The notes under the pieces were generated by a model, which was not told the origin of the DNA, did no database searches, and saw nothing but the letters and a program-made list of their open reading frames with translations. A program made the position numbers and the translations under genes. This document shows positions 1 through 64,000 of a DNA stretch of 64,000 bases, piece after piece. The first letter of the stretch is position 1. The number at the start of each line of letters is the position of its first letter. The stretch is from Mesorhizobium sp. AR10 (GTDB lineage: Bacteria; Pseudomonadota; Alphaproteobacteria; Rhizobiales; Rhizobiaceae): NCBI RefSeq assembly GCF_024746795.1, contig NZ_CP080524.1, positions 4,132,001-4,196,000 of the forward strand, in the 5' to 3' direction.

Positions 1-115
1 GCAGCCGCACGAATTCCTCGGCCGTCGTGCCGGTGCCGATGCCGAGTCGCATGCCATCCGTCACGTGGGTCAGTGCTGCCCGTGCGGCCTCGACCTTCAG
101 TTGCCTCGCATCCAT
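1..115 (-). CDS. rpiA: Ribose-5-phosphate isomerase A, N-terminal part (runs off left edge)
   Basis: Only the first 38 codons are present. Read on the minus strand from the ATG at 115, they give [14 protein letters not shown], then a [13 protein letters not shown] segment. The GxGTGTTA loop near the N-terminus is the phosphate-binding signature of RpiA, which interconverts ribose 5-phosphate and ribulose 5-phosphate in the pentose phosphate pathway. The gene is divergent from gph, with about 150 bp between the starts. The rest lies outside the window, so integrity cannot be judged. Confidence 0.85.
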
Positions 116-263
116 GCCGTGTGTTGCCCCGGATTCCGATTGGTCGGGCGCTCCTAGCATTTTTGCCGGCCCGGTCAAAGGCTGTGGACCGAGCAAGCCC
201 GCTTGCCTGAAAGGCCTGCAGCGGCTATCGCCTGCCGGCAACGCAATCCTCACAGGACTGGCC

Positions 264-950
264 ATGACCCGACCGATCATCGTGTTCGACCTCGACGGGA
301 CGCTGGTCGATACAGCGCCGGACCTGCTCGACAGCCTCAACCACAGTCTTGCCGCCGGTCAACTGGCGGCCGTCGATGAAGCCGGCTTCAAGCGCTTCGT
401 CGGCCATGGCGGCCGGGTGATGATCGAGCGGGCGCACGCCGCGCAGCAAAGATCGCTGCAGAGCGAGGAACACGACCGGCTGCTGAAACTGTTTCTCGAT
501 CACTACACCGACAACATCCCCGGCAAGTCGCGCCCCTATCCCGGCGTTGTCGAGGCGATCGCGCGGTTCGAGGCGGCCGGCTATCTCTTGGCCGTCTGCA
601 CCAACAAATACGAGGCCAACTCGGTGGCGTTGATCGAGGCGCTCGGCCTGTCGAAACATTTTGCGGCAATAGCCGGGCAGGACACATTCGCTTTCCGCAA
701 GCCCGATCCGCGCCATCTCATCGAAACCATCGCGTTGGCCGGCGGCGATCCGCATCGCGCGCTGATGGTTGGCGATTCGCAGACCGACATCGATACGGCC
801 AAAGCTGCTGGAATCCCGGTGGTCGCCGTCGATTTCGGCTACACCGACCGCCATGTACGCGAATTCGAACCGTCGGCGGTGATCTCGCATTTCGATGCGC
901 TGACACTCGATCTGGCGGAACGGCTGATCAAAGCGGCCGCAGGACGCTGA
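264..950 (+). CDS. gph: Phosphoglycolate phosphatase (HAD hydrolase)
   Basis: A 228-residue HAD-superfamily phosphatase. Motif I is [12 protein letters not shown] near residue 8, with the nucleophile and acid/base aspartates. The Lys motif appears as FRKPDP, and motif IV as MVGDSQTDI followed by [13 protein letters not shown]. Length and motifs fit Gph, which removes 2-phosphoglycolate arising from DNA 3'-end repair or oxygenase side reactions. The ATG at 264 is chosen because it places the DxDGT motif at the usual distance from the N-terminus; an open frame extends further upstream but would overlap rpiA and adds no conserved sequence. It is divergent from rpiA and followed by a tRNA gene. 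A related HAD phosphatase specificity cannot be excluded. Confidence 0.85.
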
Positions 951-1075
951 TTGGCCAAGACGGCCGCACGCTGCCGGCGGGGTTGCCTTCCGGCCCGCGG
1001 AACGTCGGACATCGCCTTGACTTCGCCCGCCAGCCTCCCTTATATCGCGGCGCGCTTGGCCTTCGGGCAACGAGC

Positions 1076-1150
1076 GGGCGATTAGCTCAGCGGGAGAGCA
1101 CACCCTTCACACGGGTGGGGTCGCAGGTTCAATCCCTGCATCGCCCACCA
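1076..1150 (+). tRNA. tRNA-Val (anticodon CAC)
   Basis: The complete cloverleaf can be read by eye. The acceptor stem GGGCGAT pairs with ATCGCCC, the D arm is GCTC/GAGC, the anticodon stem CACCC/GGGTG encloses loop TTCACAC (anticodon CAC, valine), and the T arm GCAGG/CCTGC has loop TTCAATC. The CCA end is encoded (1148-1150). tRNA genes are frequent integration sites. The region immediately downstream is accessory in character, but I found no second copy of the tRNA 3' end in the window that would mark an attachment site. Confidence 0.95.
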
Positions 1151-1189
1151 AATTTCATATATCAATCAGTTATTTGCTGACGGTTCCGG

Positions 1190-1750
1190 TCAGGTGATAG
1201 CTCTCAAATCGGCAACTACCTTCGTGGCCAATTTTTCCGATACACGCCACAACTCAAGTTCACCCTCAAATAGATTGGCAAGCTGCCCACCATTTAGATT
1301 GCCATAGAGCCCGTCGTGAACCCCCCGGATCGTGGTCAAGATGGCCTCGACTTGACCAACAAAGGTCACTAAGTCCACACAAGCAGGACCAAGAAGGCCG
1401 ATATTGCCCAAATTCGAGTGGTAGATCGGGAGGACTTCCATCTTCCCGTCCTGTTCGCTTAACCACTCCCGAACGGCGATTTCGTCCCCCGCCCTCGCGG
1501 AGTCGGCCGCCGCTTTGCACCGGCCGGGGAGATCCCGTCTAGCGACAATCCTCTGGAAGGCCACAATTTCGGCTGCTAGCGCTTGAGCCAAAGACTTTCG
1601 TCGCCAAGAGAGTTCTGCCTCTCGGGCTCGGCTTTGCGCAACGTAGCTGATGCCGCCGCCTACCAATGTGCCGACCATGCCCGAGACAAGCGGGATTAGG
1701 ACCGTCCATTCGAAATTGGCCAAGCTTACTACCTCCAACGGTAGAGACAC
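1190..1750 (-). CDS. Hypothetical membrane-anchored protein
   Basis: A 186-residue protein of unknown function starting at a GTG. Residues of about 13-38 form one hydrophobic segment (VLIPLVSGMVGTLVGGGIS), followed by a charged, likely helical region (RAREAELSWRRKSLAQALAA) and a mainly helical cytoplasmic part. This layout, one N-terminal anchor plus a short helical domain, is common in phage- and island-borne small proteins of unknown role. No strong ribosome binding site precedes the GTG, so the start is uncertain. It lies on the opposite strand to the reverse transcriptase remnant and close to tRNA-Val, and its base composition looks less GC-rich than the neighbouring core genes. I do not recognise the family. 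Confidence 0.55.
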   Translation of the reverse strand: MSLPLEVVSLANFEWTVLIPLVSGMVGTLVGGGISYVAQSRAREAELSWRRKSLAQALAAEIVAFQRIVARRDLPGRCKAAADSARAGDEIAVREWLSEQDGKMEVLPIYHSNLGNIGLLGPACVDLVTFVGQVEAILTTIRGVHDGLYGNLNGGQLANLFEGELELWRVSEKLATKVVADLRAIT

Positions 1751-1784
1751 TCAGCTTATATCACATCGACGCGCTTGTGCGTTT

Positions 1785-2205
1785 GCCGCCGTGGGTCCTG
1801 ATCGCGATGATATCAGGCTTACTAGCTTGCTCATCTGCCAGAGACCCAAAAAAGGGGTGGGGCTGCGGCTAGCGATAGGCGCACCATCGTCTCCCTTCGT
1901 CTCCAATGCGCTGCCTTATGAGTTCGATAAAGCTGTCTCGGCGGCCGTTGCAAGACAAGGTCGTATACACTCGCTACGCCGATGATTTGACCTTTTCTGC
2001 ACCCGGCTGGGGCATCTTCGCGATGTTGAGAAGACCGTTAGACAGGCCTGAAAGGCCTGCATTTCCCGAGGCTTAAGATAAATTGGGAAAAAACCACCTA
2101 CATTACGGCCAAATTTGGTAGGCGTAACAGGTCTCACGCTAACCAACGACCGCAAAGTGTCTGTTGGCCACGAGCGCAAGCGACTGCTGCACGCGCATAA
2201 AGAAC
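1785..2205 (+). pseudogene. Decayed retron-type reverse transcriptase
   Basis: Several reading frames together give ordered pieces of a bacterial retron/group II-like reverse transcriptase. About 1860-1955 encodes LAIGAPSSPFVSNALPYEFD, the RT motif around the conserved GAPSSP. About 1960-2000 in another frame encodes VVYTRYADDLTFSA, the catalytic YADD motif. About 2010-2048 encodes GHLRDVEKTVRQA, ending in a stop. About 2075-2125 in a third frame encodes KINWEKTTYITAKFG. About 2121-2200 encodes VTGLTLTNDRKVSVGHERKR, containing the VTG triplet typical of retron RT region Y. At least three frameshifts and two in-frame stops separate the pieces, and the N-terminal half is missing. It cannot make an active enzyme. 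Confidence 0.8.
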
Positions 2206-2233
2206 CCCGGAGATGCGTCGATTTTGGCGCTTC

Positions 2234-3754
2234 TCAAGCAAGGTCTACTTCGACCCAGAGGCCACCTGGGCCACGAGACGCATCGCGCGGCGCATTGCGA
2301 ACCGCCAGGATCGAGCCGGAAGGCGAAGCAAATGCCGGCTTTCCGTTCTTGTTTGCGAGCCAGGCATCGTCGGCGCGGATGACGCGGCCGTTGGTCCTGT
2401 CGGCAAGTGCGGTCAGGATGGCGTCGTAGGGCATTTCGCGCCAACGTACCTTCCCGGCGTCGTGCTCGTTGGTGGGAATGAAGGCGGAAAGATCGGCATT
2501 GGTCATCAGCTCGAGGCCCTGCCTTTGCGGCGTCGCGTTGTGGCTGCCGTGATGGGCGACCTTCAGATAGACGGTGCCCGCCATGAGGTCGGCCGCCGTC
2601 ACGGTCCCCTGCCCCACTGGCCATTTCAAATCCTTCCAGCTCAGCCAGTTGCCGATCTGCGCATCGCCCGGGAACAGGAAGACCCTGCCGGTGTCGATGA
2701 ATTCGAAGGCCAGCACGAGGCTGGTGTTGTTGACGCCGCGGTCGAGCTGCATGGCAAGATCGGCGGCGATGCCGAGCCAGTCGGCGTCGATGCGGCGCCA
2801 GGACTGGTCGGGATCCTCTTCCGGTCGAGCCTCGGCTACCTGGCCGGAATAATGCTTCCAGACAAAGGCGCCGATGTCGCCTTGCGTATCGCTGGCGCTG
2901 CCGCTCAACACCGCCGACAGTTCAGTGCCGACGCTGCGCTCGAAGGGGCTGAGCTCGTCCAGCCAGGTTCCGTCGCCGGTTTCGTTCACCGCCAGGCCAG
3001 CACTGAGCGCCCGCGCGAACGGTCCGCCGGGGCCAAGCGGATACATTTCGCTCGTCCTTTCCTCCAGACGCAGCGCTGCCTTGTCGCGCGGCGGACCGAG
3101 CACATAGATGCGCAGATTGGGCAGCGCGGCAATCGACAGCGGCGCCGCGCCGGGCTCGAAATAGGCAGGAGGCTGCTTTGCCGAAAGTTTGATGGCAGCG
3201 TCGCGCGCCGCGCGAACCCGTTCGCCCTTGGCCCCGAACTGGAAACCGAGGACGGATTGCAGCCCGTCGCGGACTCCCGACAGATGCGGGCTCAGGCCGC
3301 GCTCGGCGTCGAGCCTGCGGCTTGCCCCCTGCAGCACCCTCAAGGCCTGAGCCCTGGATTTGTCGAGCTCGATCGCTTCGAGATCAACTGGGTTTTCGGT
3401 CCAGCCCATCCACACTTCGCCGACGGAAAAATCCTTGAACAAGTCGTCCGAGGTGAGGAAGCCTGAAACATGGTCCCAATGTTCGTGGGTAACGACGAGA
3501 ACGTCGATCTTGCCACCCGTCTCGGCCTTGATGTCGGCGACGATGTCGCCGATGAGAGCCGGGCCGCCCTTGACCGATGTGTGGATGCCGCAATCGATGA
3601 GCATGCGAAACAGCGAGCCGTCCGCTTTGGGAAAGCTCAGGAGATGGCAGTCACCAATGCCCTGGCAATAATGCCGCACGGTGACAGCCGGCTTGGGGGC
3701 CGCAGCAGGACTGGCAGGTCGAGGTGTTCTGCGGGTTGCCGGTCTTCTAGACAT
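2234..3754 (-). CDS. Metallo-beta-lactamase-fold hydrolase
   Basis: A 506-residue MBL-fold protein. The zinc motif is VVTHEHWDHVSGF, with ligands His90, His92, Asp94 and His95. It is preceded by GIGDCHLLSFP and LIDCG strands as in the ComEC-like MBL branch, and followed by later ligand segments FLFPGDAQ and VAHHGSHN. No signal peptide or membrane segment is visible, so it is probably cytoplasmic. Members of this branch are nucleases or phosphodiesterases, but the substrate is unknown. The ATG at 3754 is chosen because GGAG lies six bases upstream; an earlier in-frame ATG at 3775 has no such site. The start overlaps the stop of the upstream protease gene by 8 bases, implying translational coupling and joint function. 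Confidence 0.8.
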   Translation of the reverse strand: MSRRPATRRTPRPASPAAAPKPAVTVRHYCQGIGDCHLLSFPKADGSLFRMLIDCGIHTSVKGGPALIGDIVADIKAETGGKIDVLVVTHEHWDHVSGFLTSDDLFKDFSVGEVWMGWTENPVDLEAIELDKSRAQALRVLQGASRRLDAERGLSPHLSGVRDGLQSVLGFQFGAKGERVRAARDAAIKLSAKQPPAYFEPGAAPLSIAALPNLRIYVLGPPRDKAALRLEERTSEMYPLGPGGPFARALSAGLAVNETGDGTWLDELSPFERSVGTELSAVLSGSASDTQGDIGAFVWKHYSGQVAEARPEEDPDQSWRRIDADWLGIAADLAMQLDRGVNNTSLVLAFEFIDTGRVFLFPGDAQIGNWLSWKDLKWPVGQGTVTAADLMAGTVYLKVAHHGSHNATPQRQGLELMTNADLSAFIPTNEHDAGKVRWREMPYDAILTALADRTNGRVIRADDAWLANKNGKPAFASPSGSILAVRNAPRDASRGPGGLWVEVDLA

Positions 3755-6700
3755 CGTCGTCTCCATGGCTGGCATGCAGCATGGCGAAGGGCTCGGAAAT
3801 CTCGCTGCCGAAATAGAGCGCCCGCAGCGGCGACAGGTAATTCGCGGTCGCGGTCTGCGACTGGCGCTTCTGCCGGTCGGTACTGCCGGTGTTCTTGATG
3901 ATCGAGTAGCGGATTTCTTCCTGCCCCTTGCGCGGGTCGATGATGACGGTGGCGCCGCCGCGGAACCAGAAAAAGCCGTCGCCGGCCTTCACGCCGCTCA
4001 GTGCCGGCGTGCCGTCGAGTTGGACCGGAATGCGTTGCTGGATGACGGCGATCACCTCTGTGCGGAACGAGCCGTCGGGCTCGACGCGGCGGGTCGCGCG
4101 CACGCCGAAGATGTCGAAGGTGGTCTCGCCCTTGCGCGCCTTGCGGAGCAACCCACCATGCTGGTCATAGCGCGGCAGGTCAGGCAGCAGGCCGAACTGC
4201 TTGTAGAGATCGGGATTGGCAACAAAGGCCTTCCGCATCGCCTTCCAAAGCGTGTGCCGGTTCTTCTCGTTGAGGGCGAAGATTTCGGAGCGATTGAGTT
4301 TCTGGTTCCAGCTCAGATCGACGTCGCGCAGCAAGCCGTTCAGCCAGCCGGGCGAAGGATCGTCGGGCGCGCTCCAGGCAAGCGTCTCCTCCGATATCGT
4401 GCGCACGTCGCGCGGCAACAGCTTCCATTTGCGGAAGGATTCCATGAAGGCGAGACGATAGTGCAGCGGGTCGTCGGGGAAAGCGTCGATGTCGGCCGTG
4501 ATCAGCGCGCGCAGATACTCGCCGAAGGTGATGTCGACGGCCGGGCAGTAGTCGAGCGCGCGAATGCACATGGTCAGCATCTGCTGCGCGATCTTGGCGG
4601 TCTCGTCGGTGAGGCGCTCGACCAGGCTGGGGTGCAAGGTGCCGGCGGGCAGCACGCCGGTTCCACCGGTGGCCAGTTGTATCAGGTCGTCGGTGCGGCG
4701 GTCGGCGATGGCCAGGAACGCCTGGTAGACGGCGAAGACCAGGATCGAGCCGCGGTCATGCGGCTCGAACGTCTTGTCATAGTCGAGGTCGGCCATGGCG
4801 GCACCGCCGTAGTCGCGCAGCGGTCCGGCGCGGCCGCTGCCTTCGCCGAACTGCCTGCCGATGCCGGACAGCAGCGTGGCCGCAGAGACATCGCCCCTCG
4901 CCTTGGCAATCTCGAAGCTGACCAGCTCCTTGAGGGTAAAGTGCTGGAACAGGGCGACGATGTCGGCAAAGGCCTCATGGAAAGCCGGCACGTCCGGGTT
5001 GGACGCTTCCTGGAAACGGCGGTGCAGCCCGTCGAGCAGCGCATGCGACATTTCATGGGCGACGATGTCGCTCGACAGGCAGGAAAACACCGTCGTGCCC
5101 GGCGTGGTGACGTCGCCCGCCTTGCTCCCGGCGGGGAAATAGCCGAACAGCAAGGCCTTCTTGTCCGGGCTGTAATAGGCATTGTCAGTGCGCAGCGCAT
5201 GCGGATAGATGCGCAGCCGCGGCACTTCATGAGCCTTCATTGTCATGTCGCCGCTGCGACCGGCGGGATAGTGCGGAGCCCATAGCGCGCGGCGGCCCAA
5301 TGCGCGCTCGAAATGCCCGATCGTGGTCATGGCCACGGCATAGACCATCTGCTGGTGGAACTGCGGATTGCCTTCCGATGGCGGGAAGCCGTCCTGCGCC
5401 AGCAAGATCTTGTCGTTGAGATCGACCGGATCGTAGACACGGTTGGACGCCGGATCGACATCGACGATCTCGAGATATTCTCCAACCGGACCGGGCATCA
5501 ACGCGTTGGCCGTCGACGGCTTGTCGTCCCACGGAACGGAAAGCGTGGCCTGGAAGACGGAGACGGAATCGAGGCGCTTGGCCACTGACGGATCGAGCGC
5601 ATAGATGCGCAGCCGCCGTTTGGGCGGCGGCAAAGGGCGTGGCTTGCGCTTGACCGGCGATGCCGGCGTCGTCTGCGTGGCGGTGACCGGTCTGGCACCT
5701 GCCCTCCCCAGCATGTTTTCAAGAAAGACGCGCAGCGGTTTCGATGGATTGCCTTCGTCAAGTGCTGCTTCCAGATAGCGATTGCGTGCTGCGGCCGAGA
5801 TGGCGGCTGGATCGCCATCGGGGTCGGCGATCGCCCGGTCGACCGAGGCGGCACGCTGCGCCATCTGCGTCAGTTCCAGCGTCAGCATCTTTCGCCGCTG
5901 GCGAGCTGCAGGCGACAGCGGCGCCGCGGAATTGCCGCCGCCGGTGATGAAATCGAGCCAGCCCCAGGAGGATTGCGCCGGCGGCAGTTTCGTCAGCTGG
6001 TTCTCCGCCCGTGGCATCACCGACAGCGCGGCACCCGCCCGGACCACGCCCTGCCCGATCTTCTGCAGCGTCTCGGCGGCTCCCATTTTGGCCGTCGACT
6101 TGGCCGCCTTGGAAAACAGCGCGAAACGGACAGCTTCGATGCGCATCCAGGCTTGCGAATAGTTCTTCACGACATCCCAGTGCTCGGCCAGCCAAAGCGC
6201 TGCCGCAGCGGCGATCTGCGGCGTTGCCGCGGACGTGCCGGAACCGTCCATATCGACGATCTTGGCACAGTCGATCTCAGCCCACGGCACATTCGGCGTG
6301 TAGGCGCCAAGCGCGGTCGTCATCTTCGAAGCCGGCCCGAAATTGCCCTGCATGGTGCCGAAGCTGAGGCCGGAGTAGGCACGACCGTCGCCCATCACAC
6401 CACAGGCTGCCAGCACGCGGTTGTAGCGAGCCGGAAAGACGATGCTGCTTGGTGTGATCGTGTAGTTGTTGCCGGCGGCGGTGACCATGACGACGCCGTT
6501 GTCGTAGGCAAGATTGACCGCGTCGACCAGCGCTTCGGAGGTGAGGCCACCCATGCTCATCGACAGGACCTGGGCGCCTTTGGAACGGGCATAGTCGATG
6601 CCTTGCACCATCGTGCCGGTGGTCAGACGAACCACCCAGTCGGCAATGCGCACCGGGATGATCCTTGCTTGCGGAGCGGCGCCGACGAAATCGGTAAAAC

Positions 6701-7412
6701 CCGACCAGTGCGGCGATGTGCCGTCCAGTCTGTTGCCGGCGAGCAGGCTGAGCGTGCCGGTGCCGTGGCCGCGATTGCTGGCGAGGCCGCCTGCCGGGGC
6801 GTGATCGGTTGCGTTGTTCGGCCCGGTGCCGTCATTGACGAAATTGCGCTGCAGCGCCGCGACGAGCCCGGCGGGCAAGGTGCGGTGCGCAGGATCGAAG
6901 CCGGTATCGAGATGGGCGATGGTGATTTTGGCCTGCTTGGCGCCGACCTTGGCACGGGCGGCCGCGAACTGGCTGAAGGCCACCCCCGCATTCCAGGCGA
7001 CAACGCCGGGCACTGTGGCCTGGCCGCCGCTTGGATTCTGGTCATCGAAGGCGCAGACCGGACTGGCGCTTGCTGCCATGCCGCGGTCGCCGTTGCTGTC
7101 CCTGTAGTCCCACTGTTGAACGAGGTCGGGCTCGATGGCCAGAATCTCGGAACCGCCGGCTGCCGCGAAAGCCTCGCCGCGGCCGACAAGAGCGTGGGCG
7201 TCATCCCACGGATTGTCCGATTGTTTCGCGCCGAGCTTGAGCCAGGTCGCGCCGCGATCGGCACCGGCGCCAAAATCGCCGCGGGAAGCGCTTGGCGGCA
7301 CGGTCAGGATCGGCTCGACTTCGACCGCTCCGAGGCGAAGCGACCGGCTGCTTGCTGCAAAGCCTGCACCGTCACCACGAACCTTGATCAGGAGCCCCGT
7401 TGTTGCTGCCAT
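3747..7412 (-). CDS. Double peptidase: subtilisin-like S8 domain plus zinc gluzincin domain
   Basis: A 1221-residue protein with two apparently complete proteolytic centres. The S8 domain spans about residues 160-410: Asp169 in HLDTGFD, His216 in RGHGTGT, oxyanion Asn315 in TAAGNN and Ser394 in GSGTSAATP. A proline/lysine-rich linker (about 575-600) leads to a second domain with HEMSH (His786, Glu787, His790) and a downstream Glu813 in FHEAFADIVALF. This HExxH...E arrangement belongs to gluzincin metallopeptidases (thermolysin/fungalysin type). The first 150 residues may act as a propeptide or chaperone-like domain. No signal peptide is seen, so export is not evident. It overlaps and is probably co-transcribed with the MBL gene downstream. 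Substrate and role are unknown. Confidence 0.85.
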   Translation of the reverse strand: MAATTGLLIKVRGDGAGFAASSRSLRLGAVEVEPILTVPPSASRGDFGAGADRGATWLKLGAKQSDNPWDDAHALVGRGEAFAAAGGSEILAIEPDLVQQWDYRDSNGDRGMAASASPVCAFDDQNPSGGQATVPGVVAWNAGVAFSQFAAARAKVGAKQAKITIAHLDTGFDPAHRTLPAGLVAALQRNFVNDGTGPNNATDHAPAGGLASNRGHGTGTLSLLAGNRLDGTSPHWSGFTDFVGAAPQARIIPVRIADWVVRLTTGTMVQGIDYARSKGAQVLSMSMGGLTSEALVDAVNLAYDNGVVMVTAAGNNYTITPSSIVFPARYNRVLAACGVMGDGRAYSGLSFGTMQGNFGPASKMTTALGAYTPNVPWAEIDCAKIVDMDGSGTSAATPQIAAAAALWLAEHWDVVKNYSQAWMRIEAVRFALFSKAAKSTAKMGAAETLQKIGQGVVRAGAALSVMPRAENQLTKLPPAQSSWGWLDFITGGGNSAAPLSPAARQRRKMLTLELTQMAQRAASVDRAIADPDGDPAAISAAARNRYLEAALDEGNPSKPLRVFLENMLGRAGARPVTATQTTPASPVKRKPRPLPPPKRRLRIYALDPSVAKRLDSVSVFQATLSVPWDDKPSTANALMPGPVGEYLEIVDVDPASNRVYDPVDLNDKILLAQDGFPPSEGNPQFHQQMVYAVAMTTIGHFERALGRRALWAPHYPAGRSGDMTMKAHEVPRLRIYPHALRTDNAYYSPDKKALLFGYFPAGSKAGDVTTPGTTVFSCLSSDIVAHEMSHALLDGLHRRFQEASNPDVPAFHEAFADIVALFQHFTLKELVSFEIAKARGDVSAATLLSGIGRQFGEGSGRAGPLRDYGGAAMADLDYDKTFEPHDRGSILVFAVYQAFLAIADRRTDDLIQLATGGTGVLPAGTLHPSLVERLTDETAKIAQQMLTMCIRALDYCPAVDITFGEYLRALITADIDAFPDDPLHYRLAFMESFRKWKLLPRDVRTISEETLAWSAPDDPSPGWLNGLLRDVDLSWNQKLNRSEIFALNEKNRHTLWKAMRKAFVANPDLYKQFGLLPDLPRYDQHGGLLRKARKGETTFDIFGVRATRRVEPDGSFRTEVIAVIQQRIPVQLDGTPALSGVKAGDGFFWFRGGATVIIDPRKGQEEIRYSIIKNTGSTDRQKRQSQTATANYLSPLRALYFGSEISEPFAMLHASHGDDDV

Positions 7413-7945
7413 GGCATGACCCCACTTTCCTGAACTGTCAAAGTAGAAAACTGCGGTGCCGTTTCAGACTGAAGCAATGCCGAGCGGCAAGCAAGTCAAC
7501 AAGCTCGTGCGTTTGAAGTCACATGTCGTCGCGCGAGCTCGGACCATCGCGCCCTTTGACCGCCGCCTCTGTGACCTCCTTCACAGACGGTGGAGAGGGT
7601 TGCGCAGACATATGGTTCCTGCGGAAGCCGACATTTCGATTTCGATCGGTCTCCTGGCGTCTTTGATAAATTCGTTGGCCATCCCGGGCGTCAAACGCGT
7701 CACCCGGTGAGTGCAAGAATTTTTGATCACCTAGTCATTTTCACAACGGCCGTCTGCACGCTTCTCGGCACCTCCCACCGTGCGTGCAGACGGCCTTTCA
7801 CCAATCTTGCGGCTCGAAAAATATCGAACTCCAGGGTGGCGAAAAGCGCCGCCCGCAGCAGCGGCGGCGTGAATGAACGCCAGGGCTTTGATGTTCACCC
7901 CCTCTTGCCGTAAACTTGAGCGATTGCGGCAAATGGGAAATCAAC
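7413..7945 (+). other. Divergent intergenic region between the protease and Crp/Fnr genes
   Basis: These 533 bases separate two divergent genes and must carry both promoters. Short open frames exist on both strands, but none has a convincing ribosome binding site or recognisable protein. The only clear structure is the long inverted repeat at 7748-7795. I could not identify a consensus FNR box. Confidence 0.6.
7748..7795. repeat. 14-bp perfect inverted repeat
   Basis: GGCCGTCTGCACGC (7748-7761) is followed after 20 bases by its exact complement GCGTGCAGACGGCC (7782-7795) and then TTT. It could form a strong hairpin or be an operator. It lies in the shared upstream region of the protease/MBL operon and the Crp/Fnr gene, where a terminator would have no obvious gene to serve. 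Confidence 0.8.
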
Positions 7946-8632
7946 ATGGCTTCCGCCAGCGCGAACGACAGCAATGATCTGCCGCGCCTTGCGCGGATTG
8001 ATCCGCTCCTGTTCGATCTTCTTTTCAGTGGCTGCAAAGTCGAACGCTACGCCGCCGGCCAGCATCTCTTCGTTCAGGAGGATGCCGCCGACCGCATCTA
8101 CGGTGTGATGAACGGCACGGTGGAGATCTCGATCTATTCGCCGGGCGGCCAGAAGCTGGTGGCCAATATCGAGCTGTCCCGCAGTCTTGTGGGCGAGATC
8201 GGCGCGCTCGACGGGCGCCCGCGCACCGCCACCGCCATTTGCCTTACCGGCTGCGAGCTGGTCTCGCTAAGCCGAACGCAACTCTTTGATCGCATTGAAA
8301 AAAATCCACCGTTGGCGCGCGCCATGATCGAACTGTTGTGTGCGCGGCTGCGCTGGGTCAGTGGCGAACTCGGGGATCAGGCATTCTTCGGCATCGAGGC
8401 CAGGCTGGCGAAGCGGCTGGTCTTTCTGGCCGAAGTGATGGCGGACAGTGCAGGATGGATACCGATCTCTCAGTCCGAACTGGGGGAATTCCTCGGGGCT
8501 ACACGCGAGTCGGTCAACAAGACGCTCAACGACTGGCGCAGCCGCTCGATCATCGCCATCAAGCGTGGCGGCCTGCGCATCACCAACGCTGCGGCACTCA
8601 ACCAGATTGCCGACTCGCAGGATGATGACTGA
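7946..8632 (+). CDS. Crp/Fnr-family transcriptional regulator
   Basis: A 228-residue regulator. The N-terminal cyclic-nucleotide-binding beta barrel (about 20-130) contains a phosphate-cassette-like segment, GEIGALDGRPRTATA, close to the cAMP-binding consensus. A long dimerisation helix follows, then a C-terminal winged helix-turn-helix (ISQSELGEFLGATRESVNKT). It lacks the N-terminal cysteine cluster of FNR, so oxygen sensing by an Fe-S cluster is unlikely. ATG 7946 is preceded by a GGGAAA site; an upstream in-frame TTG is less likely. It is divergent from the double-peptidase operon and convergent with the P450-peroxidase gene. With an adenylate cyclase 4.5 kb away, cAMP is a plausible ligand (inference). 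Confidence 0.85.
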   Translation: MASASANDSNDLPRLARIDPLLFDLLFSGCKVERYAAGQHLFVQEDAADRIYGVMNGTVEISIYSPGGQKLVANIELSRSLVGEIGALDGRPRTATAICLTGCELVSLSRTQLFDRIEKNPPLARAMIELLCARLRWVSGELGDQAFFGIEARLAKRLVFLAEVMADSAGWIPISQSELGEFLGATRESVNKTLNDWRSRSIIAIKRGGLRITNAAALNQIADSQDDD

Positions 8633-8648
8633 GCGACCGCCGGGCGAA

Positions 8649-11600
8649 TCAGAGCCGCGATATCAGGTAGCGCAGCGCGGACCGGCTCGGCATGAAGAAA
8701 TAGCCGCCGCCCTTCGTGGTGACGAATTGCGGCATGTCTTGAAGCAGCGTGACTTTCTCCCATGACGGAATCGAGAACCGGGCGCCGCCGTCACGCGAGC
8801 CGATCGTCGGATCCTTCTCGCCGACGAGGCCCTGGAACGAAGTCGACGAGACCCAGGTCTGCTGGATGAATTCGTACTGACGCTCGATGTCGGCGTTGAG
8901 GCACATGAAGAGCAGCCCCTTCTCGACCTTTCCATTCTTGCTGTCCTGCTTCTCATAGGTGCGGCCGACCCGCAGGATACGGTGGCGCTTGCCGATATTG
9001 ATCTGCGTCTCGCGGTCCTCGCCTAGCGAATCGCGCGGGTTGGAACGGCGTATGTGGGCACCGAGCGGGCAGCGATGCCCTTGCGGATCCTCGGCGCCAA
9101 TGGCGAAGTTATTGTCGACGACGCGTCCCGGTTGGTCGGGGTTGCGCACCAGCGAGCTACCGTTCTGCCAACGTCCGAGCATCTTGGCGGCAACCCAATC
9201 TTGCGTGATGGCCGGGTTGCCGACTTGGCTCGCGGCCAACGCCGCGGCCTTTTTGCAATACTCGTTGAAGATGTCGACATGCTGCTCGAACTGGCGAACG
9301 ACGAGGAATGAGCCGTTGCGGCCGAAATCGCGCGGCGGTGGCGGCAGGCCTGGAATCAGCCGGCTACGGCGCACCTGCGACAGGATTCCGGTCCGATCGC
9401 GTGATGCGCTTACCGACGGCGAGGACGGATAGAACCCATGCTCGTCACGATAGCCGAACAGGAACTCGCCGGGCGCGACCAGGTGCATGGGCGCGGCACC
9501 CCTGCTTGCACGGGTCGTGCCCCGGACAATCGGCTGCGAAATCCCGTCGGCGAAGCCGAAATGCTCATATGCCGGCCGACGTTCCGACTTATCGTCACCC
9601 TTTGCCGCATCCGGCGATTTCGTGTTCGTGTTGGTTGGATCCCGATTTACGACGAGCGGCAGATCGGCGACAACCTTCATGCCTGCGCCGGTCGTCTTTC
9701 GTTTCACGGTGGCGATCTCGGTCTCCAACCTTCCCGGTTCTTCCGCATAGCAGACGATGACCAGGTCCACAGGCTTCTTCAACGAGCCCCACTCCCATTC
9801 GTCCGGTGCGTCGCGGCCTTGGTCGTTCAGGATGCGCCCACGCTCGGGATTGCCCATGCCGTGGCGAAAGGCGATCGGGAATGTGTCTAGTGGATCGTCC
9901 TCCACCCCCTCGTCGAGCCCAAGCTGGCGCAGACCGCCTGGACCAAAGGCCACTGTCATGGCTCGCCCGGAAGGCTTGCCTTCGCCGAAACTCGTCTGCT
10001 CGATGACGAAATCGAGCCAGGCCCTGCGTTTGGACGCCGGCAATTTTTCCGGCACTCGGATCGCAATCATATGCGCATAGCCAAGCGGGCCGAACGGACC
10101 GAAGAAGATGGACTGGATCTCGCCGGTTTCCAGCTGCTGCTCGAGAGGCGCCGGAAAGGCTGAGCTGATGTTGGCCACCAGCGAGGTGGTCTTTTGAACG
10201 GTGGTTCTCTCGCTTACCGGACGCGGTAGCGAACCGAACAGGCTCATCCAGTCGCGCGTCTCGTTGCCGACGGCGGAAGCAATGCCGCGCCTGATCCGGG
10301 AGTTGATCCGGATGCGCGTGGTGTTGAGATGGGGATAGGCTGAATACCAGAACAGCGTCGGCACCTGCTGGCGCCGCGCCCAGCGCTTGAAACGATCGCC
10401 GTCGCGCGCGCCGTCAAGGAAGAGCCAGCGTGTACGTGGATAGCCCTCGGTGTTGCTCCACACGCCTGTCAGGCCGGCGGATGCCTTGGCAATGAAGTCT
10501 TCGAGATAGCTTTCCCAACTGCCGCCGTAGTTGGACAAGAACATCAGTCTGTTGGAGCCCGGCAGCAGCACCCAACGGGCGAAATGGATGGTGTTGATGG
10601 TGTTGAGAAAACCTGGCTTGAATACCTTCTGCGCAGCTATCGAAATCAGGTAGAAGGCAAACCTGAGCGCCAGCCGCCGCAAGATGCCGGCCTTCATCGT
10701 CGAAATCGCGGTCAGATGGTTTTGCGCCGCGTGATCCTCTTTGCCGAGGATCTCGTTCAATGCAGATATGCCGATCGATGTGCTTTCCGGCCGATCCTTG
10801 TCCTCGCGGCGTCGCAGCGCAAGCAAGCACGAAAACACCAGCGCCGCCGCCGCTACCAACACTCCAAGTCCTGACAACAGAAGCGAAGTGACGGCTACGG
10901 CTATAGCGGTGAAGGAGATTTCCGAGGAACTGATGTCGATAGATCTGCCGAACACCACACTGTATGTCATGTACCAGCAGGCAGCCCAGACGACCGCCAC
11001 CGTCGCGAAAACCGGCGGCACCAGCAAGGTTGTCATGAGGGCACGGCCCCAATTGCCTGGCGGCCTTTCCAGCAGGCTTTCGGCCGGTTCGAACGCCCAG
11101 GCAAACGTTCCCAATGACTGGACATGCTGGCGAGCTTCAGCGAGCACGGCGGGAGCGTTGCCGGTGCCCTTGCGTGGCCGCTCTACGATGCCGCGTACGG
11201 CTTCGAATAGCTCCTGCTCGGCCTTGATGCGCGCGACCGAGTGCCCCGGAGTCCCGGAAAACACCAGACCGGCCGCGCTGCCGAAGGACGGCGAAATCTC
11301 GATGTTGTGCTTGCGCAGGAAGTCCTCCAGCGCCTCGCCGTCGGGCATGCCGCACGCATCCGTGAGGATCGGCCGCAGCCGGTGGCCGATGACACGCGCG
11401 ACGGCACCAATGACGTCGTCGGTGCTGCCGTCGCCGGAGATTTCGAACACGAGCGCCCCGGTCTCGACGCCCGATTTCTCGTCCTTGCCGAGGGCGGCGA
11501 CAGCCAGGCTGGTGAAGTGGATTGAGCCCGCCGTGTCGAGCGCGCTTTCGAGCTCGTCGATTGCCGGATTGCCGAGCGCGGCAACCTTGTCGCGTACGGC

Positions 11601-12968
11601 GTCCAGAGACGCCGCGCGGGTGATCGGGCAAACCACGGTCACCATGGACTGATCGACCGTGCGGCAGAGCGCCGAGCGTTCGAAGTCGACCTTGAGGCTT
11701 TCCGGATAGGCGCCGATATTGGTCATCCGGCCAGCCCTGCCGCGCGCGCGGCGCAGTTTCTGCTTGTTGAACAAAGCGCGCACGCACTCGCCGATCTGGA
11801 CCCTGGCGATTTCGGCGCCGATGCACAGGTGAATGCCGTGGCCGAAAACCAGATAATCGCGATGTGGGCGCGATGCGTCGAAATCATTTGGGTTTTGCAC
11901 GGCTTCGGGGTCGAACATCGCCGACAGCGTTGCCGGCATCACCACCGTTCCCGCCTTCACCAGGCGTTCGCGTCGCGTGCCCCTGGCGATCGTTGCGTCG
12001 CGGGCGGTGTAGCGCCATGGGCCGACCCAGATGGGCCTGAAGCGCATGGCTTCCAGGATGACCCGGTCCAGCTTTTTGGTATCGTCTTCTGCCAGCGCCG
12101 CGTCGACGGCCTGCCGCGCGTCGGGCCGCGACAGGACCACATCGAGGCAATTGCCGCCGGCAAGCACATTGGTCGGAACAAAGCCGGTGATCATGCCGAG
12201 CATGATCGAATGAAGGTCGGGTAGCGACAGGCGCCCCTCATCCAGCAAGGCGACCAATCTGGGCAGCGGCTGCTCGCCCTTGGGCTGCCTATTTCTGATC
12301 GCTGCAATGGAACGGTCGATGGTCCTGATCAGCCGATCGCCGGCCACCACCGCGAGTTCGCGCGTGGTCGCGTTCGCCGTTGGATCCGAAAAGAACAACG
12401 CACTCAATGCTATCGACCAATCGGCGAATTCGGACTCATCATCGATCTCGAGGCCGAAATAATCGCGGCAGATGCGCACCGGCACGATCTTCATCAATTC
12501 GGCGATCGCGTCGAAGCCCGGCCTGGCGCGCTGCATGATCTCTCGTGAATGGCGCGCGGCGATCGGCCTGACGGCTGCTTCGACCTCCGCCGGCGGGAAA
12601 GCCCCCAGCACCGACGATTTCATGCGCCGGTAGTCCTCGCCATCCTGCATGCCGAGGATGAAGTTCGATCCTCGCGCCAGTTCGGTCATCTCCGGCCCGT
12701 AAGGGGTCTGGAACTCGTCACCGCGCTCCAGTATGTCGCGAACATCGGCATTCCTGGTGACCAGCAGGAAATTGCCAAAGGCCAGGTTCGGCCAGAACCG
12801 ACGCAGCAGCGCCAGCGCCCAGCGTGGGTCTTTGAACAAGAAACCGGCGATGCGCGATGCAAGACCGTTGGAGCGGAGACGCCCAAGGTCAAACGGTGGC
12901 ATTTCCGACAGTGGGCGCTGGCTTTTCTGGGCCGCGCGAACTGCATCGAAATACTTGATCTTGATCAT
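8649..12968 (-). CDS. Giant fusion: cytochrome P450 - membrane segment - DyP-type peroxidase
   Basis: A 1439-residue protein. Residues of about 50-430 are a cytochrome P450 with ExxR (Glu306-Arg309) and heme loop FGHGIHLCIG (Cys382 as thiolate ligand). Residues of about 440-600 and 785-900 contain two related segments (IHFTSLAV; IHFARWVLLPG followed by FLSNYGGSWESYL) resembling the ferredoxin-like half of DyP-family proteins. Two hydrophobic stretches at about 643-668 and 686-716 predict membrane anchoring. The C-terminus (about 950-1430) is a DyP-type peroxidase with GFADGISQP (Asp1141) and CPLGAHIRRSNPR (proximal His1305). P450s of this class normally need separate electron donors; here hydrogen peroxide could link both hemes (inference). 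It lies 127 bp after the cyclase gene, possibly in one operon. Confidence 0.85.
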   Translation of the reverse strand: MIKIKYFDAVRAAQKSQRPLSEMPPFDLGRLRSNGLASRIAGFLFKDPRWALALLRRFWPNLAFGNFLLVTRNADVRDILERGDEFQTPYGPEMTELARGSNFILGMQDGEDYRRMKSSVLGAFPPAEVEAAVRPIAARHSREIMQRARPGFDAIAELMKIVPVRICRDYFGLEIDDESEFADWSIALSALFFSDPTANATTRELAVVAGDRLIRTIDRSIAAIRNRQPKGEQPLPRLVALLDEGRLSLPDLHSIMLGMITGFVPTNVLAGGNCLDVVLSRPDARQAVDAALAEDDTKKLDRVILEAMRFRPIWVGPWRYTARDATIARGTRRERLVKAGTVVMPATLSAMFDPEAVQNPNDFDASRPHRDYLVFGHGIHLCIGAEIARVQIGECVRALFNKQKLRRARGRAGRMTNIGAYPESLKVDFERSALCRTVDQSMVTVVCPITRAASLDAVRDKVAALGNPAIDELESALDTAGSIHFTSLAVAALGKDEKSGVETGALVFEISGDGSTDDVIGAVARVIGHRLRPILTDACGMPDGEALEDFLRKHNIEISPSFGSAAGLVFSGTPGHSVARIKAEQELFEAVRGIVERPRKGTGNAPAVLAEARQHVQSLGTFAWAFEPAESLLERPPGNWGRALMTTLLVPPVFATVAVVWAACWYMTYSVVFGRSIDISSSEISFTAIAVAVTSLLLSGLGVLVAAAALVFSCLLALRRREDKDRPESTSIGISALNEILGKEDHAAQNHLTAISTMKAGILRRLALRFAFYLISIAAQKVFKPGFLNTINTIHFARWVLLPGSNRLMFLSNYGGSWESYLEDFIAKASAGLTGVWSNTEGYPRTRWLFLDGARDGDRFKRWARRQQVPTLFWYSAYPHLNTTRIRINSRIRRGIASAVGNETRDWMSLFGSLPRPVSERTTVQKTTSLVANISSAFPAPLEQQLETGEIQSIFFGPFGPLGYAHMIAIRVPEKLPASKRRAWLDFVIEQTSFGEGKPSGRAMTVAFGPGGLRQLGLDEGVEDDPLDTFPIAFRHGMGNPERGRILNDQGRDAPDEWEWGSLKKPVDLVIVCYAEEPGRLETEIATVKRKTTGAGMKVVADLPLVVNRDPTNTNTKSPDAAKGDDKSERRPAYEHFGFADGISQPIVRGTTRASRGAAPMHLVAPGEFLFGYRDEHGFYPSSPSVSASRDRTGILSQVRRSRLIPGLPPPPRDFGRNGSFLVVRQFEQHVDIFNEYCKKAAALAASQVGNPAITQDWVAAKMLGRWQNGSSLVRNPDQPGRVVDNNFAIGAEDPQGHRCPLGAHIRRSNPRDSLGEDRETQINIGKRHRILRVGRTYEKQDSKNGKVEKGLLFMCLNADIERQYEFIQQTWVSSTSFQGLVGEKDPTIGSRDGGARFSIPSWEKVTLLQDMPQFVTTKGGGYFFMPSRSALRYLISRL

Positions 12969-13095
12969 GCGCGTTCAAGCCCCCCGGCTGTCCACGTCAT
13001 TGCGATGCCGGCTCCTCAAAGGCCTAGGTTTGCATCGGCTGCGCGTATGTGAATGTTTTCACAATTGTCGGCGTTCGGCCAGCCAAAGACCCACT

Positions 13096-14868
13096 TCACT
13101 TGGCCAGTTCAAAATTGGTGACGAGGAATTCGTTTGCCGCCTTGTCCGCGAAAGGTATCCAGCGAACCCGCTGCTCGGAGAAATCAGGATGCCGTGTGGC
13201 AAAAATGGCCAGCTCCCGCTTGGCTTCTTGCTGCCGCCCGCTTTTCATCAAGGCACCGATCTTCAAAAACCGGGCGTAGAAATAGCCGGGCGACAGGCTA
13301 AGCGAGCGGTCGGCGGTAGCGATCGCAGACGGCCAGTCCTCGACGAAACAGTAGGCTGCGGTCAATTCTCCCAGATTGTGGAAGCGGTAGAGGTCGAAGG
13401 GGCTCAAGCGCTCGGCATCGAGAAAGAACGGAATCGCGCTGCCGGCGTTGCCAAGCAGCAGCTGCGCACTGCCCATTGCCGAGCGCGCAAAAGCAAAGCT
13501 CGGATTGATGTGGATCGCCTCCTCAAGATGCTCGGCCGCGGATCTCGGTTCTCCCCTCATGATAGCGACGGCGCCGAGATGGGCGTGCGGACGCGCATCC
13601 AGACTGTCCATCAGCAGCGCCTTGCGCGCGTACTGCTCGACCATGTTCAAATCGCTACCGTCGCCGAAACGCAGCCACGCCCGCCAGAAATACCACCACG
13701 CCAGTTCGTTTAGCACGGCACTCGAGTTTGGATCTTCCCGGTAGCCCTTCTCGAAAAATTCCAGCGCGATTTCCGTGTCGCCGCGTGTGCGCCGGTTCAT
13801 ATGCCAGCGCCCGCGCCGTACCAATTGCCAGGTTTCGAGGCTTTCCCACGGCACCTGGAACGTCCGCACCTGCTCTGCCCGATCGACCTCCTTGTCGAGG
13901 ATCGAAACGATCTCTGCGCCGATCTGGTCGCGCAGGCTGAAGATATCGACCAGATCGCGATCGAACCGCTGGGACCAGACCAGTCGCCCGTTTGAGGCAT
14001 CGGCAAGCGACGTGTTCAGACGGATCTTTCCGCCGTTGCGCATCAACGTGCCGCTGACGATGTAGCGCGCACCGAGTGCGTTGCCGATCACCCGTGTTCC
14101 CAGCGTGTCGTCGCGAAACTGGAAGCTGGAACTCTTGGCGATGACCGAGAGCCATCTTGTGTTGGAAAGACCGTAGATAATGTCCTCGGCGATACCGTCT
14201 GCCATATAGCCGACGTCAGGCTCGCCTCCGTGCCCCTGGAACGGCAGGACGGCGATCGCCGGCGGACCTTTGGCCGACGGTGTCTGCTGACCATGGAATT
14301 GAGGAATGGCCGCGACTGACATCGCAGGCGACGACCCATTGCTGCTGCGGCCAGCGATCAGAACACGCACCGGCAGCGCAATGTTCTTCAGCATGAACTC
14401 GCCGAGATCGGTGAACTCGGCCGCCGTCTTGTCTTTCACATGGTGCCATGTCGTCTCTGAAACGGCGAGACCATCGCGCGGTGCAAACTCCTGGACTCTG
14501 GCGGCGATGTTGACGTCATCGCCGTAGAGACGGCCTTGGCGAACGATGACGTCGCCGGTGTTGATGCCGGCACGAAAGGGCATCCGCATGTCTTCGGCAA
14601 CCGATGCATTGAGCGCGACGATCCGCCCCTGGAAATCGAAGGCAGCGCGCAGAGCTTCGATCGGATTGCCGAATTCGGCCATGATGCTGTCACCGGCATC
14701 GCCGAACGTGCGGCCGCCAAATGTGCCACAGCTATCAGCGATAATGTCGCGTCGCTCTTCAAACGCGGCAACAGCGGATTCGTCATCGATACCCATCAGC
14801 CGTGAGAATCCGACGGCATCGATGGAAATGATTGTCGCCAGCTGACGGGTGTAGTTCCGTTCAGCCAT
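13096..14868 (-). CDS. Class III adenylate cyclase with TPR-like C-terminal repeats
   Basis: A 590-residue protein. The cyclase domain covers about residues 8-170: metal aspartates Asp17 (IISIDAVGFSRLM) and Asp60 (AGDSIMAEF), the GINTGDV strand, and transition-state residues Asn120 and Arg124 in LYGDDVNIAARV. All core catalytic positions appear present. A middle region beginning AIAVLPFQG contains VGYMADGIAEDI and SVIAKSSSFQF, the TolB-like or FlgO-like module common in rhizobial cyclases. The C-terminal 230 residues form TPR-like helical repeats. A GGGG site precedes the ATG. No membrane segment is seen. It precedes the P450-peroxidase gene on the same strand. ATP rather than GTP as substrate is inferred. 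Confidence 0.85.
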   Translation of the reverse strand: MAERNYTRQLATIISIDAVGFSRLMGIDDESAVAAFEERRDIIADSCGTFGGRTFGDAGDSIMAEFGNPIEALRAAFDFQGRIVALNASVAEDMRMPFRAGINTGDVIVRQGRLYGDDVNIAARVQEFAPRDGLAVSETTWHHVKDKTAAEFTDLGEFMLKNIALPVRVLIAGRSSNGSSPAMSVAAIPQFHGQQTPSAKGPPAIAVLPFQGHGGEPDVGYMADGIAEDIIYGLSNTRWLSVIAKSSSFQFRDDTLGTRVIGNALGARYIVSGTLMRNGGKIRLNTSLADASNGRLVWSQRFDRDLVDIFSLRDQIGAEIVSILDKEVDRAEQVRTFQVPWESLETWQLVRRGRWHMNRRTRGDTEIALEFFEKGYREDPNSSAVLNELAWWYFWRAWLRFGDGSDLNMVEQYARKALLMDSLDARPHAHLGAVAIMRGEPRSAAEHLEEAIHINPSFAFARSAMGSAQLLLGNAGSAIPFFLDAERLSPFDLYRFHNLGELTAAYCFVEDWPSAIATADRSLSLSPGYFYARFLKIGALMKSGRQQEAKRELAIFATRHPDFSEQRVRWIPFADKAANEFLVTNFELAK

Positions 14869-15298
14869 GTTCGAGCCCCGGTCCCTTCTGGTTCTGGTCC
14901 AGCCCAGGCAACGACCCGCTCTTGAACACTTCGCCGCTTTGCTGAGAGAATTTACGGGCAGGTCCGGCGAGCCGTTGCCACCCTGCCAGAACCAGAGTCT
15001 AGCAGGGTCTTGGCAAAAGCTCTACCACGTTCAGCTAATGGACCGCAGAGCACGCAAGCGTCCATGGTTAGCTGTTGGTTACCCGAGATTGCGTATGATT
15101 TTTTCGTCCTTACGTGTTGAAACTAAAAGACTTTCTCAGATTTCAGTTGCAGCGATTGGCCATGGTTGGGGATTATCCTGGATCGCCATCCAAACAGCGG
15201 TGGTGCAACGAGCCGGCCGCACCTTCGCCGTGGCGGAACAAAGCCGCATGGAAGCGAGTTTCCACTGCAATCCATGCCAACTTGAAATGAGGGCAGTC
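14869..15298 (+). other. Intergenic region without recognised genes
   Basis: These 430 bases separate the divergent cyclase gene and a small secreted protein. One plus-strand frame stays open across it in phase with the small protein, but the translation has no signal peptide or conserved motif and the small protein has its own Shine-Dalgarno sequence. I see no RNA gene or repeat. Confidence 0.5.
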
Positions 15299-15556
15299 AT
15301 GCGTAGTCTCGTTCTGGTGACCAGCGTTGCAATTCTTCTCGTCGGTGAACCGGCTTTTGCAGCCGATGAAACACCGCTGCCGCCGCCAAATGCCAAGAAG
15401 CTCTCGGAAATCATTGCCAAGGTCGAGCAGCGCGACGACTTTCGTTATGTGAAAGAGATCGATTGGGACAGCGGCGGCTACACCGTCACCTACTACACGG
15501 CCGACAAGGCGAAAGTCGAAATCAGCTACGATCCTGTGACCGCCGAGCCGAAATAG
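15299..15556 (+). CDS. Small secreted PepSY-like protein
   Basis: An 85-residue protein with a signal peptide (MRSLVLVTSVAILLVGEPAFA, cleavage probably after AFA). A short mature domain ends VKEIDWDSGGYTVTYYTA, resembling the beta-rich half of small PepSY-type proteins found in many rhizobia. It is probably periplasmic. ATG 15299 is selected because GAGGG lies five bases upstream; another ATG 12 bases earlier lacks such spacing. It stands alone, about 95 bp before a membrane protein on the same strand. Function is unknown. Confidence 0.7.
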   Translation: MRSLVLVTSVAILLVGEPAFAADETPLPPPNAKKLSEIIAKVEQRDDFRYVKEIDWDSGGYTVTYYTADKAKVEISYDPVTAEPK

Positions 15557-15651
15557 CGTCGCTGCCGCGCCCCCAAGTTTTCCACATACCCTTGCGCTAG
15601 ATAATCTTTGATGGCTGACTGCGCGCCATACAGCGCCGCACGGGGGTGGGC

Positions 15652-16134
15652 ATGGCAACGGCGAAGCACGTGTTGAAGCGCATCCTGATGATGCTCGCCG
15701 GCTATTTCGTCAGCGTGCTGGTCGGGCTTGTCGCGGTGGTGGCAATCTACGGCGCACTCAGTTCGCTGCCCAACGCTCCCGGCTATTTCAGCGCCGTGGG
15801 CGTCACGCCCATCGCGCTGTTGTTCCTGCCGCCGGCCGCAATGATCATATATTTCGTGACGATCGTAGTGACAGCCTTGCAGACGCTGATCTTTGCGCTG
15901 ATCGCCGAGTTCTTCTCGCTGCGCAATTTCCTGATGCACATGCTGTTTGGCGCCGCGGCGGCGGCGGGCGGCTTCGCCATGCTCTGGCCGAGCGTGCCCG
16001 AGGCTCCGGAGCGCTGGGCCGATATGGTCATTATCGCCGCCGCCGGCCTTGTCGCAGGCCTGGTCTATTGGCTGATCGCCGGGCGCGAAGCCGGCTTTCG
16101 TCGCCCGCTCATTCAGCGGTTTGATCGAGCCTAG
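15652..16134 (+). CDS. Hypothetical integral membrane protein
   Basis: A 160-residue protein with about four transmembrane helices: near residues 12-36 (MLAGYFVSVLVGLVAVVAIYG), 48-75, 88-115 and 125-146. A short basic tail follows. No family motif is recognised; such proteins are widespread and uncharacterised in Mesorhizobium and relatives. The ATG at 15652 follows a G-rich stretch, with a GTG six bases earlier as an alternative. Its stop overlaps by four bases the stop of the convergent L,D-transpeptidase gene. Confidence 0.7.
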   Translation: MATAKHVLKRILMMLAGYFVSVLVGLVAVVAIYGALSSLPNAPGYFSAVGVTPIALLFLPPAAMIIYFVTIVVTALQTLIFALIAEFFSLRNFLMHMLFGAAAAAGGFAMLWPSVPEAPERWADMVIIAAAGLVAGLVYWLIAGREAGFRRPLIQRFDRA

Positions 16135-18017
16135 CTGGCGGGCGAGCGCACCGCTGCCGTCGCATCCAGCGCCTGCATCAGCCGCGTATCGCGGTCGTAG
16201 ACGTCGTTGAAATATTCGACTTTGCCGGACATATCAGGCCAGGCGGTGAAATAGGCGACGTAGACCGGAATCGTTCGCGTCACTTCTTCGCTCGAATGTC
16301 CATGCTTCAGCTTCTCGGCAATGTAGTCGACCGAGGTGCCGAGCACGGCGGCGGCCATGCCGCGTGGATCCTGCAGGCGAACGCAGCCATGGCTGAGTGC
16401 GCGCATGTCGCGTTGGAAAAACGACTTCTGCGGCGTGTCATGCATGTAGATGGCATGCTTGTTGGGGAACAGTATCTTCAGTTCGCCCAGCGCATTGGCT
16501 TCGCTCGGCTGCTGGCGCACGCCGTAAGGTATTTTCGAGCCATAGGCGCCCCAGTTGACCGAGGAAGAGGGAATGCGCTTGCCCCGCGCATCGACCACCT
16601 CGTAGCCGGCGCGGTCGAGATAGCCCGGATCCCGGCGCAGCCGGGGCAGCATTTCGTTGACGAGGATCGACTGCGGCACCCCCCAATAGGGGTGGAAATC
16701 GACCTGCTTGATCTGGTCGTAGAAGAAAGCGGTCTGATTCGTGGTCTTGCCGACGACGACACGGGTCTTGAGCTTCTCCTGGCCATTGTCGATGTAGCTT
16801 GCCGTGAAGGCCGGCTGATTGATGAAGACCCGCGGGCTGCCGAGATCGGAAGGCAGCCAGCGCAACTCTTCCAGCGCGACCTGCACTTTCTGCAGCTTGT
16901 CGGCCTTGGACGTTCCGGCCAGCGACGCGACCGTGCGCGGCCCGATGACACCGTCGCCTTTCATGCCGGCTTTCTTCTGCACCGCCTTGATGACCGGTAC
17001 CAACTCCGGACCATAGACCTCGCTGGTGCCGAGCCTGGCCAGGATCTCGCCATAGTCGCCGCCCATCTCGTCGTCGAGATTGCGTGCGATCAGCGTCAGC
17101 AGCTTCGGCAGTTCGGGACTGCTCTCGCCGGGCTTCAGCAGCAACTTGGGGTCGACGACGATTTCGTTTTCGGCACTGGCCTGCAGCGTTTCCAGCTCGA
17201 CGCGCAGCGCCTGATATTCGGGATTCTGCGGGTGTCGCGATTCGAGATAGGTGCGCACCTGCTGGGTGTGCGCCAGCGTTTTCAGCACGCCTTCCATGTC
17301 CAGCGGCTTGGCTGGAAAATCATAGTAGCCGGTCATGCGGTTGGGATCGACGCGGCCGCTTTGAGAGTCATGGGCGTAGCGCAGGACCCGCGCCGACAGT
17401 GCCATCTCGAAGCGGACGAGTTCTTTCAAGTGAGCACCGGTATCGCCAGGCGGTGCGTTGGCGGTCGGCACTTCGACCATGTAGTCGGCAGGCGTAAGGC
17501 CATAGCTAGCGGCCTCGCCAAGCACCCGCACTGCGTCCTGCGCGCGGCTGTTGAGACTGGTTCCGCTCACCCAGATGAAATCCGGATTGGCCGAGTAGTA
17601 AGCGATCAGCGCCTTGGCGATGTCAGGTTCGGCATAGAGTTCATAGTCGCCGAGACCGGCAATCGCCTCGCGGAAGGCCGTACCCGTCGCCGACGGCACA
17701 AAGGCGGCGTCCTGCGCTGTTGCCACCTGGGGAGGCGCGACTTCGAGCGCCGAGAAATCGACGCGCACGAGCCGGTCGGCCTTGTAGGTGTAGTAGGACG
17801 GACTGCTGATCCTGACGCCGCCACCACCGCCAGCCGACACATTGGGCTTCGGCTTGTACTTGGGCGGCGGTGGAAATTCGCCTTGCGGCTGATGCCTCAC
17901 GCCGCCACCGAAAAGCATGTCGAAGAGCCCCTGCGCGCCGGCATGCGGCGCGCTGAAGGCCAGCGTTGCCGCTACAGCAAGCGGCATCACGGTGGCTTTG
18001 TTTCCGAGGAATTTCAT
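16131..18017 (-). CDS. L,D-transpeptidase with peptidoglycan-binding domain (YcbB-like)
   Basis: A 628-residue envelope enzyme. A signal peptide (about 1-28, ending HAGAQ) is followed by a proline-rich stretch, an all-helical region and a peptidoglycan-binding-like repeat (KAGMKGDGVIGPRTVASL). The C-terminal YkuD catalytic domain has the signature IYMHDTPQKSFFQRD...ALSHGCVRL, where the cysteine of SHGCVR is the nucleophile. Length and order match the LdtD/YcbB group, which makes 3-3 crosslinks in peptidoglycan, important in polar-growing Rhizobiales. It is a single gene, convergent with a small membrane protein and divergent from the rhodanese. A second, unrelated L,D-transpeptidase occurs at 51845-52954. 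Confidence 0.88.
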   Translation of the reverse strand: MKFLGNKATVMPLAVAATLAFSAPHAGAQGLFDMLFGGGVRHQPQGEFPPPPKYKPKPNVSAGGGGGVRISSPSYYTYKADRLVRVDFSALEVAPPQVATAQDAAFVPSATGTAFREAIAGLGDYELYAEPDIAKALIAYYSANPDFIWVSGTSLNSRAQDAVRVLGEAASYGLTPADYMVEVPTANAPPGDTGAHLKELVRFEMALSARVLRYAHDSQSGRVDPNRMTGYYDFPAKPLDMEGVLKTLAHTQQVRTYLESRHPQNPEYQALRVELETLQASAENEIVVDPKLLLKPGESSPELPKLLTLIARNLDDEMGGDYGEILARLGTSEVYGPELVPVIKAVQKKAGMKGDGVIGPRTVASLAGTSKADKLQKVQVALEELRWLPSDLGSPRVFINQPAFTASYIDNGQEKLKTRVVVGKTTNQTAFFYDQIKQVDFHPYWGVPQSILVNEMLPRLRRDPGYLDRAGYEVVDARGKRIPSSSVNWGAYGSKIPYGVRQQPSEANALGELKILFPNKHAIYMHDTPQKSFFQRDMRALSHGCVRLQDPRGMAAAVLGTSVDYIAEKLKHGHSSEEVTRTIPVYVAYFTAWPDMSGKVEYFNDVYDRDTRLMQALDATAAVRSPAS

Positions 18018-18328
18018 GAATAATCACCCGCTCCGGTTGAAACCGGTTCCCGTTCCGCGCCGCTAGACGGTCTCGCCCACCGCATGGCGGATGTAAGGCG
18101 TGACTATACTGATTCATACCGATTTCGTTAAGCTTTCATAAATTTCGGCGGGCCTGTTGCCGAACGGTTTCACAACATCGTGACGGCCGAAGCGATTTTG
18201 CTCGACCGTGGCGGGCCCATGGCGGCGTGGCAAGCGATGGCAGCCACCGACGCGGGCGTGACAAAACCCGACCGTTGTGCTGGAAATCCAAGCGGCCAGC
18301 AAAACGCATGGCCGGGAGGAATGCGTCG
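18018..18328 (+). other. Divergent intergenic region, L,D-transpeptidase/rhodanese
   Basis: This region of 311 bases separates two divergent genes. It should hold their promoters, but I see no clear operator, riboswitch or RNA gene. Confidence 0.5.
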
Positions 18329-18724
18329 GTGAAAAGGGGATATCGCGAGTTGCTCGACGAGGCGAATGCCGAGATCGAGGTGGTGTCGCCGGAGGAAGCG
18401 GCGGGGCTGCTCGACGACGAAGAGACCATCTTCGTCGATCTGCGCGACCCGCGCGAAGTGGAGCGCGACGGCAAGATCCCCGGTGCCCGGCATGTCACCC
18501 GCGGCATGCTGGAATTCTGGATCGACCCGGAAAGCCCGTATCACAAGCCGTTCTTTGCCTCGGGGAAGAGCTTTGTCTTCTTCTGCGCCGGCGGCTGGCG
18601 CTCGGCACTTGCCACCAAGACGGCACAGGATATGGGGCTTTCACCGGTGAAGCACATTCTCGGCGGCTTTACCGCCTGGAAAACGGCCGGACTGCCGGTC
18701 GAGCCAGGCGAGAAAAAGAAATAA
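18329..18724 (+). CDS. Rhodanese-like domain protein
   Basis: A 131-residue single rhodanese domain. It has the SPEEAAGLL helix, VDLRDPREVERDGKIPGA (CH2A-like signature) and the active loop CAGGWRSALAT, in which the cysteine would carry the persulfide. The final strand is GGFTAWKTAGLPV. It is likely a cytoplasmic sulfurtransferase; the acceptor is unknown. A strong GGGAGGA at 18314-18320 lies nine bases before the GTG at 18329, which I take as the start; an in-frame ATG at 18308 would place that site inside the gene. It is convergent with the alpha/beta hydrolase, ten bases apart. Confidence 0.8.
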   Translation: MKRGYRELLDEANAEIEVVSPEEAAGLLDDEETIFVDLRDPREVERDGKIPGARHVTRGMLEFWIDPESPYHKPFFASGKSFVFFCAGGWRSALATKTAQDMGLSPVKHILGGFTAWKTAGLPVEPGEKKK

Positions 18725-18734
18725 GACCTTCAGG

Positions 18735-19646
18735 TCAATGGACCGATACCGGTTCCCTGTGGCCGGCAACAAAGCCGATGGCACGCTCGACCACGCTCTT
18801 GTCGGCGAGAATGCGGCGATGGCCGAGGCCGTCGGCCCAGAAAAGCCGCACATGGTTGCCGGCGCCGGCATAGAGCCTTGCATGATCGGCGGAGACTTCG
18901 CGATCGTCCGGCGCGTGGATGACCAGAGTCGGCACCGGTTTGTGGGCAAGCTGACGGTCGCCGGTGAATTCGTGCAGCGGCCTTCCGGCGATGCGTTCGA
19001 CCCGGTCGGCCATCGCGGCCTGCGAGCGCGGACCGACATTGAGCATGCGGCTGAAGTCGGCAAGGATCGCCGGCAAGGAACTCGGTGCCGCGATCAGCAC
19101 CAGCCGCTCCGCCGCCAGCGGCGGGATGTTCCTGACCGAGCCGGCGACTGCATTGGCAGCGACGGCACCACCGAAGGAATGGCCGACCGCTGCCGCGAAC
19201 GGGCCGAACCATTCGCCGACGATTCGCACGGCATCGACCGCATTGACCACGTTCAGCCGGCGCCCCTGCGACTGGCCGTGGCCCGGCAGGTCAAGCGAGA
19301 CGACCTTGTAGCCGGCGGTGCGATACCCTTCGACCAGCGCACGCATATATTCTGTGCGTGAGCGCCAGCCATGGATGACGAGCACCGTCCCGGCAACCGC
19401 CCTGCCCGGCTCGGGCCGGAATTCGTGCACCATGATGCAGCCGGTTTTGGTCTTCAGCCGATGGTGACGCGCCTCGGCCATGAAATCGGCGGCGCGCTCG
19501 ACGGCGCGCCGTTCGCCGTCGCTGAGCGCCTTCACATTGGGCGTGCGGCAGAACAATTCGAACGCCGCGCGACCGCTCAGGCGGGGCGCCACATGCTCGG
19601 CGGCAGCAAACACCCCCCGGATGACCTTCAGTCCAAATGATGCCAT
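18735..19646 (-). CDS. Alpha/beta hydrolase
   Basis: A 303-residue serine hydrolase. It shows the oxyanion-hole segment VIHGWRSRTEY, a DLPGHGQSQGRRL strand, nucleophile elbow GHSFGG, acid Asp in VIHAPDDREVS and catalytic His in LGHRRIL. The order fits lipase or esterase-like hydrolases acting on lipophilic esters; the substrate is unknown. Two earlier in-frame ATGs (19682 and 19676) lie in or between palindromic operator sites, so the ATG at 19646 is preferred. It is divergent from a MarR regulator, 48 bp apart, the usual layout of a MarR-controlled gene. Confidence 0.75.
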   Translation of the reverse strand: MASFGLKVIRGVFAAAEHVAPRLSGRAAFELFCRTPNVKALSDGERRAVERAADFMAEARHHRLKTKTGCIMVHEFRPEPGRAVAGTVLVIHGWRSRTEYMRALVEGYRTAGYKVVSLDLPGHGQSQGRRLNVVNAVDAVRIVGEWFGPFAAAVGHSFGGAVAANAVAGSVRNIPPLAAERLVLIAAPSSLPAILADFSRMLNVGPRSQAAMADRVERIAGRPLHEFTGDRQLAHKPVPTLVIHAPDDREVSADHARLYAGAGNHVRLFWADGLGHRRILADKSVVERAIGFVAGHREPVSVH

Positions 19647-19666
19647 AGTGGCGATCCATCCATTCC

Positions 19667-19700
19667 GTTCAAGCATGAACATAATAGTTCAAACATGAAC
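19667..19700. promoter_or_regulatory. Two tandem palindromic operators, probable MarR binding sites
   Basis: GTTCAAGCATGAAC (19667-19680) and GTTCAAACATGAAC (19687-19700) share the form GTTCA-N4-TGAAC and differ at one central base. Their centres are 20 bp apart, about two helical turns. They lie exactly in the divergent promoter between the hydrolase and the MarR gene, and the second contains the MarR start codon. Binding by the adjacent MarR protein is an inference. Confidence 0.75.
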
Positions 19701-20147
19701 ATTAAGCAAGAGCTACCCTGGGATAGCCCGCGTTTTCGCAACTGGGTCGCGGTGGCGCGCGCCTGCCATGCACTGGAGCGTGCGCTGGCGGTAAAGCTGG
19801 CGCCGCTGGACCTGAAGCCGGCACAGCTCGATGTGTTGATGAACCTCTATCGCCATCCCGGCATGTCGCAGCACGATCTGGCCCGCCGCCTGCTGGTCGG
19901 CCGCTCAAACATCACCATGCTGTTGCCGCAGCTCGAGGGCCGCGGCCTGCTACGCCGCGAGGGCGATGAGAAGGACAAGCGGGTGCTGCGGCTGACCCTG
20001 ACCGAAACCGGCACGGACCTTTTGATGCAGGCGCTGAAGGTCCACATGGCGCTGATCGAGAAGGCGATGAGCCAATCGACACCGGAACAATGCGACATGA
20101 TTGGTGAGCAGATGCGCAGGGTTACCGACGTGCTGAAGGAAGCCTAA
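19695..20147 (+). CDS. MarR-family transcriptional regulator
   Basis: A 150-residue winged-helix regulator. The core spans about residues 30-105: LKPAQLDVLMNLYRHPGMSQ, then the recognition region LLVGRSNITMLLPQLEGRG and the wing RREGDEKDKRVLRLTLTE. The flanking helices form the dimer interface. The ATG at 19695 lies inside an operator, and no ribosome binding site is visible upstream. The mRNA may be leaderless or start further downstream. It probably represses itself and the divergent alpha/beta hydrolase; the inducing ligand is unknown. Confidence 0.85.
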   Translation: MNIKQELPWDSPRFRNWVAVARACHALERALAVKLAPLDLKPAQLDVLMNLYRHPGMSQHDLARRLLVGRSNITMLLPQLEGRGLLRREGDEKDKRVLRLTLTETGTDLLMQALKVHMALIEKAMSQSTPEQCDMIGEQMRRVTDVLKEA

Positions 20148-20161
20148 GCAGGCTTGCCGGC

Positions 20162-20773
20162 TCACCACATCGATTTTTTCGCCCGCTCCGGCCATTCCTT
20201 GTCGTAGGTCTCGCCGTCGATGTTCTTGCGGCTGGTGATTTCCAGGATCTGCCCCGGCGTCGGCAATGATTTCGGGTCGACATGCCTGGCCGGATTCCAC
20301 AGCTCGGAGCGAACGATGGCGCGGGCGCACTGGAAGTAGACCGAATCGACATCGATGACGGTGACCGAGCGGGCCGGCTTGCCTTCGACGGTGAAGGACG
20401 CGCAAAGGGCGGCATCGGTTGAGATGTGGGCGCGGCCGTTGACGCGCAGCGTCGTGCCGGAGCCCGGAACCAGGAACAGCAGACCGACACGCGAATCCCT
20501 GATGATGTTTTTCAGCGAATCGGCACGGTTGTTGCCGCGCCGGTCCGGCATCATCAGGGTTTTCGGGTCATGAATGCGCACGAAGCCGGCGAGATCGCCG
20601 CGCGGCGAGCAGTCCAGCCCTTCCGGCCCGCTGGTCGCCAGCGCGACAAAGGGCGAGGCCTCGATGAAGGCGGCATATTCGGGAATGATATGGTCGAGTT
20701 CCTTGACCACCGACGCCTCGCCGGGCAGGCCGTAGAGGGCTTCGAGCTGTTCGACCGTAGTGATGACGGACAT
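20162..20773 (-). CDS. Pyridoxamine 5'-phosphate oxidase-like flavoprotein (MSMEG_1061 type)
   Basis: A 203-residue split-barrel FMN-binding protein. Segments ASPFVALATSGPEGLDCSPRGD, then MMPDRRGNNRADSL and VGLLFLVPGSGTTLRVNGRA match the PPOX-type subgroup with a GNNR motif. Such proteins bind FMN or F420 and reduce varied substrates; true PNPOx activity is unlikely because the family members lack the vitamin B6 pathway context. It is convergent with the MarR gene, 14 bases apart, and upstream of nothing obviously related. Confidence 0.8.
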   Translation of the reverse strand: MSVITTVEQLEALYGLPGEASVVKELDHIIPEYAAFIEASPFVALATSGPEGLDCSPRGDLAGFVRIHDPKTLMMPDRRGNNRADSLKNIIRDSRVGLLFLVPGSGTTLRVNGRAHISTDAALCASFTVEGKPARSVTVIDVDSVYFQCARAIVRSELWNPARHVDPKSLPTPGQILEITSRKNIDGETYDKEWPERAKKSMW

Positions 20774-20844
20774 CTTTTTGTCTCCGAATACTCACCGCCG
20801 CTATTCCCTATCCGTGACGTTTTGACGACAGCGGTAGCTCAAGA

Positions 20845-21198
20845 CTAACGATCGCGGCTCAGGCCCTTTTCCGCAAGCTCGGCGAGATAAGCGTCCCAGC
20901 GCGCGTCCTTCTCATGACCCAGCGTGTGCAGGTAGTTCCAGGTGAAAATGCCGGTGTCGTGGAAATCGTCGAAAGTGATGCGCACAGCATAGTTGCCGAC
21001 CGGCTCGATCTTCAGGATGGCGACGTCGCGCTTGCCGGGAACGGTGACGCGCTGTTCGGGCGAATGGCCCTGCACTTCGGCCGACGGCGAGGCGACGCGC
21101 AGAAGTTCCGCCGGCAGTTCGAACGGCTGATGATCCGGAAAGGTGACGGAGAGCAGCCTGCGGTCCTTCGAGACCCTGAGTTCCTTTGGTGCCGTCAT
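20845..21198 (-). CDS. DUF971 (gamma-butyrobetaine hydroxylase-like N-terminal domain) protein
   Basis: A 117-residue protein consisting of one DUF971 domain. It shows PKELRVSKDRRLLSVTFPDH, LPAELLRVASPSAEVQGHSP and VRITFDDFHDTGIFTWNYLH. In bacteria it occurs as a free-standing protein, often near Mrp/ApbC or Mo-cofactor genes, and may have a role in Fe-S or zinc handling; this is not established. It is divergent from moaA with 199 bp between the starts, which fits a link to Fe-S or molybdenum cofactor supply. Confidence 0.8.
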   Translation of the reverse strand: MTAPKELRVSKDRRLLSVTFPDHQPFELPAELLRVASPSAEVQGHSPEQRVTVPGKRDVAILKIEPVGNYAVRITFDDFHDTGIFTWNYLHTLGHEKDARWDAYLAELAEKGLSRDR

Positions 21199-21270
21199 GG
21201 TGGTAGACCCCGCATCGATCCGCCCTTCCCTACGCTGCTTCGCGCAGTGGGAAAAGGCGCTTTAACGCTT

Positions 21271-21288
21271 CCGACACGGATGTGTCGG
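21271..21288. repeat. Short inverted repeat upstream of moaA
   Basis: CCGACAC (21271-21277) and GTGTCGG (21282-21288) form a 7-bp stem with a four-base loop, in the divergent region between the DUF971 gene and moaA. It may be a regulator site or an RNA hairpin. I could not match it to the Moco riboswitch. Confidence 0.5.
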
Positions 21289-21397
21289 TGGCGGAATGTT
21301 ACCAAAGATCGAGACGGTCTATCTTGAATGGCAGGCCGGATCGTATCACATAGCGGTATATAACGATGCCGTTCGCGGCCACGGGAAACGCATAAGC

Positions 21398-22393
21398 ATG
21401 AACATGATCGACCCATTCGGTCGCACAATCAGCTATTTGCGCGTGTCGGTTACCGACCGCTGCGATTTCCGTTGCACCTACTGCATGGCTGAGGACATGG
21501 CCTTCCTGCCCAAGAAGGATTTGTTGTCGCTCGAGGAATTGGACCGGCTCTGCACCGTGTTCATCGAGAAGGGTGTGCGGAAGCTGCGTCTCACCGGCGG
21601 CGAACCGCTGGTGCGCAAGAACATCATGCATCTGGTGCGCCAGATTTCGCGGCATCTGAAAAGCGGTGCGCTGGAAGAACTGACGCTGACCACCAACGGT
21701 TCGCAGCTTTCGCGCTTTGCCGCCGAGCTCGCCGATTGCGGGGTCAGGCGCATCAACGTCTCGCTGGACACCCTCGATGCCGACAAGTTCCACGCCATCA
21801 CCCGCTGGGGTCATCTCGGCAAGGTCATGGAAGGTATCGACGCGGCGCAGGCGGCTGGATTGAAAGTGAAACTGAACGCGGTGGCGCTGAAGGATTTCAA
21901 CGACGCCGAACTGCCTGAGATGATGCGCTGGGCGCATGGCCGCGGCATGGACCTGACGGTCATCGAAACCATGCCGATGGGCGAGATCGATGCCGACCGC
22001 ACTGACCAGTACCTGCCGCTGTCGCTGCTGCGCGCTTCGCTCGAGCGCCAGTTCACGCTGACCGACATCCCCTACAAGACCGGCGGCCCTGCCCGCTATG
22101 TCCACGTCGCCGAGACTGGTGGGCGGCTCGGCTTCATTACGCCGATGACCCACAATTTCTGCGAAAGCTGCAACCGCGTCCGGCTGACCTGTACCGGCAC
22201 GCTCTATATGTGCCTCGGCCAGGAAGATGCCGCCGACCTGCGCGCGCCGCTGCGTGCGTCCGAAGGCAACGAACTGGTCGCCGACGCTATCGATGAAGCC
22301 ATCGGCCGCAAGCCGAAGGGCCATGATTTCATCATCGACCGCCGCACAAGTCGCCCTTCGGTGTCGCGGCATATGAGCGTCACCGGCGGCTGA
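21398..22393 (+). CDS. moaA: GTP 3',8-cyclase
   Basis: A 331-residue radical SAM enzyme for the first step of molybdenum cofactor synthesis, GTP to 3',8-cyclo-GTP. The N-terminal cluster motif is CDFRCTYC (Cys22, Cys26, Cys29), followed by [13 protein letters not shown]. The C-terminal cluster is formed by [14 protein letters not shown]. The protein ends in the conserved Gly-Gly tail (MSVTGG) needed for activity. ATG 21398 gives the usual N-terminus ([19 protein letters not shown]); ATG 21404 is also possible. The partner moaC is 36 kb away next to moeA, and mobA-mobB lies 2 kb downstream. Confidence 0.95.
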
Positions 22394-22446
22394 TTTTATC
22401 GCCGATCTCGTGCAAGATCGCCTCCGTCGTTGGCTGGAGGCATGGC

Positions 22447-22920
22447 ATGAAACGTCTTTTCCCGACCCTGGCGTTGGCTGTCGTGATCGCAACAACCACC
22501 GCTGTCGCCGCGCCATTCACCTATACCAACGACCGTTTCGGCACGGTCTGCACCTTTCCCGACGAGGTGTTTACCGATCGCCAGCCCGAGCCGGACAATG
22601 GCGACGGCCAGGAATGGCTCAGCGCGGACGGGGCCAGCCTGACCTGCTCGGGCATTCTCAACATCGACGACGACACGCCGAAGGGTTTTGTTGCGGCCGA
22701 GAAGGCGAGCAACGAGCCAGGTTACGAGATCACCTACAGCAAGACCGGCAAGGACTGGGCGGTGCTGTCGGGTTCGAAGGATGGGGACATCTTCTACGAG
22801 CGGCGCCTGTTCGGCAGGGATGGCGTCATCCACACCGTCTGGATCGATTACCCGCCGGCCCTGAAATCGAAATATGACCCTTTGGTCGGGCCGATCGCCG
22901 GCAGCCTCAAGGGACCATGA
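22447..22920 (+). CDS. Secreted hypothetical protein
   Basis: A 157-residue protein with a signal peptide (MKRLFPTLALAVVIATTTAVA). The mature part begins APFTYTNDRFGTVCTFPDEV and contains two cysteines that could form a disulfide (FGTVCTFP; LTCSGIL). It is probably periplasmic. Similar small proteins of unknown role are common in Mesorhizobium. It starts 53 bases after moaA on the same strand and is followed by another small secreted protein. Confidence 0.7.
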   Translation: MKRLFPTLALAVVIATTTAVAAPFTYTNDRFGTVCTFPDEVFTDRQPEPDNGDGQEWLSADGASLTCSGILNIDDDTPKGFVAAEKASNEPGYEITYSKTGKDWAVLSGSKDGDIFYERRLFGRDGVIHTVWIDYPPALKSKYDPLVGPIAGSLKGP

Positions 22921-23039
22921 GCATTTTTCGGTCACACCCCGGAAAAAGTCTTGCCCGCAAACGGTTGCCGGATTTACCGTCAGCATGTTCCGGCCTAGCT
23001 TTCCCTGCAGCGGAATCGTCGCTCACAGGGGGATACACC

Positions 23040-23396
23040 ATGCGCAAACTCATTCTTTCTCTTGCATTGCTTGGCCTCGCGGCCGTGCCGGCGGCAGCCC
23101 AGTCGATCGGCGGCACCTACACCGTCGCCGGCACCAATTTCGATGGATCGCCCTATGGCGGCGAAGCCACCATCACGCTGACCAGCAAGACGACCTGTAC
23201 GATCCACTGGGAAACGGGCGGATCGTCCTCGGACGGCATTTGCATGCGCAACGACGATGCCTTCTCCGCGGGCTATGTGATGGGCAAGGACATCGGCCTT
23301 GTCGTCTACAAGGTGAAGGAGGACGGTTCGTTGCAAGGTTTGTGGACGATCGCCGGCAAGGACGGTAACGGCACCGAAGTGCTGACGCCCAAATAA
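23040..23396 (+). CDS. Small secreted hypothetical protein
   Basis: A 118-residue protein with a clear signal peptide (MRKLILSLALLGLAAVPAAA, cleavage before QSIGG). The mature part is beta-rich and glycine-rich (GGTYTVAGTNFDGSPYGG, then ITLTSKTTCTIHWETGGSSS), with two cysteines. A GGGGG site lies about nine bases before the ATG at 23040. It is followed by a strong stem-loop and probably ends its transcript there. The family is not recognised. Confidence 0.7.
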   Translation: MRKLILSLALLGLAAVPAAAQSIGGTYTVAGTNFDGSPYGGEATITLTSKTTCTIHWETGGSSSDGICMRNDDAFSAGYVMGKDIGLVVYKVKEDGSLQGLWTIAGKDGNGTEVLTPK

Positions 23397-23418
23397 GCCC
23401 TGCCGCTGTTGCAGGCGG

Positions 23419-23455
23419 AAAGGGCTGGTCCACAAATGCTGTGGCCCAGCCCTTT
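23419..23455 (+). terminator. Stem-loop, probable terminator
   Basis: AAAGGGCTG (23419-23427) pairs with CAGCCCTTT (23447-23455), with possible further pairing in the loop. It lies 22 bases after the small secreted protein's stop and 63 bases before the EamA gene. A U-run is weak. Confidence 0.6.
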
Positions 23456-23518
23456 GGCGTTGCTGTCTGGCGACCGGCTGCTACAGGCATTGGTCCAATG
23501 CAAAACCGGTAAACGCCA

Positions 23519-24439
23519 TTGCCTCTTTCCCCAAACCTTCGCGGCGCGCTGTTCATGATCGTGGCGATGGTCGGCTTCACCCTCAACGACGCGATCACCA
23601 AATTCTCGTCTGAATCGATGAACATGGCGCAGGTCATGCTGATCAGGGGCGCCTTTGCTTCGCTTTTCGTCGGCCTGCTCGCCTGGCAGCGCGGCGCGCT
23701 TGCCCGCCCGGCCTCGATGCTGCAGCCGCTGGTGGCGATCCGTGTGATCGCCGAAGCCGGTGCCACGGTGAGTTTTCTTGTCGCGCTTGCCCACTTGCCG
23801 ATCGCCAACGTCTCGGCCGTACTGCAGGCGCTGCCGCTGGCGGTGACGATGGGTGCAGCACTTGTGTTCAACGAGGGCGTCGGCTGGCGGCGCTGGCTGG
23901 CCATCGCCATCGGCTTTGCCGGCGTGCTGATCATCGTGCGGCCAGGCTTCGAGGGTTTCAGCGTCTATTCGCTGCTGGCGCTGACCAGCGTCGCATGTTG
24001 TGCGGTGCGCGACCTCGCCACCAAGCGGATACCCCAGGCCATTCCGACATTGCTGGTTTCGACCGCCACCGCCCTTGCGATGACGGTGCTGGGCGCGGCA
24101 CTGCTTTCGCCAATGGGCGGCTGGACGCCAATGACCGGAAAAGACACGGCGCTGCTGGCGCTGGCAGCGGTGCTGGTGCTCATCGGTTACCAGTTCATCA
24201 TCATGGCGATGCGGGTGGGCGACATCTCGTTCATCGCGCCGTTCCGCTATACGGCCCTGCTGTGGTCGATCCTGCTCGGTCTGTTCATCTTTGGCGACGT
24301 CCCCGACCTGCCGATGATCATCGGCGCCACGGTCATCGTCGGCTCCGGCCTCTACGCGCTCTACCGCGAGCGGATCGTTGGCCGGCGAAAAACCGCCGCC
24401 GAAAGCGCTGGACCGGACATGGCGCCGGACGGCATATAG
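23519..24439 (+). CDS. EamA/DMT-family transporter
   Basis: A 306-residue inner-membrane protein with about ten transmembrane helices arranged as two EamA repeats (about 8-140 and 150-285). It starts at a TTG giving LSPNLRGALFMIVAMVGFT, typical of the family; no better in-frame ATG exists nearby. Conserved features include NDAITKF in helix 1 and the FRYTALLWSILLGLFIFGD segment of the second repeat. It is likely an exporter of amino acids or other small metabolites. Its stop lies four bases before mobA, so the two may be co-transcribed. Confidence 0.8.
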   Translation: MPLSPNLRGALFMIVAMVGFTLNDAITKFSSESMNMAQVMLIRGAFASLFVGLLAWQRGALARPASMLQPLVAIRVIAEAGATVSFLVALAHLPIANVSAVLQALPLAVTMGAALVFNEGVGWRRWLAIAIGFAGVLIIVRPGFEGFSVYSLLALTSVACCAVRDLATKRIPQAIPTLLVSTATALAMTVLGAALLSPMGGWTPMTGKDTALLALAAVLVLIGYQFIIMAMRVGDISFIAPFRYTALLWSILLGLFIFGDVPDLPMIIGATVIVGSGLYALYRERIVGRRKTAAESAGPDMAPDGI

Positions 24440-24443
24440 AGCG

Positions 24444-25070
24444 ATGCGCCGAGACGTTGCAGGGATCATTCTGGCCGGCGGCCAGTCGCGACGAATGGGC
24501 GGCGGCGACAAGACCCTGCTTATGCTTGGCCGCGGCCGCCTGCTGGACCATATCGTTGCCCGCCTTGCCCCGCAGGTCGGACCGCTGGCGCTCAGCGCCA
24601 ATGGCGATCCGGCACGGTTTGCCGGCTTTGGACTGCCCGTACTCGCAGACACGGTGGAAGGTTTTGCCGGGCCGCTTGCCGGCATTCTCACCGGCCTCGA
24701 ATGGGCGTCCATGGCCTGCAATGCGGTGGTGACGGTTGCCGGCGACACGCCTTTCCTGCCACCGGACCTTGTCGAGCGGCTGGTTGCGGCAGTCGACGCG
24801 CGCCCCGGTGCGATCGCCGTCGCCTGTTCCAACGGCAAGCGGCATCCGACCTTCGCGCACTGGCCAACAGACATTCACGACGCCTTGCGCCGCTTTTTGG
24901 TCGACGAGGACATCAGGCGGGTTTCTGCCTTCATCGACCGGCACGACTTTGCCGAGGTGGAGTTTCCGATGCTGAAATCCGGAACGCAGGAGATAGATCC
25001 GTTCTTCAACATCAATACCCCTCAAGACCTTGCGGTGGCCGAGCGTCTGTTGCAGGACATCGCGCCATGA
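24444..25070 (+). CDS. mobA: Molybdenum cofactor guanylyltransferase
   Basis: A 208-residue nucleotidyltransferase that attaches GMP to Mo-molybdopterin. The N-terminal GTP-binding signature is IILAGGQSRRMGGGDKTLL. Later motifs are LADTVEGFAGPLAGILTGLE and VAGDTPFLPPDLV (metal-binding Asp). The ATG at 24444 sets the LAGG motif at its normal position; a TTG further upstream lies inside the transporter gene. Four bases follow the transporter stop, and the 3' end overlaps mobB by ATGA, showing coupling. Confidence 0.9.
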   Translation: MRRDVAGIILAGGQSRRMGGGDKTLLMLGRGRLLDHIVARLAPQVGPLALSANGDPARFAGFGLPVLADTVEGFAGPLAGILTGLEWASMACNAVVTVAGDTPFLPPDLVERLVAAVDARPGAIAVACSNGKRHPTFAHWPTDIHDALRRFLVDEDIRRVSAFIDRHDFAEVEFPMLKSGTQEIDPFFNINTPQDLAVAERLLQDIAP

Positions 25071-25579
25071 CAAACAGACACGTCTTCGGCATTACCGGCT
25101 GGAAGAATTCCGGCAAGACGACACTGACCGAAAGACTGGTCGCCGAACTTGTCCGGCGCGGCTGGAAAGTGTCGACGGTAAAACACGCCCATCATGATTT
25201 CGACATCGACAAGCCAGGGGCGGACAGCTTTCGCCACCGGCAGGCGGGAGCCACGGAGGTCGCGATCGTGTCGGGCAAGCGCTGGGCACTGATGCACGAA
25301 TTGCGCGGCGAGGACGAGCCGACGCTGGACGCGATCCTGTCGCGGCTAGCGCCGTCGGATATCGTGCTGGTCGAAGGCTACAAGCGCGAGGCACACAGCA
25401 AGATCGAAACGCGGCGGCTGGAGGCCAGGGACCAGACACCGCTTTCGGCAAACGACCCGCATATCGTCGCCATTGCGGCCGACTTTGCGATCGCCGGTGA
25501 AAACCTGCCGGTGTTCGATCTCGAAGACACGAATTCGATAGCCGACTTCATAGAGCGCGCCACAGGCTTGTCGCGCTAA
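25067..25579 (+). CDS. mobB: Molybdopterin-guanine dinucleotide biosynthesis protein B
   Basis: A 170-residue P-loop GTPase. Walker A is GWKNSGKTT near residue 11, followed by VSTVKHAHHDFDIDKPGADS, in which the His/Asp pattern is typical of MobB. The Walker B-like strand is DIVLVEGYKREAH. It is a helper of MobA, possibly supplying GTP or linking Mo cofactor delivery. Its ATG overlaps the mobA stop (ATGA). No gene follows on this strand for 214 bp. Confidence 0.9.
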   Translation: MTNRHVFGITGWKNSGKTTLTERLVAELVRRGWKVSTVKHAHHDFDIDKPGADSFRHRQAGATEVAIVSGKRWALMHELRGEDEPTLDAILSRLAPSDIVLVEGYKREAHSKIETRRLEARDQTPLSANDPHIVAIAADFAIAGENLPVFDLEDTNSIADFIERATGLSR

Positions 25580-25793
25580 GGACGCTGCCGACGCACCATC
25601 CGGCCGCCCCCAATCCCGCTTCAAAAGCCTAACCTTGCGTCAGCATTTGCCTGGAATGCAAATCCCCGAGACCGTTGTTTTGCAGTTGCTTTTTCTTGGG
25701 AAAGAGTGGGAGTATCGCGACAGCGGGCGGTCAAAAAGCACCGCCCACAGAGCCGTACGGAACGACGGCCGGGACCATAAAGAGAGGACTATC

Positions 25794-26579
25794 ATGCGAA
25801 TTGCATTGCGTATCGCGCTCGCCGCATCGGCTGCGCTGCTGACCTTGGGCGTTGCCCAGGCTCAGGAAAAAACCTTGAAGATCGGCACGGAGGGAGCCTA
25901 TCCGCCGTTCAACAATCTCACCGCCGACGGCCAGCTCGTGGGTTTCGACATCGACATCGCCAAGGCGCTTTGCGACGAGATGAAGGTGAAGTGCGAATTC
26001 GTTGCGCAGGATTGGGACGGCATTATCCCGGCGCTTCAGGCCGGCAAGTTCGACGCCATCATTGCCTCGATGTCGATCACGCCCGAGCGCGCCGAGAAGG
26101 TCGACTTTACCCACAAATACTACAACACGCCATCGGCGCTTGCCGCACCGAAGGACACCACGCTCAAGGGCGTGACCAAGGAAGATCTCGCCGGCAAGAC
26201 CGTCGGTGTCGCCACCACGACGACGCATTTCAACTATGCCTCGAAGACCTACACGGACAGCACCATCAAGGGCTATCCGAGCAGCCCCGAAGAGCAGGCC
26301 GATCTCGCCAATGGCCGGCTTGACGCCATTGAGGACGACATCGTCGTGCTGAGCCAATGGTTGGACACGCCAGACGGTGCCTGTTGCAAGATTCTCGGCA
26401 CGCCCTCCCCGCAGCCGGTCGAGATATTTGGCCCTGGCGCCGGTATCGCCGTACGCAAGGGCGAGACCGATCTGGTCAACAAGTTCAATACGGCGATCGA
26501 CGCCATTCGCGCCAACGGCAAGTACAAGGAAATCAACGACAAGTACTTCAAGTTCGACGTCTTTGGCGGCGATTCCTGA
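25794..26579 (+). CDS. Polar amino-acid ABC transporter, periplasmic binding protein
   Basis: A 261-residue family 3 solute-binding protein. The signal peptide is residues 1-23 (ending VAQAQ), and the mature sequence opens TLKIGTEGAYPPFNNL. The SBP_3 signature DIDIAKALCDEMKVKCEF and the ligand-contact stretch FDAIIASMSITPERAEKVDF are present. This resembles lysine/arginine/ornithine or octopine/nopaline-type binding proteins; the ligand is not certain. An excellent AGAGAGGA lies six bases before ATG 25794. Two permease genes follow, after a perfect palindrome. Confidence 0.9.
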   Translation: MRIALRIALAASAALLTLGVAQAQEKTLKIGTEGAYPPFNNLTADGQLVGFDIDIAKALCDEMKVKCEFVAQDWDGIIPALQAGKFDAIIASMSITPERAEKVDFTHKYYNTPSALAAPKDTTLKGVTKEDLAGKTVGVATTTTHFNYASKTYTDSTIKGYPSSPEEQADLANGRLDAIEDDIVVLSQWLDTPDGACCKILGTPSPQPVEIFGPGAGIAVRKGETDLVNKFNTAIDAIRANGKYKEINDKYFKFDVFGGDS

Positions 26580-26589
26580 CAATACAATC

Positions 26590-26617
26590 AAGACGGCGGG
26601 AAATTTCCCGCCGTCTT
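26590..26617 (+). terminator. Perfect 28-bp palindrome between binding protein and permeases
   Basis: AAGACGGCGGGAAA (26590-26603) is followed directly by its exact complement TTTCCCGCCGTCTT (26604-26617). No U-run follows. In transporter operons such hairpins often stop or protect part of the transcript so that binding protein is made in excess over permeases; that role is inferred. Confidence 0.75.
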
Positions 26618-26660
26618 CGTACTCGGCTCCAAGAACCCGTTATGGAGATAAGCCCAGTCG

Positions 26661-27380
26661 ATGCCCGGCCCAAGTATATGGACGCTTCTCAGCTGGGGAC
26701 CAGATGGCTGGTCAGACGATATCGCCTATGGGGCAATGGTCACCGTCGCCCTTGCGCTCGCCACGCTTCCCATCGGCTTGACGATCGGCTTCTTTGTAGC
26801 ACTGGCCAAGCAGTCCGAAGAACCCTCGCTGCGCCTCGCCGCCAACATCTACACCACGGTCTTCCGTGGTCTGCCGGAACTGGTGACGCTTTTTCTGTTC
26901 TTCTTCGGCGTGCCGATCCTGCTGCAGCATCTCATAAGATTGATCTACCCCGACTCCACGATCGACGTTAACAGCTTCGTTGCGGGCATGATCGTGCTTG
27001 CCCTCATCTTCTCGTCCTATGCCAGCGAGGTTTTCCTCTCGGCCTTTCGCGCCATACCGAAAGGTCAGTACGAGGGCGGCTATGCCATTGGCCTTTCGAA
27101 CTGGCTGACCATGCGCAAGGTGATCTTGCCGCAACTCCTTCGCATTGCATTCCCCGGCCTCGAAAATTGCTGGCTGAGCCTGCTCAAGGACACGTCGCTC
27201 GTGTCGGTCGTCGGTCTTGCGGAAACGCTGCGCAATGCCGGCGTGGCCGCCCGGGTCACCAAGCATTCGTTCCTGTTCTACAGCGTGGCGGCCCTGGTCT
27301 TTCTTATCCTGGCTGTCGTGTCGTCTTTCGCCACCAATGCCATTTTGCGCTCACTTGGAAAGCGGGAGGCGCAGCGATGA
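26661..27380 (+). CDS. Amino-acid ABC transporter permease 1
   Basis: A 239-residue HisQ/HisM-type permease with about five transmembrane helices. The EAA loop, which contacts the ATPase, reads EGGYAIGLSNWLTMRKVILP, and FRGLPELVTLFLFFFG is the usual segment after helix 2. It forms a heterodimer with the next gene's product to import the amino acid delivered by the binding protein at 25794. Its stop overlaps the next start by ATGA. Confidence 0.88.
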   Translation: MPGPSIWTLLSWGPDGWSDDIAYGAMVTVALALATLPIGLTIGFFVALAKQSEEPSLRLAANIYTTVFRGLPELVTLFLFFFGVPILLQHLIRLIYPDSTIDVNSFVAGMIVLALIFSSYASEVFLSAFRAIPKGQYEGGYAIGLSNWLTMRKVILPQLLRIAFPGLENCWLSLLKDTSLVSVVGLAETLRNAGVAARVTKHSFLFYSVAALVFLILAVVSSFATNAILRSLGKREAQR

Positions 27381-28198
27381 GCGTCACTGCGGCCATTGTG
27401 GAACGGCCGCCACCCCGGACGCGGGGCTGGCCACGCACCCGCATCATCGGCTACGCGCTCGTCTGCCTGTGGGGCGCTTTCGGCCTGGGCATCGTCGCCT
27501 ATCTGGTCCTTGCCTGGAACCCCGAATTCTTCGCCAAATATGCACCGGCCTATCTGGAAGGGCTGGGAGTCACATTGTCGCTGGTCGGCATATCGATGGT
27601 GCTCGGCGCGATACTGTCGATCCCTGTCGCTTACGGCCGCATGTCGAAGAACCGCATTCTCTCCAGCCTTGCCTATGCCTATGTCTATTTCTTCCGCGGT
27701 ACGCCGCTGCTGGTGCAGACGTTCCTTGTCTATTACGGCGTGGGTTCGTTCAGACCACAGCTCGAAGCAGTCGGGCTATGGTGGTTTTTCCGTGAAGCGT
27801 TTTATTGCGGCGTCTTCGCCTTTGCGCTCAACACGGCCGCCTACCAGGCGGAAATCCTGCGCGGCGCCATCGAGAGCGTGGCGAAAGGCCAGTGGGAGGG
27901 CGCTGCTTCGCTTGGTCTTCACAAGCTGCAGACGCTGCGCAAGATCATCCTGCCGCAGGCGCTGATCGTCGCGCTAAGGCCTTACGGCAACGAACTCATC
28001 CTGATGATCAAGGCCTCGGCCATCGTCGCCATCATCACCGTCTATGACTTGATGGGCCAGGCCAAGCTTGCCTTTGCCAACTCGTTCGACATTCAAGCCT
28101 ATATCTGGGTCGCCATCGTCTATCTGGTGATAGTCGAGATATTGCGCCATGCGGTCGAATGGATCGAACGACGCATCACCATTCACCTGAAACGCTGA
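27377..28198 (+). CDS. Amino-acid ABC transporter permease 2
   Basis: A 273-residue HisM/QatM-type permease. It has an N-terminal extension (about 25 residues, PPPRTRGWPRTR), then five to six transmembrane helices. The typical FFRGTPLLVQTFLVYYGVG segment and EAA loop EGAASLGLHKLQTLRKIILP are present. It is translationally coupled to permease 1. No ATP-binding subunit follows: the next gene is an unrelated dehydrogenase, so the ATPase must be supplied from elsewhere. Confidence 0.88.
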   Translation: MSVTAAIVERPPPRTRGWPRTRIIGYALVCLWGAFGLGIVAYLVLAWNPEFFAKYAPAYLEGLGVTLSLVGISMVLGAILSIPVAYGRMSKNRILSSLAYAYVYFFRGTPLLVQTFLVYYGVGSFRPQLEAVGLWWFFREAFYCGVFAFALNTAAYQAEILRGAIESVAKGQWEGAASLGLHKLQTLRKIILPQALIVALRPYGNELILMIKASAIVAIITVYDLMGQAKLAFANSFDIQAYIWVAIVYLVIVEILRHAVEWIERRITIHLKR

Positions 28199-28220
28199 TG
28201 CAATCAGGCGCCGGGCCGCT

Positions 28221-28289
28221 CCAAAAATCGATTCCGATTTTTTGGGCCATGCGCTAGAGCTTCCGCAGAAAATTCTGTTTCTGTGGAAG
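28221..28289. repeat. Two adjacent hairpins, probable rhizobial intergenic element
   Basis: CCAAAAATCG (28221-28230) pairs with CGATTTTTTGG (28235-28245, one extra T). CTTCCGCAGAAA (28260-28271) pairs with TTTCTGTGGAAG (28278-28289, one G-U). From memory, sequences of this type recur between genes in Mesorhizobium. The right arm of the second hairpin contains most of the Shine-Dalgarno sequence of the next gene. Confidence 0.6.
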
Positions 28290-28297
28290 GTAAGCCT

Positions 28298-29167
28298 ATG
28301 GCATCGGTGGCATTTCTCGGTCTTGGCGTCATGGGTTATCCGATGGCCGGGCATCTCAGGAACAAGGGGGGCCATGACGTCACCGTCTACAACCGCACCA
28401 GGGCAAAGGCCGAGCAATGGGTTGGCCAGCATGGCGGCAACCTCGCCACGACGCCGGCCGAAGCGGCTGACGGCAAGGATTTCATCTTCTCCTGCGTCGG
28501 CAATGACGACGATTTGCGTTCGGTGACAACAGGTGCGCAAGGCGCCTTCAGTTCCATGAAAAAGGGCGCGGTCTATATCGACAACACTACGGCGTCGGCC
28601 GAAGTCGCGCGCGAGCTGGCGGAGAAGGCGCAAGCGCGCGGGTTTTCGTTCCTCGACGCACCGGTCTCCGGCGGCCAGGCCGGCGCCGAAAACGGCGTGC
28701 TGACGGTGATGGTCGGTGGCCAGCAAGGCGCTTTCGACAAGGCCAGGCCCGTCATCGACGCCTATGCCCGCATGGTCGGGCTGATGGGGCCGGCCGGCTC
28801 AGGCCAGCTCACCAAGATGATCAACCAGATCACCATTGCTGGCCTGGTCCAGGGGCTGGCCGAAGGCATCCATTTCGGCAAGAAGGCCGGGCTCGATATC
28901 GAAAAGGTCATCGAGGTGATTTCCAAAGGCGCGGCCGGCTCGTGGCAGATGGAGAACCGGCACAAGACGATGAATGCCGGCAAGTATGATTTCGGCTTTG
29001 CCGTCGACTGGATGCGCAAGGATCTCGGCATCTGCCTCACCGAAGCCGATCGCAATGGCGCCAAGCTGCCGGTGACAGCACTTGTCGACCAGTTCTACAA
29101 GGACGTGCAGGCGATGGGCGGCAAGCGCTGGGATACGTCCTCGCTGCTGGCGCGGCTGGAAAAATAG
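28298..29167 (+). CDS. NAD(P)-dependent beta-hydroxyacid dehydrogenase
   Basis: A 289-residue member of the 3-hydroxyisobutyrate/tartronate semialdehyde reductase family. The Rossmann motif is VAFLGLGVMGYPMAGHL at residues 4-20. Next come the substrate loop FLDAPVSGGQAGAENG and the catalytic lysine in GSGQLTKMINQ (K is the acid/base of the family), then helices with the cofactor signature. The oxidised substrate is unknown. GGAAGG lies seven bases before ATG 28298, inside a hairpin arm. An AlkD-like gene follows within eight bases, suggesting one transcript. Confidence 0.85.
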   Translation: MASVAFLGLGVMGYPMAGHLRNKGGHDVTVYNRTRAKAEQWVGQHGGNLATTPAEAADGKDFIFSCVGNDDDLRSVTTGAQGAFSSMKKGAVYIDNTTASAEVARELAEKAQARGFSFLDAPVSGGQAGAENGVLTVMVGGQQGAFDKARPVIDAYARMVGLMGPAGSGQLTKMINQITIAGLVQGLAEGIHFGKKAGLDIEKVIEVISKGAAGSWQMENRHKTMNAGKYDFGFAVDWMRKDLGICLTEADRNGAKLPVTALVDQFYKDVQAMGGKRWDTSSLLARLEK

Positions 29168-29174
29168 GCTTGGG

Positions 29175-29888
29175 ATGGCCGAGCTTTCGCCCCAGTCCAG
29201 TGCCGACGAAATCGTCGCGCATCTGCGCTCGATCGGCTCGGAGGAAAATCGCCGCGGCATGCTGCGCTATGGCATCAAGATCGAACGCGCGCTCGGCGTC
29301 TCGCACGGCGTGCAGCGGCAGATTGCCAGGAAGATCAAGCGCAACCATGAACGCGCCTTCGAGCTGTGGCAGACAGGCATCATGGAGGCGCAGTTCATCG
29401 CTTCGGTCACGGCCGACCCGAAGCGGTTCTCTGCCGCGGATGCAAGGCAATGGGCGGCGACTTTCGATTCCTGGGACATCGTCGACGGCGTCTCCGATCT
29501 CTTCGTCGACACCGACTCCTGGAAGGAATTGATCGGCGAGTTCGCGGCCGACGAACGGGAATTCGTTCGACGCACGGCCTTTGCCATGATGGCCTGGTCG
29601 GTCGTCCACCGGAAGAAAGAGCCGGAGACGACCTTCCTCGGCTTCCTGCCGATCATCGAGGCGCATGCCACCGACGGCCGCAATTTCGTGAAGAAGGGCG
29701 TGAACTGGGCGCTTCGTTCGATCGGCAAACGCTCCGAGGAAATGCACGGCGCTGCCCTTTCTGTCGCCGAAAGGCTGGCGCAATCGACCGACAAGACGGC
29801 GCGCCGGATCGGCAAGGATGCGATGCGGGAACTGACCGGTCCCAAGACGCTCAATCGGCTGGCGGCGAAGACGAAACAGGGCAAGTGA
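29175..29888 (+). CDS. DNA alkylation repair protein, AlkD-like
   Basis: A 237-residue all-helical HEAT-like repeat protein. Segments RYGIKIERALGVSHGVQRQI, FDSWDIVDGVSDLFV and FVKKGVNWALRSIGKR match the AlkD family, monofunctional glycosylases that remove N3- and N7-alkylated purines without base flipping. The WALRSIGKR helix carries residues lining the DNA groove. ATG 29175 begins seven bases after the dehydrogenase stop, so co-transcription is likely though the functions are unrelated. Confidence 0.85.
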   Translation: MAELSPQSSADEIVAHLRSIGSEENRRGMLRYGIKIERALGVSHGVQRQIARKIKRNHERAFELWQTGIMEAQFIASVTADPKRFSAADARQWAATFDSWDIVDGVSDLFVDTDSWKELIGEFAADEREFVRRTAFAMMAWSVVHRKKEPETTFLGFLPIIEAHATDGRNFVKKGVNWALRSIGKRSEEMHGAALSVAERLAQSTDKTARRIGKDAMRELTGPKTLNRLAAKTKQGK

Positions 29889-29972
29889 CCTGTTCCTCGG
29901 CAGTCTAGCCAAACCAAGACGTTGACGCTGTCGGCAACGGTGGCTTTACTTGATTGCAAAAGGGAACAGCCA

Positions 29973-30545
29973 ATGAGCATCCGCCTCAAATCGACCGTGG
30001 GCCTGGTAGCCGCGTTGCTCCTGCCCATTGCGTCGGCAGACGCTTCGGTCGAGGCCTTGCACATATTCTGGAAGGATCTGCGCCCGGCAAGCCAGGCGGC
30101 TGCCGAAAGTGCGGGCCTGCCGATGATCGCGGCAAGGATGCCCGACCATGGCGAGACGCTGTCGCTCAACTTGCAGGACAAGACCATTCAGCTGGCCGGA
30201 TATGCGCTGCCGGTCGATCGCGACGGCGATCTTGTCTACCAGTTCCTGCTGGTGCCGTGGACAGGTGCGTGCAGCCACATGCCGACGCCGCCGCCCAACC
30301 AGATCGTGCTGGTCACGCCCGCCCATCCCTACAGGATGTCGGAGGCCTATCAGCCCGTCTCCGTCACCGGCGCCCTGAAGCCGGATATGGAGAAAAGCCA
30401 GCTGTTCATCCTCGACGGCGCCAGCATCATCCAGTCGGGCTACTCCGTGCGCAAGGCGGAGGTGGTGAATGTCGATACGGTGCCGGACACGATCACGCTG
30501 CCGGTGAACTCGCCCTGGAGTTTCCTCAACAAAAAGAAGAACTAA
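29973..30545 (+). CDS. Secreted DUF3299-domain protein
   Basis: A 190-residue protein with a signal peptide (MSIRLKSTVGLVAALLLPIASADA). The mature part shows LAGYALPVDRDGDLVYQFLL, then the conserved WTGACSHMPTPPPNQIVLV, the DUF3299 hallmark with a possible metal-binding Cys/His. It is probably periplasmic. Function is unknown; relatives sit near efflux or copper-related genes. The ATG at 29973 has an AGGGAA site six bases upstream; the open frame extends 17 codons further, but without signal character. Confidence 0.75.
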   Translation: MSIRLKSTVGLVAALLLPIASADASVEALHIFWKDLRPASQAAAESAGLPMIAARMPDHGETLSLNLQDKTIQLAGYALPVDRDGDLVYQFLLVPWTGACSHMPTPPPNQIVLVTPAHPYRMSEAYQPVSVTGALKPDMEKSQLFILDGASIIQSGYSVRKAEVVNVDTVPDTITLPVNSPWSFLNKKKN

Positions 30546-30565
30546 GCGGGATGTGTTGGAGAATT

Positions 30566-31057
30566 TCAGGCAGCGTTGGCGCCTGATTCCTTGTCCAGCA
30601 CCATGTAGTCCAGCGGCATTTCGGTCGTGTACTTGATCTGCTCCATGGCGAAGGAAGACGACACGTCGCGGATCTCGATCTTGGCGATCAGCCGCTTGTA
30701 GAAGGCGTCATAGGCGGCAATGTCGGGCACCACCACGCGCAGGAGATAGTCGACGTCGCCGCTCATGCGGTAGAACTCGACCACTTCCGGAAATTCCTGG
30801 ATGACCTCGGAGAAACGCCGCAGCCATTCATGGCTGTGCGAATTGGTGCGGATCGACACGAACACGGTGACGCGCACATTGACCTTCTCATGGTCGAGAA
30901 TGGCGACGCGCCGCTTGATGACGCCCTCTTCCTCGAGCTTCTGGATGCGCCGCCAGCACGGCGTGGTCGACAGACCGACCTTCTTGGCGACATCGGCGAC
31001 CGCGAGCGTCGCGTCCTCCTGCAGGAGGCGGAGAATTTTTCTGTCAAGGCGGTCCAT
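30566..31057 (-). CDS. Lrp/AsnC-family transcriptional regulator
   Basis: A 163-residue regulator. Its N-terminal helix-turn-helix reads LDRKILRLLQEDATLAVADV followed by KKVGLSTTPCWRRIQKL. The RAM effector-binding domain begins at VRVTVFVSIRTNSHSHEW and contains YRMSGDVDYLLRVVVPD. Members respond to amino acids and control their catabolism or transport. GGGAGC lies about five bases before ATG 31057. It stands alone between the DUF3299 gene (convergent) and the glycosylase gene, so the regulated gene cannot be named from context. Confidence 0.88.
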   Translation of the reverse strand: MDRLDRKILRLLQEDATLAVADVAKKVGLSTTPCWRRIQKLEEEGVIKRRVAILDHEKVNVRVTVFVSIRTNSHSHEWLRRFSEVIQEFPEVVEFYRMSGDVDYLLRVVVPDIAAYDAFYKRLIAKIEIRDVSSSFAMEQIKYTTEMPLDYMVLDKESGANAA

Positions 31058-31266
31058 TGGGTGCTCCCTGATGCACGTCGCCCAAAAGTGGGTAGCGGTT
31101 TTGGGATAACGACATACAAAAACAAAGAATTCAAAGCGCGTCACATGTTCCCCTCAGTCGCGACGCGCTTGGGGAATGGTTTGGCTATATTCCCTCTTAT
31201 CTAGGCCTTTCACAAGAAAGAAATTCTGCCAGACAGCATAAAAACGGGTGATTTCTTGCTGAATGC

Positions 31267-31884
31267 TCAAGCGAGGCGATAGCGGATTTCCGATCGTAGA
31301 AATGGCAGCAAATCCATTTCGAACCAGGGATTCTTCTTCAACCAGCCCGTGTTGCGCCATGATGGATGCGGCAGCGGCAACACTTTCGGGCTGGTGGGCG
31401 CGTCCCAGATGGCGCGCCAGTCCATCACAGTCTGGGTCAGCGAGGGCCGGCGCGCAGCGCCCATATGCCAGGATTGTGCATAGATGCCGATCGTCAGCAC
31501 GAGATCGATACGCGGCATCAGCGCCATCAACGGCGCGCGCCATGCCGGCGCACATTCACGGCGCGGCGGCAGGTCCGCGCCCTTGGCGTCCTGGCCGGGA
31601 AAGCAAAAGCCCATCGGCACAATGGCGAATTTTTCCGTGTCGTAGAATTCTTCGCTGCTGACGCCAAGCCAACTTCGCAACCGGTCGCCGGAGGCATCGG
31701 TAAACGGCATGCCTGATAGATGGACCTTGGTCCCCGGCGCCTGGCTGGCGAGCAGGATGCGGGCGCTGGACGACGGCCGCAGCACCGGGCGCGGCTCGTG
31801 CGGCAGTGGGCGGCCGATGGGGTTTTCGACGCAGATGCGACAGGCTCGGACCTTTGCCGTGAAGCGTTCCAGCTCAGCGTCCAT
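31267..31884 (-). CDS. Uracil-DNA glycosylase family protein
   Basis: A 205-residue UDG-superfamily protein. Segments are VRACRICVENPIGRPLPHEP (two Cys), ILLASQAPGTKVHLSGMPFT with the water-activating motif, DRLRSWLGVSSEEFYDTEKF, and the C-terminal PLPHPSWRN loop containing the conserved His. It resembles the family 4/5-like group, but only two N-terminal cysteines are obvious, so an Fe-S cluster is doubtful. ATG 31884 lies just after the GST stop, making the two genes adjacent in one operon with SNase upstream. Confidence 0.82.
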   Translation of the reverse strand: MDAELERFTAKVRACRICVENPIGRPLPHEPRPVLRPSSSARILLASQAPGTKVHLSGMPFTDASGDRLRSWLGVSSEEFYDTEKFAIVPMGFCFPGQDAKGADLPPRRECAPAWRAPLMALMPRIDLVLTIGIYAQSWHMGAARRPSLTQTVMDWRAIWDAPTSPKVLPLPHPSWRNTGWLKKNPWFEMDLLPFLRSEIRYRLA

Positions 31885-31886
31885 CC

Positions 31887-32498
31887 TCAGGCAGCAGCGC
31901 TCGGCCGGCTGGAGATCGCACTGTGCCAGCGCAAGACGTTGGCACAGTCTTCCGGAACCTTGATGCGCGCCGGCTTCATGAAGTCGATGGCGATCAGTCC
32001 GGTAATGTCGGCGATCGAGTAGGTGTCGCCGGCGGCGAATTCCCTCTGCGCCAGCTCGCCGTCGAGGAGTTTCAGGAATGCGACCGCCTTCGGCTTGTTG
32101 GCCTGCCCCCATTCGGGGATTTGCGGAATTTCCCATTCCTTCATTGCCGGGTGGATGTGGCGAAAGGCTTGAGCGACACAGCTGAGCAGGTTGAACTCCA
32201 TGCGCCTTTGCCACATCTCGACCTGCGCCTTGCCGAGCGCGCCGCGCCCGAACAGAGCGGGCTCGGGATGCAATTCCTCGAAATAGCGGCAAATGGCGAC
32301 GGATTCGGTGATGATGGTGCCGTCGTCGAGTTCGAGCACCGGCAGCCGCTGCAGCGGGTTGCGCGAGCTGACCGCCTCCTGCCTGTGTCCCAGCGCGCCC
32401 ATGTCGACGGGCACCAAGGGAATTTCGAGCCCCTTCTCGGCGAGGAAAACCCTGACACGCCGTGGATTGGGCGCGCGGCCACCGTCGAACAGCTTCAT
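31887..32498 (-). CDS. Glutathione S-transferase
   Basis: A 203-residue GST. The thioredoxin-like N-domain begins MKLFDGGRAPNPRRVRVFLA, with the glutathione-binding strand RLPVLELDDGTIITESVAIC (SNAIL-type Glu-Ser). The helical C-domain includes ADITGLIAIDFMKP. It probably conjugates or reduces electrophiles; specificity is not predictable. A strong GGGAGG lies six bases before ATG 32498. It is immediately upstream of the glycosylase gene. Confidence 0.88.
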   Translation of the reverse strand: MKLFDGGRAPNPRRVRVFLAEKGLEIPLVPVDMGALGHRQEAVSSRNPLQRLPVLELDDGTIITESVAICRYFEELHPEPALFGRGALGKAQVEMWQRRMEFNLLSCVAQAFRHIHPAMKEWEIPQIPEWGQANKPKAVAFLKLLDGELAQREFAAGDTYSIADITGLIAIDFMKPARIKVPEDCANVLRWHSAISSRPSAAA

Positions 32499-32551
32499 TC
32501 CATCCTCCCGGTTGTTCCGCAACTATAGGGCGCTCATCGATCTGTCGAGTA

Positions 32552-33175
32552 TCACCAGAAGCGAAAAAGTTCTCGCAACGCATCACCGATCGAAGCCAGA
32601 GTGCCATGCTTTCTTTCGACCGGCCCGTGGTCATGGGTTTCGCGCCAGTCACGCGGCTCGTCGAAGGTGCCGGCCCAGATGCCAAGCTTGCCGGCGCGGG
32701 CAGCGGCTTCCTCGGCCTCGAAATCGCCATAGGCAACCGCCCAACCGGCTTCGACCTGGGCACGGTTGAGCTCCTCGCCATTGGCCTTGCAGTCGCCAAG
32801 CAGCCTGCCAAAGCGGTCGCGTTGCCAACCGGCACAGGAGACGGGTTTGCCGGCGATCAGCCGTACCAGCGACTGGCGCGCGAGCTTGCCGCAGGGATAG
32901 TCGGCGCCGTCCTTGCGGCAGGTCTGCGCATATTCAGGAGCGTCGATGCCGCGCATGCGGATGCGCTCGGTGCCGAGCGTGATCGAATCGCCATCGTTGA
33001 CGATTGCCGCCCCCTCCGTCCTGCGCGTCTCCACTCGGTCAAGGCGCGCCGCAAGAAGGATCAGCAGGCCGAAAAGGATGATGGTCAGCCCGTAATCCAC
33101 CAGCCTGCGCCACAAGCTGCGAGGGCGCGGTGGAATGTACCGTCGGCGCGGCCTCGGCGACCACGAACGGCTCAT
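32552..33175 (-). CDS. Membrane-anchored thermonuclease-like (SNase) protein
   Basis: A 207-residue protein. A basic, proline-rich N-terminus (RPRRRYIPPRPRSLWRR) is followed by one transmembrane helix (about 28-43, LTIILFGLLILLAA). The SNase domain has VNDGDSITLGTERIRMRGID, APEYAQTC and GRLLGDCKANGEELNR. The Arg and Asp/Glu positions of the active site appear conserved. The orientation suggests the domain is outside the cytoplasm. It could be a nuclease in DNA scavenging or turnover. It lies 53 bases upstream of the GST gene on the same strand. Confidence 0.82.
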   Translation of the reverse strand: MSRSWSPRPRRRYIPPRPRSLWRRLVDYGLTIILFGLLILLAARLDRVETRRTEGAAIVNDGDSITLGTERIRMRGIDAPEYAQTCRKDGADYPCGKLARQSLVRLIAGKPVSCAGWQRDRFGRLLGDCKANGEELNRAQVEAGWAVAYGDFEAEEAAARAGKLGIWAGTFDEPRDWRETHDHGPVERKHGTLASIGDALRELFRFW

Positions 33176-33249
33176 ATGGCAAACAGTCTCTTAATCATTC
33201 GAACGTAGCTTAACAATTTGAAATCGCTGCGCGCAAAATTGAAGTTTCC

Positions 33250-34770
33250 ATGCCTCTGCTACGCTCGAACACAGCGGACAAATTCATTGTGGACCGCAGG
33301 AAACCGCATCGCAACAGCGATGTGGCGCGCGCGGTGCGCAAGACGCGCGACCGTCTTTCACAGCAAGTCGGCAATCTCGACTTCGACCGCGAACTGCTGA
33401 AACTGCATGCGGGCGCAATGGTGGGCGGCGCAATCGCCATCGCGCTGCTTGCGCTGGCGACGGCGGCGGCGGGGCTGCTTGCCGGCATGGACAACAAGCA
33501 GATTAGTGTCTGGGCGCTGTTCACGCTCACCTGCTACACCGTCGTCATATTCATGGCAAAGCGTGTCGAACGCACTGAAGCTTCCGAGCTCAACCCATTG
33601 CAAACGCGAAGGGATTTCCTGATCGGCCATTCGCTTTGCGGCGTCGGCTGGGCATGGTTCGCCTGGCTAGGTTGCAATACCTGCCAGGTCGAACAGTTCC
33701 AGGTGGTCAAGGCGGTGGTTCTGCTGTTTGCCATGGCGGCAACCGCCGTCATGGCGTCATCGCTGCGCGGCGCACTGCTGGCGACCTTCGCCATTCCCGT
33801 AGCGGTCTATGCCTATAACGGCGCGAAGTTGTGGATGCCAGTCGAGGCGATCATGGTCGGGCTGCTGCTCGCCGCGCTCCCGTTCTTCGCCTACATCGCC
33901 CGCAATCTCAACCGGTCGTCGTTGCTGCTGCTGTCGTTCCGCTCCGAAACGGACGCGCTGGTTGCCGAAGTCGAGACGGCGAAATCGATGTCGGACGAGG
34001 CGCGGCGGCGGGCTGAAGACGCCAATCTGGCAAAGTCGCGTTTTCTGGCCTCGATGAGCCACGAGCTGCGAACACCGCTCAATGCCATTCTCGGTTTTTC
34101 CGAAGTGATGGCGAATGAGGTGCTTGGACCGATGAGCAACCCCACCTATCGCGACTATGCCCATGACGTGCATGAATCCGGTCAGCATCTGCTCGACCTG
34201 ATCAACGAGATCCTCGACCTGTCGCGCATCGAGGCTGGTCGCTACCAGCTCAACGAGGAGCCGGTGATGCTACTCACCATCGTCGAGGATTGCTGCCACA
34301 TGATGGAGCTGAAGGCACGCAACAAGGACATCCGCATCGTCGAGGATTTCGAAAGCGCCTTGCCGCGCCTGTTCGCCGACGAACGCGCTGTGCGGCAGAT
34401 CGCCCTCAACCTCCTGTCCAACGCTATCAAATTCACCACAAGCGGCGGCGAAATCCGCTTGCGCGTCGGCTGGACTGCCGGCGGCGGACAGTACATCTCG
34501 GTCAGGGACAATGGGCCGGGCATACCGGAGGACGAGATTCCGATCGTGCTTTCCGCCTTCGGCCAGGGCTCTATCGCCATCAAAAGCGCCGAACAGGGCA
34601 CCGGGCTTGGGCTGCCGATCGTGCAAGGCCTGCTTGCCATGCATGGCGGCGAATTCGAACTTCATTCCAAGCTGCGCGAAGGCACCGAGGCGATCGCCAT
34701 CTTCCCGCCGAGCCGGGTGATGGAGGAGTTGCCGGCACTGCCAACCAAGACGGTCGCGCGGCGGCGCTAG
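33250..34770 (+). CDS. Membrane sensor histidine kinase
   Basis: A 506-residue kinase. About six transmembrane helices lie between residues 57 and 220 in closely spaced pairs. A coiled-coil linker (SETDALVAEVETAKSMSDEA) leads to HisKA with His271 in SMSHELRTPLNAILGFSEVM. The HATPase domain shows N-box LNLLSNAIKFTT, G1 DNGPGIPEDEIP and G2 GTGLGLPIVQGL. The sequence resembles the PdhS/DivJ/PleC cell-cycle kinases of Alphaproteobacteria, which act on DivK, but the membrane region is different. No response regulator is adjacent. The 3' end overlaps cobT by four bases. Confidence 0.88.
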   Translation: MPLLRSNTADKFIVDRRKPHRNSDVARAVRKTRDRLSQQVGNLDFDRELLKLHAGAMVGGAIAIALLALATAAAGLLAGMDNKQISVWALFTLTCYTVVIFMAKRVERTEASELNPLQTRRDFLIGHSLCGVGWAWFAWLGCNTCQVEQFQVVKAVVLLFAMAATAVMASSLRGALLATFAIPVAVYAYNGAKLWMPVEAIMVGLLLAALPFFAYIARNLNRSSLLLLSFRSETDALVAEVETAKSMSDEARRRAEDANLAKSRFLASMSHELRTPLNAILGFSEVMANEVLGPMSNPTYRDYAHDVHESGQHLLDLINEILDLSRIEAGRYQLNEEPVMLLTIVEDCCHMMELKARNKDIRIVEDFESALPRLFADERAVRQIALNLLSNAIKFTTSGGEIRLRVGWTAGGGQYISVRDNGPGIPEDEIPIVLSAFGQGSIAIKSAEQGTGLGLPIVQGLLAMHGGEFELHSKLREGTEAIAIFPPSRVMEELPALPTKTVARRR

Positions 34771-35765
34771 ACCTTGACTGCCGCCGCCATGCCGGAGCTT
34801 GCAAGCGCTGCGGCTTTCACCAGACCAGCGGCAAGAGCTGCCCCTACCCCTTCGCCGTGGCTCATGCCGAGATCAAGCAGCGGGCGAAGGCCGAGCCGAC
34901 CAGCCGCCCGCGCATGCCCAGGCTCCGGCGACAGGCCGGCAAGCAGACAATGGTCGAGGGCAGCGGGATTGGCGGCATGCAGCACCGCTGCGGCAGCAGT
35001 CGCCGCAAATCCATCGAGGAGAACCGGGATCTTCTGCACCCGGGCAGCGAGGATGGCACCGGCGATGGCTGCGAATTCGCGACCGCCAACCCGACGCAAG
35101 GCTTCAAGAGGATCCCTTAGGCTGGCGCCATGAAAGGCAAGGGCTGTGTCGACGACTTCGGCCTTGCGCGCCTGCATCGCCGCATCGGCGCCCGATCCGG
35201 GGCCGACCCAGTCGACACCCCTGCCCCCGGACAGCGCCGCACACAAGGCCGCAGCGACAGTCGAGTTGCCGACGCCGAGATCGCCCAGGCAAAGCAGGTC
35301 AGTGCCGCCGGCAATGGCTTCCATGCCGAAGGCCATGGTGGCGGCGCAGCCGCGCTCGTCCAGTGCTGCGTCCTCGGTGATGTCGGCGGTCGCAATGTGC
35401 AGCGCCAGATCAAAGACCTTCAAGCCGAGGTCGTTGGCAATGCAGACCTGGTTGATCGCAGCACCTCCCGCGGCGCAAAGCTCGACCGCGTTGGCGGTCG
35501 CCACCACCGGCCGCGGCGAAATGCCGTGACGGGTGACGCCGTGGTTGCCGGCAAAGATCGCCACCAGCGGTCGTGTCACAGCCGGCGGTGCGCGCCCACT
35601 CCAGGCGGCAAGCCACGCAGCAATGTCCTCGATACGGCCGAGCGAGCCTTGCGGCTTGTCGGCCTTCGCAAACAGGGTGCGCACCCGCGCCTCTGCTAGC
35701 GTATCGGCCGGCGGCAAGTTCGCCAGCAGATTGCGAAAATCGTCGAAGGGCAGCGCGCTGGTCAT
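34767..35765 (-). CDS. cobT: Nicotinate-nucleotide-dimethylbenzimidazole phosphoribosyltransferase
   Basis: A 332-residue enzyme of cobalamin lower-ligand activation. Typical segments are DKPQGSLGRIEDIAAWLA, FAGNHGVTRHGISP, LCLGDLGVGNSTVAAAL, and the C-terminal DLGMSHGEGVGAALA, where the Glu is the catalytic base of the family. The ATG at 35765 gives the usual N-terminus. No cobS or cobU neighbours are present, and I see no cobalamin riboswitch in the 197 bases upstream. Confidence 0.92.
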   Translation of the reverse strand: MTSALPFDDFRNLLANLPPADTLAEARVRTLFAKADKPQGSLGRIEDIAAWLAAWSGRAPPAVTRPLVAIFAGNHGVTRHGISPRPVVATANAVELCAAGGAAINQVCIANDLGLKVFDLALHIATADITEDAALDERGCAATMAFGMEAIAGGTDLLCLGDLGVGNSTVAAALCAALSGGRGVDWVGPGSGADAAMQARKAEVVDTALAFHGASLRDPLEALRRVGGREFAAIAGAILAARVQKIPVLLDGFAATAAAAVLHAANPAALDHCLLAGLSPEPGHARAAGRLGLRPLLDLGMSHGEGVGAALAAGLVKAAALASSGMAAAVKV

Positions 35766-35962
35766 GTCGTTGATGATCGTTCCTGGAGCTGTTGAGCGGC
35801 ATAGCCGCGTTGCGTGATTGGCACAACCTCCCGGCACGACCTTCCGGTATTGCCGCGAAAACGGTTATCGGCGGCGCATTCCGGAGGGCTTGCAATGGCT
35901 TTGCCGTTGCACCATGTGGAGACGAGACAAGGGATTCCGGACGGAACTCCCAAGAGAAAATC

Positions 35963-36196
35963 ATGACGGCTATCGAATCCCCGTGCATCCTGGTCTGCTC
36001 GATCGACATGAAAACCGGCTTCTGTTTCGGTTGCGGCCGCACGCGCGAGGAAATCGGCGCCTGGATCGATATGACGTCCGAAACGCGCCGAAGCGTGATG
36101 GCCGAGTTGCCGGCCCGGCTGGAAACGGTCGAGCGGCGACCGCGGCGGGAAACACGCCGCGGCCGCATGGCGCGCGAACGCGACGCCCTCTCGTGA
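35963..36196 (+). CDS. DUF1289 protein
   Basis: A 77-residue protein with four cysteines in the pattern SPCILVCSIDMKTGFCFGCG, then RTREEIGAWIDMTSETRR. This is DUF1289, a probable Fe-S or zinc-binding small protein. The basic tail (RPRRETRRGRMARERDA) is common. It begins 14 bases before the aspartic protease gene and may be co-transcribed with it. Function is unknown. Confidence 0.82.
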   Translation: MTAIESPCILVCSIDMKTGFCFGCGRTREEIGAWIDMTSETRRSVMAELPARLETVERRPRRETRRGRMARERDALS

Positions 36197-36209
36197 ACCG
36201 GCGACGCCA

Positions 36210-36914
36210 ATGAACCGATTGTTCTGGATCTTGATGGTGGTGATCGGCGTCGGGCTGGTCCTGCTCATGTTCAACAATTCCGCCGGCAGCACCTTCGGCA
36301 TCGAGAACAACGATTTCAGCCAGCTGATCTGGCTTGGCGCGTTCGGCGTGCTGATCGGCGCCGGCCTCATTCGGTCGGGCAGACCGCTGGGCGCCATGGC
36401 CCGCAGTCTCGGCGCCTGGGGGGTCATCGTGCTGGTTCTAATCGCCGGCTACCAGTACCGCTACGAATTGCAGGATTTCGCCAGCCGGGTAACGGCCGGC
36501 CTTGTTCCCGGCAGTCCCTTGGCATTGGGGATCGAAGAGGGTCACGCCACGGTGACTTTGGACAAGGCCGGCAACGGTCATTTCGAGGCGCGCATCACGG
36601 TCAACGGTGCGACGATCCGCACCGTTGTCGACACCGGCGCTACCAGTACCGTGCTGACATCAGAGGATGCGCAAGCCGCCGGCTTCAATCCGGCAGCGCT
36701 GAGCTTCACCATACCGGTCTCCACAGCCAACGGCATGGCACGCGCCGCTTCTGTCAGAGCCGACGAGGTGGCCATCGGCGGCATCTTGCGCAAGGACATG
36801 GCGGTCATGGTCGCAGCACCCGGCGCGCTCGGCCAGAGCCTGCTCGGCATGAACTTCATCGGCTCGCTGTCGGGGTTCGACGTGCGCGGCGACCGCATGA
36901 TTCTGCGCGACTAG
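36210..36914 (+). CDS. Membrane-anchored retropepsin-like aspartic protease
   Basis: A 234-residue protein of the clan-AA, TIGR02281 type. Three N-terminal hydrophobic segments lie at about residues 5-22, 40-56 and 66-82. The periplasmic domain starts near residue 105, with the active motif VVDTGATSTVLT (Asp in DTG). A single DTG per chain means that activity needs a dimer, as in retroviral proteases. The second conserved motif is GQSLLGMNFI near the C-terminus. The gene is convergent with dusA, six bases apart. Confidence 0.85.
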   Translation: MNRLFWILMVVIGVGLVLLMFNNSAGSTFGIENNDFSQLIWLGAFGVLIGAGLIRSGRPLGAMARSLGAWGVIVLVLIAGYQYRYELQDFASRVTAGLVPGSPLALGIEEGHATVTLDKAGNGHFEARITVNGATIRTVVDTGATSTVLTSEDAQAAGFNPAALSFTIPVSTANGMARAASVRADEVAIGGILRKDMAVMVAAPGALGQSLLGMNFIGSLSGFDVRGDRMILRD

Positions 36915-36920
36915 GGCTTT

Positions 36921-37916
36921 TCAAGCCGCCTCGGCCGCCGTTCCGTTCAAATCGACCGCCGCAAAAGCCGTCTTCAGCACATCAGGTCCGGCGCCGGGTC
37001 TCGTCGCGTCGGTCGAAAGAATCTGCCGGTAGCGGCGTGCGCCAGGCAAGCCATGGAACAGCCCGACCATGTGACGGGTGACATGACCCAGCCGCCCGCC
37101 TTGCTCGATATGGCGCGCCGCATAGTCCGCCATCGCATCGATCAGCGCGGCAAAATCGAACGCGCCGGGTTCGCCGCCGTAAAACGCGGCGTCGACACCG
37201 GCCAGAATGCCCGGCGTGTGGTATGCGGCGCGGCCAAGCATGGCACCGTCGACATGATCGAGGTGGCGCAATGCTTCTTCCAGGGATTGAATACCGCCAT
37301 TGATGCCGATGAATTGGTTCGTTTTTTTGGCTTTCAGCCGGCAGACCCTGTCATAGTCGAGCGGCGGGATGTCACGGTTTTCCTTGGGGCTCAGCCCCTC
37401 CAGCCACGCCTTGCGGGCATGCACCCACAGCGCGTCGGCGCCGGCCGCGAAAACGCCATCCGCCAGCGCATCGAGCGCCGGTTCGGGATCCTGCTCGTCG
37501 ACTGCGATACGGCATTTGACGGTGACCGGAATTTTCACTACGGCCTTCATCGCTGCAACGCAATCGGCGACGAGGTCAGGCACCTTCATCAGGCAGGCGC
37601 CGAAGGTGCCCGACTGGACGCGGTCGGACGGGCAGCCGACATTGAGGTTGATCTCGTCATAGCCGAAGGCCTCGCCGATGCGCGCCGCCTCGGCAAGTTT
37701 TTGCGGATCGGAGCCGCCGAGCTGCAGGGCGACCGGATGTTCGGTGTCGTCGAAGCCCAGCAGCCGCTCCCGCGCACCCTGGATCACCGCGTCGGCCACC
37801 ACCATCTCGGTGTAAAGCAGCGCCCGGCTCGTGAGCTGGCGATGGAAGAACCGGCAATGCCGGTCCGTCCAGTCCATCATCGGAGCTATGGCAAGTTTGT
37901 TGTCTATCACATTCAT
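36921..37916 (-). CDS. dusA: tRNA-dihydrouridine(20/20a) synthase
   Basis: A 331-residue FMN-dependent TIM-barrel enzyme that reduces uridines in the tRNA D loop. The N-terminus reads APMMDWTDRHCRFFHRQL. The active-site Cys lies in INLNVGCPSDRVQSGTFGAC, and VDGAMLGRAAYHTPG marks the FMN phosphate site. The DusA branch is supported by the length and by LGHVTRHMVGLFHGLPGAR with ARRYRQILS near the C-terminus. Convergent with the aspartic protease gene. Confidence 0.92.
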   Translation of the reverse strand: MNVIDNKLAIAPMMDWTDRHCRFFHRQLTSRALLYTEMVVADAVIQGARERLLGFDDTEHPVALQLGGSDPQKLAEAARIGEAFGYDEINLNVGCPSDRVQSGTFGACLMKVPDLVADCVAAMKAVVKIPVTVKCRIAVDEQDPEPALDALADGVFAAGADALWVHARKAWLEGLSPKENRDIPPLDYDRVCRLKAKKTNQFIGINGGIQSLEEALRHLDHVDGAMLGRAAYHTPGILAGVDAAFYGGEPGAFDFAALIDAMADYAARHIEQGGRLGHVTRHMVGLFHGLPGARRYRQILSTDATRPGAGPDVLKTAFAAVDLNGTAAEAA

Positions 37917-38023
37917 TCAATTATGTTTTTCTGACTCAATCCATCCAAAGCCGCGTTGGAACGGCAAACTAATTTGGCAACGGACGCTCCGCCCAAGCGT
38001 AACCGAACTTACGATCTTTGCCG

Positions 38024-38225
38024 CCGCAACGGAAAGCCACTTGGCTCGATCGAAGTTCTCACTGCACACATAGTGCACACGAGAGCGGTTGGTCTAGTGC
38101 TACTCCGGAGCCGCCAGCGACGCCGCATCGAGGTCGAAGTCTCGGTGGAGCGGGCAGACGGCAGGACGTGTTGTGTTGTCCGTCTGAAGGATCGAAAGAA
38201 TCTTCCGGTCGAAGCATCCAATTGT
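38024..38225 (-). pseudogene. Probable remnant of an Lrp/AsnC regulator
   Basis: The minus strand at about 38213-38175 reads FDRKILSILQTDN, close to the first helix of Lrp/AsnC proteins (compare LDRKILRLLQED of the intact regulator at 30566). In another frame, about 38134-38027, it continues SMRRRWRLR, then AVRTSIEPSGFPL, resembling the recognition helix and the first strand after the HTH. One frameshift and an early stop separate them, and the RAM domain is missing. It is divergent from the amino-acid-degrading gene at 38336, the usual place for such a regulator. The similarity is short, so this is a tentative call. Confidence 0.45.
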
Positions 38226-38335
38226 CTGGGTTGAACGGGCTTGCTCAAGGTCGACCTTAACGAAACAAACTTGCAAATCGGCAACCAATAATCAGCGCTC
38301 GTTGCGTTCGGGTTGCAATATTATTGAGCGCATCA

Positions 38336-39571
38336 ATGAACGAGGCGATCATGTTTCTGCTCAATACGCATCCCGATTACAAGAAGCCACTCGACCAGGC
38401 AGATGCTGAAACGCTCAGCGTCGCAGCGGCCGAGAACGTTGAGCGCCACCTCACATTCCGGGACAATCATGCAGAAACGCCTCTCGTCGAGCTGCCCGGA
38501 TTGGCATCGGAGTTCGGCGTTGCCGCGATCCACCTCAAGGATGAGGGCTATCGCCTTGGGCTCGGAAGTTTCAAGGCTCTCGGCGGAGCTTATGCGGTGA
38601 TCCGGCTTGTTCTTGAGGAGGCAGAAAGAAAACTCGGCCGCGCGATAGATGTCTCGGAACTTCAATTGCCCGAGGTCCGGGCCGCCGCCCGCACAATGAC
38701 GCTTGCCTGCGCCACTGATGGCAATCACGGCCGATCGGTCGCACAGGGCGCTCAGCTCGTGGGCGCCAGGGCGGCAATCTTTGTGCATTCCGGTGTGTCA
38801 GACGAGCGGGTCGCCGCCATTGCGAGCTACGGTGCCGACATGATCCGCGTCGATGGTACTTATGACGACTCCATTCGGCAGGCAGCGCGCATTGCCGAGG
38901 CAAGCGGTTGGACTATTGTTTCGGACACGTCCTGGCCAGGCTACGAGCGCATCCCCGGACTGGTGATGCAGGGTTACACGGCCCTCATTCGCGAAGCCCT
39001 CAGGAAAATGCCGGTACCGCCGACCCATGTATTCATCCAGTCTGGCGTCGGCGGGATTGCCGCCGCCGTGGCGGGTCATCTGGCAATTGAACTCGGTGAC
39101 AAACGTCCGATCTTCACCGTGGTCGATCCAGCGCGCGCGGCCTGCATCGTCGAGACAGCGCGGGCTGGACATCTCGTGACGGTAGCCCATGGGGAGCCGA
39201 CCGTCATGGCCATGCTCGAATGCTATGCGCCATCTCTAGTTGCCTGGCGCATCCTCTCTCGCGTAGCCGACGCCTTCATGACCGTCGACGAAGAAGATGC
39301 GATTTCGATCATGAAGCGCCTTGCCTGTCCTGTCGATGGCGATCCCGCGGTCGTCGCGGGTGAAAGCGGCGGTGTGGGGCTGGCCGGCTTGATCAAGGCC
39401 GTCTCCGACCCCACGATCAAGGCCGCTCTTCGCGTCGATAAATACTCCCGCATCTTCCTTGTGAACACGGAGGGGGCCACCGATTCGAGCAAATACAAGG
39501 AGATTGTCGGGTTTTCACCCGCAACGATCATCGCGAGGACTTCCTTGGGGCCTAGCGCGGCGTTGGCCTGA
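38336..39571 (+). CDS. Diaminopropionate ammonia-lyase-like PLP enzyme
   Basis: A 411-residue fold-type II pyridoxal-phosphate enzyme. The cofactor lysine lies in LGSFKALGGAYA. CATDGNHGRSVAQGA is the asparagine loop, and SGVGGIAAAVAGHLAIE the phosphate-binding glycines. The arrangement and NTEGATD near the C-terminus match DpaL/YgeX, which splits 2,3-diaminopropionate to pyruvate and ammonia. Threonine/serine dehydratase activity is an alternative. ATG 38336 gives MNEAIMFLLN; a TTG 12 bases earlier is possible. A degraded Lrp-type regulator appears to lie upstream. Confidence 0.82.
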   Translation: MNEAIMFLLNTHPDYKKPLDQADAETLSVAAAENVERHLTFRDNHAETPLVELPGLASEFGVAAIHLKDEGYRLGLGSFKALGGAYAVIRLVLEEAERKLGRAIDVSELQLPEVRAAARTMTLACATDGNHGRSVAQGAQLVGARAAIFVHSGVSDERVAAIASYGADMIRVDGTYDDSIRQAARIAEASGWTIVSDTSWPGYERIPGLVMQGYTALIREALRKMPVPPTHVFIQSGVGGIAAAVAGHLAIELGDKRPIFTVVDPARAACIVETARAGHLVTVAHGEPTVMAMLECYAPSLVAWRILSRVADAFMTVDEEDAISIMKRLACPVDGDPAVVAGESGGVGLAGLIKAVSDPTIKAALRVDKYSRIFLVNTEGATDSSKYKEIVGFSPATIIARTSLGPSAALA

Positions 39572-39592
39572 GGCGGTCTCTGAGATCGTAAC

Positions 39593-40894
39593 CTAGGGCG
39601 TCGCCCAATGGCCTGTCATTGCGACCATACCGAGCAGCTTGAGGGTGTTCCCAAAATAGTCCTCGTCAGCGAGGCTCGTGGACGTTGCATCAGCCCAGAT
39701 GGCGTCGAGCCAGGATTGGTTGGCCGGATCGAGCATAGCAGCGACGCCGAGCATCGGCACATAGGCCATGGAGTTTGTGCCATGCCCTGGATAGGTGCTG
39801 CCGTTTAGTCGGTACGTATCGGCGAAAGCACGCGGGTCCCCTCGGGTAACCCGCTGTGCCCAGGCCGTCAGCGGCGCCAAGGCTATCTTGGCCCTCTGTT
39901 CATCATAGAGCAGGTAGTCCAAGGCGATGCGCCACGGGTAACGGCCCGAGTTCCAGGAGTAGTCGCCGTCATTGGCACCTTCCAGGAACATAGATGGTGC
40001 CGGCGCCGGATTGTTGGGCATGCCCACGACAAAATCGGGCATCAGACCAGTTTGGGCACTGTGCCGGGAGCCGACACTGCTGATCGTGGCATAGATGCGG
40101 TCGCGGATGGCCAGCCAGCGCGGCTCATCGGTGGCATCGGCGAAGGCCCTGAAATGGGAAACCATGAAATCGGATGCCCGGGTCGTTGCCGCATAGGTGC
40201 CGCCGTCGCCGGACTTTGCCCAATCGCCGATCAACAAGACGTCGCCGGAAACTTCCTTGTCGAGAATGGCAGCGAGGACCTTGCGCGCTTCGGCTCGATA
40301 GTTGAAAGCGCCGGCACTACCCCATGCCTTGTCGGCCAATAGCAGGGCATAGCCAATATCGAGATCACCATCGGTGGCGGAGTTCTCCCCCTGCACCGTT
40401 GTGGCATTGGAACAGCCTGTCACTTGGTTCCAGGCCATCAGGCCGGGATCAGACGCGGCGGGGTGATCATGAAAATACCGTAGCATGCCATCGAAAATGA
40501 CCTGAGCTTCGGGGTCCTTTCCGGCCATCATCACTGTTAGCAGCATACCGTAACCATGAGCCTCCGAGACAGTTATTGTTGCCGCCTCCGTGCCGCCTCC
40601 GACAGCTTTGCCGTCAGCATCAACCTTGACGAAATATCGCCCTTCGCCGCAGGCCTCGACCACATAGAGGTTCTTCCACTCAGCGTAGAACTCCAACAGG
40701 GCTTTATCGCGATCCGCGGCTGTGGGGAGAATTGAACCTTCCGAATATGGAGCTGCCAAAGCTGGGACGGCGGTCACCAACGCAAAACCCAATGCAAGGC
40801 ATTGCGAGATGCCCTTGATTGCCACTCGCGCTTTTGAGGCCCACCTTGAGATTGGCTTTGCCGCTGCCATGAACCATTTCCTTGCCGAGTTCAC
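39593..40894 (-). CDS. Secreted glycoside hydrolase family 8 (endoglucanase)
   Basis: A 433-residue protein. A long basic N-terminus leads into a signal sequence (about 28-47, ISQCLALGFALVTAVPALAA). The mature domain shows the GH8 general acid Glu in VSEAHGYGMLL (Glu111) and the family signature ATDGDLDIGYALLLADKAW with Asp at about 175-179. GH8 members hydrolyse beta-1,4-glucan or related polymers; in rhizobia CelC-type enzymes trim cellulose during infection or biofilm formation. No bacterial cellulose synthase genes are nearby, so the polymer is uncertain. An internal ATG at 40870 could be the true start. Confidence 0.85.
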   Translation of the reverse strand: MNSARKWFMAAAKPISRWASKARVAIKGISQCLALGFALVTAVPALAAPYSEGSILPTAADRDKALLEFYAEWKNLYVVEACGEGRYFVKVDADGKAVGGGTEAATITVSEAHGYGMLLTVMMAGKDPEAQVIFDGMLRYFHDHPAASDPGLMAWNQVTGCSNATTVQGENSATDGDLDIGYALLLADKAWGSAGAFNYRAEARKVLAAILDKEVSGDVLLIGDWAKSGDGGTYAATTRASDFMVSHFRAFADATDEPRWLAIRDRIYATISSVGSRHSAQTGLMPDFVVGMPNNPAPAPSMFLEGANDGDYSWNSGRYPWRIALDYLLYDEQRAKIALAPLTAWAQRVTRGDPRAFADTYRLNGSTYPGHGTNSMAYVPMLGVAAMLDPANQSWLDAIWADATSTSLADEDYFGNTLKLLGMVAMTGHWATP

Positions 40895-41279
40895 CGCCCG
40901 TGCCGCCTACCGTCTACCTGCACTACGGATCCATCCATGCAGTTCGATGAGTCGGCAAGGAGAAAAACAGCGACATTGGCTATGTCAGCCGGGGAACCTC
41001 AACGCCCTGTCGGAATGCGAGAGGGGATCGCCGCCGAGCGATCGGGATCGTTGCGTTTCGATATACCGCGCTGCTGAATTGTCAGCACATTTGACCTCGA
41101 CCCGCGTGATACCGTTGTCGGGCTTATGCATAGCGTCACACGAAAGCCTGCGCTGCCCAAAGTATATGAGGTGAGGCAATCGAACAGGGAACCGCGCCCT
41201 GACTTGAAGCAAAGCCCGCCAACAAATTCGTGCCGGCGCCTGCTTTGACGCGGCCCCAGATCGCAAACTGAATCCAGCC
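40895..41279 (-). other. Intergenic region upstream of the GH8 gene
   Basis: These 385 bases lie between the GH8 start and the DUF982 stop. Short open frames are present, but none has a recognisable protein or ribosome binding site. I see no repeat or RNA gene. Confidence 0.5.
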
Positions 41280-41582
41280 CTATCGCCTCAGTGCGTACAC
41301 TCTATCCATGCCCTCGCCGCCAATAGGCAGTGCCATGTCGTCGTCGAGCAGGCGGGTGATGCGGGCAAAACCGGTAAAAGCCTTCCTGGCTTCCTCGGCT
41401 GACATTCGACCCGAGAGCGCCGCGGAGCAGCAATTCAACGCGCATTGATAGACAGGCCCTCGCCGCCCCGCTGGCCATTTCTGCAGAAACACCATTGCTT
41501 CTGCGACGCTATCAACTTCTTCCACTGGATGTCCCTGCCCGCGCGCGATGCGCACAGGCGAAAAGAAATGCAAGCGATCCAT
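41280..41582 (-). CDS. DUF982 protein
   Basis: A 100-residue protein opening MDRLHFFSPVRIARGQGHPV, then VDSVAEAMVFLQKWPAGRRG and a C-terminal helix SAEEARKAFTGFARIT. This is DUF982, a family largely restricted to Rhizobiales and often in several copies. Two adjacent cysteines (ALNCCSAA) are present. A GGGAGG lies six bases before ATG 41582. The gene stands alone, and its function is unknown. Confidence 0.82.
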   Translation of the reverse strand: MDRLHFFSPVRIARGQGHPVEEVDSVAEAMVFLQKWPAGRRGPVYQCALNCCSAALSGRMSAEEARKAFTGFARITRLLDDDMALPIGGEGMDRVYALRR

Positions 41583-41784
41583 CGTATCCTCCCGGTTGGT
41601 CGCAACGCGGTCCAACCCTACTAAATTCACGGCTGGCAATTTGGTTCCGGGAAAAACAAGCCCGACACCAAAAAAAGTCGTTCACCCTGGAGCCGGTCAT
41701 CGCCGCCTTCTCACCTTTGGACGGAACGTTACGCCGGCTGATGCATTTGCCTCTTGTGATGATTTTTGAGGGATATTTCAGCCC

Positions 41785-42846
41785 ATGAGGATAGCCCATG
41801 TCGCGCCTTTGCACGAGTCCGTGCCGCCCCGGCTTTATGGCGGGACGGAGCGGATCGTTTCCTATCTGACCGAAGGACTGGTTGAACTCGGCCATGAGGT
41901 GACCCTGTTTGCCAGTGGCGACAGTCGCACGTCGGCTAGATTGATACCGGGACGCGAACGTGCGCTTCGCCTCGACCCACGCCCGCTGAAGTCGGAGACC
42001 GCGGCGCATCTTTCAATGCTTTCCAATGTCAGGAAACGTGCCCATGACTTTGATATCATTCATTTTCACCTCAGTCATTTCCTGCATTTCCCGTTCTTCG
42101 AGGACATGCCGCAGCGAACCGTGACGACGCCGCATGGCCGGCTCGACTACGTCGATCTGGCGCCTGCCTATGAGCAGTTTCCGCGCTTTCCCTTGATCTC
42201 CATTTCGCGCAGCCAAAGAACGGGTTTGTCCAACGCCAATTGGCTGGCGACCATCCATCACGGACTGCCGACCGGCATTTACCAGCCGACTTTCGAGACA
42301 GCGGCGGAAGAACCTTACGTTGCCTTCCTCGGGCGGCTATCGCGCGACAAGCGACCAGATCGCGCCATCGAGATCGCTTTACGTGCGGGCCTGAAACTGA
42401 AGCTGGCAGCAAAGATAGGCGATGATGACCGCGCCTATTTCCACGAGGAGGTCGAGCCGCTGATCGACGGCGATCGCATCGACTATGTCGGCGAGATCGA
42501 GGAGGACAAGAAGGCGCAATTTCTCGGCAACGCCGCCGGCCTGCTGTTTCCGATAGACTGGCCGGAGCCGTTCGGCCTTGCCGCCATCGAGGCGATGGCC
42601 TGTGGCACGCCGACCATCGCCTGGAACTGCGGCGCGTTGCCCGAAATTATCGACCAGGGCGTGACCGGTTTCGTGGTCGATTCCATCGATGACGCGGTCG
42701 CCTCGGTACCGAACTTGCTGCGCCTCGACAGGCGCAAGGTGAGAGCAGTGTTTGAAAAGCGGTTCTCCGCCGCTAGAATGGCCCGCGACTACGTGGCCGC
42801 TTATGAGCGCCTGATAGGCGTCTCGGCCGAAGCAAAGGCGTCGTGA
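41785..42846 (+). CDS. Glycosyltransferase family 4
   Basis: A 353-residue GT-B glycosyltransferase. It opens RIAHVAPLHESVPPRLYGGT, with the acceptor-side loop YGGTERIVSYL. The nucleotide-sugar half shows VAFLGRLSRDKRPDRAIEIA and the E-x7-E-like segment PEPFGLAAIEAMACGTP. The donor is not predictable. It is followed after 52 bases by an amylo-alpha-1,6-glucosidase and then otsA-otsB, which suggests a job in glycogen, alpha-glucan or glucosyl compatible-solute metabolism. Confidence 0.85.
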   Translation: MRIAHVAPLHESVPPRLYGGTERIVSYLTEGLVELGHEVTLFASGDSRTSARLIPGRERALRLDPRPLKSETAAHLSMLSNVRKRAHDFDIIHFHLSHFLHFPFFEDMPQRTVTTPHGRLDYVDLAPAYEQFPRFPLISISRSQRTGLSNANWLATIHHGLPTGIYQPTFETAAEEPYVAFLGRLSRDKRPDRAIEIALRAGLKLKLAAKIGDDDRAYFHEEVEPLIDGDRIDYVGEIEEDKKAQFLGNAAGLLFPIDWPEPFGLAAIEAMACGTPTIAWNCGALPEIIDQGVTGFVVDSIDDAVASVPNLLRLDRRKVRAVFEKRFSAARMARDYVAAYERLIGVSAEAKAS

Positions 42847-42898
42847 ACGGCGCCGCGCGCACAAGGACCGGGAATGAAACCCCAGGGATTTTCGGCGT

Positions 42899-45061
42899 AT
42901 GAACCAGCTTGATGAACGCACGCTCGATCCGGCCGTTGCGCTTGCATCGCTCGACGCGACCGCGCCGCGTGAGCCGCACCGGCTGTTTGCACTCAAGCAA
43001 GGCGACTGTTTTGTGGTTGCCGACGCCTATGGCGATATCAGGGGCGCCGGCGACGGTTTTTTCCGCGACGACACGCGCGTGCTCTCCGAATTCCGGCTGA
43101 CCATCGGCGGCAGGCCAACATCGTTGCTCGGCGCATCGCTCAGCCAGGACAATGTGCTCTTCACCAGCAACCTGACCAATCTGCCGATCCAGAGCGCCGC
43201 CGGCCGCGACATTCCGCAAGGCGCGATCCATATCGAGCGCGTCAGGCTGCTCTGGCAAGACAGGCTGTTCGAGCGCATCACCCTGGCCAATTACAGCCGG
43301 GAACATACGACCATCGGCGTCTCGCTGCACTTTGCCGCCGATTTCCGCGACATGTTCGAGGTACGCGGCTCGACCAGGCCCAAGCGCGGGATGGCACATG
43401 CGGCCGAGACGGATGCAACATCGGTTCTGCTTCGTTATGACGGGCTGGACGGGCTGGCTCGCGCGTCGGCGATATCATTCTCGCAGGCGCCGGATCGTCT
43501 GACGGCTGACCGCGCCGATTTCCTGATCACCGTGGCCAAGCGCAGCAGCAACGTGATCTATGTCGAGGTTGGTGCGGAGGCGGCGGATGTGCCCGACCGC
43601 GACCGTTTCCGCGCCTCCGCGGCCCGCGCACGCTTCGGCATGCGTGCCAAGCGCCGCCACGGCGCCACTGTGCACAGTTCGGGCCGTGTCTTCAACGACT
43701 GGGTCGCCCGCGCCCGCGCCGATGTCGCGCTGCTGACCACCGAGCTCGACACCGGTCCCTACCCCTATGCGGGCATCCCCTGGTTTTCGACGGCGTTCGG
43801 CCGCGACGGCGTGATCTCGGCGCTGCAGATGCTGTGGCTCAACCCCGGCCTAGCGCACGGCGTGCTGGCCTTCCTTGCCCAGCATCAAGCGACCGAGACA
43901 TCGCCGTTCAGCGATTCACAGCCCGGCAAGATCATGCATGAGACCCGCAAGGGCGAAATGGCGGCGCTGCGCGAACTTCCCTTCGGCCGCTACTATGGCG
44001 GCGTCGACACCACGCCGCTCTATATCCATCTTGCCTGCGCCTATGCCGACCGCACCGGTGACATGGCGTTCATCGACAGTCTGTGGTCGTCGCTTTGCGC
44101 TGCGGCTGAATGGACTGAGGAAGCAAGCCGCAAAACCGGCTTCGTGACCTATCAGCGCGCCGCCGAATCCGGCCTTGCCAACCAGGGATGGAAGGACAGC
44201 TTTGATTCCGTCTTCCATGCCGACGGCCGCATTCCCAAGGGACCGATTGCCCTCGTCGAAGTGCAAGGCTATGTCTTTGCCGCGTTCCAGGGCCTGGCGA
44301 AACTCGCGCGTCGCCGCGGCGAGGACGAGAGGGCCGATCATTGGGAAGGCCGCGCCGAGGCAATGCGAGCCGCGGTGGAACGCCACTTCTGGATGGACGA
44401 TCTCGACTTCTATGCCCTGGCGATCGACGGCGCCGGCGAGCCCTGCAAGGTGCGGACGTCGAATGCAGGGCATCTTCTCTATGTCGGGTTGCCTGAGCCG
44501 GCGCGGGCGCAGATGGTCGCCGACCAGCTGCTTTCAGCGCCCTTCCACTCGGGCTGGGGGCTGAGGACGCTTGCCGACGATGCCGTGTTCTTCAATCCGA
44601 TGTCATACCACAACGGCTCGATCTGGCCGCACGACACGGCTCTGTGCGGCGCCGGCCTGGCGCGGTTCGGCGAGCGTGAAAGCGTGGTCCGGTTGATGAG
44701 CGGCACATTCGAATCTGCGGTCCATTTCAACATGCGCCTGCCGGAACTGTTTTGCGGTTTTACCCGCGCGCCGGGCGAAGCGCCGATAGCCTATCCCGTC
44801 GCCTGCCTGCCGCAGGCTTGGTCGGCGGGTTCGGCCTTCATGCTGATGCAGGCCTGCCTCGGCCTGGAGATCGACGGCTGGGACGGAGAAATCCGCGTCA
44901 CCCGTCCCAGGTTGCCGATCGGCATCGACACCCTCACGTTGCGCCACCTTGGCGTCGGCACCACGACGGTCGATCTCACATTCCAGCGTGTCGGCGACCG
45001 TGTCGTCGCCTTTCTCGCCGACCGGCATGAAGGACTGGTGCCGCTCATCGTCAGAACCTAG
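42899..45061 (+). CDS. Amylo-alpha-1,6-glucosidase / glycogen debranching-type enzyme
   Basis: A 720-residue protein. The N-terminal domain (about 25-230) carries FRDDTRVLSEFRLTIGGRPT, typical of GDE_N_bis. The C-terminal (alpha/alpha)6 barrel (about 270-700) shows GIPWFSTAFGRDGVISALQM, GGVDTTPLYIHLACAYADRT, and PMSYHNGSIWPHDTAL, which carry the catalytic acid residues of this GH family. It hydrolyses alpha-1,6 branches or related oligosaccharides. It sits between GT4 and otsA, supporting an alpha-glucan and trehalose pathway. Confidence 0.88.
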   Translation: MNQLDERTLDPAVALASLDATAPREPHRLFALKQGDCFVVADAYGDIRGAGDGFFRDDTRVLSEFRLTIGGRPTSLLGASLSQDNVLFTSNLTNLPIQSAAGRDIPQGAIHIERVRLLWQDRLFERITLANYSREHTTIGVSLHFAADFRDMFEVRGSTRPKRGMAHAAETDATSVLLRYDGLDGLARASAISFSQAPDRLTADRADFLITVAKRSSNVIYVEVGAEAADVPDRDRFRASAARARFGMRAKRRHGATVHSSGRVFNDWVARARADVALLTTELDTGPYPYAGIPWFSTAFGRDGVISALQMLWLNPGLAHGVLAFLAQHQATETSPFSDSQPGKIMHETRKGEMAALRELPFGRYYGGVDTTPLYIHLACAYADRTGDMAFIDSLWSSLCAAAEWTEEASRKTGFVTYQRAAESGLANQGWKDSFDSVFHADGRIPKGPIALVEVQGYVFAAFQGLAKLARRRGEDERADHWEGRAEAMRAAVERHFWMDDLDFYALAIDGAGEPCKVRTSNAGHLLYVGLPEPARAQMVADQLLSAPFHSGWGLRTLADDAVFFNPMSYHNGSIWPHDTALCGAGLARFGERESVVRLMSGTFESAVHFNMRLPELFCGFTRAPGEAPIAYPVACLPQAWSAGSAFMLMQACLGLEIDGWDGEIRVTRPRLPIGIDTLTLRHLGVGTTTVDLTFQRVGDRVVAFLADRHEGLVPLIVRT

Positions 45062-45210
45062 CGCAGGATCGTTCGCGGATCGGAAAAGTCGGAACCGATG
45101 GCGCGTTTGTGCGTTGCACAACCATACCCGCGCATGGTGACCTGCCACCAGCGGGTGGCTGCGAATTTTGAAAACAAGAAGAAAACGGCTGCCGGACGGC
45201 CGGAGGTGAG

Positions 45211-46998
45211 TTGGCATTTCCAATGACAGATGGTGTAGACCTGATTTGGCTTTTTATCCTCGCAAGCCTCGGCCTTTCCGCTCTTGCAGTGTTGTTCTCA
45301 ATATCCCGGCAGCGCAGCCACGCTCCGGCGGTTGTTCACACTGCTGGCGAGGACGTGGCTGCGGAAGCCGCGCGCAAGGTAATGCGGGAGTTTGAAAAGA
45401 ACAGCCAATCGGCCGATGCGGCGCTGGTGACGTGGTCGCCCGAAACCTTGCGCAAGATTCTGGCCGACGACCTGCCGGAGGCGCAAGTGATAGTGGTGTC
45501 AAACCGCGAGCCCTACATCCACAACACCAAGGATGAAGGTGGCATCGAATTGCTGGTGCCGGCCAGCGGGCTGGTCTCGGCGCTCGAGCCGATCACCCGC
45601 GCCTGCGCCGGCACCTGGATCGCCTATGGCGGCGGAACGGCAGACCGTCTGACGGTCGACAAGGACGACCGGGTGCAGGTGCCGCCCGGAAATCCGTCCT
45701 ACACGCTGCGCAGGGTCTGGCTGACGGAGGAAGAGCATCAGGGCTACTATCTCGGTTTCGCCAATGAGGGCCTGTGGCCGCTTTGCCATATCGCCTTCAC
45801 CCGGCCGATTTTCCGCGCCTCGGACTGGGAGGCTTATGAGGCCGTGAACCGGAAGTTCGCTGACACGGTGGTTGCCGAAGCGCGCAACGAGCGGCCGATC
45901 GTGCTGGTCCAGGACTACCACTTCGCCTTGCTGCCGCGCATGATTCGCGAGCGCCTGCCCGAGGCGATTGTCATCACCTTCTGGCACATTCCATGGCCCA
46001 ATTCGGAAGTGTACAGCATCTGCCCATGGCGAGAGCGGATCCTGGAAGGCTTGCTCGGCAGCTCCATCATCGGCTTCCATACCCAGTTCCATGCCAATAA
46101 TTTCACCGAAAGCGTCGATCGCTTCCTCGAAAGCCGTATCGAACGGGCCGACGCAGCAATCTCCTATGGCGGACTGACAACATTGGTCCATGCCTATCCC
46201 ATCTCGATAGAATGGCCGGCCGAACTTCTTGCAAAACTGCCCAGCGTCGAGGAATGCCGTGCCAGTGTCCGCGACAGGTTCGGGCTGACCGCAGATGTCA
46301 AACTTTGCATCGGCGTCGAGCGTCTTGACTACACCAAGGGCATTCTCGATCGTTTCCAAGCGCTGGAGGAATTGTTCACGCGACATCCGGAGCTGGTCGG
46401 GAGAGTAGTTTTCCTGCAGATCGCGGCACCCAGCCGAGGGACGCTCCCGGCCTACCAGCAGCTCCACGACGAATGCCACCGCTATGCCGAAGAGCTCAAC
46501 CAGCGCTATGGCAGCGAGGGCTACAAACCGGTCATCATGGTGGCCGAACATCACTCGCAGGAACAGGTCTACGAAATCTATCGAGCCGCCGACATATGCA
46601 TGGTCACCAGCCTGCATGACGGCATGAACCTGGTGGCCAAGGAATTCGTTGCCGCGCGCGACGACGAACAGGGGGTGCTGATGCTCAGCACGTTTGCCGG
46701 TGCCTCGCGCGAACTTCTGGAGGCGCTGATCGTCAATCCCTACGACGCGGCGATGATGAGCGATGTGCTGTTGCAGGCACTGACCATGTCGCCCGACGAG
46801 CAAAGCGAGCGCATGCGGCCGATGCGCGAAATGGTGCGCGACAACAATGTCTACCGCTGGGCCGGCAGCATGCTGCTGGACGCGGCGCGCCTGCGCAAGC
46901 GCGGCGATCTCGACCGGGCCACGGGCGCCGGCGATCGGCCCTCAAACACCGACAACATCATCTCCATCTTCGAGCGCAAGCGGAAGGTGGCGTCATGA
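45211..46998 (+). CDS. otsA: Trehalose-6-phosphate synthase with N-terminal membrane anchor
   Basis: A 595-residue GT20 enzyme joining UDP-glucose and glucose 6-phosphate. Catalytic segments are [63 protein letters not shown] and [11 protein letters not shown]. Unlike classical OtsA (about 470 residues), it carries about 95 extra residues at the N-terminus, including one transmembrane helix (about 11-31, [19 protein letters not shown]) and a helical linker. GGAGGTGAG ends just before a TTG at 45211; an ATG at 45223 is an alternative start. The stop overlaps otsB by ATGA. Confidence 0.9.
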
Positions 46999-47756
46999 CC
47001 AGCCTTCAACCGCTATTGGCGCCGGACCTGCCGGCAGGGCATTGGGCGCTTTTCCTCGACATCGACGGCACATTGCTGGAACATGCCGCTCACCCTGACG
47101 CGGTGTCCGTCAGCGACGAATTGCGCACGCTCCTCGGCACGATCGAACACAGACTCGATGGCGCCGTCGCCTTCATCACCGGCCGCTCGGTCGAAGCCGC
47201 AGACAGGCTGTTTCATCCGTTGAAGCTGCGGGTCGCCGGACTTTACGGACTGGAACACCGGCTGACGCCCGACGGCCCGGTCGAAGTTGCCGATGCTCCG
47301 GCGGATATCGCCGCCCTCGCCGATGCGATCGAAGCCGAACTGAACGATGCCCAGGTCTATATCGAGCGCAAGGGATCTATTCTTGCCATCCATACCCGTG
47401 CGGCGCCGCATCTGCTTGCCCGCGCGACTCATCTTGTCGAACAGGCATTGGCCCAGCTTCCCAAGGGCTATCGGGTGATCCCGGGAAACGCCGGCGTTGA
47501 ACTCATGCCGCTGGAGGCGGCCAAGGGCGCCGCCGTGCGGCGTTTCATGGCAATCCCATCATTTGCCAGCCGGCGGCCGGTCTTCCTCGGCGACGACACC
47601 GCGGATGAAAACGGTTTCGAGGCGATAAACGAAGCGGGTGGCATCTCTATCCGGGTGAAGCCGCGCGGGCCTACCGCGGCAAAATACGTGCTCGACGACG
47701 TGACCGGTGCAATAGGCTGGCTTGAGGCCAATTTCGAAAAATCGCCGGTATCCTGA
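46995..47756 (+). CDS. otsB: Trehalose-6-phosphate phosphatase
   Basis: A 253-residue HAD phosphatase completing trehalose synthesis. Motif I is LFLDIDGTLLEHAAHP, motif III lies in AAKGAAVRRFMA, and motif IV is FLGDDTADENGFEAINEAGG. The cap domain between them is of the usual size. It starts inside the otsA stop (ATGA), ensuring joint synthesis. Trehalose protects rhizobia from desiccation and osmotic stress and is relevant to nodulation. Confidence 0.92.
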   Translation: MTSLQPLLAPDLPAGHWALFLDIDGTLLEHAAHPDAVSVSDELRTLLGTIEHRLDGAVAFITGRSVEAADRLFHPLKLRVAGLYGLEHRLTPDGPVEVADAPADIAALADAIEAELNDAQVYIERKGSILAIHTRAAPHLLARATHLVEQALAQLPKGYRVIPGNAGVELMPLEAAKGAAVRRFMAIPSFASRRPVFLGDDTADENGFEAINEAGGISIRVKPRGPTAAKYVLDDVTGAIGWLEANFEKSPVS

Positions 47757-47961
47757 TCGCCTTCGATGGATCGACAATATCGAATCACCTCGATGGTTGG
47801 AATCAGTCGATCACCCACAAAACCTGATCGATAAGCGCGATTCTCATTGAATATCTTTAAGGTCAAAGCCGGCAAATAGGTTGCTTGCCGGTTCCCCCGC
47901 GTCAGGCTTAGCCTCAGCGATTAACGCGTGAGGGCGCGTTTTGCAAAAGGGGACACCTGCA

Positions 47962-49419
47962 ATGACAATACAAGGCGCATCGCCCGACCTTTACAACGAG
48001 GACCTCGCTCCGGCGAAGGTCCGCAACTGGGGGCCGTTCTCGATCTTCAACGTCTGGACGTCGGACGTTCATAGCCTGTGGGGCTACTATCTCGCGGCAA
48101 GTCTGTTCCTGTTCTGCGGCGGCTTCGTCAACTTCATCATCGCCATCGGCATCGGCTCGCTGATCATCTATGTGCTGATGAACATGGTCGGCTATGCCGG
48201 CGTGAAAACCGGGGTGCCCTACCCCGTGCTTGCCCGCGCCTCCTTCGGCATCTGGGGCGCTAACATTCCAGCCCTGGTGCGCGCCATCGTCGCCTGCTTC
48301 TGGTACGGCGCGCAGACGGCGGCGGCCTCGGGCGCGATCGTGGCGCTGCTGATCCGCACGCAATGGTTCGCCGACTTCAACGCCAACACGCATTTCCTTG
48401 GCCATACCGGCCTTGAAGTGATCTGCTTTGTGGTCATCTGGGGGCTGCAACTGCTGATCATTCAGAATGGCATGGAAACGGTGCGCCGCTTCCAGGACTG
48501 GGCCGGCCCCGCAGTGTGGGTGATGATGCTGATTCTGGCGATCTATCTCTGTGTCAAATCCGGGAGATTTGCCTTCACCAGCGACATCCCGATGGACGTG
48601 CTGCTGGACAAGACCAAAGATGCGGGCGTGCCCGGAACGCCTGGCTCATGGACCTCGCTCTTTGCGGTTGCCGCGATCTGGGTGACCTATTTCTCGGCGC
48701 TCTATCTCAATTTCTGCGATTTCGCGCGCTATGCGCCCGACAAGGCATCGCTGCGCAAGGGCAACATCTGGGGCCTGCCGATCAACCTCATCCTGTTCTC
48801 GCTGGTCGCCGGCGTCACCACCATCGCCGCCTTCGACGTCTATGGCGAAGTGCTGCTGCATCCCGACCAGATCTCGGCCAAGTTCGACAGCTGGTTCCTG
48901 GCAGCGCTCGCGGCCCTGACGTTTGCGGTAGCGACGCTCGGCATCAATGTGGTGGCAAACTTCGTCTCGCCGGCCTTCGACTTCTCCAACGTCTTTCCCA
49001 GGCAGATCGACTTCAAGAAGGGCGGCTATATCGCGGCCGTGATCGCCCTGCTGCTCTATCCCTTCGCACCATGGGAAGGCAGTGCTGCCTCCTTCGTCAA
49101 CATCATCGGCGCGACGATGGGGCCGATCTTCGGGGTGATGATGGTCGACTATTATCTGATCCGGAAGGGTGAGGTCGACGTCGAGGCGCTCTACAGAGAA
49201 GACGGCGAGTTCCGCTTCCAGGGCGGCTGGCACGTCAACGCCTTCATCGCGGCGGGCATCGGCGCGATCTTCTCCTCGATCCTGCCCAACTTCACCAACT
49301 GGCTGCCGTCCTGGTGGGGCGTCTATGGCTGGTTCTTCGGCGTGGCGATCGCCGGGGCGATCTACTTCGTGCTGCGCACGATGGCATTGGGCGCCGGCGT
49401 CAGGACGGCAAAGGCCTGA
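47962..49419 (+). CDS. NCS1-family nucleobase/hydantoin permease
   Basis: A 485-residue inner-membrane symporter with about 12 transmembrane helices. The N-terminus has NEDLAPAKVRNWGPFSIFNV and WTSDVHSLWGYYLAASLFLF, the characteristic helix 1 of NCS1. Later WGLPINLILFSLVAGVTTIA and NFVSPAFDFSNVFPRQIDFK are also family-like. Candidates for substrate are allantoin, hydantoins, uracil or cytosine. No catabolic genes adjoin it, so the substrate stays open. AGGGG precedes ATG 47962. A strong hairpin follows. Confidence 0.88.
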   Translation: MTIQGASPDLYNEDLAPAKVRNWGPFSIFNVWTSDVHSLWGYYLAASLFLFCGGFVNFIIAIGIGSLIIYVLMNMVGYAGVKTGVPYPVLARASFGIWGANIPALVRAIVACFWYGAQTAAASGAIVALLIRTQWFADFNANTHFLGHTGLEVICFVVIWGLQLLIIQNGMETVRRFQDWAGPAVWVMMLILAIYLCVKSGRFAFTSDIPMDVLLDKTKDAGVPGTPGSWTSLFAVAAIWVTYFSALYLNFCDFARYAPDKASLRKGNIWGLPINLILFSLVAGVTTIAAFDVYGEVLLHPDQISAKFDSWFLAALAALTFAVATLGINVVANFVSPAFDFSNVFPRQIDFKKGGYIAAVIALLLYPFAPWEGSAASFVNIIGATMGPIFGVMMVDYYLIRKGEVDVEALYREDGEFRFQGGWHVNAFIAAGIGAIFSSILPNFTNWLPSWWGVYGWFFGVAIAGAIYFVLRTMALGAGVRTAKA

Positions 49420-49427
49420 TCCGCACT

Positions 49428-49450
49428 CGGGGCGGCGCAAGGCCGCCCCG
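49428..49450 (+). terminator. GC-rich stem-loop after the NCS1 permease
   Basis: CGGGGCGGC (49428-49436) pairs with GCCGCCCCG (49442-49450) around a five-base loop, nine bases after the permease stop. A short T-rich sequence (GCTTGTTTG) follows. Probable intrinsic terminator. Confidence 0.7.
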
Positions 49451-49461
49451 ATGCTTGTTTG

Positions 49462-49508
49462 ACCATGATCTTCTCCGAAAACCGGACTCCTCTTTTCGAG
49501 ATCATGGT
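49462..49508. repeat. Rhizobial-type intergenic palindrome
   Basis: ACCATGATCT (49462-49471) and AGATCATGGT (49499-49508) are exact complements flanking CTCCGAAAACCGG and CTTTTCGAG inner segments. From memory, this resembles the RIME/RPE-type palindromic elements scattered between genes of rhizobia. It lies between convergent genes and touches the end of the DUF1697 gene. Confidence 0.7.
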
Positions 49509-49509
49509 T

Positions 49510-50049
49510 CTATCCGCCGACCATCTCGGCCAACCGGCGCACCGTGTTCCAGTTGCGCGAGGTGCCGACGCCGAGACGTTTGTGGCTTGTGGCCGTCAGC
49601 AAGCGCGACGTTGGGGTCTCGCGCGAAAAGAAGACCCAGATGTCGCCGCCGACCGCCTGCATTTTTTCGTCTTTGCCGACACAGGCCTGCAGCGCCGTGA
49701 CGGCCTCGGCCGCAACGGGCTTGCGCATGACCCGCACTGCCACCTGATCGCCGGCTGCAGCCGATTCGGCTGGAAACGGATTGCCGGCGGCAAGCTTCAG
49801 CCAGTCATCGGCGCGACGCACGATGATGTCGACATGGCGGCCGAAGCTCTTTTCGAAGGCTGCTTCCAGCCGCTGTTCCAGCTTGGCGATGTCGCCCGCC
49901 CGCGCTTCGAAGACCAGATTGCCGGTCGCCACCAAGGTGCGTGGGTTCTTCAGCCCGAGGCCTTCGGCCATCGCCTTGAGGTCGGCCATGACCAGCCGGC
50001 GCCCCTCGCCCAGAATGATGCTGTAGAGAAGCGCGACATAGGTCTGCAT
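49510..50049 (-). CDS. DUF1697 protein
   Basis: A 179-residue protein that opens MQTYVALLYSIILGEGRRLV, then LKAMAEGLGLKNPRTLVATG and NLVFEA. The tail TSRNWNTVRRLAEMV is the typical C-terminus of DUF1697. Function is unknown; the fold is alpha/beta with a probable ligand pocket. The stop lies next to the palindromic element, and ATG 50049 lies 19 bases downstream of the pyrG stop, so it may be transcribed with pyrG. Confidence 0.85.
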   Translation of the reverse strand: MQTYVALLYSIILGEGRRLVMADLKAMAEGLGLKNPRTLVATGNLVFEARAGDIAKLEQRLEAAFEKSFGRHVDIIVRRADDWLKLAAGNPFPAESAAAGDQVAVRVMRKPVAAEAVTALQACVGKDEKMQAVGGDIWVFFSRETPTSRLLTATSHKRLGVGTSRNWNTVRRLAEMVGG

Positions 50050-50068
50050 GGGGATGAAGCGGCAGGCG

Positions 50069-51709
<1,641 letters not shown>

Positions 51710-51799
51710 TTAACGCGGCCGAATTGATTCCGCCAGAGAAAAAACCACCGCGAAGGCTTTTTCCCAAGAAGGCGCTTTGATCGTGTGCGAGGCAAAACA

Positions 51800-51824
51800 A
51801 AAGGGCCGGCTGAGCCGGCCCTTT
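51800..51824 (-). terminator. Intrinsic terminator of the L,D-transpeptidase gene
   Basis: AAAGGGCCGGC (51800-51810) and GCCGGCCCTTT (51814-51824) form an 11-bp stem with a three-base loop. On the minus strand it is followed by a run TTTTGTTTT, as expected for a Rho-independent terminator, 20 bases after the transpeptidase stop. Confidence 0.88.
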
Positions 51825-51844
51825 CGGCAATCCAGTTCGAGGCG

Positions 51845-52954
51845 TCAGATGATGACGACCTTGGTGCCCACTCTCACCCGGCTGTAGAGGTCCATGACGT
51901 GCTCGTTGATCATGCGGAAGCAGCCATTGGAGGCGCTGGTTCCGATCGACTGCGGCGCGATGGTGCCGTGGATACGCAGGTGGGTGTCCTTCTTGCCGTC
52001 ATAGAGATAGATGGCGCGCGCGCCGAGCGGATTTTGACCGCCGCCGGGCATGCCGTCCTTGTATTGGCCGTAATGCTTCGGCTCGCGCTTCTGCATGTCG
52101 AGCGTCGGGATCCAGCGCGGCCATTCCTGCTTGTCGCCGACGGCAACCGTGCCCTTGAACTGCAGGCCCTCACGGCCAACCGCAATGGCATAGCGGCGGG
52201 CAGTGAAAGAGGATTCGACGAGGTAGAGGCGGCGGGCACTGGTATCTATGACGATGGTGCCGGCACTGTAGCCCGTGAACTCCACTTCCTGCGGCACGAA
52301 CTCAGGCTTTACCTTGAACTGCTTCTTGGCCTCCCTCTTGGCGAGCACGGCATCGAGCGCTCGCGTCTCGGGAAGCAAGGAAATCGAGGAAGAGGACGTA
52401 CCGCCGAACAGACCGGCGAAAAGACCGACGTTCCGCGGCTTTTGCCCGATCGGCTCGCTGCGCAGTTCGCCATTGTTGCCGGTCAGCGCGACATTCATGG
52501 CCTCGGCCGGGATCGATTCGGCCGACTGGATCGGCACCAGCGGCTCAATCGGCTCGATGATCTTGGTCTTTTTGGCTGGCTTGGCGTCGGCCACTTCGGT
52601 CGCCGCAGGCTTGCCCTTCGAGGCGAGGAAGGCCTGCCGTTGGGCGTCGGCCTTGGCTTTGGCTGCTTCGCGCAGCGCCAGCTTGCGGGCCTCGAGCGCC
52701 TTGGCGCGGGCGGCTTGCTTGTCGGCTACGATCTTGGCCTCGATCTTGCTGATCTGAGCGAGGTCGTCCGACGTCGGATTTTTCTTCTTCTTGAGGAGCT
52801 TCAGCTGCGCCGCATCGCTTTTGGCGGCGACGTTGATGACATCGGTTTTCCCAACCGATTGCGGTGAAGCCATTGCCGGGGTGCCGGCGACGGCTGCGGA
52901 ACTCATGCCGAGTACGGCACAAAACCCCATAAAAATGAAGCTGCGAAGCTGCAT
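51845..52954 (-). CDS. Secreted L,D-transpeptidase (ErfK/YbiS-like)
   Basis: A 369-residue protein. A signal peptide (about 1-23, ending SSAAVAG) is followed by a lysine/alanine-rich, probably coiled or extended region (about 50-115, AKALEARKLALREAAKAKAD) that may span or bind the wall. The C-terminal YkuD domain (about 220-369) has GTIVIDTSARRLYLVES, LRIHGTIAPQSIGTSASNGC and FRMINEHVMDLY, with the active Cys in SNGCFRM. It modifies peptidoglycan or attaches proteins to it. It is placed between secG and pyrG and has its own terminator. Confidence 0.88.
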   Translation of the reverse strand: MQLRSFIFMGFCAVLGMSSAAVAGTPAMASPQSVGKTDVINVAAKSDAAQLKLLKKKKNPTSDDLAQISKIEAKIVADKQAARAKALEARKLALREAAKAKADAQRQAFLASKGKPAATEVADAKPAKKTKIIEPIEPLVPIQSAESIPAEAMNVALTGNNGELRSEPIGQKPRNVGLFAGLFGGTSSSSISLLPETRALDAVLAKREAKKQFKVKPEFVPQEVEFTGYSAGTIVIDTSARRLYLVESSFTARRYAIAVGREGLQFKGTVAVGDKQEWPRWIPTLDMQKREPKHYGQYKDGMPGGGQNPLGARAIYLYDGKKDTHLRIHGTIAPQSIGTSASNGCFRMINEHVMDLYSRVRVGTKVVII

Positions 52955-53153
52955 GGCGAAGATCCGATCGTTCAATGCTTGTTGCCTGCGGCGTCGCCCG
53001 GCGCCCCCCAAGGACGTCGAAAGTGCCGCGCGCAATCTATAATCGAAGTGCCGGAGCGGCCTCAAGCGTGGTGCGCGGTCGAATCTTCGTGATAATGCGG
53101 CATTTGCCGCGACTGTGATCAAACAACCACAGATCGCGGCATCGGATGCCAGA

Positions 53154-53618
53154 CTACTGGTTCGGGACCTGCGGCGTGACCGGCAAGGTGACGCCATTCG
53201 CCGCCGGTGGCGTGGCCGAATCGGTTGCAGGCGGCGTGGCGGGAGCCGTCGCCGGAGCATCGTTGCCGGAAGGCGGCGTCGGTGCCGTGTTGCCCGAAGG
53301 AGGCGTCGGCGCCGTGGTACCCGGCAACTGGTTGAGCACACCCTTGCCTGCGCCGTCCGAGGTTGCGGGCACACGGTCGAGGATGTCGATCGGCTTTTCG
53401 CCATAACGGGCTACGATGGACAAAGTCAGCGAAGTGGCAAAGAAAGCCGCCGCCAGGATCGCCGTCGCCCGCGTCAGTGCGTTGGCGGCACCGCGCGCAG
53501 TCATGAAACCGGAACCGCCGCCGATGCCGAGACCGCCGCCTTCCGAGCGCTGCAGCAGCACCACGCCGACAAGGGCGAGGACGACCATGAGGTGAATGAC
53601 GATCAGTACGGTTTCCAT
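53154..53618 (-). CDS. secG: Preprotein translocase subunit SecG
   Basis: A 154-residue SecG. The first 75 residues hold the two membrane helices and the conserved loop VVLLQRSEGGGLGIGGGSG, with FMTARGAANALTRATAILAA leading into helix 2. The last 75 residues are a proline/threonine/alanine-rich tail containing a repeated unit TAPTPPSGN; typical SecG is about 75-110 residues. Part of SecYEG. Sits downstream of tpiA on the same strand, as in many Rhizobiales. Confidence 0.92.
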   Translation of the reverse strand: METVLIVIHLMVVLALVGVVLLQRSEGGGLGIGGGSGFMTARGAANALTRATAILAAAFFATSLTLSIVARYGEKPIDILDRVPATSDGAGKGVLNQLPGTTAPTPPSGNTAPTPPSGNDAPATAPATPPATDSATPPAANGVTLPVTPQVPNQ

Positions 53619-53795
53619 AGATTATCCTGGCAAGGCCCTGCGCGGCCGCGATTACGGCCGGTGATTTGGAGGCGGCTCAATACAATGCTTTGATGGCATT
53701 TCCAAGCCCGTGGCCGGAATATGGGAAGCAATGCGCCCTTTGCAACGATTTCCGCCGCAGCCCACCCTTCCTGAAGTCCGCAACAGGCTCCGGTT

Positions 53796-54563
53796 CTACC
53801 CGATGTTTTGGTAGGCTTCGGCAATACCGAGAAAGTCAGCCGCCTTCAGGCTGGCGCCGCCGACCAGCGCGCCATCGACATTCTTCACGCCGAGCAGTTC
53901 GACCGCGTTGGACGGCTTGACCGAGCCGCCATAGAGGATGCGCATCTTGGCCGCCGCGGCGCCGTGGCTTTCGGACAGCCTTTCGCGGATATGCGCATGC
54001 GCTTCGGCGACGTCGGCGGCGGTCGGCGTCAAGCCTGTGCCGATCGCCCACACCGGCTCATAGGCAATGATGGTGTTGGCGGCCGAGGCGCTTGGCGGCA
54101 CGGAACCGGCAACCTGGCGCGACAGCACGTCGAGCGCGGCACCGGCTTCGCGCTCGGCTCTGGTCTCGCCGATACAGATGATAGCGATAAGCCCGGCCCG
54201 CCATGCGGCGGACGCCTTGGCCTGAACCGTCGCATCGTCCTCATTGCTTTGCTCACGGCATTCGGAATGGCCGACAATGACGTGGGTGGCGCCAGCGTCC
54301 TTCAGCATCTCGGCCGAAATGCAGCCGGTGTAGGCGCCGCTTTCCTTGACGTGGCAATCCTCGCCACCGGCCCGGACTGGGGTGCGCGACAGAATTTCGG
54401 CCGCGTGCGCAAGCAAGGTCGCGGGAACGCAGACCAGCGCTTCGGTCTCCGCGTCGAGTCCACTCATGAAGCCGTTGCCGATCATCCTGAGCTCGTTGAG
54501 CGAGGCGCTGGTGCCGTTCATTTTCCAGTTGCCGGCGACAAGCGGGCGAATTCCAGGCGTCAT
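53796..54563 (-). CDS. tpiA: Triosephosphate isomerase
   Basis: A 255-residue TIM-barrel glycolytic enzyme. [11 protein letters not shown] carries Asn and Lys of the active site, [10 protein letters not shown] the electrophilic His, [15 protein letters not shown] the catalytic Glu, and [14 protein letters not shown] the phosphate loop. It is divergent from ppiD, and the gap of 144 bp holds both promoters. Some rhizobia have a second TPI; this is the standard type. Confidence 0.95.
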
Positions 54564-54707
54564 GATGCTGTTTCTCCGGCGGAAAGGTTATGGCGTAGCT
54601 CACTATCAAAATCAGGCCACAAAGCAATCGACAGTGGGCCGGAAGGGCGCTATTGCGCTTGTTTCAAACTCGGCGCATGCGAAAATGCGCAAAAATCGGA
54701 AGTATGC

Positions 54708-56597
54708 ATGCTTGGTATGTTGAGAAGCGCGGCGGGGACCTGGGTCGCGAAGGCGCTACTGATTTTGCTGGTGTTGAGCTTTTTGGCCTGGGGCGCCACC
54801 ACCCGGATGGTGGGTCTGGCCGGCCATCATTCGGTGATCACCGTTGGCGGCACCACGGTTTCGATCACCGAATATCGTCTCGCCTACGATCGCCAGATCA
54901 GCGTGATGTCACAGCAGTTCGGCCAGCGCATCTCGCGCGAACAGGCGACGGCGCTCGGCATCGACAACCAGGTGCTGGGGCAACTCGTATCGGGCGCCGT
55001 CCTCGACGAGCAGGCACGCAAACTCGGGCTCGGCCTGTCCAAGGACCGGCTGGCCGAACTCACGCGCGAAGATCCGGCCTTCAAGGGCCCCAGTGGGACG
55101 TTCGACCGGAGGACCTTCGAGTACATGCTGCAGCAGGTCGGCATGCGTCCGGAGGACTATTTGAAGAACCGCGCCCAGGTGGCGGTGCGCCAGCAGATCG
55201 TCGAGGCGGTTTCGGATGGTCTCAAAGCTCCGGACACCTTCTTCAAAGCCGTCGCCCTTTACCGCGGCGAGGACCGCACCATCGACTACCTGACCTTGCC
55301 GAAAACGCTGGTCGAGCCGATCGAGGCGCCGTCCGACAGCGTGCTCTCGGCCTATTTCGAAGCCAACAAGAAGACCTATGCGGCGCCCGAATACCGCAAG
55401 TTCTCCTATGTCAGGCTCGAGCCGCAAGACATCATGGATCTGAGCGCCGTGACCGACAGCCAGGTCAGCGACGACTACAACAAGAACAAGGGGCGCTACA
55501 CCACGCCCGAGCTGCGCACCATCGAACAGCTCGTCTTCAAGACGCCCGATGCGGCGAAGGCAGCCCTCGATTCGCTCAAGACCGGTGCCACCTTCGACAA
55601 GATCGTCACCGCCGAGGGCAAGACGCAGGCCGACACGCTGCTCGGCACGCTGGCCAAGGACAAGATCGCCGACAAGGCGGTCGCCGACGCGGCCTTCGTT
55701 CTTGCCGTCAACGAAGTCAGCCCGGTCGTTCAGGGCGCGTTTGGTCCGGTGCTGCTGCGCGTCACCGAGATCAAACCCGAAGTGGTGAAGCCGCTGGCCG
55801 AGGTGTCCGAGCAGATCCGCAAGGATCTGGCGCTGGGCGAGGCAAGCCGCATCCTGATGGATGTGCATGACAATTACGAAGACACCCGCGCCTCGGGCAG
55901 TTCGCTTGTCGAGGCGGCGGCCAAGCTGAAGCTGAAGGACGTGACCATCGACGCGATCGATCGTACCGGTCAGAAGCCCGACGGGACAATTATCAAGGAC
56001 CTGCCGGCGTCACCCGACCTCATCAAGGCGGTGTTCGCCGCCGAGCCCAATACCGAGAATGAGGCCCTGACCACGGCCGACAACGGTTTTGTGTTCTACG
56101 AGCTGACGTCGATCACGCCGGCGCGCGACCGCACGCTGGATGAGGTTCGCCAGAAGGTGGTGGCTGACTGGACGGCGACCGAGACGGCCAAGCGGCTGAC
56201 CGCAAAGGCTGGTGAGCTCGAAAAGCGCCTCAAGGCGGGTACCACGCTCGACGTGATCGCCGCCGAGCTCAAGCTCGAGAAGCAGACCAAGCGCGGCGTC
56301 AAGCGCGAGGCGGACGACGTCGATTTCGGCAAGGAGGGCGCTGCCGCGATGTTTGGCGTCGGCGAAGGCGGCACCGGATTGATCCCTTCGCCCACCGGCG
56401 ACGGACAAATCCTGTTCAAAGTCGCCGAAGTGTTCGAACCTGCCGGCGCCGATGCCAGCTCGGTGCCGGACGATGCGCAGAAATCCTTCACCTCCGGCAT
56501 GTCCGACGATCTGCTAGACCAGTTGGTGGCGCAGTTGCAGACGCAGTACGACGTTCGCATCGACCAGACCGCCGTTGCCCAAGCCTTGGCCAGATGA
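54708..56597 (+). CDS. Periplasmic folding chaperone PpiD/SurA-like
   Basis: A 629-residue inner-membrane-anchored chaperone. One transmembrane helix (about 12-32, [19 protein letters not shown]) leads to a SurA_N-like helical region with [19 protein letters not shown] parvulin domain lies in about residues 240-360 ([37 protein letters not shown]). This matches PpiD, which receives proteins leaving the Sec translocon. GGAAG lies five bases before ATG 54708. The stop overlaps trpD by ATGA, as in other rhizobia. Confidence 0.85.
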
Positions 56598-57604
56598 GCG
56601 CGCTGAAGACCCATATCGCCAAGGTCGCCGCCGGCACCGCTCTTTCCTTCGAGGAAGCGCGCGAAGCCTTCGACATCATCATGTCGGGCGATGCGACACC
56701 TGGCCAGATCGGCGGTTTTCTGATGGCGTTGCGCGTGCGCGGCGAGACGGTCGCGGAGATTTCCGGTGCCGTCGCCACCATGCGCGCCAAGATGCTGCGC
56801 GTCGATGCACCGGTCGGCGCCATCGATATCGTCGGCACCGGCGGCGACAATTCGCACTCGGTCAACATCTCGACGGCATCCGCCTTCGTCATTGCCGGCA
56901 GCGGCGTCCCGGTGGCCAAGCATGGCAATCGTGGACTGTCGTCGCTGACCGGCGCCGCCGATGTCCTGGTCGCGCTCGGCGTCAAGATCGACATTTCGCC
57001 GGAGACGATCGGCCGCTGCATCCATGAGGCCGGCGTCGGCTTCATGTTCGCGCCAGCACATCATCCGGCGATGAAGCATGTCGGCCCGACCCGGGTCGAG
57101 CTTGGTACCCGCACCATCTTCAACCTGCTTGGGCCGCTTTCCAACCCGGCCAGTGTCAGCAGGCAGATGGTCGGCGTGTTTCTGCCGGAATGGATCATGC
57201 CGGTGGCCGAGACATTGAAGGCGCTCGGCACCGACCACGCCTGGGTCGTCCATGGCGACGGCTATGACGAGATCACCACCACCGGCGAGACCCAAGTGGC
57301 CGAGCTGGTAGGGGGCGAGATCCGCAGCTTTGCGCTCACTCCTGAAGCGGTCGGGCTGAAGCGCCACACCAAGGACGAGTTGCGCGGCGGCGACGCTGCC
57401 TACAATGCCAAGGCGATGCGCGATATGCTGGGCGGTGCTGCCGGCGCCTATCGCGACACGGTGCTGATGAATGCCGGCGCAGGCCTTGTGGTGGCGGGCA
57501 CGGTGACGACGCTGTCCGACGGCATGGCGGCAGCTGCGCAAGCCATCGACAGTGGCCGGGCGCTGCAAGTGCTCGACAGGCTGGTCGAGATTTCGAACGG
57601 ATAG
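56594..57604 (+). CDS. trpD: Anthranilate phosphoribosyltransferase
   Basis: A 336-residue tryptophan-biosynthetic enzyme joining anthranilate and PRPP. The PRPP-binding loop is [36 protein letters not shown] and ARTRxEL-like [17 protein letters not shown] follow, the latter contacting anthranilate. It overlaps ppiD and is four bases from trpC. trpE/G are not in the window. Confidence 0.95.
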
Positions 57605-57608
57605 TGCG

Positions 57609-58421
57609 ATGGCCGACATCCTGCGCAAGATCGAGGCCTACAAGCGCGACGAGATCGCGGCGGCGAAGCTGCGTACGCCACTTGCCGAGATCAAGGCACG
57701 GGCGAAAGACGCAGACGCCCCGCGTGGCTTTCTCGCGGCGCTTGAGGCAAAGCAAAGATCGGGCGGCTTCGCCCTGATCGCGGAAATCAAAAAAGCGAGC
57801 CCGTCCAAGGGCCTGATCCGCGCCGACTTCGACCCACCGACACTGGCGCAGGCCTATGAGAAAGGCGGCGCCGCCTGTCTTTCGGTGCTGACCGATGCAC
57901 CGTCCTTCCAGGGCGCGCCGGAATTTCTCACCAATGCCCGCAAGGCGGTGTCCCTGCCCGCGCTGCGCAAGGATTTCCTGTTCGACCCCTATCAGGTCTA
58001 CGAGGCCCGCGCCTGGGGCGCGGACGCCATCCTGATCATCATGGCCAGCGTCGACGACGCCATGGCGAGTGAGCTCGAAGCGACGGCGTTCGAACTCGGA
58101 ATGGATGCGCTCATAGAGGTGCATGACGAGGCCGAGACGCAGCGTGCGATAAAACTGTCGTCGCAGTTGATCGGCATCAACAACCGCGATCTGAAAACGT
58201 TCGAAACCAGCCTTGAAACCTCGGAGCGGCTGGCGCCGATGGTGCCGGGCGGCCATCTGCTGGTCAGCGAAAGCGGCATTTTCACCCATGACGATTGCCT
58301 CAGGATGCAAAAGACCGGCATCGACACCTTCCTCGTTGGCGAGAGCCTGATGCGGCAGCAGGATGTGGCCGCGGCGACACGCCTGTTGTTGACGGGCAAG
58401 GCGACTGCCGAGGCGATCTGA
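57609..58421 (+). CDS. trpC: Indole-3-glycerol phosphate synthase
   Basis: A 270-residue TIM barrel. Catalytic segments are [20 protein letters not shown] (Glu and Lys), [20 protein letters not shown] (Lys), [12 protein letters not shown] and [16 protein letters not shown]. It forms indole-3-glycerol phosphate from CdRP. It is monofunctional, not fused to PRAI. Directly upstream of moaC, with the gap of two bases suggesting coupling. Confidence 0.95.
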
Positions 58422-58423
58422 CG

Positions 58424-58906
58424 ATGACAGCCGCCCTCACCCATCTTGGCGCGCAAGGCGAAGCCAATATGGTCGATGTCGGCGACAAGGCGGAGACGAC
58501 GCGCACGGCGATCGCCGAAGGTTTTGTCTCGATGCAGCCTGAAACGCTCAAGATGATCCTCGCGGGCAACGCCAAGAAGGGCGACGTGCTGGGCACCGCG
58601 CGCATCGCCGGCATCATGGCGGCGAAGAAGACCCATGAGCTGATACCGCTCTGCCACCCGCTGCTGTTGACCAAAGTCTCCGTCGACATCGAGCCGGACG
58701 CGGCGCTGCCTGGCCTGAGGGTCACAGCGCTGGCCCGTGTCACCGGCAAGACCGGCGTCGAGATGGAAGCACTGACCGCCGCCTCGGTCGCTTGCCTGAC
58801 CATCTACGACATGGCCAAGGCGGTCGACCGCGCCATGGTGATCTCCGGCATCAGGCTGGTCGAAAAGACCGGCGGCAAGTCTGGCGACTACAAGGCTGGC
58901 CGATAA
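58424..58906 (+). CDS. moaC: Cyclic pyranopterin monophosphate synthase
   Basis: A 160-residue enzyme that converts 3',8-cyclo-GTP to cyclic pyranopterin monophosphate. It has the [20 protein letters not shown] motif, the [20 protein letters not shown] helix and the [10 protein letters not shown] tail with the active Lys. It overlaps moeA by one base (TAATG). Confidence 0.95.
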
Positions 58907-60111
58907 TGGCGCTGGTTCCGGTCTCGGAGGCGCTCGAGCGCCTGCTGGAAGGCGCGCAGCCCAGTGGCAGCGAAAGCGTTGCCCTGATGGACGCCGCCGA
59001 CCGCGTGCTGGCGGAGCCGGTGATTGCGCTGCGCACCCAGCCGCCGTTCAACGCTTCCGCCATGGACGGCTACGCCGCGCGGGCCGCGGATGTCGCATCG
59101 GTGCCGGCACGACTTTCGGTGATCGGCATGGCGCCCGCCGGACGCGGCTTCGATGGCACTGTCGGTCCGAAGCAGGCCGTGCGTATCTTTACCGGCGCGC
59201 CGTTGCCTGAAGGCGCCGACACCATCGTCATCCAGGAAAATGTCAGGGATATTGGCGACGGCAGCATCGAGGTGACCGAGCCGACGGCGGCGGAACGCAA
59301 CATCCGCCGACTCGGCCTCGATTTTTCCAAAGGTGACGTCCTCTTGGAGAAAGGCCGCCTGCTCGATCCGGCGGCCTTGTCGCTGGCGGCGTCGGCCAAC
59401 CATCCACGGGTCAGCGTGGTCAAGCGGCCGCTGGTCGCCATCATCGCCACCGGCGACGAATTGCTGCCGCCGGGCAGCGCGCTTGGCCCCGACCAGATCA
59501 TTTCTTCCAATGCCTATGGCGTCGCCGCCGCCGCACAGTCGGTCGGCGCCCGCGCCCTAGACCTCGGCATCGCCGCTGACCGCAAGGAAGCGATCGCCGT
59601 CCTGGTGAAAAAGGCGGTCGAGGCAGAGGCTGACGTCATCGTCACGCTTGGTGGCGCTTCGGTCGGCGACCACGACCTCGTCCATGACGTGCTGACCGGC
59701 GAAGGCATGACGCTGGATTTCTGGAAGATCGCCATGCGTCCCGGCAAGCCGCTGATGTTCGGGCGGCTGGGCGATATCAGGTGCATCGGCCTGCCCGGCA
59801 ATCCGGTGGCGAGCCTGGTCTGCTCGCAATTGTTCCTCAAGCCGCTGCTGGCGCGGTTCGGCGGCCGCAGCCACCGGCAGGATATACGCGCGGCACAACT
59901 GGGCGCCGCGATGCCGGCTAACGATCTCAGGCAGGACTATGTGCGAGCAGTGGTCAGGGAAGACGCCGGTACTCTGGTGGCGACACCGTTCGGCATCCAG
60001 GATTCCTCGATGCTGAGAATGCTGGCCGACGCCAACGGGCTGATCGTGCGCGAGCCGTTCGCCCCCGCCGCCGCTGCGGGCGCCGCCTGCAGCGTGCTGA
60101 TGCTGCGCTGA
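58906..60111 (+). CDS. moeA: Molybdopterin molybdenumtransferase
   Basis: A 401-residue enzyme inserting molybdate into adenylated molybdopterin. PPFNASAMDGYA is the N-terminal signature, and GDELLPPGSALGPDQIISSN, VTLGGASVGDHDLVHD and MRPGKPLMFGRLG follow in domain III. CIGLPGNPVASLV precedes the C-terminal beta barrel. In many rhizobia the next gene is lexA; here a divergent-strand hydrolase follows ten bases later. Confidence 0.95.
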   Translation: MALVPVSEALERLLEGAQPSGSESVALMDAADRVLAEPVIALRTQPPFNASAMDGYAARAADVASVPARLSVIGMAPAGRGFDGTVGPKQAVRIFTGAPLPEGADTIVIQENVRDIGDGSIEVTEPTAAERNIRRLGLDFSKGDVLLEKGRLLDPAALSLAASANHPRVSVVKRPLVAIIATGDELLPPGSALGPDQIISSNAYGVAAAAQSVGARALDLGIAADRKEAIAVLVKKAVEAEADVIVTLGGASVGDHDLVHDVLTGEGMTLDFWKIAMRPGKPLMFGRLGDIRCIGLPGNPVASLVCSQLFLKPLLARFGGRSHRQDIRAAQLGAAMPANDLRQDYVRAVVREDAGTLVATPFGIQDSSMLRMLADANGLIVREPFAPAAAAGAACSVLMLR

Positions 60112-60120
60112 ACCTGTCTC

Positions 60121-60951
60121 CTATTCCGCGATCAGGGTCCGGGTCAGCGCATGGTCGGGGTCGGCAAGACCGTCGATGATGTTGAAATGGTGGCGGTCGG
60201 GTTCGACCACCGAGTTGGTCGCAGCGCCGAGACCCGTCCAGATATTGGACAGCAATACGCTCTGGCGCAGAAACTCGGCGCGCTCGCCGCCACCGACCCA
60301 GCAGGTGACGCGCGCCTTGTCCATCGGGCGCAGCAGTGCCGGGCTTTCGGCCTGCGCTTCGGCCTCGTCGATTGCCAGCGTCTCGTTCATGCCGGTGCGC
60401 ATGATCGGGCGCAGATCGTGCACACCCGAGATCGACACGACATGGCGGATGCGCCTGCCCACTTCGGGTGTCAGTGGCGTCGTCGCCGCTACCATCCGGC
60501 TGGCGAGATGGCCGCCTGCCGAATGTCCGGTCAGCATCAGCGGCCCTTCGATCAACTCCGCCGCCTTGCCGATCGCCGTCCCGACCTCCCTGACGATGCC
60601 GGCGATGCGAATCTGCGGACAGAGCGTGTAGGAAGGCATCGCCACGGCATAGCCGTGACCAATCGGGCCAGCGGCAAGATGCGACCAGAAACTCTTGTCG
60701 AACGCCTTCCAGTAACCGCCATGGACAAACACCACGAGCCCCTTGGGCGCTGTGGCCGGCAGGAAAAGATCGAGGCGGTTGCGCGGGTTATCGCCATAGG
60801 CGATGTCGAGCCGCGCCCTTCCCTTGGCCGACAGAGCATCGCGAAAAGCTTGCGCAGGCTCCACCCACGCTGCCGGCCAGCGATCGCTGCCGGCTATGTT
60901 GGCGCCGTTGGCATAGGCGTTGTCCCAATCGGCAATTTGATGTTCGAGCAC
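60121..60951 (-). CDS. Alpha/beta hydrolase, kynurenine formamidase-like
   Basis: A 276-residue esterase of the HGGYW-type. The oxyanion motif is VVFVHGGYWKAFDKSFWSHL, the nucleophile Ser144 lies in GHSAGGHLASR, and the His in DRHHFNIIDGL. These features match arylformamidases of the animal type, which hydrolyse N-formylkynurenine. Together with the neighbouring kynureninase and aminobenzoate-CoA ligase, kynurenine pathway function is plausible; another esterase role cannot be excluded. Confidence 0.8.
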   Translation of the reverse strand: MLEHQIADWDNAYANGANIAGSDRWPAAWVEPAQAFRDALSAKGRARLDIAYGDNPRNRLDLFLPATAPKGLVVFVHGGYWKAFDKSFWSHLAAGPIGHGYAVAMPSYTLCPQIRIAGIVREVGTAIGKAAELIEGPLMLTGHSAGGHLASRMVAATTPLTPEVGRRIRHVVSISGVHDLRPIMRTGMNETLAIDEAEAQAESPALLRPMDKARVTCWVGGGERAEFLRQSVLLSNIWTGLGAATNSVVEPDRHHFNIIDGLADPDHALTRTLIAE

Positions 60952-61131
60952 CGGCGCCCTCCCCCTGGCGATATGGCTTTTGCGGCCATAGCAATGGGCA
61001 CGGCGCGCGGTGTCGTCAATGCTTCCGAACGAAAACCTTTAGGCTTGAAACAATTTTCGACAAGTGTAATGCTGGGGGTGTCCGGGCAACGCATGCCATG
61101 GTCATGAAGCAGGTGGGGACACAACCGCGAA

Positions 61132-62754
61132 ATGCTTGGACCGACAGCCCACACCGACACCTTCACACGCGACAACCTTCCGCCGCAGGATCAATGGCCG
61201 GACTTCCTGCTCGATGGCTTTGCCTATCCCGATTTCCTCAATGCCGGTGTCGAACTGACCGACAGGCTGGTCGAAATGGGCCTGGGTGATCATACGGCGC
61301 TGATCGGCAACGGCCGCCGCCGCACCTACAAGGAACTGTCCGACTGGACGAACCGGCTGGCGCATGCGCTGGTCGAGAATTTTGGCGTCAAGCCGGGCAA
61401 CCGGGTGCTTATCCGCTCGGCCAACAATCCAGCCATGGTCGCCTGCTGGCTGGCCGCCACCAAGGCCGGCGCCGTCGTCGTCAACACCATGCCCATGCTG
61501 CGAGCCGGGGAGCTGGCCAAGATCGTCGACAAGGCGGAGGTCACACTGGCGCTGTGTGACGTCAGGTTGATGGATGAGATGGCCGCCTGCGCCAAGGACA
61601 GCCTGTTTCTCAAACAGGTGGTGGGCTTCGACGGCACCGCCAACCATGACGCCGAACTCGATCGCGCGGCTCTCGACAAGCCCGTCATTTTTGCCTCGGT
61701 GAAGACCGGCCGCGACGACGTCGCACTGCTCGGCTTCACCTCCGGCACGACGGGAGTGCCCAAGGCGACGATGCATTTTCATCGCGACCTGCTGATTATC
61801 GCCGACGCCTATGCGCGCGAAATTCTCGAAGTGACGCCGGACGACATCTTTGTCGGCTCACCGCCGCTCGCATTCACCTTCGGCCTCGGCGGGCTCGCCA
61901 TCTTCCCGCTGCGCTTCGGCGCCGCGGCGACCTTGCTTGAGCAGGCGACGCCGCCCAACATGGTCCACATGATCGAGGCCTACAGGGCGACCATTTCCTT
62001 CACCGCGCCGACCGCCTATCGGGCGATGCTGAAGGCGATGGATGAAGGGGCCGACCTGTCGTCGCTGCGTGTCGCCGTTTCGGCCGGCGAGACGTTGCCG
62101 GCGCCTGTCTTCGAGGAGTGGACGCGAAAGACCGGCAAGCCGATCCTCGACGGTATCGGCGCCACCGAAATGCTGCACATCTTCATCTCCAACCGCCTTA
62201 GTGACATGAAGCCTGCCTCGACCGGAAAAGCCGTTGGCGGCTACGAAGCGCGCATCGTCGATGACAAGATGCGCGAGGTCCACCGCGGCACGACAGGCAG
62301 GCTCGCCGTGCGCGGTCCGACCGGCTGCCGCTACATGGCCGATGACCGCCAGAAGGACTATGTCCGCGACGGCTGGAACCTCACCGGCGACACTTTCGTG
62401 CAGGACGAAGACGGCTTTTTCCACTTCGCCGCGCGCTCCGACGACATGATCGTCAGCGCCGGCTACAACATTGCCGGGCCGGAGGTCGAAGCGGCGTTGC
62501 TCTCGCATGCCGACGTCGCCGAATGCGCGGTGATCGGCGCCGAGGACGTCGAACGTGGCCAGATCGTCGAAGCCCATGTCGTACTCGTGCAAGGCGTCGT
62601 GGCGAACCAGGAAACCGTCAAACGCCTGCAGGACCACGTCAAGGCGACGATCGCACCCTACAAATACCCGCGATCGGTGAAGTTCACCGACGCCTTGCCG
62701 AAGACGCAAACCGGCAAGATTCAGCGCTTCCGGCTGCGCGCGTCGAAAACCTAA
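61132..62754 (+). CDS. 2-aminobenzoate-CoA ligase-like acyl-CoA synthetase
   Basis: A 540-residue ANL-superfamily enzyme. The AMP-binding motif is LGFTSGTTGVPKATMHFHRD, A5 is LDGIGATEMLHIFISN, A8 is RSDDMIVSAGYNIAGPEVEA, and the catalytic Lys is in KTQTGKIQRF. Sequence order and length resemble benzoate/2-aminobenzoate-CoA ligases. Anthranilate made by kynureninase would be its substrate. It is divergent from the formamidase-like gene, 180 bp apart, and convergent with kynU. Confidence 0.8.
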   Translation: MLGPTAHTDTFTRDNLPPQDQWPDFLLDGFAYPDFLNAGVELTDRLVEMGLGDHTALIGNGRRRTYKELSDWTNRLAHALVENFGVKPGNRVLIRSANNPAMVACWLAATKAGAVVVNTMPMLRAGELAKIVDKAEVTLALCDVRLMDEMAACAKDSLFLKQVVGFDGTANHDAELDRAALDKPVIFASVKTGRDDVALLGFTSGTTGVPKATMHFHRDLLIIADAYAREILEVTPDDIFVGSPPLAFTFGLGGLAIFPLRFGAAATLLEQATPPNMVHMIEAYRATISFTAPTAYRAMLKAMDEGADLSSLRVAVSAGETLPAPVFEEWTRKTGKPILDGIGATEMLHIFISNRLSDMKPASTGKAVGGYEARIVDDKMREVHRGTTGRLAVRGPTGCRYMADDRQKDYVRDGWNLTGDTFVQDEDGFFHFAARSDDMIVSAGYNIAGPEVEAALLSHADVAECAVIGAEDVERGQIVEAHVVLVQGVVANQETVKRLQDHVKATIAPYKYPRSVKFTDALPKTQTGKIQRFRLRASKT

Positions 62755-62764
62755 CCCTACGATC

Positions 62765-64000
62765 TCAGGTGACGGCCGCCTTGACGGCGAAGCGCGCATC
62801 CTTCCAGGCGCCGGTGCGCAAGATGTCTTCGAGCACTTCGACAGCCCGCCACACATCGGTGTAGCCGACATAGAGCGGGGTGAAGCCGAAACGCATGGTC
62901 GACGGCGCACGGAAATCGCCGATCACGCCACGTTCGATCAGCGCCCGCATGATTTGGTAGCCGTGCTCGTGCATGAACGAGATCTGGCTGCCGCGCATGG
63001 CGCCGTCGCGGGTGCTTTCCAGCGTGAGACCAAAGGCGCCGCACTTTGTCTCGACGAGTTCGATGAACAGGTCGGCCAGCGCAATGCTCTTGCTTCGCAC
63101 TGCCGCCAGGTCGACATCGTTCCAGATGTCGAGCGCTCCCTTGAGCGTGCGCATCGACAGGACGGGCTGGGTGCCGCACAGAAACCGGCGGATGCCGATG
63201 CCGGCCGCGTAGCCTTGCTCGAAGGCGAAGGGCCGTGCATGGCCCCACCAGCCGCTGAGCGGCTGGGTGATATCGGCAAGATGGCGCTCCGCCGCGTAGA
63301 TGAAGGCAGGAGCACCCGGGCCGCCGTTGAGGTATTTGTAGGTACAGCCGACGGCGAAATCGGCATTCGCCTTGTCCAGTTCGACCGGCATGGCACCTGC
63401 AGTATGGCAGAGATCCCAGACGATCAGCGCGCCGGCCTCATGGGCTCTGCGCGTCAGCGCCATCATGTCGCGCAATTCGCCCGACTTGTAGTTGACGTGG
63501 TTGACCAGCACCACGGCGACGCGTTCGTCGATCAGCTTCTCGATATCAGGCGCGTCGACGCCGGCGAGGCGCAGCACAGTGCCTTCTCGGGTCGAGACCA
63601 CACCTTCGGCCATGTAAAGGTCGGTCGGAAAGCTGTCGCCCTCGGCGACGATGATTGACCGCCCCGGCCGCATTGCCATGGCGGCGTGCAGTACCTTGTA
63701 GATGTTGATCGACGTCGTGTCGCAGACCACTGTCAGCCCAGCCGCGGCGCCGATCAGGCGCCCGAGTTGGTCGCCGAGCTCAAGCGGCATGTCGAACCAG
63801 CCGGCCGTGTTCCAGGCGCGGATGAGATCGTGCGCCCATTCTTCGGTCGCAGCCTTGCGCAATTCATCGAAAGCGGCATGCGAAGCAGCCCCCAGCGAGT
63901 TGCCGTCGAGATAGACCACCCCTTGCGGCAGGACAAAGCGGTCGCGCATGGCGCGCAGGGGATCTGCGGCATCCATCGCCTCGATCGCCGCGAGATCGGG
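62765..64000 (-). CDS. kynU: Kynureninase (N-terminus beyond right edge)
   Basis: A PLP enzyme splitting kynurenine to anthranilate and alanine. The N-terminal segment FVLPQGVVYLDGNSLGA is diagnostic. The PLP region includes VWDLCHTAGAMPVELDKANA, and the cofactor lysine lies in CTYKYLNGGPGAP; SGWWGHARPFAFEQGY also fits. An ATG at 63976 exists, but the frame continues open to the edge with PDLAAIEAMDAADPL, and known kynureninases have such residues at their N-terminus, so the true start lies outside the window. Confidence 0.9.
   Translation of the reverse strand, partial: PDLAAIEAMDAADPLRAMRDRFVLPQGVVYLDGNSLGAASHAAFDELRKAATEEWAHDLIRAWNTAGWFDMPLELGDQLGRLIGAAAGLTVVCDTTSINIYKVLHAAMAMRPGRSIIVAEGDSFPTDLYMAEGVVSTREGTVLRLAGVDAPDIEKLIDERVAVVLVNHVNYKSGELRDMMALTRRAHEAGALIVWDLCHTAGAMPVELDKANADFAVGCTYKYLNGGPGAPAFIYAAERHLADITQPLSGWWGHARPFAFEQGYAAGIGIRRFLCGTQPVLSMRTLKGALDIWNDVDLAAVRSKSIALADLFIELVETKCGAFGLTLESTRDGAMRGSQISFMHEHGYQIMRALIERGVIGDFRAPSTMRFGFTPLYVGYTDVWRAVEVLEDILRTGAWKDARFAVKAAVT

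Follow-up and report, generated by a model that had tools for sequence, protein, structure and literature searches.

Two kinds of described fusion come closest to the protein studied here. In the accessible text of PMC13049297, fungal dioxygenase-P450 fusions are self-sufficient P450s that require no reductase. These enzymes (linoleate diol synthase/PpoA, AOS and EAS types) are described there as combining a peroxidase-type and a P450 heme in one chain, as our protein is predicted to do; however, their first domain is N-terminal and belongs, according to the accessible part of PMC4420034, to the peroxidase-cyclooxygenase superfamily, whereas the bacterial protein carries a C-terminal DyP. A Pfam scan of the bacterial fusion at E values up to 10 returned no peroxidase-cyclooxygenase-type domain, the defining feature of the fungal enzymes. 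Conversely, the bacterial chain contains a module that we call MID and a transmembrane hairpin, neither of which is noted for the fungal fusions in the available descriptions. Catalase-related enzymes, in turn, are fused to lipoxygenases (PMC5617202, accessible text). Such coral AOS- and HPL-lipoxygenase fusions join a catalase-superfamily heme domain to an oxidizing enzyme, which resembles the pairing of a catalase-superfamily protein (CAT) with DyP described below, but the coral partner is a lipoxygenase rather than a DyP, and the CAT genes reported here were compared with catalase alone. A literature search that had most subscription journals outside its scope, and that included the accessible parts of PMC8230527, PMC4420034 and PMC8197338, found no P450-DyP fusion.

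The fusion gene and its two heme domains

In the window, a 64,000-nucleotide stretch from the genome of the soil bacterium Mesorhizobium sp. AR10, a single open reading frame on the minus strand (8649..12968, ATG at 12968) encodes a 1439-residue protein with the order P450, MID, DyP; all features within it lie on the same strand. The original prediction had placed a P450 with an intact Cys-ligand loop and a DyP with its proximal His in one chain at these coordinates, and each of these points was borne out. Full-length relatives were found from 85% identity downward, and 114 of 114 (those longer than 1350 aa among the best 120 of 1020) retain the Cys ligand of the P450 together with the Asp, His and Arg of DyP. 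The dN/dS of the gene, 0.09-0.51 over five segments and three comparisons, indicates purifying selection. A frameshift, an assembly error or a chance joining of two genes was checked for and is ruled out by the full-length relatives in many genomes, the invariant key residues and the purifying selection; its probability is negligible, and the sequence evidence confirms the P450-DyP fusion as real.

The P450 domain (residues 1-430; 11679..12968), delimited by HMM and alignments, matches PF00067 at 41.4 bits (cut-off 22.8). Its heme loop FGHGIHLCIG (residues 375-384; 11817..11846) follows the FxxGxxxCxG pattern with Cys382 in 114/114 relatives, and the EXXR motif EAMR (residues 306-309; 12042..12053) has both E306 and R309 in 114/114. 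With the profile match, these features place the domain in the P450 superfamily.

The DyP domain (residues 945-1437; 8658..10136) is supported by Pfam, TIGR01413, alignment to 7anv and Foldseek. PF20628 passes its cut-off of 20 with 23.1 bits, while PF21105 (DyP_N; 14 bits, cut-off 27.5) and TIGR01413 (92.6 bits, E 2.8e-26, cut-off 100.5) stay below theirs. A domain search, which had been named beforehand as a check, thus gave Pfam matches above the cut-off for both P450 and DyP. The GXXDG motif GFADG (residues 1138-1142; 9543..9557) with catalytic Asp1141, the proximal His1305 in HIRRSNPR (9033..9056) and the distal Arg1333 (8970..8972), whose counterpart in 7anv is the first Arg of RRG, are each present in 114/114. 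The DyP fold comes from the predicted model, whose best Foldseek match is the D. radiodurans DyP 8re2 (TM-score 0.85 on target, E 3.3e-24). Fold, GXXDG, proximal His and distal Arg are shared with Class V (C/D-type) DyPs such as 8re2, DyP2 and AnaPX; the PDB chains listed for that group have about 440-490 residues, whereas here DyP is fused to MID and P450.

The I helix of the P450 reads GFVPT (residues 262-266; 12171..12185). Pro265 and Thr266 are each invariant in 114/114 fusion relatives, and no D or E occurs at residues 261-266 in any of the 114, in either alignment register. The acid-alcohol pair of monooxygenase-type P450s is therefore without its acid in this domain. This acid is also absent from all 21 other locus P450s and is present in 4/4 other P450s of the same genome (same MAFFT alignment). 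Of the other locus P450s, 16/21 retain the Thr (MAFFT); the Pro is missing in two of the 21 (Ala in L043, Met in L140). A profile alignment to CYP113A1 and MycG, gap-free in the I helix, puts Pro265 on the acid and Thr266 on the Thr, and in the MAFFT register, too, Thr266 is the Thr of the pair and the acid alone is lost. Single-sequence alignments instead place Pro265 on the Thr position, and the register against 5vws is ambiguous. In the better-supported register, then, the I helix appears to keep the Thr and to lack the acid alone.

CYP152 peroxygenases (OleTJE and kin) have likewise lost the acid, and a Pro is conserved in this part of their I helix too. They are defined by Arg-Pro in the I helix (PMC5377825, accessible text), whereas the fusion relatives have Val, Ala, Gly, Thr or Met before Pro-Thr and an Arg in none of 114; no CYP152-named chain occurred among the best 60 PDB chains of a single-sequence search or the best 60 of 170 of a profile search. 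The idea that the I-helix Pro directly stands in for the Thr, as in CYP152, was abandoned in view of the CYP113A1/MycG profile alignment.

The missing acid makes peroxide use by the P450 somewhat likelier. The Thr retained in the better-supported register, however, lowers the odds of that reading and raises those of the rival of a conventional O2/NAD(P)H P450 served by ferredoxins encoded elsewhere, with DyP as a guard that clears leaked H2O2. Such a P450 would be expected to look as this one does in its heme loop and EXXR motif, which are normal, and the acid is missing as well from CYP113A1 (Ile at this site), an enzyme that uses O2. On the other hand, the acid is missing across the whole family, and a crude search for ferredoxin motifs at 19 P450 loci turned up nothing convincing by eye, only spurious-looking frames, a weak argument since ferredoxin genes may lie far off.

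The MID module and the membrane hairpin

Two hydrophobic helices had been predicted to separate the heme domains. Both are present (about 651-672 and 686-724; 10797..11018) from hydropathy, model and charge pattern, but they are no mere separator: they sit, probably as a hairpin, between the halves of MID, a conserved two-part module. The first half (11169..11651; His484, Asp513) is ferredoxin-like in the model, and the second half (10239..10751) contains IHFARW...SNYGGSWESYLEDF and His795; both were delimited by HMM, model and conservation. K+R is higher in both outer flanks of the hairpin than in its loop in 106 of 114 relatives, D+E being about as frequent in the flanks as K+R. This excess makes the predicted topology with P450 and DyP on one side of the membrane, already suggested in the original prediction, the likelier one.

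MID has no Pfam match. One search at E 0.001 retrieved 5432 relatives, and Pfam domains were absent from all of the best 120. Its model is confident (mean pLDDT 89.6, pTM 0.86), which rules out a fold-less spacer, and the predicted fold resembles tandem ABM/SchA-like proteins, which are dimeric alpha+beta-barrel-like with ferredoxin-like halves. Identity to two such proteins, WhiE-ORFI (9lmn) and AbxO (9ltx), is about 10%, and the hairpin between the halves distinguishes MID from them; this predicted likeness is one of fold and says nothing on function. The best 50 VIA matches for MID include no DyP or chlorite dismutase, which is no argument against kinship. The two halves may or may not be sequence repeats: hhalign on the window family linked the first half (MIDN) and the second (MIDC) neither to each other nor to DyP (probabilities of 0.3% for MIDN-MIDC, 0.2% for MIDC-DyP and 0.5% for MIDN-DyP), but the HMM of the second half also matches the first half of the split MID proteins L043, L129 and L130 (16-27 bits). 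More speculatively, the invariant His in each half (His484, His795) may form a third active or heme site.

Partner exchange and putative regulation at MID-DyP loci

MID matches were found in 36 genomes, of which 35 gave readable loci (a 3.3-kb contig gave none); many of the following counts stem from related genomes. DyP is fused to MID or lies within 1.2 kb of it in 35/35. A P450 is found at 22 of the 35 loci and CAT at nine, both together at none and neither at four, and the exchange of P450 for CAT took at least four changes on the DyP tree. By comparison, in none of 13 EfeB-like DyP loci without MID, two of them shortened by contig ends, did the surrounding sequence (up to 8 kb) contain a gene for a P450 or a catalase-like protein. 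At L164 a P450 adjoins DyP where no MID match was found; at L166, DyP and a weak MID match occur with neither partner. PF00199 is above the cut-off for the CAT of L133 and L143, whereas those of L041, L128, L132 and L144 have no Pfam catalase match and were counted as CAT by similarity to L133. The proximal RxxxY (R378 and Y382) is kept in 10/10 CAT sequences, the catalase distal His in five, being replaced in the other five. Taken together, the sequences show a strong association of MID, DyP and a heme partner across genomes.

A guard placed beside DyP would not be expected to yield mutual replacement of P450 and CAT, which never occur together, although a catalase-like partner could do the same guarding; we regard the conventional P450 with a DyP guard as somewhat unlikely. 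Of the original proposal, the use of peroxide in place of a reductase gains a little from the missing acid, from the replacement of P450 by CAT and from the lack of a convincing ferredoxin. The two hemes might also share H2O2.

The exchange of P450 and CAT at one locus, and the occurrence of both fused to DyP, would also suit a hydroperoxide-isomerase pair in the style of the fungal dioxygenase-P450 enzymes, in which DyP or MID makes or reduces a lipid hydroperoxide that P450 or CAT rearranges or cleaves. To our knowledge, no DyP forms lipid hydroperoxides, and MID as a dioxygenase is hypothetical. The known hydroperoxide-metabolizing hemes are nevertheless of the same two kinds (PMC13049297, PMC5617202), and fungal-type P450s need no fixed residue at the I-helix site (PMC13049297), as the accessible parts of these sources describe. 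On balance this pairing is unlikely.

Further fusion types comprise DyP-P450, DyP-catalase and MID-DyP-P450-SGNH hydrolase, and MID, DyP and partner are encoded by split genes in many genomes. These split genes indicate that fusion is dispensable for function, as would be the case if two pathway steps with separate oxidants and substrates, and no shared peroxide, had been fused for co-expression only. Fusions in several different orders, however, favor physical coupling, and co-expression as the sole reason is quite improbable. The SGNH hydrolase ends a second fusion family, distinct from that of the window protein, so that any hint from it for the oxidase proposed below comes from outside the window family; its Ser is present in 91/91 members reaching it, the Pfam score of the L163 domain is below the cut-off, and Glu replaces the DyP Asp in 13/114 of that family.

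Directly upstream of the fusion gene lies a gene for a TPR-containing class III nucleotide cyclase (13096..14868, minus strand; PF00211 above cut-off). On its other side, in convergent orientation to the fusion gene, is a gene for a Crp/Fnr-family regulator (7916..8632, plus strand; PF00027, PF13545). Both places are conserved, and the two genes flank the fusion in 73/80 loci. A motif search found two CRP-type palindromes (TGTGAN6TCACA), one at 13048..13063, 79 bp ahead of the start of the fusion gene, and one upstream of the Crp gene (7570..7585). The former is exact in 56/78 loci and has at most one mismatch in 73/78, compared with 11 exact palindromes elsewhere in the same loci (1.417 Mb); in the 6.88-Mb genome, exact copies occur at nine places, two of them at the fusion locus. 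Both cAMP as the signal and the direction of its action are presumed. An S8 peptidase gene beyond Crp was ruled out as part of the unit (25/80 loci only), and most neighbor-gene clusters were dropped as antisense frames of conserved genes.

A proposed two-heme oxidase and its significance

We propose that the protein is a membrane-anchored, cytosol-facing, peroxide-driven two-heme oxidase under cAMP-CRP control, with a probability of roughly 0.4. The hairpin would tether the chain to the inner membrane, leaving P450 and DyP on the cytosolic side, both presumably loaded with heme, and the MID halves would meet beside it as a scaffold or substrate site. DyP would react with H2O2 or a hydroperoxide to Compound I, the P450 would likewise take peroxide in peroxygenase or hydroperoxide chemistry, and the two may jointly oxidize a substrate that is hydrophobic and probably an acyl lipid. 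Control of the unit by cAMP and the neighboring Crp would act through the CRP-type site before the gene.

We know of few physiological roles for bacterial DyPs. Here a P450 and a DyP would be united by nature in one chain. The fusion ties a DyP to a constant partner, to the membrane and to a likely regulator, which opens the question of its natural substrate to testing. With the repeated swap of P450 for CAT next to a single type of peroxidase, nature has run an experiment on what two unrelated hemes can do alike. MID, for its part, is a large family that still has no name but has a clear partner in the genome. More doubtfully, the loci may represent a widespread and hitherto undescribed bacterial peroxide-processing system with MID, as a new family of membrane-anchored barrels, at the core, DyP and an interchangeable P450 or CAT heme, acting on membrane lipid to give an oxylipin-like product under cAMP-CRP control.

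Domain make-up and conservation of the fusion

The fusion gene runs on the minus strand from an ATG at 12968 to its stop end at 8649, an open frame of 1439 residues. The original prediction that a P450 and a DyP share one chain is borne out by a Pfam scan of this frame, in which the P450 domain reached 41.4 bits where 22.8 are required and the DyP C-terminal domain 23.1 bits where 20 are required, giving both heme domains the profile (HMM) support on which that prediction depended. The NCBIfam DyP model matched with an E value of 2.8e-26, at a score under its own cut-off, and the middle part of the chain gave no significant Pfam match. PDB sequence searches matched residues 70-392 to CYP113A1 (E 6.3e-21) and residues 1209-1435 to Deinococcus radiodurans DyP (E 2e-39).

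A database search returned 1020 relatives at E <= 0.001, and the best 120 of these were used. Full-length relatives were present among them from 85% identity downward, and most of the named ones are called "cytochrome P450" or "Dyp-type peroxidase". Residues were counted in the 114 proteins longer than 1350 aa, including the window protein. C382, E306, R309, H484, H795, D1141, H1305 and R1333 are invariant in 114/114, so that the heme ligands, C382 and H1305, are intact as predicted. Comparison with three relatives gave dN/dS values of 0.13-0.15 for the P450 segment, 0.26-0.40 for the first half of the middle module, 0.20-0.51 for the TM and link segment, 0.09-0.16 for the second half and 0.18-0.25 for the DyP segment.

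Exchange of P450 and catalase relatives beside MID-DyP

At the centre of the fusion is a module without a name (MID), whose fold and membrane topology, including a TM hairpin, are predicted. MID-based searches matched 19/297 genomes of the order and 27/398 of the phylum, together 36 genomes, and loci were analysed in 35 of these, G002 (a 3.3-kb contig with no match) being left out. DyP is fused to MID or lies within 1.2 kb of it in 35/35 genomes, and the two share one frame in all of the best 80 loci of 515 relatives from named genomes (L046-L125). The single-chain P450-MID-DyP form occurs in Mesorhizobium (window), Chelativorans, Nitratireductor, Bosea, Rhizobium Root483D2 and others, and outside those families at L038 and L131. 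Other loci have a separate P450 gene and a MID-DyP gene (L036, L037), three genes (L039, L040, L043, L044, L126), smaller MID-like genes alongside DyP and P450 (L135, L137, L141, L142, L145, L148, L149, L165) or a DyP-P450 fusion in reversed order (L140).

A P450 is present at the MID locus in 22/35 genomes, and in 9/35 a catalase-superfamily (CAT) gene takes its place. The two never occur together in the fetched stretches of 7-19 kb (0/35 observed, 5.7 expected; fixed-margin chance 1e-5, ignoring kinship), and their states changed at least 4 times on a 41-row DyP tree in which several forks are open. Neither was found in four genomes (G382, G630, G341 and G112, at a contig end; G112 carries the L163 fusion elsewhere). 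Pfam Catalase was over cut-off at L133 and L143, and four other CAT genes put through Pfam gave no match; RxxxY is invariant in 10/10 CAT proteins and the distal His is kept in 5/10. L130 encodes a 900-aa DyP-catalase-superfamily fusion (8688-11390). Near it lie another catalase-like gene and a partner family of 155 aa with a WQGKVF motif. A small family occurs close to MID/DyP/catalase-type loci (L128:7070-7513, L129:9484-10062, L130:2684-3151, L041:2-493, L042:12418-13395); its L128 member, the one put through Pfam, gave no match, and the family's HMM hit nothing in the P450 loci of the comparison set.

A control set of DyP loci comprised 26 matches in 121 genomes, 8 of them known MID loci and 18 newly examined. 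Thirteen of the 18 are ordinary DyPs without MID, and none of these has a P450 or catalase-like gene in up to 8 kb searched (stretches shortened for L154 and L155). Of the other five, L165 has P450, DyP and MID; L164 has P450 and DyP with no MID match; L166 has DyP and a weak MID match with neither P450 nor CAT; and L163 is a MID-DyP-P450-SGNH fusion. The fifth, which is the second DyP of the window genome (L138; G000:C2:2968836-2971246), has no MID, P450 or CAT match. Back to back with it is a cyclase-AAA-TPR gene, and an exact CRP palindrome, one of 9 in this genome, lies ~1.1 kb past that cyclase.

Cyclase, Crp gene and CRP-type sites

At 73/80 named loci the gene immediately upstream of the fusion, on its strand, encodes a class III cyclase, and a Crp gene faces the fusion from downstream; three of the other seven loci lie at contig ends (L064, L098, L108). 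PF00211 has six matches in five open frames of the window genome. At L038 (5158-6909) and L131 (4453-6114) a TPR protein with a different N-terminus occupies the cyclase's place. By eye this N-terminus resembles a SARP-type regulator; Pfam found only TPR for L038. A cyclase-type gene (1064-1113 aa) also adjoins the split loci L036, L037, L043 and L044, with Pfam zinc ribbon, cyclase, AAA and TPR matches at L036.

A pattern search placed the palindrome TGTGAN6TCACA 79 bp before the fusion start. The window holds 2 such sites (0.03 expected), out of 9 in the 6.88-Mb genome, where the reversed pattern occurs twice. In the 78 named loci that include upstream DNA, the palindrome before the fusion matches exactly in 56 and with at most one mismatch in 73, with a variable core; it is missing at that threshold in L085, L090, L102, L104 and L114. 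An exact palindrome lies within 600 bp of the Crp gene in 43/75, with 11 elsewhere in 1.417 Mb of those loci. The Crp recognition helix reads RES(V/I)NK in 71/78. We infer that the neighbouring Crp binds this putative site with cAMP as ligand, and cAMP may control the fusion. Divergent from the Crp gene, with the second palindrome between the two, is a gene at 3747-7412 that is found in 25/80 related loci. Its 1221-aa product contains a PF00082 subtilase domain and, further along, a metalloprotease-type HEMSH motif.

P450 I helix, sister fusion and proposed chemistry

The I-helix motif of the family is GF(V/A/G/T/M)PT, with P265 and T266 both present in 114/114 and an acid at residues 261-266 in 0/114. 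Single-sequence alignments match P265 to the conserved Thr and have gaps close by. The family profile aligns to CYP113A1 and MycG with no gap in the I helix, placing P265 on the acid position (Ile and Glu, respectively) and T266 on the Thr position (Thr and Ser); against 5vws its register is ambiguous. MAFFT alignment with the four other P450s of the window genome gave the profile's register, these having an acid at the P265 column in 4/4 and Thr at the T266 column in 3/4. Pro occupies the P265 column in 19 of 21 other locus P450s (Ala in L043, Met in L140) and an acid in none, and the next column holds Thr in 16, Gln in 3, Val in 1 and Asn in 1. On these registers and counts, the acid of the O2-activating acid-Thr pair of monooxygenase-type P450s is lost across the family, and the Thr (T266) is probably kept. 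This loss is unusual, but as a sign of peroxide use it is weaker than the I-helix Arg-Pro that the excerpted text of PMC5377825 gives for CYP152.

A second mega-fusion family joins MID-like, DyP, P450-like and SGNH hydrolase parts in one chain of about 1550-1590 aa (L163:392-5155, contig C105 of G112; P0242-P0361). Its C-terminal half retrieved 195 proteins at E <= 0.001; the named ones among the best 120 of 195 come from Bradyrhizobium, Rhodoblastus, Methylobacteriaceae and Burkholderiales. The P450-like part of L163 has no Pfam match and aligns to the window-family P450 (hhalign probability 91.8, E 7e-7), and its I-helix Pro and Cys are kept in 114/114 aligned members. At the DyP Asp position 101 members have Asp and 13 have Glu. 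The hydrolase Ser is kept in 91/91 members reaching it; the other 23/114 have an alignment gap there, several being ~1270 aa long.

No P450-DyP fusion was found in the literature searched. The excerpted text of a review of four peroxidase superfamilies mentions P450 fusion for linoleate diol synthases only (PMC4420034), and the words "fusion", "fused" and "peroxidase" are absent from the main text of an alphaproteobacterial P450 survey (PMC8197338). Fungi already have two-heme P450 fusions, according to an excerpt of PMC13049297.

The lost acid, the exchange with a catalase relative and the DyP partner together suggest peroxide chemistry, and the membrane anchor and the SGNH hydrolase of the sister fusion point to a lipid substrate. 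With the Thr probably kept, we put at somewhat under two in five the chance of what is still the best explanation, that the fusion would be a membrane-anchored, peroxide-driven two-heme oxidase under cAMP-CRP control.
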